This document shows, in pieces, positions 1 through 32,302 of a DNA stretch of 32,302 nt (position 1 is the first letter of the stretch; every line of letters begins with the position of its first letter). The stretch is from a virus, in the IMG/VR virus record IMGVR_UViG_3300046007_007846, positions 1 to 32,302 of that record; one strand, given 5' to 3'. A program made the position numbers and the translations under genes. A model generated the notes under the pieces. That model worked only from the letters and a program-made list of their open reading frames with translations. It searched no databases and had not been told where the DNA came from.

Positions 1-195
1 GTTCTCATTCTTGTCGAGATAGTTAGACTTCTGCCGATCATCGTCATGACCAAGACGATAGTTGATGGTATCGGCTTCGGTCTTCACACCCGACATCAGA
101 ATGTTTTCGATGGCAGACATGATCGCAAGGCTGTCCTTGATTGCGTCATCTTCGGTGAGGTTCAGCGGAATGTCAATGTGCAGTCTGTAGCCCAT
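1..195 (-). CDS. Small hypothetical phage protein, C-terminus cut by window edge
   Basis: The reading frame is open from an ATG at 195 to the window edge (65 codons), beginning MGYRLHIDIPLNLTEDDAIK and rich in acidic residues and Asn. The ATG overlaps the stop of the preceding gene (TAATG). A very strong ribosome-binding sequence (GGAGGAG) lies about 5 bases upstream, inside the end of that gene, so the two are probably translationally coupled. I see no recognisable domain. Similar short proteins of unknown role are common in T4-like phages, but I cannot name a family. That it is a gene is well supported by start, spacing and open frame; function is unknown. Confidence 0.7.
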   Translation of the reverse strand, partial: MGYRLHIDIPLNLTEDDAIKDSLAIMSAIENILMSGVKTEADTINYRLGHDDDRQKSNYLDKNEN

Positions 196-578
196 TAGAC
201 TCCTCCTTCGGGAGCGGGTTGAGCCGCGACTGCCTCCTTCTTGGATTCATTTATTGCCCATATGTACGCAGGACCAGTCCAATGGCAATGCTTCAGACCA
301 TTGTCCTCATCATAGAGGTTTCCGCGAATGTGGTTGAGGCACGGAGCCTTCCAACTCGCGGCACGGAAGATGTCCGCAGTCCGCTTGTCGATGAATCCCC
401 ACGCAGACTTCTTCTGAATGCCGTTGTGATCCGTGGAGACAAGCACGACACGAATGTACTTGTATCCCTCCTCGTAGTCTGCGGTGCTGGTTGATGTCGA
501 AGACTCGACAAGCGTCTTGAGGCTTGCCATGAATGTCTTGAACGCTGCCGTGAACTTGTGATCGAACTCCATCTTCAT
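195..578 (-). CDS. Conserved phage protein of unknown function (127 aa)
   Basis: The product is soluble, with no membrane segment or signal peptide. The central part (about residues 60-105) has the pattern WGFIDKRTADIFRAASWKAP followed by RGN and a C-terminal GPAY. I recognise this pattern from small proteins widespread in unrelated phages (WGFI.K.TGDI.KAASWKAPAK..RGNI...GPAYL). Their function is not known to me. The ATG at 578 has an AAGGAG ribosome-binding site about 8 bases upstream. The gene ends in a TAATG overlap with the next gene, so it belongs to a minus-strand mini-operon with its neighbours. The call as a real gene is firm; no function is assigned. Confidence 0.75.
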   Translation of the reverse strand: MKMEFDHKFTAAFKTFMASLKTLVESSTSTSTADYEEGYKYIRVVLVSTDHNGIQKKSAWGFIDKRTADIFRAASWKAPCLNHIRGNLYDEDNGLKHCHWTGPAYIWAINESKKEAVAAQPAPEGGV

Positions 579-590
579 GATTCAACTCCT

Positions 591-773
591 TCAACGGATC
601 GTGGTGTTCACGATCCTACGAATGTCACTTTCGGTCTTGGCAAGGATATCGCACCAAAGTTGCTCCCTCGCATTCACCTTCGTCATTGCCGACTTCACCA
701 CTAGGATGAGATCGTGGATTAGTGCCTCTCGACGGGAGTCGCTGACTCCTTCGAACATTTCCTTCTCCTCCAT
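591..773 (-). CDS. Small hypothetical protein (60 aa)
   Basis: I chose the ATG at 773 because AAGGAG and AAGGG sequences lie just upstream. The frame stays open to a GTG at 857 that overlaps the stop of the next upstream frame (GTGA), so an 88-residue form is possible. The 60-residue product begins MEEKEMFEGVSDSRREALIH and is probably mostly alpha-helical, with acidic and basic residues alternating. It carries no domain I recognise. It sits 12 bases before the 127-residue gene in the same direction and is probably co-transcribed with it. Confidence 0.55.
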   Translation of the reverse strand: MEEKEMFEGVSDSRREALIHDLILVVKSAMTKVNAREQLWCDILAKTESDIRRIVNTTIR

Positions 774-853
774 TATACCCTTCTCCTTTCCTTTGACAAT
801 GGGGACATCGTCATCTGGGTTGGAGTCAGTATCTATGAGCATTCGGAACAACT

Positions 854-1066
854 TCACAAAGCCACCAATCTTCCTATATCTATGCGTCGAGGAGTCCCTC
901 CCTCAACAAAGTGCGGTCTGAAGATCACCACGACCTTCATCGACACAAGAGTATCGTTTACTTTAGTGAAGTCAAGGAAATCGGAGAAAGAATGTTTTTC
1001 TGTCCCCTCAAATACATTCTGAATCAAACGATCCAAAGATTTGATTCGTGGTGAGGCTTGACCCAT
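854..1066 (-). CDS. Possible small hypothetical protein (70 aa)
   Basis: This is an open frame of 70 codons from an ATG at 1066, beginning MGQASPRIKSLDRLIQNVFE. The central part (FSDFLDFTKVNDTLVSMKVV) looks like ordinary protein rather than random translation. The start is weak: there is no clear ribosome-binding site, and a TATAAT-like sequence directly abuts it. A later start is therefore possible. Its stop overlaps a GTG in the next frame, and the direction agrees with the other small minus-strand genes. No family is recognised. Confidence 0.4.
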   Translation of the reverse strand: MGQASPRIKSLDRLIQNVFEGTEKHSFSDFLDFTKVNDTLVSMKVVVIFRPHFVEGGTPRRIDIGRLVAL

Positions 1067-1087
1067 ACATTATATGAGGGTATGGTG

Positions 1088-1222
1088 ATGAGTATGAAGG
1101 ACGATGACAACGACGATGAGGCACAGATGGTAGCATTGGGTGTTGCCAAGATACTGGCGATATTTGCCTTCGCACTGGTGGTGCTTGCCCTACTCGCAAA
1201 GGCAACAATAACATTCTTTTGA
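1088..1222 (+). CDS. Single-pass membrane mini-protein (44 aa)
   Basis: This short frame starts at the ATG at 1088 with a GAGGG ribosome-binding sequence at 1076-1080 and ends at TGA 1220-1222. The first 13 residues are very acidic (MSMKDDDNDDEAQ). Residues of about 17-37 form one clear hydrophobic helix (KILAIFALALVVLALLAKA), followed by a short ATITFF tail. The charge pattern suggests a single transmembrane helix, but the sequence does not fix its topology. It is divergent from the minus-strand genes and lies 78 bases before the deaminase-like gene. Small membrane proteins in phages include holins, spanins and host-takeover peptides; nothing here decides between them. Confidence 0.55.
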   Translation: MSMKDDDNDDEAQMVALGVAKILAIFAFALVVLALLAKATITFF

Positions 1223-1300
1223 ATTCAAATAGAATGTTTTCAGAGTGGTTCCCGATAGCCTACTAAATAGGAGTGTCGGGATTGGACAAGAATCTTTATC

Positions 1301-1693
1301 ATGGTTGATCCCGAAAAACACCGCAAGTTGATTGACTTTGCCTATGCGAAGTGTCTTGAGATTCCTCGCAGGAAGAAGCATTGCAGCATCATCCTGCACA
1401 AGAACCGAATCCTTGCCGTTGGCGTAAATCGTTTCAAGACGCATCCGCTTGCCGTCAAGCACGGCTACCTCTTCGGTGAGGTGCATTCCGAACTTGATGC
1501 TTTCCTGAAGTGCAACAGGCGCGAGGGGCTTGAACTATGGAACTTTCGTTTCAATAGCCATGGACAGATGCGTATCTCGCGTCCTTGTCCTAAGTGTATG
1601 CCATGGTGCGTGAAGTGCTTCGACAAGATCTACTACACGATGGACGATGGCATCCATGAGTTCGAAGTAGGAATCGCGGATCTCAGGCCTTAG
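1301..1693 (+). CDS. Compact cytidine/dCMP deaminase-like zinc protein
   Basis: The 130-residue product carries the zinc-deaminase signature. The HSE motif gives H62 (zinc ligand) and E64 (proton shuttle), and PCPKC gives C96 and C99. Hydrophobic strands around residues 28-42 (CSIILHKNRILAVGVN) match the core of this fold. The family hydrolyses the amino group of cytosine-containing nucleosides or nucleotides. In T4-like phages the best-known member, dCMP deaminase, supplies dUMP for thymidylate synthesis. This copy is shorter than T4 Cd (193 residues) and lies among tail genes instead of nucleotide-metabolism genes. Further cysteines (C103, C106) follow the motif. The substrate is not determined. 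The ribosome-binding site is weak. The TAG stop interlocks with the convergent tape-measure stop. Confidence 0.75.
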   Translation: MVDPEKHRKLIDFAYAKCLEIPRRKKHCSIILHKNRILAVGVNRFKTHPLAVKHGYLFGEVHSELDAFLKCNRREGLELWNFRFNSHGQMRISRPCPKCMPWCVKCFDKIYYTMDDGIHEFEVGIADLRP

Positions 1694-3390
1694 AAGGCAA
1701 GACCCATCCTGAACGCCCTTTCGTCCAAGTCCGCACCAGTTCTCGTTGTCGTGAGTGAAGACATCCATGAGGTGCTGTTGTTGTTCGTCACCACCGTATT
1801 TGTGGTTGGTGCGGCCACCGTCACGGGTGTTGGTATGGACTTCAACATAGAATTTTCGGTTTGTAGCGTGGACATCGTTGCTGCCGAAGATGGCATCGTG
1901 GCAGGGACTGCGGCAGCATTCATCTGCAAGTTCTGTTGTTGACCGATTCCAGCCTGAGAACCATACACATCGCTGGTTTTCATTGTCTGATTCGATGATT
2001 CGGAAGATGTTGTGTTTCCTGTATTGGGAGCAGTTCCTTCTGCTCCGATATTCTCCATCTTCTCGTCCACCTTGATCAAACTTCCGATACCAGGAATACC
2101 AGAGAATAGATCATAAACCATTTCACCACCGAGTTTTTCGGTTAGCCATGCACCCAATGCTCCTGGTCCGATTCCAAGGGCATCAAGCAGCCCTGTGACT
2201 GCGACACCCGCACCACCGCTCAATATCGCTGCAACTCCACCACCGAGCAAGGAACCGATCATGCGGCCAAGTTCGATTCCTATTTGCTTCTTCTTCTCTT
2301 GTGGCGATAGTGTTGGATCTTTCTTTATATTCGATATGTTCCATGAAGCAAAGATGCCAGTGAGAAGCGGTCCTAATGCTGCGAATGCAACCTTAGCCAA
2401 TGGAGTGATTGCGGTTTTTAGTGCCACTCCCCCCAAGTTTTTCAGACCAGTCAATGCCTGACCACCATATTTTGTCACTCCAGAAGCGACACCAGATGCA
2501 GCACCCCTTACTGCTTTGAAAGCACTGCTTCCGATGTTCTTCATCCCACCCCATGCTCTACTCAACCACGACCCACCTGGTTTCGACGCTGCCGATGCAC
2601 CAGGAAGAGATGGTGGTTTTCGTGTGACAGAAGCACCAGGAAGTGGTGGTGGTTTTGGCGACCTCATGCCGCCTCTGCCTCTCCTCAAATCTGCAACATC
2701 GTCCAGTATGCTAAGAGAATCCGCTAATGTGGAAAGCCAACCACCGCCCTTTTGTTGTTCGGTTGTCTTTTCTTTTCCACCAATACCTTCGCTAGCAAAG
2801 TATTTTGCAAAAAGAGTTTCGAAGAAGGAATGGTCTTTTTCTTGCAAATTCTCCTGAAGTTTTTCATTCTCTCTTTTTTGCTCGTCCATTTTTTCTTCGA
2901 CGGCGAGAGAATTCGAAGCGGGTGTCGTACCACTCTCTGGCGCAAGTTCGTAGGGTGTGGTTGATTCAGTTGGGACAATCATCGATTTGGTTATCGATGT
3001 CTTTGCTATTTCTTTTATTCTTTTAGCGGATGGCCCGAATTGTGTCGTCAATATGTCGAGTATTTCATCGACCGAATCCCTAAGATCCCCCATGACTCCG
3101 TAAGAGCGTCTTCTCGCATCCCTTTCCTGAAGTTCCTCTTGTGTGAGTTTTCTACCAGTTGTAACATCCCTACCCTGTTTTTCGTATAGTTCTCTGCGCT
3201 TGAACTCTGCCCTTTCAGCAAGAATACCACCACCAAGCACTTTAGGCACTCTTGAAAAGAATCCTTGCTGTGCGCTTAGAAATCCAGCCTTGAGTCCAGT
3301 TTGCACTGCTTCGGCAAGGTCATAGTTTTCCCTTGCGTTCATTGCGGGAGCGTTTTGTGGGATTGCTGCTGATGGATTTGGTAGTGGCAT
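1690..3390 (-). CDS. Probable tail tape-measure / tail length protein (gp29-like)
   Basis: The product has 566 residues. The N-terminal part (about 1-190) is charged and probably helical. A linker of about 190-290 contains two proline-rich PxxLPGAS repeats. The centre (about 290-420) is rich in Gly and Ala with hydrophobic stretches near 325-350 and 375-415. The C-terminal part is Asn/Gln/Thr-rich (TNTVVTNNNSTSW). This pattern is typical of tape-measure proteins. Its length is close to T4 gp29 (about 590 residues), the hub-associated tape measure. It follows gp26 and gp51 directly on the same strand, where a tape measure would lie if those two are tail chaperones. I see no similarity strong enough to prove gp29. 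Role and name are inferred from composition, length and position; another hub protein is the alternative. Confidence 0.6.
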   Translation of the reverse strand: MPLPNPSAAIPQNAPAMNARENYDLAEAVQTGLKAGFLSAQQGFFSRVPKVLGGGILAERAEFKRRELYEKQGRDVTTGRKLTQEELQERDARRRSYGVMGDLRDSVDEILDILTTQFGPSAKRIKEIAKTSITKSMIVPTESTTPYELAPESGTTPASNSLAVEEKMDEQKRENEKLQENLQEKDHSFFETLFAKYFASEGIGGKEKTTEQQKGGGWLSTLADSLSILDDVADLRRGRGGMRSPKPPPLPGASVTRKPPSLPGASAASKPGGSWLSRAWGGMKNIGSSAFKAVRGAASGVASGVTKYGGQALTGLKNLGGVALKTAITPLAKVAFAALGPLLTGIFASWNISNIKKDPTLSPQEKKKQIGIELGRMIGSLLGGGVAAILSGGAGVAVTGLLDALGIGPGALGAWLTEKLGGEMVYDLFSGIPGIGSLIKVDEKMENIGAEGTAPNTGNTTSSESSNQTMKTSDVYGSQAGIGQQQNLQMNAAAVPATMPSSAATMSTLQTENSMLKSIPTPVTVAAPTTNTVVTNNNSTSWMSSLTTTRTGADLDERAFRMGLAF

Positions 3391-3393
3391 TTA

Positions 3394-3585
3394 TCAGGCT
3401 CTTTGCTGTGCCTGTTGCTGTTTCAGGCGTTCATTTTCATCCTTTATAAATTTCACCAGCATGTTTACATATACTTCTCTCTCCCACGGCATCATGTTTT
3501 CCAACTCTGTCAACGAATACTTATGGTGTTGCAGCAATGCAAAATTGGTGTTGTACATGTTTGCAAGGCTATCGTGACAGAGCAT
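3394..3585 (-). CDS. 51: Baseplate hub assembly protein gp51-like (tail-chaperone part)
   Basis: The 63-residue product contains HKYSLTELENMMPWEREVYV followed by a charged helix and a Gln-rich tail. This is the pattern I associate with the short gp51 proteins of environmental T4-like phages. T4 gp51 is longer (249 residues) and is called a hub assembly catalyst because it is not found in the virion. The ATG at 3585 overlaps the gp26 stop (TAATG) and has no clear ribosome-binding site. Translation therefore depends either on reinitiation after gp26 or on a -1 frameshift from gp26. The frame is open well upstream of the ATG (to 3648), which permits a fusion. The spacing to the next gene is only 3 bases. 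Confidence 0.65.
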   Translation of the reverse strand: MLCHDSLANMYNTNFALLQHHKYSLTELENMMPWEREVYVNMLVKFIKDENERLKQQQAQQRA

Positions 3586-4286
3586 TATGTAAAAAAATCT
3601 TGAAGTCCCGTGAACGATGCTACAAACTCGTTTTCGCAAGAACGACACTTACATGCGACATCTTTCTTCAGTACGGGTATATTGAGATAGAACTTCCCGA
3701 TCAACTCAAACTGGCTGCTTGTCATGGACTCGACAAACTTATGAATTTCCTCTGAAGAAAAGTCCTTTCTTGTATAGACGTTTTCTTCATCAAACACCGT
3801 TTCAATGGAGGAGATCACATAGTTGAGGACTTCCTCTACCGTCATTTCCTTCATGTTTGGTCTTGCGTCCATGATGCATGGATATCGTATCGTTATTCCG
3901 ACCTTATCCGTTAGCATTATCTTGTTTGATACGCTTTCAGGGAATTGAACTTCCAACTCGTCAAGATTCACGGTCAAATCGTTTGACTTTTGGCAGTTTG
4001 GGCATTTTGTCTTCAGGTCTATCAATTCACCGACAGACTTTGCCCGTACCTTCGCGAAAAGATATTCAATGTCGAACAGGGGCATCTTTTCGGGATGCTC
4101 CACCCCATCCACACACGCGCGTATCAGATTGCACATGGCGGATATCATTTGTGGTTCATCTTGGCTTTCAAGTGCCATGTATAGAACCTTTTGCTCTTTG
4201 ACTAGGAAAGGTCTAAAGGTGGTTTCTTTTTTTGTTGATGGTATCGTTATTTTGTATTTCGGTATTCCCAGCGTTGGTAAAGACAT
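3585..4286 (-). CDS. 26: Baseplate hub protein gp26 (T4_baseplate family)
   Basis: The 233-residue product matches the gp26 family: an N-terminal IPKYKITIPSTKK region, a central IRACVDGVEHPEKMPLFDIE stretch, a zinc-ribbon-like CPNC (C95, C98) and a second Cys cluster near the end (C212, C214, C217). T4 gp26 is about 208 residues and is needed for assembly of the central baseplate hub. The Cys pairs are well placed to bind one metal ion. The start at 4286 is supported by GGAG 7 bases upstream. The gene ends in a TAATG overlap with gp51 just after a seven-T run. Position before gp51 and the tape-measure candidate suggests that it acts as a tail-assembly chaperone; that role is inference. Confidence 0.85.
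   Translation of the reverse strand: MSLPTLGIPKYKITIPSTKKETTFRPFLVKEQKVLYMALESQDEPQMISAMCNLIRACVDGVEHPEKMPLFDIEYLFAKVRAKSVGELIDLKTKCPNCQKSNDLTVNLDELEVQFPESVSNKIMLTDKVGITIRYPCIMDARPNMKEMTVEEVLNYVISSIETVFDEENVYTRKDFSSEEIHKFVESMTSSQFELIGKFYLNIPVLKKDVACKCRSCENEFVASFTGLQDFFT
3591..3597 (-). other. Candidate -1 ribosomal frameshift site, gp26 to gp51
   Basis: On the minus strand seven T residues occur as GA-TTTTTTT-ACATAATG. In the gp26 frame they read GAT TTT TTT ACA TAA, giving the ideal X-XXY-YYZ heptamer T-TTT-TTT. After a -1 slip the reading becomes TTT TTT TAC ATA ATG and continues through gp51. The product would be gp26 residues 1-232, then Tyr-Ile, then all 63 residues of gp51 (about 297 residues). 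The stop in the original frame follows 5 bases after the heptamer. I see no strong downstream stem, only a weak TGCAAA/TTTGCA pairing. This is inferred from sequence alone. Confidence 0.6.
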
Positions 4287-4319
4287 TATTTACTCCATGT
4301 TGAATCTTTTCATTTCATT

Positions 4320-5246
4320 TCATTGCTGACCAAAAATTTCCTGTCGAAGATCTCCGATTCTCTGAGAACCTCTATCCTCCCGTATCCTGTGTATTTCTAG
4401 AGCATTCGATACCGATGCATTTATCTTCGACTGAACGGTGCTTGTCGCTTCGGTTTCACCCCTATCCTTGCGAATATTGTATGGAAAAGATCTCTTTCCA
4501 ATGACTTGATACTCGGAATATGATAGGGTGACATTGATGGTTTCTATCTGATCGGTTGAATCGGTTGATAGTTCTATATCGGAAATAGACTTACAGAAAA
4601 CATTGTACAACTCCGTGCAGTAGACTTTGAGATCACTTTTGTCGAGTTGATAGATTCGTACATTCGTCATGTATGAGTCTGGATAAAGCAGATCTGCGGT
4701 CATGGGTGAATATACCGAACCCATCCAACCTTCAAAGAAATCTCTTTCGAAGAAGTCTTCTCCGACCCTGAAAGTCATCTGAATCTCGTTTGAATAGTTA
4801 GACTCGTATGCATACTCGACTGGTGGGCCATAAATCTTGAGAGGTTGTGTCTGCAATGCTCTGCCTGGTATTGATGTACTTTGGCAGTTTCTGACAAGCC
4901 TTTCATTCTGCGGCCAACCAAGACCTTCTATTTCAAAGTAGAATCGTGTCGGTCTAGCATAGTAGTTCATTCCGACAATGTGTGCCATCTGTTTACTGAT
5001 GCTGCTAGTCAGCGCATCTCTATACTTTATTCCTCCAGTTTCATTTTCCAGATCGCTGTAGAACTTTGCGATTCTTGCATTTGTTCGTGCTATCTGTGAC
5101 TCTATGGAGTTGAATAGAGGATTTACTGGTTCTGTGGAACTACCACGTAAACCAAGATCTTCCAATGCTTGTTGCGTATTTGTGGCCGCAAGATCTACTG
5201 GTATGTTATATGGGGTTGGGTAGTTTGTTCCTTGAAACTGCGTCAT
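4320..5246 (-). CDS. 54: Baseplate tail-tube initiator gp54
   Basis: The 308-residue protein is close in length to T4 gp54 (320). The centre shows the fold shared by gp19-type tube proteins: FYFEIEGLGWPQNERLVRN, then CQSTSIPGRALQTQPLKIYG, then EIQMTFRVGEDFFERDFFEG and a conserved FEGWMGSVYSP. In T4, gp54 sits on the hub with gp48 and forms the platform on which gp19 polymerises. The gp54 rather than gp19 assignment rests on the greater length, the helical N-terminal extension (residues 1-80) and the hub-gene context. AAAGG within the preceding stop region serves as ribosome-binding site 3 bases after the previous gene. Confidence 0.8.
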   Translation of the reverse strand: MTQFQGTNYPTPYNIPVDLAATNTQQALEDLGLRGSSTEPVNPLFNSIESQIARTNARIAKFYSDLENETGGIKYRDALTSSISKQMAHIVGMNYYARPTRFYFEIEGLGWPQNERLVRNCQSTSIPGRALQTQPLKIYGPPVEYAYESNYSNEIQMTFRVGEDFFERDFFEGWMGSVYSPMTADLLYPDSYMTNVRIYQLDKSDLKVYCTELYNVFCKSISDIELSTDSTDQIETINVTLSYSEYQVIGKRSFPYNIRKDRGETEATSTVQSKINASVSNALEIHRIREDRGSQRIGDLRQEIFGQQ

Positions 5247-5249
5247 CTT

Positions 5250-5945
5250 TTACCTTTGTAATAGTCCCATTTTCTTCATCAAGGCATACGTCTTTCCCCA
5301 AACCTTGGTCGGTCTTGCTCCTACGAAATGGTATGTTGGGAGATAGATTGCCTTTAGCCAGTGTTCTGTTGGTATGCGTACAGGTTTCATTCTAATGTTG
5401 TCGTATTTGTATCTACGAATACACGCCCTACCATATTTATTCGGAAAAATAGAGAGCCTTTGCATGTTTAGTCCAAGAATTCTGGACTCATCGTTTGACA
5501 TGTCGCCATTTAATTTCGACAGAAGACTCATTAGGAGGATCTTTCTGTATCTCGGATAGAGATAGTGTAGATTTATACCAAGAAAACTATTCGGATCGTC
5601 TGCATTATCAATCATCCTCAGAATGAGGGGAATTCTATCCCAATAGGGAAGTTTGTCGCTATCTGCTTCATATATGAAAGACCACATCGTACCAGCCCTT
5701 TTTGTGGGAACATAGTAGTTTGGTATGCTATTCGTTATTATCGTTCTCTTCGATTTGTAGTTTCTTTCATCGGTTTGGGTGATTGCTCTATATGCCTCCA
5801 CAGCAAATTGCTCGTACCAGCGCAGAGAGGCAATCTCAACATCTTCTTTTGGGGAATCTAGATCCTCGTCCTTCATCTTCGATAGTTCTTCAAAGATGAT
5901 CTTAAGGGTCATTGGATCTTCGGAATCGATTTCTGGTTTTTTCAT
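5250..5945 (-). CDS. Conserved myoviral protein of unknown role (231 aa)
   Basis: The protein has an acidic N-terminus, then a region with TMWSFIYEADSDKLPYWDRI (about residues 86-105) and SFLGINLHYLYPRYRKILLM (about 119-138). This pairing of a YxYD-like strand with LPYWD and LGxNLHYL is familiar from proteins near structural genes in many T4-like environmental phages, usually left unnamed. In T4, gene 2 (DNA-end protector) adjoins gene 4, and this gene adjoins gp4 here. A gp2-like role is possible but only by position. The C-terminus is basic (KVWGKTYALMKKMGLLQR), which would suit contact with nucleic acid. A strong AAAGGGG site overlaps the gp4 stop and sets the start. Confidence 0.6.
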   Translation of the reverse strand: MKKPEIDSEDPMTLKIIFEELSKMKDEDLDSPKEDVEIASLRWYEQFAVEAYRAITQTDERNYKSKRTIITNSIPNYYVPTKRAGTMWSFIYEADSDKLPYWDRIPLILRMIDNADDPNSFLGINLHYLYPRYRKILLMSLLSKLNGDMSNDESRILGLNMQRLSIFPNKYGRACIRRYKYDNIRMKPVRIPTEHWLKAIYLPTYHFVGARPTKVWGKTYALMKKMGLLQR

Positions 5946-5946
5946 T

Positions 5947-6405
5947 TTACCCCTTTATCCCAAGATCCGCTTCCGTTAAAACGATGAACTTCCAGCCACG
6001 CGCAGTCGCATAGTTCTTCGCCGCTTCCCATTTATTTTGGTTCTTTACATACTGAAAAGACTCGTACAGATACGTCTTGGTCTTTCTTTTTGGCTGTTTC
6101 GGTGGCTGAGTTTGCTTCTTTGGCTTTATTTCCACCAGATATGTCTGTAGTTCGTTGTTTTTTTCTTGCACGACTATCTTGAAGTCTATGAAGTATCGGT
6201 GCGTTTTGCCATCCATGTCGTATTTGTAAGGAACTATGGTTGACTCACTCGACCACTCCACTATCGACTCTTTTGAGTCGCAGTAGTTCATGAACTTTCT
6301 TTCCCAAGAACTTCTATAAATAATCTTCGTTGGATCCCCTTTGTATTTTTTGGGGTTTTTTGGACTGAACACACCCTGTAGGAATTTATTTTCTCGGTTA
6401 ACCAT
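5947..6405 (-). CDS. 4: Head completion nuclease gp4
   Basis: The 152-residue product matches T4 gp4 (gp50/65, 150 residues): NPKKYKGDPTKIIYRSSWER, then VEWSSES, HRYFIDF and YLVEIKPKKQ. The acidic residues E35, D74 and E92 with K94 form a PD-(D/E)xK-type, TnsA-like nuclease centre. gp4 acts late in head maturation, before tail joining. I chose the ATG at 6405 because it gives the family length; a frame extension to 6465 adds an unconserved hydrophobic stretch. A GGAG sequence lies about 12 bases upstream, inside the start of gp48 on the other strand. The start codon directly abuts that of gp48 (CATATG). A late-promoter-like sequence on the minus strand at 6738-6745 could drive this operon. 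Confidence 0.9.
   Translation of the reverse strand: MVNRENKFLQGVFSPKNPKKYKGDPTKIIYRSSWERKFMNYCDSKESIVEWSSESTIVPYKYDMDGKTHRYFIDFKIVVQEKNNELQTYLVEIKPKKQTQPPKQPKRKTKTYLYESFQYVKNQNKWEAAKNYATARGWKFIVLTEADLGIKG
6315..6322 (+). promoter_or_regulatory. Late promoter candidate for gp48 operon
   Basis: TATAAATA is an exact match to the T4 late-promoter consensus. It lies 84 bases before the gp48 start, inside gp4 and antisense to it. Late promoters of this type need no -35 box, because the gp55 sigma-like factor and the gp45 clamp provide recognition. A transcript starting just downstream would carry about 75 bases of leader complementary to gp4. Confidence 0.6.
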
Positions 6406-8037
6406 ATGCCACAATACGCTCCGAACAACAAGTACTACGCTGAAAATCAAACCATACCAACTCAACTTGAGTATCCCATACTCGGTGCCGCTGGTGCGGG
6501 AGCAAGGGCTAGGAATAGAAATTCATTCTATAGAACGGGTAATGGTTCTCTTGAAGAACTTCTCAATGCAACATCATCGCCTGGAAATATAGGAACAGAT
6601 GTTTCTCCTTCGGGAGATATCACAGCATCAACAACAAATCCAAATCAGAAGAACGAAATACTGAACATACCCTCATTTTTATCATATCCTTCTGATCTTG
6701 GAATAAACAGAAGGTTTCATCACTTCATCATGTTCAATATTTATCAAGGATCCTCTGATGAGGTTCGACTGAAGACAAGACAAGCAAATCAAATACAGAG
6801 TTCCCTACTCGCAAAAGGTGGGTTGCAATTTGGTAGTCAATCTGGAGGTGGTGGTGGCAACAGCGAAACCGATAGAAACTATGCCTACAATTCGTTGATT
6901 CAAGCGGGGTTTTCGCAGGAACAAGCCAGACGATATTCCGATGCCATAATAGGGGGTGGTGGACTTGGATCCTTGGGATTGACTTCAGACGAAAGGATAG
7001 GTGCTGTTGATAATGCCTTGCAAGGCGCACTTACTAACTCTGTCGGAGAAGTTGATCCTGATTCTGGAACACTAAGTTATATAAATCCCGTCGACAACAG
7101 CATTAGAATCGCAAATACCGCAGTGGGAGCAGCGCAATTTGTCTATCAGGCCGCTGAGAGTGGTGTGAACTATTTCAATAGCATTGTTGATGAAACAAAT
7201 AGCGATGCCTTAGCAGAAGCAAATGCAAATCCAAGAAACTTCAATCAGCGGGGAACTGGTGGTAGGCTTGCAAACAGACCAAAGAGTGAGCAAAATATAC
7301 TCTTGGCAAACAGAAGATTCACCAAGGCAAACATAAAATCAAAAGACACAATCGCCTTGTATATGCCTCAGAAAATAACCATGAATGATCAGTTGGTTTA
7401 CTCTGAGGAAGATATGGGTACGACAAAGATGATTCTTGATGCCCTAACTGGCAAAAGAGGTGCCGCCTCTGCATTGATAGAAAAGATAGGTAGACGAACG
7501 GTATCGGATGCTGTTGCGAAGATAGGAGAGATGGCAAACGGTGTGGCTGCGGTTGGTGGTGCTTTGAATGAGGTGGCACAAGAAACGAATCTTGCCGCTG
7601 TCAGGGCTGCTCAGACAAGAACAGTCGCCAACCCAAGAAAGCAAATGATGTTTCGCGATGTTGGCGTTAGATCCCATAGTTTTTCCTTTGACTTCATGCC
7701 AAAAAACGAAAAGGAAGCGGAGACGGTACTCAACATCATAAGAATGCTTCGTTATCATGCATATCCAGGATTGCAGGGTGGTGGTGGACATTTCTTCACT
7801 TTTCCCGCAGAGTTTGAGTTGACGTTCTATACAATAGAAGAACCAAGTGGGATGGTTGTGATCAATGACAATCTTCCAAAATTGCCAAAACTTGCTCTGC
7901 AATCGGTAAACGTGGATTTTTCCGCAGCAGGAGATTTTAAGACATTCACAGATGCCAAGCCAGCGTTCATTCGCCTTGAATTGGGGTTCCAAGAAATGGA
8001 ACAACTAACAAACGAACATATTGTTCACGGATACTGA
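6406..8037 (+). CDS. 48: Baseplate tail-tube cap gp48
   Basis: The 543-residue protein has a C-terminal half typical of gp48: DTIALYMPQKITMNDQLVYS, a Gly/Ala-rich helical stretch, FRDVGVRSHSFSFDFMPKNE, ILRYHAYPG-type and HFFTFPAEFELTFY segments, ending with PAFIRLELGFQEMEQLT. In T4, gp48 (364 residues) binds gp54 at the top of the baseplate and caps the hub before tube growth. The N-terminal part (about 1-180) is longer than in T4 and rich in Gly, Ser and Asn (GSQSGGGGGNSE), probably flexible. The ATG adjoins the gp4 start with no base between. No close ribosome-binding site is seen, so initiation may be weak or may use an unusual leader. It is followed closely by gp53. Confidence 0.85.
   Translation: MPQYAPNNKYYAENQTIPTQLEYPILGAAGAGARARNRNSFYRTGNGSLEELLNATSSPGNIGTDVSPSGDITASTTNPNQKNEILNIPSFLSYPSDLGINRRFHHFIMFNIYQGSSDEVRLKTRQANQIQSSLLAKGGLQFGSQSGGGGGNSETDRNYAYNSLIQAGFSQEQARRYSDAIIGGGGLGSLGLTSDERIGAVDNALQGALTNSVGEVDPDSGTLSYINPVDNSIRIANTAVGAAQFVYQAAESGVNYFNSIVDETNSDALAEANANPRNFNQRGTGGRLANRPKSEQNILLANRRFTKANIKSKDTIALYMPQKITMNDQLVYSEEDMGTTKMILDALTGKRGAASALIEKIGRRTVSDAVAKIGEMANGVAAVGGALNEVAQETNLAAVRAAQTRTVANPRKQMMFRDVGVRSHSFSFDFMPKNEKEAETVLNIIRMLRYHAYPGLQGGGGHFFTFPAEFELTFYTIEEPSGMVVINDNLPKLPKLALQSVNVDFSAAGDFKTFTDAKPAFIRLELGFQEMEQLTNEHIVHGY
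6738..6745 (-). promoter_or_regulatory. Late promoter candidate for gp4 operon
   Basis: On the minus strand the sequence reads GATAAATA, followed by TT, the same octamer as the site before the GAF-like gene at 12963. It lies inside gp48 about 330 bases upstream of gp4. No better candidate is seen between it and gp4. The match could be chance in this AT-rich coding stretch. Confidence 0.35.
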
Positions 8038-8040
8038 TAC

Positions 8041-8910
8041 ATGTACGACAAATTGCCAATAGTAAACTACTTGACGCCACAGGGATACAGGCAGATGTCT
8101 GATATCACCGTCAGATTCAAGGTAGAGCAGACGGTCATCGATGAAGGTGCATATCCATTGAACGTGACGGTGAATGAAACCGATAGACCCGACATAGTTG
8201 CTCATAGAATATACGATGATTCTAGGGTGCATTGGGTTATATTAGACCTAAACAACATGGTCAATCCTTACTACGATTGGGTCTTGTCTTCCGTTGCATT
8301 CGACAACTATGTTCAAGAAAAATATCCAGGTTACACTTTGTTTTTGACGAGCGTGGGTGGTCAAACCGCATTTGAGGGATCGTTCAGAACGAATGACATT
8401 GTCTATGCCACAGGTACGAGCAGTGCTGCTGCACAACCATCCATCTTGGACTCATTGAAAAACGCAAGAGTTGTGGAGTATGATCCTCAATATTGTAGGC
8501 TTGTGATGGACTTCACACAGAAGACCGCATGGATACCAACAGAAGGTGATTTGATTGCTGGTGCCAACACCAATGTGTTGGGAGAAACGACTTATTATGT
8601 CGGTAGAATAGGAAAGGTGATCGCATCTCCTTATGCAGTCCATCATTTCGAAAATAGCGATAAGGAAATATTGAATCCGCGGGTTCCAAAGTCTCTTCAT
8701 AATCAGTTTCTGTCAACATCAAGTTTCGGATTTACATTTGGTGCAACTCCTCTTGGAAGATACATTCTGGAAGACCATGGAGACGATGTTATAACCAATA
8801 GAGATTATGAGGAGCGGCTCAATGATGAAAAGAGAAACATCACTCTGATAGAACCAAGATACATGTCGAATATAAACAGAAACATAGATTCCTTCTTGAC
8901 CAATGCCTGA
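8041..8910 (+). CDS. 53: Baseplate wedge protein gp53
   Basis: The 289-residue protein carries the gp53 family core: DRPDIVAHRIYDDSRVHWVI, then LNNMVNPYYDW and a following FDNYVQEKYPG. In T4, gp53 (196 residues) joins neighbouring wedges around the hub. The extra length lies after residue 95 and includes a beta-rich region ending in KVIASPYAVHHFEN. The C-terminus (YEERLNDEKRNITLIEPRYM) is also typical of the family. It follows gp48 after 3 bases and overlaps the start of gp27 by 8 bases, so translation of the three is probably coupled. Confidence 0.9.
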   Translation: MYDKLPIVNYLTPQGYRQMSDITVRFKVEQTVIDEGAYPLNVTVNETDRPDIVAHRIYDDSRVHWVILDLNNMVNPYYDWVLSSVAFDNYVQEKYPGYTLFLTSVGGQTAFEGSFRTNDIVYATGTSSAAAQPSILDSLKNARVVEYDPQYCRLVMDFTQKTAWIPTEGDLIAGANTNVLGETTYYVGRIGKVIASPYAVHHFENSDKEILNPRVPKSLHNQFLSTSSFGFTFGATPLGRYILEDHGDDVITNRDYEERLNDEKRNITLIEPRYMSNINRNIDSFLTNA

Positions 8911-10207
8911 ATCAATATCAAACAGCAACTCTTATTCCAAGCAGAACGATTATCAATTGCTCAAGTTGGAGATCGTATCCAACAGCGGTGGACCAGCGGT
9001 TGATCTCAAAGGGCAGTTTATAGAACTTCTTTTGTATGAAACCATATACGACACGAAAATGGTTGGAGAAGTGTTGTTGCTTGATGCACTTAACTACTCT
9101 GAAGCCATTCCCATCGTTGGCAACGAGACGATACTGATATCCTTCAAAACTCCGAATGCCGAGACACCAATTGAAATAACGGGGAAGGTATTCACCGTGC
9201 TTGGAAAGTCACGAACATCGAATGAAAAAACTGAAACGTACAAGTTGCAGTTTGTCAGCAACATTCAGTATGAAAACAACATGAAGAGGATTTCCTGCTC
9301 GAAAAAGGGTTCTCTATCGAAGATGGTGTTTGATATTTTTTCAGAGAACTTCAAGGATACTTCGCGATTGACAATCGATCCCGTGAGCAATAAAGAATTT
9401 CAGTTTGTATTCCCCTACTGGTCTCCGCTCTACTCCATAAACTGGCTTGCACAAAGAGCATTTTCTTCTGGACCTTCGAATAGAAATGCTCCATCTTGTT
9501 TCGTGTTCTATGAAGATGTGGATGGATTTCACCTCTCAGATATTGTCTTCAGGATGAACAAGCCGCCAGTGATGTCGTATAGACATGAGCCTCCAACTCC
9601 AATGAACATGGCCGATGTCAATCGATATTTTCAAAGAGTTCAGGATTATCAGGTGAACTCATACTTCGATAGAATCAATGAATATCGGCGAGGTATGTAC
9701 TCTGGTTACTTGATGACTCATGATATAACAAATAAGAAAATGAACTACTATGAATACGACTATCATGAATCATTTGACAAGGTGAATCACCTCAACCCAG
9801 AAAAACTCATTCCAAAAAGCAACAGACGTTTTGTTGATGCAAAGATGGGATTCATGAACTATCTTCCTGTGCAAGCGGATAGATTTAACAACGTGAAGGA
9901 AAATGATGTTCCGCAGAATTTCTTTCCCGATAAGGCAAGTATCATAAATCAGTTCAATACATTGACGATGAGTTTGCTTGTCAATGGAAATTCCACTCTA
10001 CGATTGCTTGATGTGATAGATTTTGAGATAGCAAAAACGGGATATATGGATGCAAAAGAAAAGGATTGGGAAGATCAATACCTTAGTGGTAGATACGTGA
10101 TAGTATCCCTGAAGCACATGATAAATAGAGAGGTTGGGTACAACACAACCATAACAATGGCAAAGGACTCCCTCATAAAGGGAATTCCTGATGGGTATGA
10201 GGTTTAA
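8903..10207 (+). CDS. 27: Baseplate hub protein gp27
   Basis: The 434-residue product (T4 gp27 has 391) shows the hub-protein layout. An N-terminal barrel (about 1-115) contains IVGNETILISFKTP and ETYKLQFVSNIQYENNMKRI. It is followed by FQFVFPYWSPLYSINWLAQR, matching the second hub domain of gp27-like proteins. A C-terminal barrel ends in RYVIVSLKHMINREVGYNTT. In T4 three gp27 subunits form the ring that holds the gp5 spike and bridges six-fold to three-fold symmetry. The position just before gp5 agrees with this. A late-promoter-like GATAAATA lies in its 3' end. Confidence 0.82.
   Translation: MPESISNSNSYSKQNDYQLLKLEIVSNSGGPAVDLKGQFIELLLYETIYDTKMVGEVLLLDALNYSEAIPIVGNETILISFKTPNAETPIEITGKVFTVLGKSRTSNEKTETYKLQFVSNIQYENNMKRISCSKKGSLSKMVFDIFSENFKDTSRLTIDPVSNKEFQFVFPYWSPLYSINWLAQRAFSSGPSNRNAPSCFVFYEDVDGFHLSDIVFRMNKPPVMSYRHEPPTPMNMADVNRYFQRVQDYQVNSYFDRINEYRRGMYSGYLMTHDITNKKMNYYEYDYHESFDKVNHLNPEKLIPKSNRRFVDAKMGFMNYLPVQADRFNNVKENDVPQNFFPDKASIINQFNTLTMSLLVNGNSTLRLLDVIDFEIAKTGYMDAKEKDWEDQYLSGRYVIVSLKHMINREVGYNTTITMAKDSLIKGIPDGYEV
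10120..10127 (+). promoter_or_regulatory. Late promoter candidate before 45-aa gene and gp5
   Basis: GATAAATA occurs inside the end of gp27, about 100 bases before the small gene at 10228. It is identical to the intergenic site at 12933. Because it lies in coding sequence (Met-Ile-Asn codons) chance is a fair alternative. Confidence 0.35.
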
Positions 10208-10227
10208 TTTTTACAATGGAGAATAGC

Positions 10228-10365
10228 ATGGAAGAGAACGAAAACAAGGTAATCACGCCAGCAGAAACAGAAAAGAAGTTGTGGAAACTTCCCTACACCA
10301 AAGAAGAACTACTTGATTGGGAGAGGTGGGGTAACGAGAATTTTGGGTATGACGAAAGGAAATGA
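10228..10365 (+). CDS. Small acidic Trp-containing protein (45 aa) between gp27 and gp5
   Basis: The frame starts at the ATG at 10228, with an excellent GGAG site 7 bases upstream; an in-frame ATG at 10216 has none. The product is MEENENKVITPAETEKKLWK, then LPYTKEELLDWERWGNENFG and a short tail. It is soluble and highly charged, has three Trp residues, and probably contains one amphipathic helix (TKEELLDWERWG). The codon pattern, start signal and tight fit between gp27 and gp5 (12-base gap to the gp5 start) support a real gene. No family is recognised. A role as a small hub-assembly or spike factor would be guesswork from position. Confidence 0.65.
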   Translation: MEENENKVITPAETEKKLWKLPYTKEELLDWERWGNENFGYDERK

Positions 10366-10371
10366 CATCGG

Positions 10372-11532
10372 ATGATAATGGGTCAGAATGGATTTGTTTG
10401 GTGGTTTGGTGTTGTTGAAGACACCAATGACCCATTGACGCTTGGTCGAGTTCGTGTCCGAGTGTTTGGATATCATCCGGAAAACAAGAAGACACTACCA
10501 ACAAGCGATCTGCCTTGGGCGCATCCTCTTCTTGACATAACAAGTGCTTCAATTAGCGGAATAGGTAAATCTCCAACTGGATTGGTTGAGGGATCGCATG
10601 TTTTTGGGTTTTTCAGGGATGGTGAGAACGCACAGCAGCCAGTGGTGATGTTTTCTGTCGGGGGAATACCTCAGGAAATAGCCAACAAGAATTTGGGGTT
10701 CAACGATCCTTCCGGAACATATCCAACGAAGGAATATGTTGACGCAAAACATGGTGATGTCAATTTTCTCGCAACGGGAAAAAATACAGATCAAACCATC
10801 GTACAGGCCAAGAAGGATACAGCAGTGTCAAATGTTCCCGTTGCATGGGATACCTTTGAAACTCAAAAATGGTCTGAACCAGAAACCCCATACAGCCCAC
10901 AATATCCAAACAACAAGGTTTTCACCACCAAATCGGGAATGGTGGAGGAATGGGATGACACCCCCGGTAAGGAACGGCACCACACATACAATCCAGGCGG
11001 ATCTTTTGAAGAGGTGTCGAGTGCCTTTAAAAACAATCCACCAGGAACAAGAGTTCACAAGATTCAGGGAAATAACTATGAACTGATCGCAGGGAGCGAT
11101 TATGTGGTAATCAATGGTGTTGCAAACATAACAATAAATGGTGATGCCAATGTTTATATAGGGTCAAGGTTGTCTGGTGGAAATCTAAACTTACAAGTGG
11201 ACGGGAATGTAAACCTACAGGCTTTGAGAGACGTTAGATCAGTCGTGTATGGAACTTGGGATGTTTCAGTTCTTGGTGATTATAGGGAAACCATCATGGG
11301 GAATAAGTACACCACCGTGTATGGAAATTGTGTTAGTGAAGTTTATGGTGTTGGTGGTTTTGTTGTTAACTCCCTTGGCTCCGGTGATGTTGTGCTGAAA
11401 ACCATGACGGGTAGTGATCTTGCACTTTCTGGTAAGGTTTCGTTGATCAAGTTGAACTGCCCTTCTAGAAAGGGACAACCAGATGCTATGATCATTCCTG
11501 GACTATATCCGAATCCATTCATAGGGGCATGA
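10372..11532 (+). CDS. 5: Baseplate central spike gp5, lysozyme-less
   Basis: The 386-residue protein begins with the gp5 OB-fold domain (about 1-110): GQNGFVWWFGVVEDTNDPLT, LGRVRVRVFGYHP, then LPWAHPLLD and the loop GLVEGSHVFGFFRDGE. The C-terminal part (about 245-370) has repeated short strands rich in Gly, Asn and Val (VVINGVANITINGDANVYIG and others), as in the triple beta-helix needle of gp5. T4 gp5 (575 residues) carries a lysozyme domain between these parts; here a linker of about 130 residues, without lysozyme motifs, replaces it. Start choice between 10372 and the in-frame ATG at 10378 is open. The PAAR protein encoded nearby probably tips the needle. Confidence 0.88.
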   Translation: MIMGQNGFVWWFGVVEDTNDPLTLGRVRVRVFGYHPENKKTLPTSDLPWAHPLLDITSASISGIGKSPTGLVEGSHVFGFFRDGENAQQPVVMFSVGGIPQEIANKNLGFNDPSGTYPTKEYVDAKHGDVNFLATGKNTDQTIVQAKKDTAVSNVPVAWDTFETQKWSEPETPYSPQYPNNKVFTTKSGMVEEWDDTPGKERHHTYNPGGSFEEVSSAFKNNPPGTRVHKIQGNNYELIAGSDYVVINGVANITINGDANVYIGSRLSGGNLNLQVDGNVNLQALRDVRSVVYGTWDVSVLGDYRETIMGNKYTTVYGNCVSEVYGVGGFVVNSLGSGDVVLKTMTGSDLALSGKVSLIKLNCPSRKGQPDAMIIPGLYPNPFIGA

Positions 11533-11533
11533 A

Positions 11534-11731
11534 ATGGCATATCTGATTTGGAGAGGAACATACTCACTCACACGACAATATCAACCAGGAGATGTCGTGT
11601 ACAATCCCGATGATGGAATTTCCTATGTGTGTGTCACTCGTTCTTTGGGTATTCCACCATATTATCTTGAATCTGGATTTGAACCAATTGTAAACTTCAA
11701 TATCTCTTTGCTTGATGGAGGTGAGTTTTAA
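11534..11731 (+). CDS. Mini-protein resembling a carbohydrate-binding module (65 aa)
   Basis: The 65-residue product reads MAYLIWRGTYSLTRQYQPGD, then VVYNPDDGISYVCVTRS and LGIPPYYL. The order W-x-G-x-Y, Y-x-x-G-D-V-V, then G-x-x-Y-x-C is like the compact chitin/cellulose-binding modules (CBM5/12 type) and related phage virion modules. No signal peptide or membrane segment is present. It begins one base after the gp5 stop and its TAA touches the PAAR start, so the three genes are made together. It could decorate the spike or baseplate and bind surface glycans; this is inferred from pattern and position. Confidence 0.6.
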   Translation: MAYLIWRGTYSLTRQYQPGDVVYNPDDGISYVCVTRSLGIPPYYLESGFEPIVNFNISLLDGGEF

Positions 11732-11995
11732 ATGCTGTCTGTTGGAAAACTTGGAGATTTCGTTGGGGATGGCAAGGTGTTGAATGGTGCTTTTAGCGTC
11801 TTGGTTAATGATATTCCAGTCGCAAAAGTTGGCAGCATTATTTCTCCGCATGATAGAAACCCAACACATAAAGCCAGTATGATAACTGGTTTGCCATCGG
11901 TTATGGTTGAAGATGCCCCCGTCTGTAGAAATAAAGACTTAGCGTCCTGTGGACATTTTCTTATTGCTCTTAGCAGTGTAGAGGCTGGTAGTTAA
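11732..11995 (+). CDS. PAAR-domain spike tip protein
   Basis: The whole 87-residue product fits a PAAR protein: a GDFVGDG start, then FSVLVNDIPVAKVGSIISPH, a second repeat with MITGLPSVMVEDAPVCRN, and an ending with SCGHFLI. Conserved His and Cys residues (the SPHDR and NPTHK His, plus two Cys near the end) could bind the metal ion that holds the cone. Such proteins cap the trimeric spike and sharpen its tip for membrane piercing. In T4 this is the role of gp5.4. Position just after gp5 and the binding-like mini-protein supports the same role here. The start directly follows the preceding stop. Confidence 0.85.
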   Translation: MLSVGKLGDFVGDGKVLNGAFSVLVNDIPVAKVGSIISPHDRNPTHKASMITGLPSVMVEDAPVCRNKDLASCGHFLIALSSVEAGS

Positions 11996-11996
11996 A

Positions 11997-12902
11997 ATGA
12001 GTTCTTATCAAAACATCTTTGCGAGTTCAAATTGCAGCGTCATCTCTGGTCTTATACCACCAGGAGTTAAGAAGTTTGTCAATTCGTTTATGAGCGGAAA
12101 CTTGCTACAAAATCCTCTTTCTATTGTCCTTTCCACTTTTGGAGAGCAAATAGGCGGATTTATGGGAAAATTGAATGAAATCGAAGATCTCGACAATAAT
12201 CTCAAAGAACTGAACGAGAAACTGGACAAAGTAAACGATAAGTTACAAAAGTTTCAAAATCATACTGATATTTTGAGTGGTGTGATTCGCAATCCAAATC
12301 AGGCTTATGCCACTTTGGATCAAATTCTTGGAGTCATGTCTGCATACAACTCAATGAAGGATGTGTTGAAAGATCCAGGCGCGCAACTTGAGGACAATTT
12401 TTCACAAGCATTCTCATCTCTAAATCCAAGAATAGTTGGACCATTCTTTGAAAACTTTGCCGAAAATATGGCAGAAATAGAAAGACTACTGAATGAGGTT
12501 TCCTATCAGGTTGATGCAAGCGGAAATAAAGAACTGATAGCGACGGCCAGCGTTCTAAATGAACTCGGAAAACTTGCGGGGAATATAGGAGATGCGTCTG
12601 AAAGCATTCAGGGGTTCATAGATGGCGACGAAGCAGCATATATTGCCGCTGCCGCTGCATTGGCCGATTACGCTCTTGCCAACGGTTTGGTGGCAAGTTT
12701 GCTATCGGATCCTTGTTTTGGTGGGCAAGTTGTAATGAACATGATAAGCAGTACTCAAGGTAGAGATGCCTTGGTCGATGTTGCTTCGGAAAATGGGATA
12801 AATGTACCCAATGGTCCCGTTGATTTTTCGAGGATCGTTGGGAAGGCAAGACCGATGCAAGGCTTTGGTGGGGATATCGGATCTATCAGCATAGACTCTT
12901 AA
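11997..12902 (+). CDS. Hypothetical structural protein with coiled coil (301 aa)
   Basis: The protein is mostly helical. Residues of about 58-95 form a strong coiled coil (MGKLNEIEDLDNNLKELNEK and on). A second helical stretch runs around 145-175 (FFENFAENMAEIERLLNEVS). An Ala-rich helix (AAYIAAAAALADYALANGLV) follows near residue 220. The C-terminus has Gly and Pro residues. No transmembrane helix or enzyme motif is evident. It follows the PAAR gene after one base and sits between spike and wedge genes, so a hub or baseplate role is likely, possibly corresponding to an unassigned hub component such as gp28. I do not recognise a family. Confidence 0.65.
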   Translation: MSSYQNIFASSNCSVISGLIPPGVKKFVNSFMSGNLLQNPLSIVLSTFGEQIGGFMGKLNEIEDLDNNLKELNEKLDKVNDKLQKFQNHTDILSGVIRNPNQAYATLDQILGVMSAYNSMKDVLKDPGAQLEDNFSQAFSSLNPRIVGPFFENFAENMAEIERLLNEVSYQVDASGNKELIATASVLNELGKLAGNIGDASESIQGFIDGDEAAYIAAAAALADYALANGLVASLLSDPCFGGQVVMNMISSTQGRDALVDVASENGINVPNGPVDFSRIVGKARPMQGFGGDIGSISIDS

Positions 12903-12932
12903 AAGTGAACAATATTCATCATTTTGTATTAG

Positions 12933-12940
12933 GATAAATA
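12933..12940 (+). promoter_or_regulatory. Late promoter candidate, GATAAATA
   Basis: GATAAATA followed by TT occurs in the only sizeable intergenic gap (12903-12962) of the plus-strand operon. It lies 23 bases before the ATG of the membrane GAF-like gene, with a GGAG ribosome-binding site between them. One mismatch to the T4 TATAAATA consensus and intergenic placement make it the clearest promoter after the one at 6315. It would drive the GAF-like gene, gp25, gp6 and onward. Confidence 0.6.
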
Positions 12941-12962
12941 TTTCATTACTTTGGAGAAATCT

Positions 12963-13601
12963 ATGGAAACGGATACTATTAGAGGATGGATTGAGATCCT
13001 CGCTGCATTTTTGGGTGCATTGACCGCTGCGGTTGGACTTTTTGTCGCGGTGAAGCCAATCTTTAGGTACTTTAGAAAAAAAATGGCAGTAAAGAAAGAA
13101 GAAACTTTCAATCAAGTAAATATGCGAATATCAGACATGGTTGGTGAATTAAGGATGAAGGCAAAGGCTTCTCGCGTCTCCTTAACTCAGTTTCATAATG
13201 GCGGAAAGTTCGCTGATGGCTCTTCTATGCGTAGGATGAGCATATCTCATCAATCTTGTGATCCAAAGGTTTCCTCGACCATGCAGTTTCGACAGGATGT
13301 TCTTGTGAGTAGATTTGTTGAGATAATACAACAACTACGGGAAAACAATCCACTCATAAGAACAACCGATTCCTTGTTTGAATCCAACACCAAGAAGTTC
13401 TATGAGATTCACGACACCACAGCCTTCTCCACACTACCCCTTTTTTGCAGTGATAGTTTAGTAGTTTATGGATACATAACAATTGAGTGGTGTGATTCAA
13501 ACATTCTTGACCATGTGAATGAAACTGATGTGCAGAATGAGTTTGAATATTCCCGAGATCAGATTTCATTCTTACTGAACTCAGCAAAAGACTACAGATG
13601 A
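12963..13601 (+). CDS. Membrane-anchored GAF-like protein
   Basis: I chose the ATG at 12963 because GGAG lies about 7 bases upstream; an earlier TTG in frame has no such support. The 212-residue product has one N-terminal transmembrane helix (about residues 9-32, WIEILAAFLGALTAAVGLFV), then a basic stretch (FRYFRKKMAVKKEE) that would stay on the cytoplasmic side. A soluble domain follows, with SRVSLTQFHNGGKFADGSSM and near the end SDSLVVYGYITIEWCDSN. The QFHNGG and final beta-strand pattern resemble GAF/PAS-like sensor domains. No kinase, cyclase or DNA-binding part follows. This is not a known T4 baseplate part. It may be a lysis, exclusion or sensing protein that merely shares the late transcript. 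It ends in an ATGA overlap with gp25. Confidence 0.7.
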   Translation: METDTIRGWIEILAAFLGALTAAVGLFVAVKPIFRYFRKKMAVKKEETFNQVNMRISDMVGELRMKAKASRVSLTQFHNGGKFADGSSMRRMSISHQSCDPKVSSTMQFRQDVLVSRFVEIIQQLRENNPLIRTTDSLFESNTKKFYEIHDTTAFSTLPLFCSDSLVVYGYITIEWCDSNILDHVNETDVQNEFEYSRDQISFLLNSAKDYR

Positions 13602-13993
13602 ATAAACTACGGAAAAATTTGTTCAAAGATCTGGATCTTGACTTCTCCCCGCATCCTATGACGGGTGATGTACCACAGAAAAAGGACGAAGAGGCTGTGA
13701 AGAGGTCGATTCGAAATCTAGTTTTGATGAACAAATACGACAAGCCTTTCAAACCAGAAATAGACGCAAGGCTATCTAAATTACTATTTGAACCAGCGAC
13801 CCCAATCACAGCGGTAATGTTGCGATCAAACATCATAGATCTTCTCAACAGGTATGAACCAAGGGCGATGATAAATGATGTGATAGTGGTGTTCAACAAC
13901 GAAAAAAACATGTTTGAGGTCAGCATCTCTTTCATGCTTCTCAACAGCAGACAGACATCTAAAATGTTTGTAACCTTAGAAAGGCTGAGATAA
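13598..13993 (+). CDS. 25: Baseplate wedge protein gp25
   Basis: The 131-residue protein is almost exactly the length of T4 gp25 (132). It shows the family pattern: KDLDLDFSPHPMTGDVPQKK, then AVKRSIRNLVLMNKYDKPFK, LLFEPATPITA, and the conserved E87-P88-R89 motif in NRYEPRA. gp25 forms the inner-wedge core with gp6 and gp53 and connects to the sheath; it is the most conserved baseplate protein of contractile systems. The start overlaps the previous stop (ATGA), and gp6 follows immediately after the TAA. Confidence 0.95.
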   Translation: MNKLRKNLFKDLDLDFSPHPMTGDVPQKKDEEAVKRSIRNLVLMNKYDKPFKPEIDARLSKLLFEPATPITAVMLRSNIIDLLNRYEPRAMINDVIVVFNNEKNMFEVSISFMLLNSRQTSKMFVTLERLR

Positions 13994-15838
13994 ATGCCAA
14001 ATCGCGCACTATCTACTCCAGTAACAAACTTAGATTTCGATTCGATAAAGAATAACCTGAAGACATATCTTTCGGGAACGAGTGAATTCAGCGATTTTGA
14101 CTATGAGGGATCGGGAATCAATGTTCTTCTTGATTTGCTCGCATACAATACGCATTATATGGGGTTGTATGCAAATATGCTTGCGTCCGAGTCCTTCATG
14201 GAATCAGCCGTACTTAGAAGGTCAATAGTTTCATTAGCCAAAAATCTTGGATATGTACCAGATTCAAGGAGCGCATCCACCGCTGTCGTGAACGTCACGT
14301 TTGGGGCAACATCTGGTGTTCCTTCAAGCATTCCACAGGGTACGAACTTCTTTGCTACCAAGGATGGTGAAAACTATACCTTTACTTGCACAGAGGCATT
14401 TGTTATAAACAAGTCCAGTGTCCCTTATAAAGCATCCAATGTGAGTGTAAGGCAGGGGGTGTATAAGTCTGCATCGTTTGTCTATCGAACGGATAGCAAC
14501 TCAACCAAGTTTGAAATTTTGTCTGACAAGATCGATAGAAGCCTTACCAAGATTTACGTTATGGCTTCGTCCTCCGATCTAACCAATGCGGATGTGTCTT
14601 GGAAAGAGAATAGTAAATTTATCGAACTAACTCCGAGCAGCAAGGTCTATTTCATAAATGAAAACTATCGGGGAAATTACGAGATTAGTTTTGGTGATGG
14701 TATCTTTGGGGCGAAGCCAGAAGAAGGTAGTTTCATAACCATAATTTACTTCGAAACCGATGGGTTGCTTGGAAATGACATCGGCAAACAGGATACGAAT
14801 TTCAGTTCATTTCAGTTCAATGGAATTGCGGGAGATGATTTTGATTCCGTCGTTACGACGGTCACGCCATCTTATGGTGGTGGGGATAGAGAATCAAGCG
14901 AGAAGATACGCTACACGGCTCCAAAATTCTATCAGTCACAGGACAGAGCGGTGACGGTGGGGGATTTTGAATCAATAATTTTGAGTGAATATTCTTCAGC
15001 GGAATCTGTACGAGTTTGGGGTGGCGAGCAGAACGATCCACCGGAACACGGAAAGGTGTTCATATCGATCCTGCCTAAGAATACAAACCTACTCAGCGAT
15101 TCTCAGAAGGATGCTGTGAAGAGAGAGATAATCAACAAGAAAACTATTGTGGCTGTAACCACCGAAATAGTTGATCCCGATTATACCTTCGTTAATGTAA
15201 ATTGTAGTGTATCTTATGATTCAAATAGAGCATTCATATCAGAAACGGATATGAGACAGATCGTGAATCTAGCGGTCAGAAACTACTTTAATCTTTACTT
15301 GGGGAAGTTTAATGCACCGTTCAGATATTCTTCACTCTCAAGGCTCATCGATTTGTCCAGCAATAGCATAGTTAGCAATAGAATAAACACCACAATCTAC
15401 AAGAAGATAGTCCCATCTCCAGTGAGTGCAGGAAACTATACCCTGTACTTCGATGCGCCGATCTTTCATCCCTATGACGCTTATGCGGAGAGCATCGTCA
15501 AGACATCTGTATTCAAGCATAAAGATGTAAATGGAAACATCAGGGATTGCTTCATAGAAGACAACGGAAGCGGTCGTTTGATCATGTATAGGTACAATGG
15601 ACTGGACAAGGTGGTAGTTCGAAACAAACTTGGGACCATTGACTATGCAACTGGAAAGGTGGTTATGAGTGGATTCAATCCCGTAGGTACTGGTTCCATT
15701 CCGTACATAACATTCGAAGTTACTCCAGATCAGAGGGTTGACATCATACCAAAGAGAAATCAGGTTCTTTTGATCGACAACAACTCCCCTAATCCCATCA
15801 AGATATCTTTTGTTGATACGGCTACTGGAAACTATTGA
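13994..15838 (+). CDS. 6: Baseplate wedge protein gp6 (Baseplate_J family)
   Basis: The 614-residue product is close to T4 gp6 (660). The N-terminus has the typical SEFSDFDYEGSGINVLLDLL, then AYNTHYMGLYANMLASESFM and AVLRRSIVSLAKNLGYVPDS. The centre holds the Baseplate_J-type core around IRYTAPKFYQSQDRAVTVGD and YSSAESVRVWGGEQNDPPEH. In T4, gp6 forms the continuous iris ring that changes diameter when the sheath contracts. Order gp25-gp6 matches T4 functional pairing. It starts directly after the gp25 stop and ends in a TGATG overlap with the next gene. Confidence 0.93.
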   Translation: MPNRALSTPVTNLDFDSIKNNLKTYLSGTSEFSDFDYEGSGINVLLDLLAYNTHYMGLYANMLASESFMESAVLRRSIVSLAKNLGYVPDSRSASTAVVNVTFGATSGVPSSIPQGTNFFATKDGENYTFTCTEAFVINKSSVPYKASNVSVRQGVYKSASFVYRTDSNSTKFEILSDKIDRSLTKIYVMASSSDLTNADVSWKENSKFIELTPSSKVYFINENYRGNYEISFGDGIFGAKPEEGSFITIIYFETDGLLGNDIGKQDTNFSSFQFNGIAGDDFDSVVTTVTPSYGGGDRESSEKIRYTAPKFYQSQDRAVTVGDFESIILSEYSSAESVRVWGGEQNDPPEHGKVFISILPKNTNLLSDSQKDAVKREIINKKTIVAVTTEIVDPDYTFVNVNCSVSYDSNRAFISETDMRQIVNLAVRNYFNLYLGKFNAPFRYSSLSRLIDLSSNSIVSNRINTTIYKKIVPSPVSAGNYTLYFDAPIFHPYDAYAESIVKTSVFKHKDVNGNIRDCFIEDNGSGRLIMYRYNGLDKVVVRNKLGTIDYATGKVVMSGFNPVGTGSIPYITFEVTPDQRVDIIPKRNQVLLIDNNSPNPIKISFVDTATGNY

Positions 15839-17844
15839 TGAATGTTGTCCCCCTACTATTTACAGGTGTTACTGCTCCAGCACAGGCACCAACCCTTGCT
15901 TTATCGGAGGAGTCTCCCCGTATACTCAAGAGGTTTGGACCTAGTAACTTAATCGTTGATCAAGTTCCCGACTTCATCAACAGAGATCATCAAACATTTC
16001 GTGCTTTCGTAGAAGCGTATTACGAGTGGATGGAAAGAGTTGAGAATCCATTTGGAATCATAGATGGATTTATGGATTTGACCGATGTTGATAGAAGCCT
16101 TGGAATATTTTTTGATGATTTCCGAGAAACCTATCTTCGAAATTTTCCGTTTCAACTTGCCACCGATTCCGAGGGCAACGTAGTCAATGAAGCCAACTTC
16201 TTAAAGAATGTGCGAGAGTTCTATCGCGCAAAAGGAACCGAAAAGGCTTATAAGTTTTTGTTCAGGCTTTTGTACAATGCTACGGCGGAAGTCTATCATC
16301 CATCAAAAGATATATTGAGGACATCCGATGGAAAATGGGTGGAACCGATATCGATAAAAACGACAAGTAATGGCGGAACGGGAAACTATGCCATAGAAGG
16401 CAGTCAGGTATATCAGGTGAACTCGACAAGCGGTGATGTGGTTGCCACAGCCGTTGTACAGCGTGTTGTTCAGTACAGGAAAAACTACTACGACATAACC
16501 GAAATATATCTCAAAGATTTGGTTGGAGATTTTATTCCAGGAAACGAAGTCAAGTCAACAACATTTGGTTTCCTTGAGACGGTGTATCCTGTGGTCACTC
16601 AGATCGATATATTGTCCACGGGAAAAGACTATTCAAAGACGGACCCTCTTGTCGTTGTGAATACGGGTAATGGCATAGGACTATCGGTAGCCATAGAAAC
16701 TATAAATGAAAGAGGAGAGATAAAGTCGATAAAAGTAATAGATTCTGGAATAGGCTATGAGGAGGGTAAGGTATCGATATCCTCTTCCACGAATAGTGGG
16801 GATGGAAATCTATCGACAAAAGTCGTCGTTGGTGGTGTGAGCAGATATCCAGGATTCTATTCAAGCAATGATGGTAAGTTGAGTTCCAACAAAAAGATTT
16901 TCGATGGAAACTACTATCAGCAATTTTCATATGTGTTGAAAAGCGAGATTGCATTCAAGCGATATGCGGAGACGTATAAGAAACTAATCCATCCCGCTGG
17001 ATTCAAGATGTTTGGTGAAGTTCTATTGAAGCGAAATATAATCGACTCCCTACCATTCCACTCAGAGTTTCAAAGATATGAAATTCCATACATCGGACAT
17101 TACACCCCATATAGGATGGGAACTACAGCCGATCTGTACAACAAGTACATCAATGGATTCAATCCAAGAGGGAATACGTTCAGTTCCTATCAATCATATG
17201 GTCAGACTGGCGGAAAACTCCTCATCACCCCAATCGGGTTTACCTTTGGCAGCGGCGTAACATGGTCTATATTGGCTGCTAGTGGATCGAACAACAACCT
17301 GATATCTGCCGATGTCTTTGAGTTCCAAAAACTTGGACAAACTTGGGGTGCGTTCTATCTCAAGCAAATAGATTTCGACACCACAACTGCAAGCATAACT
17401 GGTGGTGGATTTGTTGCTGGTTCCACAATATTTCTTGTCGATAGCAATGCAGTTGGCTATACGGGAACCATCGAAAGAGTGTCTTATGGATTGGGCATAG
17501 TTCCGGAAACAACAAGTGGACAAACCCATGATCCGCAAGGACTTCCTCTTGGATCAAGCGGTAGTTTTGAAGGATACATAGAAGCACAGGGATTTAGTTA
17601 TGCGTACTGGGAAATCTATCACCACCCAAACATCAGGGGAATGATAGGATACAACAGCATTTGGAGTGGTGGAACTGGACACGGCGCGTCGTTTGGAGAT
17701 GTAAACATCTATCGATTCTTCAAGATGCCGTTGGGATATCACTTCCACTCCAATCCAGCAGGAACTCCTTACTTGGGAACAACGGGTGTGAATAATGAAT
17801 ATGGTCTGATCGAAGCAACATCACTAGCATCACCGAACTTCTAA
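15838..17844 (+). CDS. Probable baseplate wedge protein, gp7-like by position
   Basis: I chose the ATG at 15838 (TGATG overlap with gp6); the frame also allows a TTG one codon earlier. The 668-residue product has an N-terminal helical domain with FRAFVEAYYEWMERVENPFG, FFDDFRETYLRNFPF and NVREFYRAKGTEKAYKFLFR. This is a family I know from T4-like environmental phages beside gp6, often just called structural. The middle (about 225-330) is beta-rich with two GxxY repeats. From about 420 on, a different Gly/Ser/His-rich domain follows (YWEIYHHPNIRGMIGYNSIW). T4 gp7 has 1032 residues and contacts gp6, gp8 and gp10. The gp7 equation rests on order only. Confidence 0.6.
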   Translation: MNVVPLLFTGVTAPAQAPTLALSEESPRILKRFGPSNLIVDQVPDFINRDHQTFRAFVEAYYEWMERVENPFGIIDGFMDLTDVDRSLGIFFDDFRETYLRNFPFQLATDSEGNVVNEANFLKNVREFYRAKGTEKAYKFLFRLLYNATAEVYHPSKDILRTSDGKWVEPISIKTTSNGGTGNYAIEGSQVYQVNSTSGDVVATAVVQRVVQYRKNYYDITEIYLKDLVGDFIPGNEVKSTTFGFLETVYPVVTQIDILSTGKDYSKTDPLVVVNTGNGIGLSVAIETINERGEIKSIKVIDSGIGYEEGKVSISSSTNSGDGNLSTKVVVGGVSRYPGFYSSNDGKLSSNKKIFDGNYYQQFSYVLKSEIAFKRYAETYKKLIHPAGFKMFGEVLLKRNIIDSLPFHSEFQRYEIPYIGHYTPYRMGTTADLYNKYINGFNPRGNTFSSYQSYGQTGGKLLITPIGFTFGSGVTWSILAASGSNNNLISADVFEFQKLGQTWGAFYLKQIDFDTTTASITGGGFVAGSTIFLVDSNAVGYTGTIERVSYGLGIVPETTSGQTHDPQGLPLGSSGSFEGYIEAQGFSYAYWEIYHHPNIRGMIGYNSIWSGGTGHGASFGDVNIYRFFKMPLGYHFHSNPAGTPYLGTTGVNNEYGLIEATSLASPNF

Positions 17845-17845
17845 A

Positions 17846-20146
17846 ATGGCAAACAATGCATTAAAAACCAATCTAAAGACTGACCTAATAGGGCTTATAA
17901 AGTCTGAGGTCACAAACAGCAACTATTACTATCTCTTTGTGGGGAAATCGACTCCATACGAGGATAATGCCAGCACCGCTCTGATTGAAAGTGATGTCAT
18001 TCCTCCATCCATAGCCGAGTCATCCAGGAATCAGTATGATTCTTATCGAAACATGTTGTTCGCAAAAAGAGTGCGCCCCGAACATATACGATTCATCATT
18101 CCAAGAATAGATTGGACATATGGGGATGCGTATACACCATATTCAGAAAACACTGACATGGATGGTCAGTCTTTCTACGTTGTCACAACAGATTTCAATG
18201 TATACAAGTGCATGGGTGCCAATGGACTTTCTACTATCATGCCAACGGGAAGATCAACGGATGTCATCACCCTTTCCGATGGGTATAGTTGGAAATATCT
18301 CTACACGGTTCAAGAGGATGATATTGAGTATATAACTCTTGAGTATATTCCAGTATATTTTTCTCTAGGAGAATATGTTGAGCAGCGAGAAGTGCAGAAC
18401 ACAGCAAGGGCTGGATCGATAGATTCCGTTTCTATCGACTCATCTCTCAGTCCTGTATTCAATAAAATATTCTCCTTTAATAGAACAATAAGCAATCTAT
18501 TTAAACCGACTATTTTTTCCGATCTTGGCATAACGGTAAATTCGGCTGGATCAACATACATCTCATTCTTGTCCACGGGAGAGGATTCCGATCCAGCAAG
18601 TGGAAACTGGGACAACTATGCGATATATGTGAGCGAAGGACCAGGTATCGGCCAGTACTTCAGGATACTCAACTTCGTAAAGGGTGGTGGATCTGGGGTG
18701 TCCTACTACTATGCAAGCGTGTATCCCGCCATCGACAGGGAATTGACGGAACAAAGCATTTTTAAGATAGTCCCAAATGTTGTCGTTGATGGAGATGGCT
18801 CAGAAGCATTGGTGGTTCCAATCACAACATCTGAAAGAAAAATATCTGCATTGTCGATCATCAATGGTGGAAAAAACTACACATATGCAAAGCCAAGAAT
18901 AACCACCGAAAGCACAAGTGTTGATTTAGGTTCTCAGATAAATCTTCTGAACAACTCTATCTCGACCAGCCTCTCACTACCCAGGGGACATGGATTCAAT
19001 GCTGTGAAGGAACTTGGTGCTTCCAACATAATGATAGTTGTTGAGATAGAGGGAACTCAGAACGGCAAGATAACAACCAGGAATGAATATCGTCAGTTTG
19101 GTCTGGTGAAGAATCCCTTTTTGTACGGTGGACTCACCCTTGCTGGATATGATATAGGCAATATTTCCGAAGTCTTGATAAAGAAACAACCTGAGAAGCA
19201 AGCATATACAGAAGAGTCGTTTGTACCCGGAAATTACATCGTAGGAAAAGAAACAAAAGCAACAGCAAAAATAGTGGATTGGGAAACCACACCTGGTTCC
19301 AAGTATCATAAGTTATTCATAACAAATATTGTTGGCGACTTCAGATTATCCGATGAGTCTTCTGATAGTGTAAGGGTTTACTATGGAAGTGGATTCTCTG
19401 GTGCTTTTGCGACGGGGGATACGGTCAATCAATACGTTGGAACCATTGGATTGACATTGTCCGCATCTGGAACCATCACCTCATACGATTATTATGACAA
19501 GAGTGTCGAGATAGACACCACATTGGGTTCTTTCGTTGCTGGAAAGACCATGACATTTTCTGGTGGATACACCCTCAGCGGCTCTGATATTGTTGAAGTC
19601 GATGAGGTGTTTGGTGAGTATGTAAATCAAGTAAACTTTGGATCTACCAGTGGAAGCGAGTTTCTCACTTTTGGTGGGGATGAGATCTTCGGACGAATCG
19701 CATCTACGGCATTCTCATCAAGGTTAACAACCGATTTTGGAGAATATGATCTCACAACCAAGTTGACGATAGTAGATAGCAATCCATTCACCGATGGAGT
19801 TTTGGCAAGTTCATCTGCATTTGATGGAATCTTGTCTCAAGTCGATTCCACAACATTAAAAAGAGTGACTGGCAACATCATCGATTTTAAGGTGAATGGT
19901 GGAGTTGGTTTTACTGGTGTCGCAACTCTTTCGAATGTCAAAGGCGTATTCAATACCGCAGATCAGTTGAAATTTACTCCGTATGGAACCACTGCTGAGA
20001 ATGCCCTTACAACAACTTCTATAAACAGCATACAGACACCAGAGTTGGAAATAGGTTCGGGCGATCTGTTATACATAGAAAATGTACGTCCGATTGAAAG
20101 AAATTTGGAACAATTGGAACAATTCAAGATCGTCATTGGTTTCTAG
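17846..20146 (+). CDS. 8: Baseplate wedge protein gp8-like, enlarged
   Basis: The N-terminal 200 residues match the gp8 pattern: YYYLFVGKSTPYEDN, then IRFIIPRIDWTYGDAYTPYS, VYKCMGANG and LSDGYSWKYLYTVQEDD. T4 gp8 has 334 residues and forms a dimer in the wedge with gp7 and gp10. This protein has 766 residues; the additional part is beta-rich with ALSIINGGKNYTYAKPRITT near residue 340 and many Gly/Ser/Thr repeats up to the end (GSGDLLYIENVRPIERNLEQ). The enlargement seems to be inserted or added after the gp8 core. It follows the previous gene after one base. The 20146 stop overlaps a TAGGAG ribosome-binding site for the next gene. Confidence 0.75.
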   Translation: MANNALKTNLKTDLIGLIKSEVTNSNYYYLFVGKSTPYEDNASTALIESDVIPPSIAESSRNQYDSYRNMLFAKRVRPEHIRFIIPRIDWTYGDAYTPYSENTDMDGQSFYVVTTDFNVYKCMGANGLSTIMPTGRSTDVITLSDGYSWKYLYTVQEDDIEYITLEYIPVYFSLGEYVEQREVQNTARAGSIDSVSIDSSLSPVFNKIFSFNRTISNLFKPTIFSDLGITVNSAGSTYISFLSTGEDSDPASGNWDNYAIYVSEGPGIGQYFRILNFVKGGGSGVSYYYASVYPAIDRELTEQSIFKIVPNVVVDGDGSEALVVPITTSERKISALSIINGGKNYTYAKPRITTESTSVDLGSQINLLNNSISTSLSLPRGHGFNAVKELGASNIMIVVEIEGTQNGKITTRNEYRQFGLVKNPFLYGGLTLAGYDIGNISEVLIKKQPEKQAYTEESFVPGNYIVGKETKATAKIVDWETTPGSKYHKLFITNIVGDFRLSDESSDSVRVYYGSGFSGAFATGDTVNQYVGTIGLTLSASGTITSYDYYDKSVEIDTTLGSFVAGKTMTFSGGYTLSGSDIVEVDEVFGEYVNQVNFGSTSGSEFLTFGGDEIFGRIASTAFSSRLTTDFGEYDLTTKLTIVDSNPFTDGVLASSSAFDGILSQVDSTTLKRVTGNIIDFKVNGGVGFTGVATLSNVKGVFNTADQLKFTPYGTTAENALTTTSINSIQTPELEIGSGDLLYIENVRPIERNLEQLEQFKIVIGF

Positions 20147-20158
20147 GAGCAAAAGCAG

Positions 20159-23100
20159 ATGTCTTTCGATTCAGAACTTTTCAATGTATCTCCTTATTAT
20201 GATGATTTCAACGAGGACAAGAGATTTCTGCGGATGCTTTTCCGTCCAGGATATGCGGTTCAGTCAAGAGAACTGACTCAATTACAGACCATATTGCAGA
20301 ATCAGATAGAGATGTTTGGCGATCACATTTTCAAGGACGGAAGCGTTGTCATAGGTGGTCAGATCAGTACGCAGACTTTAAATTTCATTCGACTTCAACC
20401 ACAATCTCTACAGACAGCCGCTACTCCAATATCAAAGACGCTGACATCGGAAGATCTTGTTGGCTACAATATCATACAGAGAGATTCCAACAGCAATGTC
20501 ATAGCCAAAGCAAAAGTCGTTGATTTTCTCCCAGCCTATAGTGAGGCAGACAACTACGTTGTTGCGGTAATCAGTTACATGTCGGGAACAGAGTTTTCCG
20601 CCAATACGACCGTGGAAGTGGACATTCCAACTCTTCTCTATACAAAAACGGCACCAGATTCAACGAATGTTCCTTACAAGGGAAGTTGCAACACGGTTGC
20701 CGTTGCGGAAGGAATCTTCTATATAGATGGTTTCTTCGTAAAAACAATCAATCAGATTCAACCAGCATATATCAGTTCGAACGAAATACGGCAGTTTGCA
20801 AATCCAACTGGATCCATGGGATTTGCTGTGAAATCGGTCATACTATCTGAAAGAGACGATTTCACCCTCAGAGATCCAGCAAACGGCAGTTACAACTATA
20901 ATGCACCAGGTTCTCACAGATATAGAATAGATCTTGAACTTGAGTTTTCCGGGGTGTCCGATCAAGAGAACTTCTTTGAGTTGGTCAGATACGACAACGG
21001 AGAAGTCATAAGAAAATTCGACAACTCTCAATATCCAGAACTGGTCAAGTTGTTTGCTCAAAGAACATATGATCAATCTGGAAACTATATCGTGAAGCCA
21101 TTCTCCATCACGATGAAGGAGAAGGACGAAAATACTCTGTATGCAGAAATCGGTGGCGGTAAAGCCTATGTCTACGGACATGAATATGAATCCGCGTTCA
21201 AGGACACGGTGGAAATACCAAAGGCACGGCAAGAAGGATCGTTTAGTGATGTTTCGGCCCAAAATCGCTTTGACAACTATGTCATTGGAAGATACAAGAC
21301 AAACTTTGATGGAACTGGACCATTTCACACAAACATCATTCCACTATTTTTTCAAAATGATGGAAGTGGGGTGATCGGAAATGATGGAAGCAGACCAATC
21401 ACTGTCTACGGAACTACGGGAGGACCGATTTCATCGTCAGATTATCTAACAGCAGGATTTTCCGCTGCTGTCTTTACGGCTCTGCTTCACAGAATGGAAA
21501 TGTTGAACGGCTCATCGTCAGACACGATATTTGGTGCAGACAACGATTCGCCCGAACAAGGTGTACAGATGAGAGCATATTTGTCTTCGATGTCAACTAG
21601 AAGGGATCCTATATCGTCAAGTTCAAATACAAGACTAAATCTCTATTCCATAGACACAACGACTGGACAATCAACTCGACTTTTATTTGATTTGAATACC
21701 ATTAGAGATACTGGCGAGAGCAATAGCCTATTGCCAAAAGTCAATAACTTCAACTATCAACCATTGATATATTCTTTGAATGGTGATGTTCCAACAACAC
21801 TCATCAGTGAGAATGAAGAAGTTTCCTATGTACACACCGTGTTCAGAACTTTCCCTGTAGTTCCTGGCGAGGAGAAGCCTTTGGTTTCAGTAAACCTAGG
21901 CAGCAACACATTCAAATGGTGTACTAATGAGGGTTCAGTACCAGGCAGCAATCAAGAATTTCCCATAGATGAAGGTGATGAGTACTACCTCATATTTGTG
22001 GGTACAAATCAATTTAGTTCACAAAGCGGAACCCCACCAGTTGTGGGAGAAATTCTTAGAATTGCTCTGCCAGGAACACCAAATAGAACTCAGGGCAGTA
22101 TTACAATTTCATATCCAAATGCAACAATAACCTCAAATGGAACTCACGTTAAATTCACGAAAAATCTCAAGTATGGTCAATGGGCTTTGGTTGGAAAAGT
22201 AAAGGCCGATGCACAGACCTTTCTTGCTTCCATAGACACAAAAATAAGAACAAAGACCCTTGCCCAATTTGAACAGACAATAAGCAGTTCTCTTGTTGTC
22301 AATAGTAGAGTGATAAACAATAATCCAACTTATTACTTGGGTCGAGGCAGCATATACTCTGTTCATTTCTTGTTGGATAAGGCAGATGTTTACAACATCA
22401 ACAGCATTGTAGATGCAAATACCAATGAGGATATATCATACAAGTTCAAGTTTGATTCTGGACAAAGAGCAAGTGTTTATGGTCGAGGGCGATTGTATGT
22501 CAAGGCGAAATACCTAAAGGATTTTGCAAACCAATCCATAAACCTTGAGCCTTCGTATAATTTCAGAGTAAACTACTCATACTTTACTCATAGTGGATAT
22601 GGTCCATTCATCAAGGAATCGTATCTAAACTCTGGTGTGTCATATGAAAATATCTCAGTATTCAGCGATCCGATCACGGGAAAGTCGATAAATCTCGTCA
22701 ATGCAATCGACTTCCGCCCAGTTGAAAATATCATCGGATATAGAGAACGCGGAAAGACAGCGATAAACCAAGTTCCTCTTGCTGGAAAAGACAATATTCC
22801 AATACTCAACTATAGTGGTGGGTTTATTCCATCTGATTACACGATCAAGAGTGACTACAAGGCATATCTGCCAAGAATAGACAAGATAGTCGTATCTAAA
22901 AATATCGCTGCTGATGATGAGACTACCACAATCAGGAGAATTCCTGGTACAGCGAGCGACATTCCACAGATACCAGAGGATTTGACAGATTCGATGACAA
23001 TATCGATTCTAAGTGTGCCAGCGTATACTTACAATCCAGAGGATGTCAAGCCTCAGATCGTCGCCAACAACAAGATGACAATGAAGGACATGATTGATGT

Positions 23101-25852
23101 GTCGAAGAGAGTTGACGATCTTGAGCAGCATGTCGTTGTCAGCGATCTTGAAACAAATGTTCTCTACAGGGATGTAAAGAAGTCCGATGGATCCGATGCC
23201 ATCAAGAGGGCGATTCTCGTAGATTCATTCAATGGTCACTCGGTTGGAGATGTTCTCAATGAAGATTACAGGTGTTCAATCGATATCGAAAAGGGAGAAC
23301 TCAAGCCATCGTTTGAATCCTATGCGTATAATGTGGAGTATATCGAAAATGCATCTGGTATAACACTAACACCAGACAACATCTTGTGCGAGTCCTTTAC
23401 CAGATATTCAACTCCTGTCCTTGGTCAAAGCAAGGCAAGTTCCGTCACAGAAGTAAATCCATTTGGATTCCCAAATTGGGTTGGAAACATGACCATAACT
23501 CCACACGGAGATTTCTGGTTTGATCGGGACTTCAGACCAGTTGTGAAATACAATGATGACCGCATAAACGATGCATGGGTTGCTGCAAACATAGATGGAT
23601 TGAATGGACACGGAACACAATGGAACGATTGGGAAAGTTTCTGGACTGGTCTATCTGTGGAGTTGACAGAGGCCGAGAGCAGAAAGAATGCCGAGTTTTT
23701 TGCAAGAACGAGGGAAAAGAACACACTCAATCCTGTTGAAAAGAAGTTCTTCAACAAGGATGGAATACTCAGGCAAACGAACCCAATAGATTCAAGTAAG
23801 AATGCCTATCAACTTGATTTCCGCAAGAACGGCTATTACAACAACGTCTCCACCGATACAATAATAAACACAAGTGTTGTTCCATACATGCGCGATCAGA
23901 TCTTGGTCTTCAACGCATATAATCTGAAACCAGGAACACCTGTTTATGTCTTTGTTGACAACGTTAACATGAGCGATATATGCTATCGTTATCAAGAAAG
24001 CGGAGCGACTGTCGATTTCGTTCAATATGGTGGTTCGGTGACTGGACCTTTCTTGACCGATCCAAACGATGGATCTCTCAAGAACGTGGTTCTTCCAATA
24101 CCCCGTGGTGTATTTGAGGTTGGAGAAAGACTCATAAGAGTCACCGATGACCCCAATAACAATGTTGAAAATTGCACGACGATTGCTGAAGCAGTATTCT
24201 TCTGCACTGGTGTGAAGAGTCAGAACACATTGGATATTCAGTCTATTCGCACACCCGAGATTCGAAAGCAGACACCAAACAGCAACAAGGTAGTTTCAAC
24301 TCCACTTTTCAAGCGTAAGAACATCAACACCATAAAGTACAATAACTGGGTCGATCCAATGGCTCAGACTTTTGAAATCAGAGACGATGTCTATCCGAAT
24401 GGATTCTTTGCAGAAAGTGTTGACATATACATCGCCTCTGCGGATGAGGAACTCCCCATCACGGTCAAGATGTGTCCGGTCATAAATGGGATTCCACACA
24501 CTTCCGTGATACTGCCATTCAGCACCGTTGTCAAAAATCCATCTGAGTTGAATGTGGATCCGTCCACACCGACAGCAACCACGTTCAAATTCTCAACTCC
24601 GGTGTTCTTGTCTCCTGGACAATACGCCATCATTCTTCATACGAATAGCAAGTTGTACTCCGTGTTCACGGCGAAGATTGGGGAAAAGGATCTTTCAACA
24701 AACGAAAGAATATCATCCACATTCAGTTCTGGATCCTTGTTTAAGTCGCACAACAACAGCGAGACTACAGGAGAAAACAAAACCGATCTCATGTTCAATC
24801 TATATCGATGCGAGTTCGATACAACAAACAATGGATCACGAATTGTGGAAGTGCAAACTTTGTCGGAAGGATCCACAGATGGTTCCACTGCCGATGTACT
24901 TGAAGACATCTCCATGCTTCAGCCAAATATGTTCGTATTTACTCCAGATGATATATCGATGACTGGAGTATTGGAAACGGGAGGAAAGGAATACTTCTTT
25001 TCAAACGGAAGAAATGTATACCTTTCTGAAGTCATAGAAAAGATAGAAACTGGAACTGAAGTTACTCTCAAGTTGAATGTGAGCAACAACAGCAATGGTA
25101 TGAATACCTTCATGCTTGATCTGGACAAGACAAACATCATCGCCGCTTCTTACATAATAAGTTCCTCACAAGATATCGAAACAGAAGCAACTCCATTTGC
25201 ATTCAAACCAACTAGAAGGAGGCGTAGGAGAGTTACGTCTTCGTATTACAATACTCCTCTTGGCAAGAAGTCTTCTGGTCCATTGATCACCAGGCTAGGC
25301 TACAGAGCAGTTCCTGGTGCTACTGGCAGTGCTGCAATCGATGGCGAAGGCGTTGTTGGTTCTGGTCTTAGCAAGCGAGGTAGAAAGAAGTGGACGTTCA
25401 CCACGAAGGGATTCGTACCGCAGTTCATCTCCAACTCGCTAGAGGACAGACCAGTTACTGGTGTCGAGGATGATGATAATTCTAGGTATATAACAAGATT
25501 TGCAACAATTTCAAATGGACTTGTAGCAAAGGAACTCAAGGTATATTTCGATGCCAATCTTCCAAATGGATCAAGCATAGATGTCTATGCAAAGACGGTG
25601 GATTCCACGAAGTTTACTCAAGTTGCGGAAAATCGACCTTACGAAAAGATGTCGGAAGAGCCATTAAGTCAGTTCGAATCCTTGAATGTTGCCAATAGAT
25701 ATTCCATTGACAAATACGATTTCCGAGAGGTTTCTTATTCTCTTGTACCAACACAAGATTTCAATGGATTCTCAATAAAGATATGCATGTATACGACAGA
25801 TAAGACAAAAGTTCCAACCATCAAGAACCTACGAGTGGTGGCTGTGGAATGA
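20159..25852 (+). CDS. Giant DUF4815-type baseplate/tail structural protein (1897 aa)
   Basis: The N-terminus carries the DUF4815 signature: SPYYDDFNEDKRFLRMLFRP, GYAVQSRELTQLQTILQNQI and EMFGDHIFKDGSVVIGGQIS. Such proteins are found in T4-like environmental phages next to wedge genes and are probably peripheral baseplate parts, perhaps filling the place of gp10 or other outer-wedge proteins. The region 950-1000 has helical segments (MTMKDMIDVSKRVDDLEQHV). Later parts are beta-rich (about 1400-1650), and a Gly- and Arg-rich insert follows, with six Arg in a row at residues 1686-1691. The C-terminal 170 residues form another beta domain ending NLRVVAVE. Function beyond being structural is not shown. 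TAGGAG upstream sets the start. Confidence 0.75.
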   Translation: MSFDSELFNVSPYYDDFNEDKRFLRMLFRPGYAVQSRELTQLQTILQNQIEMFGDHIFKDGSVVIGGQISTQTLNFIRLQPQSLQTAATPISKTLTSEDLVGYNIIQRDSNSNVIAKAKVVDFLPAYSEADNYVVAVISYMSGTEFSANTTVEVDIPTLLYTKTAPDSTNVPYKGSCNTVAVAEGIFYIDGFFVKTINQIQPAYISSNEIRQFANPTGSMGFAVKSVILSERDDFTLRDPANGSYNYNAPGSHRYRIDLELEFSGVSDQENFFELVRYDNGEVIRKFDNSQYPELVKLFAQRTYDQSGNYIVKPFSITMKEKDENTLYAEIGGGKAYVYGHEYESAFKDTVEIPKARQEGSFSDVSAQNRFDNYVIGRYKTNFDGTGPFHTNIIPLFFQNDGSGVIGNDGSRPITVYGTTGGPISSSDYLTAGFSAAVFTALLHRMEMLNGSSSDTIFGADNDSPEQGVQMRAYLSSMSTRRDPISSSSNTRLNLYSIDTTTGQSTRLLFDLNTIRDTGESNSLLPKVNNFNYQPLIYSLNGDVPTTLISENEEVSYVHTVFRTFPVVPGEEKPLVSVNLGSNTFKWCTNEGSVPGSNQEFPIDEGDEYYLIFVGTNQFSSQSGTPPVVGEILRIALPGTPNRTQGSITISYPNATITSNGTHVKFTKNLKYGQWALVGKVKADAQTFLASIDTKIRTKTLAQFEQTISSSLVVNSRVINNNPTYYLGRGSIYSVHFLLDKADVYNINSIVDANTNEDISYKFKFDSGQRASVYGRGRLYVKAKYLKDFANQSINLEPSYNFRVNYSYFTHSGYGPFIKESYLNSGVSYENISVFSDPITGKSINLVNAIDFRPVENIIGYRERGKTAINQVPLAGKDNIPILNYSGGFIPSDYTIKSDYKAYLPRIDKIVVSKNIAADDETTTIRRIPGTASDIPQIPEDLTDSMTISILSVPAYTYNPEDVKPQIVANNKMTMKDMIDVSKRVDDLEQHVVVSDLETNVLYRDVKKSDGSDAIKRAILVDSFNGHSVGDVLNEDYRCSIDIEKGELKPSFESYAYNVEYIENASGITLTPDNILCESFTRYSTPVLGQSKASSVTEVNPFGFPNWVGNMTITPHGDFWFDRDFRPVVKYNDDRINDAWVAANIDGLNGHGTQWNDWESFWTGLSVELTEAESRKNAEFFARTREKNTLNPVEKKFFNKDGILRQTNPIDSSKNAYQLDFRKNGYYNNVSTDTIINTSVVPYMRDQILVFNAYNLKPGTPVYVFVDNVNMSDICYRYQESGATVDFVQYGGSVTGPFLTDPNDGSLKNVVLPIPRGVFEVGERLIRVTDDPNNNVENCTTIAEAVFFCTGVKSQNTLDIQSIRTPEIRKQTPNSNKVVSTPLFKRKNINTIKYNNWVDPMAQTFEIRDDVYPNGFFAESVDIYIASADEELPITVKMCPVINGIPHTSVILPFSTVVKNPSELNVDPSTPTATTFKFSTPVFLSPGQYAIILHTNSKLYSVFTAKIGEKDLSTNERISSTFSSGSLFKSHNNSETTGENKTDLMFNLYRCEFDTTNNGSRIVEVQTLSEGSTDGSTADVLEDISMLQPNMFVFTPDDISMTGVLETGGKEYFFSNGRNVYLSEVIEKIETGTEVTLKLNVSNNSNGMNTFMLDLDKTNIIAASYIISSSQDIETEATPFAFKPTRRRRRRVTSSYYNTPLGKKSSGPLITRLGYRAVPGATGSAAIDGEGVVGSGLSKRGRKKWTFTTKGFVPQFISNSLEDRPVTGVEDDDNSRYITRFATISNGLVAKELKVYFDANLPNGSSIDVYAKTVDSTKFTQVAENRPYEKMSEEPLSQFESLNVANRYSIDKYDFREVSYSLVPTQDFNGFSIKICMYTTDKTKVPTIKNLRVVAVE

Positions 25853-26019
25853 AAAAGTACTACAGAGATGGAAAGTCTGGAGTACTGACGATCAGTGATC
25901 CGGAAAAGGAAAAGGATATTCTATTTCGGCGGAATGTCGAGCATGAAATAGCAACTTTGAAAAAAGAGATAAATAGACTTAACAAGATATTAGATGAACT
26001 ACTAGCAAAGAGAAACTGA
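25849..26019 (+). CDS. Small coiled-coil protein before the tail fibre (56 aa)
   Basis: The gene starts in an ATGA overlap with the giant protein and stops one base before the fibre ATG. It encodes MKKYYRDGKSGVLTISDPEK, then EKDILFRRNVEHEIATLKKE and INRLNKILDELLAKRN. Residues of about 28-54 form a heptad-like amphipathic helix (I, L, I, L, I, L, L spacing), so it should oligomerise as a coiled coil. No transmembrane helix is present. T4 uses a small coiled-coil chaperone (gp57A) for trimerisation of fibres, and position directly before three fibre-type genes makes a similar role possible. That is inference; there is no visible sequence similarity to gp57A. Confidence 0.75.
   Translation: MKKYYRDGKSGVLTISDPEKEKDILFRRNVEHEIATLKKEINRLNKILDELLAKRN
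25968..25975 (+). promoter_or_regulatory. Late promoter candidate for the fibre genes
   Basis: GATAAATA lies inside the 56-residue gene, 46 bases before the fibre start at 26021. It is the same octamer as at 12933. The position suits separate, stronger expression of the adhesin genes, but the Glu-Ile-Asn-Arg codons could create it by chance. Confidence 0.45.
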
Positions 26020-26020
26020 G

Positions 26021-28618
26021 ATGCCAACAGGTCCAGCAAGCAGCAATTACATAATCCCACCACTTACTCTGTCGGATACTTTCTACGAGTGGTATACTCT
26101 TACGAATACTGATATTATTGATAAACTAAATAGGCTCAAGGTTTATCAGATTTCTGGAGTTTCTGGTATTTCTGCGAGCCAAGGTGATGATGGCGTCGTC
26201 ACCGTATCATTTGATACTATCGTTCCTGGTGATCACACATTCACGGGAAACATCACATTTGATGGAAGCGTCACCACCGTAAATACCAATCTAATAACGA
26301 TAGATGACTACAATCTAGTGCTTGGTGCTGTTAACTCCAATGGCGGAACTGGTGGCACATCCGATGCCATAATCACCAATGCTGGCGGTGGCGGTATCGT
26401 TATCGCTGGTGCGTGTGGTGACAAGTACTTCCTATGGAAGGCTTTCGACGGTGGCAAGACCTACAGCGCATGGAGAATAAGCGATAGTCTTGCTTTTGCG
26501 AATGATGCAAAACTTTACTCTGGAAACAATAAGTTTGTACTGAGTGAAGGAAACGATAACACTCCAGCATCGAAGTTGATGATTACAACTCATACTGCTG
26601 GAAATACCATAGATGTTGAAACATACTTTGATTCTCCTGGCAAAACCTATGGGGCAGCGACATTCTTGAGCGATGGTTCATCAAGGATGATAAACTCATC
26701 CTTGATCAAGCGATTTGAGGGGATTACAACCGCCGCAGCATTGGGAATCACTTTTGGTGTTGTAGTAAGACACGATATCAATACGGATGGTCTTACTCTA
26801 GCAATGGCAAATAGTGCTTCCAATGCGGAATCTCTTGGAATAGTTGTGGGCGTAAATGGAACAGCAGAGACGGTTGATGTTAGCACCATAGGTTATGTGA
26901 GTGGAAACTTTGCAAGTGCCATCTCGACGGCTGACGCAGTATCTTCTCTTGGCACTGGAGAGTTTTATTTCCTTTCCAATACCGAGGCGGGAAAGATAAC
27001 CAAGACAGCACCATCATCGACCGGAAGCATTCGCAAGCCCATCCTGTATGCTCTTGGTTCGAATAAGGCGATGGTGATGAACTATGTCGGCAACAAGAAT
27101 GTCGATATTGATTCTCTATATTCCAAGTTGAATGCTTCCAATGTCGTAATCAAGCACGATGCCAACTTCTTCTCGGTTGGAGATATTGTGAGATTTGATT
27201 CGGGAACCACATCGGCGTCGTTCCCATATGGATCGTATGTCAAAGCATCGAACAATAGTGTTGAAGAGGCAGAAGCCTTGGGGATTGTCTCCAAGACAAA
27301 CTATGGTGGAAACTCTGCATCCTCTTTGATTACCATTTCTGGATATATTGACCTAAACTCATCTGGCCTTACATTCAATCCAGGAATGGTCTACTTCCTT
27401 GGAACAAACGCGGGTAGTCTCACGGAAACTCCTCCGATTAGTGTTGGTGCTGTAAGGAAGCCCATGATGGTCATGGTGACTCCAACGGCGGGAATAGTTC
27501 AGAACTATGTTGGTTTGGTCATCAACTCCGATCCTGGTTCGGGAACTAACATCTCCTCAAATATGTCGTCTGCAAATAGAAACAAGTTGATCAATGGAAA
27601 TTTTGATTTCTGGCAGAGAGGCACAACTTTTTCATATAGAAATCCATCAACAGAGCCAAACAGATATAATGCTGATAGATGGAAACTTGTGAACAGCGGA
27701 GGATCCACTGCTGATAGACTGGGAATATCAATCAATAGAATTCCCATCGGTCTTGGAGACTTGGAGGGGTCGCAAGTTTATTCCAAGTATGCTCTTGAGA
27801 TGGCAATCGGTACTGGTGGATACACTTCGGGAAGTCAGACATATCTTTTCCAACGAGTCGAGGGTATTGAGAATCTTCCACGCGGTCAAGCGACGGTTTC
27901 GTTCTACGCTAGAGGAACGGTTCCTAACGCAAAACTTGGAGTATCTTTCCGCCGAGACTTTGGTGGCGGAACTGCACCTGATTATGCGGTAACTGGAGTC
28001 GAAAAGAATTCTCAAAAGGTGCCGGGATTTGTCATGAATGTTCCATCTCAATGGACACTATTCACCCACACTTTCAATTTGCCAGATTGTAGTGATGGAG
28101 TCGTTGGAACTGGAGGAAATGATGGTCCAGAAATTCAATTCTTTGTCAGAGCGGGATCTGACCTTGTGGATGAAGATGTCACCGAATCAATAAACCCAAA
28201 TATTGCGGGAACAAGCAACTATTCGATCTACATTGCACAAGTTCAACTTGAACCAGGTAGTTCTCCATCGCCTTTTGAACTGCGTGATAAATCAAGCGAG
28301 TTTGACGCATGTAGAAGATACTATCAGACAAATGCGATGGGGACAACATATGAACGAAGGTTCAGTGCCATTTCCGACTCATCTTTTGGCTGGGGAACCG
28401 GAGAACCAGAAACCGCAGATGCATTTTATGTTCCTGGTGGCTCTGAGGCACAAGTTATTTTCCCCGTTAAACTGCGAACTCCAACATATACTCTCAACAG
28501 AAAACCATCTTCTAGTTTTGGTGCTTTCCTCAATAAGCATTCTGGTGGATTTGTTGCTGGTAGATCGTCGGCAACAACATTTCTGGCATTTTACTACGAA
28601 GCGGATGCGGAACTCTAA
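26021..28618 (+). CDS. Tail fibre with carbohydrate-binding-like C-terminal domain
   Basis: The 865-residue product is modular. Residues 1-150 hold the fibre start common in marine T4-like phages (HTFTGNITFDGSVTTVNTNL, then TIDDYNLVLGAVNSN and GGGGIVIAG). Residues 246-357 and 375-498 are two copies of a domain with YFLSNTEAGKITKTAP-type motif and a terminal NYVG. From about 519 to 755 there is a CBM-like beta-sandwich: NRNKLINGNFDFWQRGTTFS, DRWKLVN, YLFQRVEG, VSFYARG and VQLEPGSSPSPFELRD, then a DACRRYYQ tail and the common ending YYEADAEL. The middle domains are probably trimeric; the sandwich probably binds host glycans. It is the first of three large adhesin genes. Confidence 0.8.
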   Translation: MPTGPASSNYIIPPLTLSDTFYEWYTLTNTDIIDKLNRLKVYQISGVSGISASQGDDGVVTVSFDTIVPGDHTFTGNITFDGSVTTVNTNLITIDDYNLVLGAVNSNGGTGGTSDAIITNAGGGGIVIAGACGDKYFLWKAFDGGKTYSAWRISDSLAFANDAKLYSGNNKFVLSEGNDNTPASKLMITTHTAGNTIDVETYFDSPGKTYGAATFLSDGSSRMINSSLIKRFEGITTAAALGITFGVVVRHDINTDGLTLAMANSASNAESLGIVVGVNGTAETVDVSTIGYVSGNFASAISTADAVSSLGTGEFYFLSNTEAGKITKTAPSSTGSIRKPILYALGSNKAMVMNYVGNKNVDIDSLYSKLNASNVVIKHDANFFSVGDIVRFDSGTTSASFPYGSYVKASNNSVEEAEALGIVSKTNYGGNSASSLITISGYIDLNSSGLTFNPGMVYFLGTNAGSLTETPPISVGAVRKPMMVMVTPTAGIVQNYVGLVINSDPGSGTNISSNMSSANRNKLINGNFDFWQRGTTFSYRNPSTEPNRYNADRWKLVNSGGSTADRLGISINRIPIGLGDLEGSQVYSKYALEMAIGTGGYTSGSQTYLFQRVEGIENLPRGQATVSFYARGTVPNAKLGVSFRRDFGGGTAPDYAVTGVEKNSQKVPGFVMNVPSQWTLFTHTFNLPDCSDGVVGTGGNDGPEIQFFVRAGSDLVDEDVTESINPNIAGTSNYSIYIAQVQLEPGSSPSPFELRDKSSEFDACRRYYQTNAMGTTYERRFSAISDSSFGWGTGEPETADAFYVPGGSEAQVIFPVKLRTPTYTLNRKPSSSFGAFLNKHSGGFVAGRSSATTFLAFYYEADAEL
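26756..27091 (+). repeat. Fibre module repeat, copy 1
   Basis: Residues 246-357 of the fibre: GVVVRHDINTDGLTLAMANS, an ESLGIVVGV strand, GEFYFLSNTEAGKITKTAPS and an NYVG ending. It aligns with copies 2 and 3 at protein level, with little conservation of DNA sequence. Confidence 0.6.
27143..27514 (+). repeat. Fibre module repeat, copy 2
   Basis: Residues 375-498 of the same fibre: VVIKHDANFFSVGDIVRFDS, AEALGIVSK, GMVYFLGTNAGSLTETPPIS, KPMMVMV and NYVG. The same order of motifs as copy 1 indicates an internal duplication. Confidence 0.6.
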
Positions 28619-28630
28619 AAAGGATTATCA

Positions 28631-30454
28631 ATGGGAACAAGTGCATTTGATCCAATAGCATTAGCAGACACAAGATCGGTAAAGAACAGAATCACCGATT
28701 CTGGCATCACCGGAGATGTATTGTCTGTTGGAGATGTGATTCGATGGGATCCAGCAACCGATCTGTACGTTCTAGCCAGAGCCAACAATCAGAATAACGG
28801 AAACTTCGTTGGTGTGGTTGAGTCCATAGATCCAACTGGATTTACAATCGTATACTCGGGAGAAATATCCCTGCCAGATTCGCTGATGTCAACCATTAGC
28901 GGCGTTACTGGCTCCTACATTCTGTATCTCTCCGATACAAATGCTGGCAAGTTGACCACAACAGCACCATCATCGCCAGGAAGTGTGGTCAAACCAGTCA
29001 TAATCATATCTGGAACCACAGACGATGGAACCGATCTTGTGGATGGAGTGGTGGTCAATACCGCAGGAGATGTGATTCTTGGCGATTCATCGGTTGACAT
29101 AAGCGAAATACAGCCAGTTGGATCGATACTGGCATTTGCTGGAAAAACAGGAGACATTCCCACTGGTTGGGACATATGCGATGGAGGCTTTCTCCCCATC
29201 AATACAACGTATTCGGATCTTTACGCTGCCCTTGATGATGGAAAAATATATGGATTCATTCAAGGTGCTACACTTCAGTCTGTTTTAAACAGCGGATCGT
29301 TTTTAACGCCAACCAACATCGAAGGAAAGCAAATAACCATCACCAAGAGTGGAGTTTCAATACTCGGAACAATCCTCAGCGGAACCGTAACCAATACCGC
29401 TACAACTTCCACTATAACAAATGCAAGTATTTACATTGATCCAAACGACATCGCTGGTGTACAACATGGTTTGGAACTATCAACAAATGATGTTGCAAAC
29501 ATTGGCACAAGTTTTTCGCTCTATACGATTCAGTCTCCAACAAAAACGCATTTCAAGAAACCCGATCTTCGTGCCAGATTCATCGTGGGTGATTCAAGGG
29601 GACTCACGGGTGTACAGGTTTCTGGATTTGACTCCTATGTGATTGGAAAATATGGTGGAGAAGAAGTACACTCTCTTACTACAGATGAAATGCCCATTCA
29701 CGGACACGCAATAACACTAAGTGCAACAATGGGTGGAACTGCTAATGCAACATTTACTGGAACAATCTCTCAGGCTGGAGCGCATCAGCACCCAAATGTT
29801 CGTGTGTTGTCGGGTAAAGGATTTTCTGTTGCTGGTAACAGAAGTGTATTGATTGAAACGACCGATCCCGCTGATGGCGCGGCGATGCCAGCATCTTCTT
29901 CACACACACACGATATCACAGGCACGGTGGTAGTTTCCACAACTGGACTCACGCCTGTGGTTAGTGGAACTCTTGCGAATGCTGGTGCAAATATTGAACA
30001 CAACAATGTTCCTCAGCATATGGTAGCCATATGGATCATTAAAACCCGCAAGGATTCCGTTGCCAAGTTGTTCAAACTCGGTCCATCTGGTGGTGGTGCG
30101 ATTATTGCCAAGAACACCGCAAAGAGGTGGGCAAGAGCATCATCTGGTGCTGGCTGCACGGTGGACATCTCTTATGCAAGCGGATCTTGGTCTGTGTCCA
30201 GGCTTGGAACTGGAGACTATAGATTCACACATGATATGGTTACGGAACTTGGAACCGCAGATCAGGAAAAATACATAGTTGAAGCAACCGTGATAAAAAA
30301 TGGATCTGGTGCTACTCAGATGTTCCTTGCAAATCCTTATAACTTGCAGGGACTTACATTCGGGGTAAAGATATATGATGTAATGGGTGCCACATTCAGC
30401 GACAATTTTCAATATCTCGCCTTGACCATCTATGGTGGTGGAACAGCACTATGA
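28631..30454 (+). CDS. Tail-collar-domain fibre (gp12-type short tail fibre relative)
   Basis: Of 607 residues, 30-146 are a fibre module shared with the preceding gene. From about 160 the phage tail-collar domain begins: PVGSILAFAGKTGDIPTGWD, ICDGGFLPI, and later KKPDLRARFIVGDSRG. Then GGEEVHSLTTDEMPIHGHA, AHQHP and SSHTHD give three H-x-H pairs, as in the metal-binding receptor tip of T4 gp12, and NNVPQHMVAIWIIKT closes it. The last 110 residues form another domain (WSVSRLGTGDYRFTHDM, and YLALTIYGGGTAL) similar to C-terminal host-recognition modules with the GTGDYxxxF pattern. It therefore probably binds the host surface. AGGA upstream of 28631 supports the start. Confidence 0.82.
   Translation: MGTSAFDPIALADTRSVKNRITDSGITGDVLSVGDVIRWDPATDLYVLARANNQNNGNFVGVVESIDPTGFTIVYSGEISLPDSLMSTISGVTGSYILYLSDTNAGKLTTTAPSSPGSVVKPVIIISGTTDDGTDLVDGVVVNTAGDVILGDSSVDISEIQPVGSILAFAGKTGDIPTGWDICDGGFLPINTTYSDLYAALDDGKIYGFIQGATLQSVLNSGSFLTPTNIEGKQITITKSGVSILGTILSGTVTNTATTSTITNASIYIDPNDIAGVQHGLELSTNDVANIGTSFSLYTIQSPTKTHFKKPDLRARFIVGDSRGLTGVQVSGFDSYVIGKYGGEEVHSLTTDEMPIHGHAITLSATMGGTANATFTGTISQAGAHQHPNVRVLSGKGFSVAGNRSVLIETTDPADGAAMPASSSHTHDITGTVVVSTTGLTPVVSGTLANAGANIEHNNVPQHMVAIWIIKTRKDSVAKLFKLGPSGGGAIIAKNTAKRWARASSGAGCTVDISYASGSWSVSRLGTGDYRFTHDMVTELGTADQEKYIVEATVIKNGSGATQMFLANPYNLQGLTFGVKIYDVMGATFSDNFQYLALTIYGGGTAL
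28718..29068 (+). repeat. Fibre module repeat, copy 3 (in the collar fibre)
   Basis: Residues 30-146 of the next gene: LSVGDVIRWDPATDLYVLAR, FVGVVESIDP, YILYLSDTNAGKLTTTAPSS, KPVIIIS and VVNTAG. It is the same module as copies 1 and 2 although it lies in another gene. Confidence 0.55.
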
Positions 30455-30464
30455 GGATAATCTA

Positions 30465-32276
30465 ATGGGAGAGTTTTCGGCACATAAAATAACGATTGCC
30501 GCTGGAGAAAAGATAGCGATCACGGGGATGTTCAATCTCTATGTTTCTCCTTTTGGCGATGATGTGGTCAATTCTGGAATAGAAGAAATATCTCCATTCA
30601 AAACTCCACAAAGAGCAATTCAGTTTCTATCAGATAAAACGATAACAGAGTCTGGATTTGTCACGATCAATATCGCAGCAGGAATCTATGATTTTGATGA
30701 AACCTTACTTTTCGATCACCCACAAGGTGAACGGATAGCATTGATTGGTGCCGAACCAGAAATTTTGATGCTTCAGTATGTCCAATACTACAAGACATAT
30801 GGTCTAACCGCCGCGGGATACTCTGGATTTTATAGTGGAGTAACTCATGAAATACAGATTGGTTGCGTAAGGCCAAATGACAGCACCACATTTGCAAGTA
30901 TAGTGAATGGAACGGATACGGAAATCAAGAATAGAACTCCTGGTTATGGTGTAGTAATAGAGGATTATGATCTGGCATTCGATCCAGATTACAACCCAAC
31001 TTACTATTATGGATCGTATCCGCGCAATCCAAGAAACAACATTGTTCGCCAATCAGCCATTCTGGGCAGTCACACACTAACTGGCGTTACGAACGGAATA
31101 CTGACAATAGAATCGTCCATTCGCGATGATTGGTTTGCGATTCCGATTCCACCAGGCAATACAGCATGGGCAAGAATGTATGGAAACGCCTACTATGGCT
31201 CACAATTCGATGGTACAACAGCAGATTGCAGCGAAGTTGTCAGCAATTCCTGGTTGAACACGGCATCTCAGACGGGAAGAGGACACTATCTCAGCACGGT
31301 TCCAGTTGGATATTATGGCAAGGCTAGTACCACCGGTATAATCATAGGATCAACAGCAAACTTTGCTGGCGCAACATTTCCAACAGGCACACTGAGTGCT
31401 GGATTTACCGCTCCATTCCAATACACAAGTATAGCAACTGGCGGATTGTCTGGAAGTTATTATAGTTTCACTGGTCCCGCTGGAAGCCTGATGAACGACG
31501 CTGTGCGCTTTGGAAACAACTACCACTCGCATATGATGCATATAAACGGCACTAGTGGTGCTGGACATTCTGGTTCGTGGGGATCTGTTAATACCAATAC
31601 GATCACGGTCAAGATCATACCAACAGTATTCCGCAGACAAGGAACCATCATGTCAGTTCGATCTGGTGGACTCAGAAAGGTAAAGAACATCTTCTTTGAT
31701 GGCAAGGCAATGCCCATATTCTATGGATTGCTTGGCAACAGCAATCGATATACAAATGGTTATAGCAATAAGACTGCCATTCACGCAACGGGAAGCAAGT
31801 TGGGCGAAGTAGTTGACAATGAACCAACTGATCTTGAATCTGGTCTTTGCAAGAATGTTGGTATAAAGGATTTCCATGTTGGAGTTTTCTGCGATAGAAG
31901 CACGGCAGGAAATCTTGGAAGAATAGCAATAAGCAACTGCTCTTATGGAATGATATCAAACAATGGATCTGCTGTGAAGACATTTGCAAGCACAAGCACT
32001 GGTTCTGTGTTCGGTTTCTGTGCATTCAATGCGTCTTCGTTGGAAACAAATAGATGCTTTGCATCATTCAGCGGACAGTCTCTCATCGAAATTCGTATGA
32101 AGGATTCTGTTGGATCAACCTTTGATTTCGACAGCAACTCATTCATAGCGGGGCAGACATATGCAACACCCGATGGAAAAGTGAAGGGAACTGTATTTTC
32201 TTGGGATGCCGTAGACAAACTTTTGACTCTAGCCGTGAGAACTGGACTTCTTGAAGGCAAGAGAAGGATACTCTGA
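30465..32276 (+). CDS. Right-handed beta-helix tailspike-like protein
   Basis: I chose ATG 30465, with GAGG from the previous stop region 8 bases upstream; a GTG start at 30432 would overlap the previous gene and lacks a site. The 603-residue product has an N-terminal segment LYVSPFGDDVVNSGIEEISP, then FKTPQRAIQFLSD and VTINIAAGIYDFDETLLFDH, the typical entry into a parallel beta-helix (pectate-lyase-like). Gly/Asn/Ser/Thr-rich rungs follow over about 300 residues, e.g. GLRKVKNIFFDG and NVGIKDFHVGVFCD. I cannot point to catalytic Asp or Glu residues, so depolymerase activity is possible but unproven. The end (FIAGQTYATPDGKVKGTVFS) is a separate small domain. It probably binds or digests surface polysaccharide. 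Confidence 0.72.
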   Translation: MGEFSAHKITIAAGEKIAITGMFNLYVSPFGDDVVNSGIEEISPFKTPQRAIQFLSDKTITESGFVTINIAAGIYDFDETLLFDHPQGERIALIGAEPEILMLQYVQYYKTYGLTAAGYSGFYSGVTHEIQIGCVRPNDSTTFASIVNGTDTEIKNRTPGYGVVIEDYDLAFDPDYNPTYYYGSYPRNPRNNIVRQSAILGSHTLTGVTNGILTIESSIRDDWFAIPIPPGNTAWARMYGNAYYGSQFDGTTADCSEVVSNSWLNTASQTGRGHYLSTVPVGYYGKASTTGIIIGSTANFAGATFPTGTLSAGFTAPFQYTSIATGGLSGSYYSFTGPAGSLMNDAVRFGNNYHSHMMHINGTSGAGHSGSWGSVNTNTITVKIIPTVFRRQGTIMSVRSGGLRKVKNIFFDGKAMPIFYGLLGNSNRYTNGYSNKTAIHATGSKLGEVVDNEPTDLESGLCKNVGIKDFHVGVFCDRSTAGNLGRIAISNCSYGMISNNGSAVKTFASTSTGSVFGFCAFNASSLETNRCFASFSGQSLIEIRMKDSVGSTFDFDSNSFIAGQTYATPDGKVKGTVFSWDAVDKLLTLAVRTGLLEGKRRIL

Positions 32277-32284
32277 GGTAAACT

Positions 32285-32302
32285 ATGCCTGGACCGATCT
32301 TC
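32285..32302 (+). CDS. Start of next gene, cut by window edge
   Basis: ATG at 32285 opens MPGPIF before the window ends. A GAGG ribosome-binding site at 32275-32278, at the end of the tailspike gene, supports it. Spacing and strand fit continuation of the adhesin operon; nothing can be said about function. Confidence 0.5.

Follow-up and report, generated by a model that had tools for sequence, protein, structure and literature searches.

In phage lambda, a -1 shift close to where the short-form gene ends, associated with the slippery heptamer G GGA AAG, yields a long form that has the same N-terminal domain. According to a 2016 review (PMC5009743), the two proteins, gpG and gpGT, both chaperone the tape measure and are absent from the virion, and G-T frameshifting is conserved among long-tailed phages 'except T4'. 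For T4-like phages, the identification of the tail-assembly chaperone genes is attributed to Vladimirov, Gautam and Davidson (2022) by two citing papers, of which the PRFect paper (PMC10885494) credits them with a two-gene solution of short form plus fusion in 'some T4-like phages' and the other (PMC12846349) with slippery signals of the poly-T type in TAC-N genes of T4-like phages. As cited there, both the reading of T4-like phages as having a short and a long chaperone and the poly-T signal had apparently been reported in 2022. In the Vandenendeviridae/Andersonviridae (phage Adele), the TAC locus ahead of the tape-measure gene has a -1 frameshift that is conserved and a T-rich motif (PMC12846349); it belongs to other phage families, has a GTTTTT motif, and is likened here by its published description.

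The window, which refers to the whole stretch of 32,302 nt analysed here (IMG/VR record IMGVR_UViG_3300046007_007846, positions 1 to 32,302), derives from an uncultured T4-like phage. Its gp26 frame runs on the minus strand from an ATG at 4286 and ends with CAA GAT TTT TTT ACA TAA (Table 1). The first-pass annotation had noticed a slippery T-TTT-TTT at this end, and the heptamer is indeed in frame, but only 3 bases before the stop instead of the five that were given. It had also described gp51 as lying in the -1 frame and open upstream to 3648, which agrees with the frame observed from 3648 to the stop at 3394. The proposal that a frameshift generates tail chaperones here is not new, as PMC10885494 and PMC12846349 both cite Vladimirov et al. 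(2022) for it, and on the word of these citing papers the window is a further case of a known kind. The present analysis adds depth on the conservation, the stimulators and the switch in T4, with the window phage as a well-supported further member.

Table 1. Features of the gp26-gp51 locus, in window coordinates
Feature	Position	Strand	Basis
Tail-tube-like gene directly upstream of gp26	4320..5246	-	phrog_45 tail tube, 2.3e-39
gp26 reading frame, 233 aa, proposed short form (TAC-N)	3585..4286	-	PF12322, phrog_150, model
Weak Shine-Dalgarno-like ACGGGA 5' of the heptamer, candidate stimulator	3606..3611	-	position fits the G-rich energy minimum of 42 lineages
Slippery heptamer T TTT TTT in the gp26 frame	3591..3597	-	sequence; T TTT TTN in 271/271 junctions
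gp26 stop TAA, one codon (ACA, 3 bases) past the heptamer	3585..3587	-	sequence
-1 frame coding region after the shift (Y-I-M-L-C-H-D-S-L...), C-terminal domain of the proposed long form (TAC-NC)	3394..3591	-	phrog_634; domain shared with the T4 gp51 C-terminus
gp51 ATG in overlap with the gp26 stop (TAATG), where reinitiation could provide another start	3583..3585	-	sequence; 8/42 lineages
Predicted downstream RNA stem, candidate stimulator	3504..3583	-	z -3.2 vs 200 shuffles
566-aa gene directly downstream of gp51, candidate tape-measure protein	1690..3390	-	position

The gp26-gp51 junction very probably represents a programmed -1 ribosomal frameshift that yields a TAC-N/TAC-NC chaperone pair, a reading founded at the sequence level on the site, the conservation of phase and heptamer, the frequent absence of a gp51 start, the chaperone-like fold and the full-length fusion in T4. 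Most ribosomes would terminate at the TAA to give gp26, and a minority would slip back one base at T TTT TTT, where both tRNA-Phe could re-pair perfectly, and continue into gp51 to give a gp26-gp51 fusion. The fusion is predicted to have 297 residues (232 + YI + 63), in line with the length first estimated. The short and long forms would constitute a tail-assembly chaperone pair like lambda gpG/gpGT. The N-terminal part common to both would serve to coat the tape measure, and the C-terminal extension would bring in tail-tube or hub subunits; slippage in the cell, its efficiency and these binding roles are what we infer from the locus. The locus differs from that of lambda in its T TTT TTN site, in signs of both upstream and downstream stimulators, and in a shorter C-terminal domain (about 65 aa). 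In E. coli, U UUU UUU is reportedly less shifty than A AAA AAG (PMC5009743).

Relatives of the locus were gathered from phage records and viral contigs, mostly via gp26 protein similarity and partly via gp51 similarity, with the viral contigs queried with single proteins and the T run used as no criterion. Junctions were called by a gp26 HMM and a gp51 HMM on all plus-strand ORFs, and the latter, seeded with the -1 frame peptides of 12 relatives, could score matches in any frame. In total, 271 junctions bore both genes with gp51 in the -1 phase, and the sole junction outside this set (L026) has a gp51 that is a full-length fusion. T TTT TTN stands in the gp26 frame within the overlap at every one of the 271. 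Grouping gp26 at 60% identity reduced them to 42 lineages, so that the alignment across T4-like phages suggested beforehand turned out in favour of the frameshift, with heptamer and -1 phase kept in 42/42. The codon-usage probability of a T followed by TTT as the first Phe codon in all 42 is ~1e-22 when the lineages are treated as independent, and only 3/119 control Phe-Phe pairs elsewhere in the same loci fit the heptamer. The second codon of the heptamer varies (23 TTC, 17 TTT, one TTG and one TTA among the lineages), as expected for X XXY YYZ. T TTT TTC is kept in Stenotrophomonas Yut2, Vibrio F86, Otagovirus Astolliot and Vibrio Bakedbeans, and the predicted junction peptide of S-PM2 reads ...SFFRISMFYNNLENYYR. 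Runs of seven T are not enriched in the window (6 observed vs 13.7 expected), so the T run alone proves nothing and the strength of the argument comes from the relatives, which offer, with their 42 lineages, a natural test of what such a site has to retain.

An uninterrupted run of T could also deceive RNA polymerase, and the long form would then stem from transcriptional slippage rather than from the ribosome. Although 17/42 lineages, the window phage included, do have a run of 7-8 T, the run extends uninterrupted over only 6 T in 230/271 loci (25/42 lineages), mostly because position 7 of the heptamer is C, which makes this origin extremely unlikely. The strict in-frame register and the downstream structure fit slippage by the ribosome instead.

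The start codons of gp51 bear on a second alternative, namely that gp51 is a separate small protein produced by termination-reinitiation at the TAATG, with the T run incidental. The overlap of the gp51 ATG with the gp26 stop, put forward in the first-pass annotation, is real in the window, whereas among the relatives it is not conserved and occurs in only 8/42 lineages. An ATG at any point from the site to the conserved gp51 core occurs in 15/42, and ATG, GTG or TTG in 24/42; reinitiation cannot explain the remaining 18/42, in which none of the three is present. In three loci (L240, L259 and L214), gp26 runs on to a stop 24 nt past the site, within conserved gp51 sequence. In C48C1, neither ATG nor GTG nor TTG occurs close to where the gp51 domain starts. 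As had been stated earlier for the window, no Shine-Dalgarno sequence stands at normal spacing before its gp51 ATG. The conservation of the -1 frame extends 5' of this ATG, and adding that extension raises the phrog_634 score from 99.6 to 106.3 bits (2.6e-28 to 2.3e-30). Two Vibrio records, 207E48.1 and D503, have TAATG without the heptamer, as reinitiation would have it, but across the 42 lineages the heptamer is invariant and the start codon is not, and in T4 a single gene encodes the fused protein. Judged by these alignments, conservation holds for the frame where the start codon varies, and reinitiation as the general route to gp51 is improbable, with perhaps a little more in its favour than slippage of the polymerase. 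Since the window does have TAATG, some free gp51 could arise by reinitiation there.

Signals that might stimulate the programmed frameshift were sought on both sides of the heptamer. Over the 42 lineages, the anti-Shine-Dalgarno energy reaches a minimum 11-18 nt 5' of the heptamer (Stouffer Z -4.7 vs synonymous shuffles), with a small effect per lineage (mean z -0.73); the motif in the window is weak, and much of the overall signal follows from a conserved Gly codon. Folding of the 90 nt past the site gave a mean z of -1.76 (sem 0.24), compared with -0.09 to -0.90 at eight control offsets. The predicted stem of the window begins 7 nt past the heptamer and has its z of -3.2 over 98 nt, with only -0.28 for a 60-nt window. 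The outer arms of this stem stay the same in L002, L004 and L005 and disappear in L008, hence covariation gives the stem no support. A single conserved RNA structure was ruled out, as the stems vary between lineages and the window arms are without covariation.

Both domains of the predicted fusion are homologous in sequence to the T4 gp26/gp51 family (PF12322, phrog_150, phrog_634). The window gp26 matches PF12322 (T4_baseplate) at 1.9e-54 and phrog_150 at 3.2e-59, and its gp51 matches phrog_634 together with the C-terminal end of the phrog_150 profile, the latter because phrog_150 includes some full-length fusions, T4 gp51 among them. A gp26 model was built with AlphaFold2 on a 35-sequence alignment (pLDDT 88), and the top PDB matches of its residues 1-94 in VIA-align were HK97 gp13 (Z 8.1), YqbN (7.4) and RBSTP2171 (7.1), middling scores over about 83 residues, with rank 4 falling to 4.5. 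All three proteins are described as tail-assembly chaperones (PMC9603447). Foldseek alone gave a non-significant result on the same model (2ob9, E 0.9), and a search of the gp26 sequence against the PDB returned no match. A tail-assembly chaperone fold for the N-terminal domain of gp26 is supported by the predicted model, and the chaperone reading is further supported by T4 gp51 containing both gp26 and gp51 domains, and fits the gene position between a tail-tube-like gene and a candidate tape-measure gene. The view of the locus as the T4-like counterpart of the lambda chaperones, expressed in the first-pass annotation, stands in these respects, while T4 itself has two genes and no frameshift.

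The neighbours of gp26/gp51 in the window are a tail-tube-like gene upstream and, downstream, the 566-aa gene in the tape-measure position, which has no sequence family match. A long ORF lies downstream of gp51 in 244/271 loci, and its proteins are too divergent to be linked by sequence. Tape-measure homology of the 566-aa gene was rejected, as an iterated HMM gathered only seven sequences including the query and reached neither T4 gp29 nor annotated tape measures; the candidate role of this gene is thus one suggested by position. Elsewhere in the window, a 301-aa protein (11997-12902, plus strand), away from this candidate, gave a weak tape-measure family match (phrog_3981, 9.7e-4). A 130-aa ORF at 1301-1693 (plus strand), convergent to the minus-strand tail genes, gave a dCMP-deaminase-like match (phrog_174, 9e-6).

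The T4 proteins are homologous to those of the window, but the arrangement in T4, the two-gene form of the Straboviridae, is different, with gp26 and gp51 encoded by separate genes on opposite strands. On the 282 positions of phrog_150, T4 gp51 covers 13-280, the gp51 domain included, and T4 gp26 only 14-235. The gp51 HMM matches residues 207-243 of T4 gp51 (1.2e-9) and no gp26 above noise. By this domain coverage, the complete fusion corresponds to T4 gp51 and the short form to T4 gp26, and T4 does without a frameshift; the "gp51" of the window is only the C-terminal domain of T4's gp51. The difference in size of gene 51 between T4 (249 aa) and cyanophages (about 60 aa) is thereby explained. 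T4 gp26 retains the Phe-Phe pair as TTC TTT, and the heptamer is present in 0/6 two-gene lineages.

In a tree of the N-terminal domain, six Straboviridae lineages have their short and long genes placed together (99/97), each set in one piece, and separate from every frameshift phage, the Straboviridae genera Schizotequatrovirus and Ishigurovirus included. The window phage groups with the frameshift form, and its 32-kb fragment holds one gp26 match only. The two T4 genes apparently go back to one duplication, as read from this tree, whose root and long branches are uncertain. It is rather probable that the T TTT TTN frameshift, assisted as in dnaX by a motif resembling a Shine-Dalgarno sequence and by a stem downstream, is ancestral in T4-like phages, and that one Straboviridae sublineage swapped it once for the duplication, after which the site decayed to leave T4 genes 26 and 51. 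If so, a tree can locate the switch, and what it did to the short/long ratio becomes testable. Among the T4-like phages, conservation of the junction points to T4 as the derived exception and not the rule. In RB43 (L287:2501-3794), both forms are on one strand, with the long form (gp51) immediately followed by the short form (gp26), and the T4 pair is divergent.

The heptamer is absent and the -1 phase kept in four Ackermannviridae or Ackermann-like records (CBA120, Croc_ER14, 207E48.1 and D503). A canonical slip was looked for in Kuttervirus CBA120 and not found. In CBA120 (L017 ~2301-2470) and Klebsiella phage Croc_ER14 (L294 ~2298-2465), no ATG, GTG or TTG precedes the conserved part; the gp51-like domain follows in the -1 frame right after gp26, at the near-identical junction GAG ATT TTC ATT TAA TTTTTGAAATTGATTTA. 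Some phage records have gp51 wrongly annotated or missing, and a joined CDS is needed. The annotated gp51 of C48C1 (L012:2283-2387) is a 105-nt CDS that begins inside the domain, and gp51 of S-BM3 (L014:1547-1731) is unannotated; both should be entered as joined CDS features.
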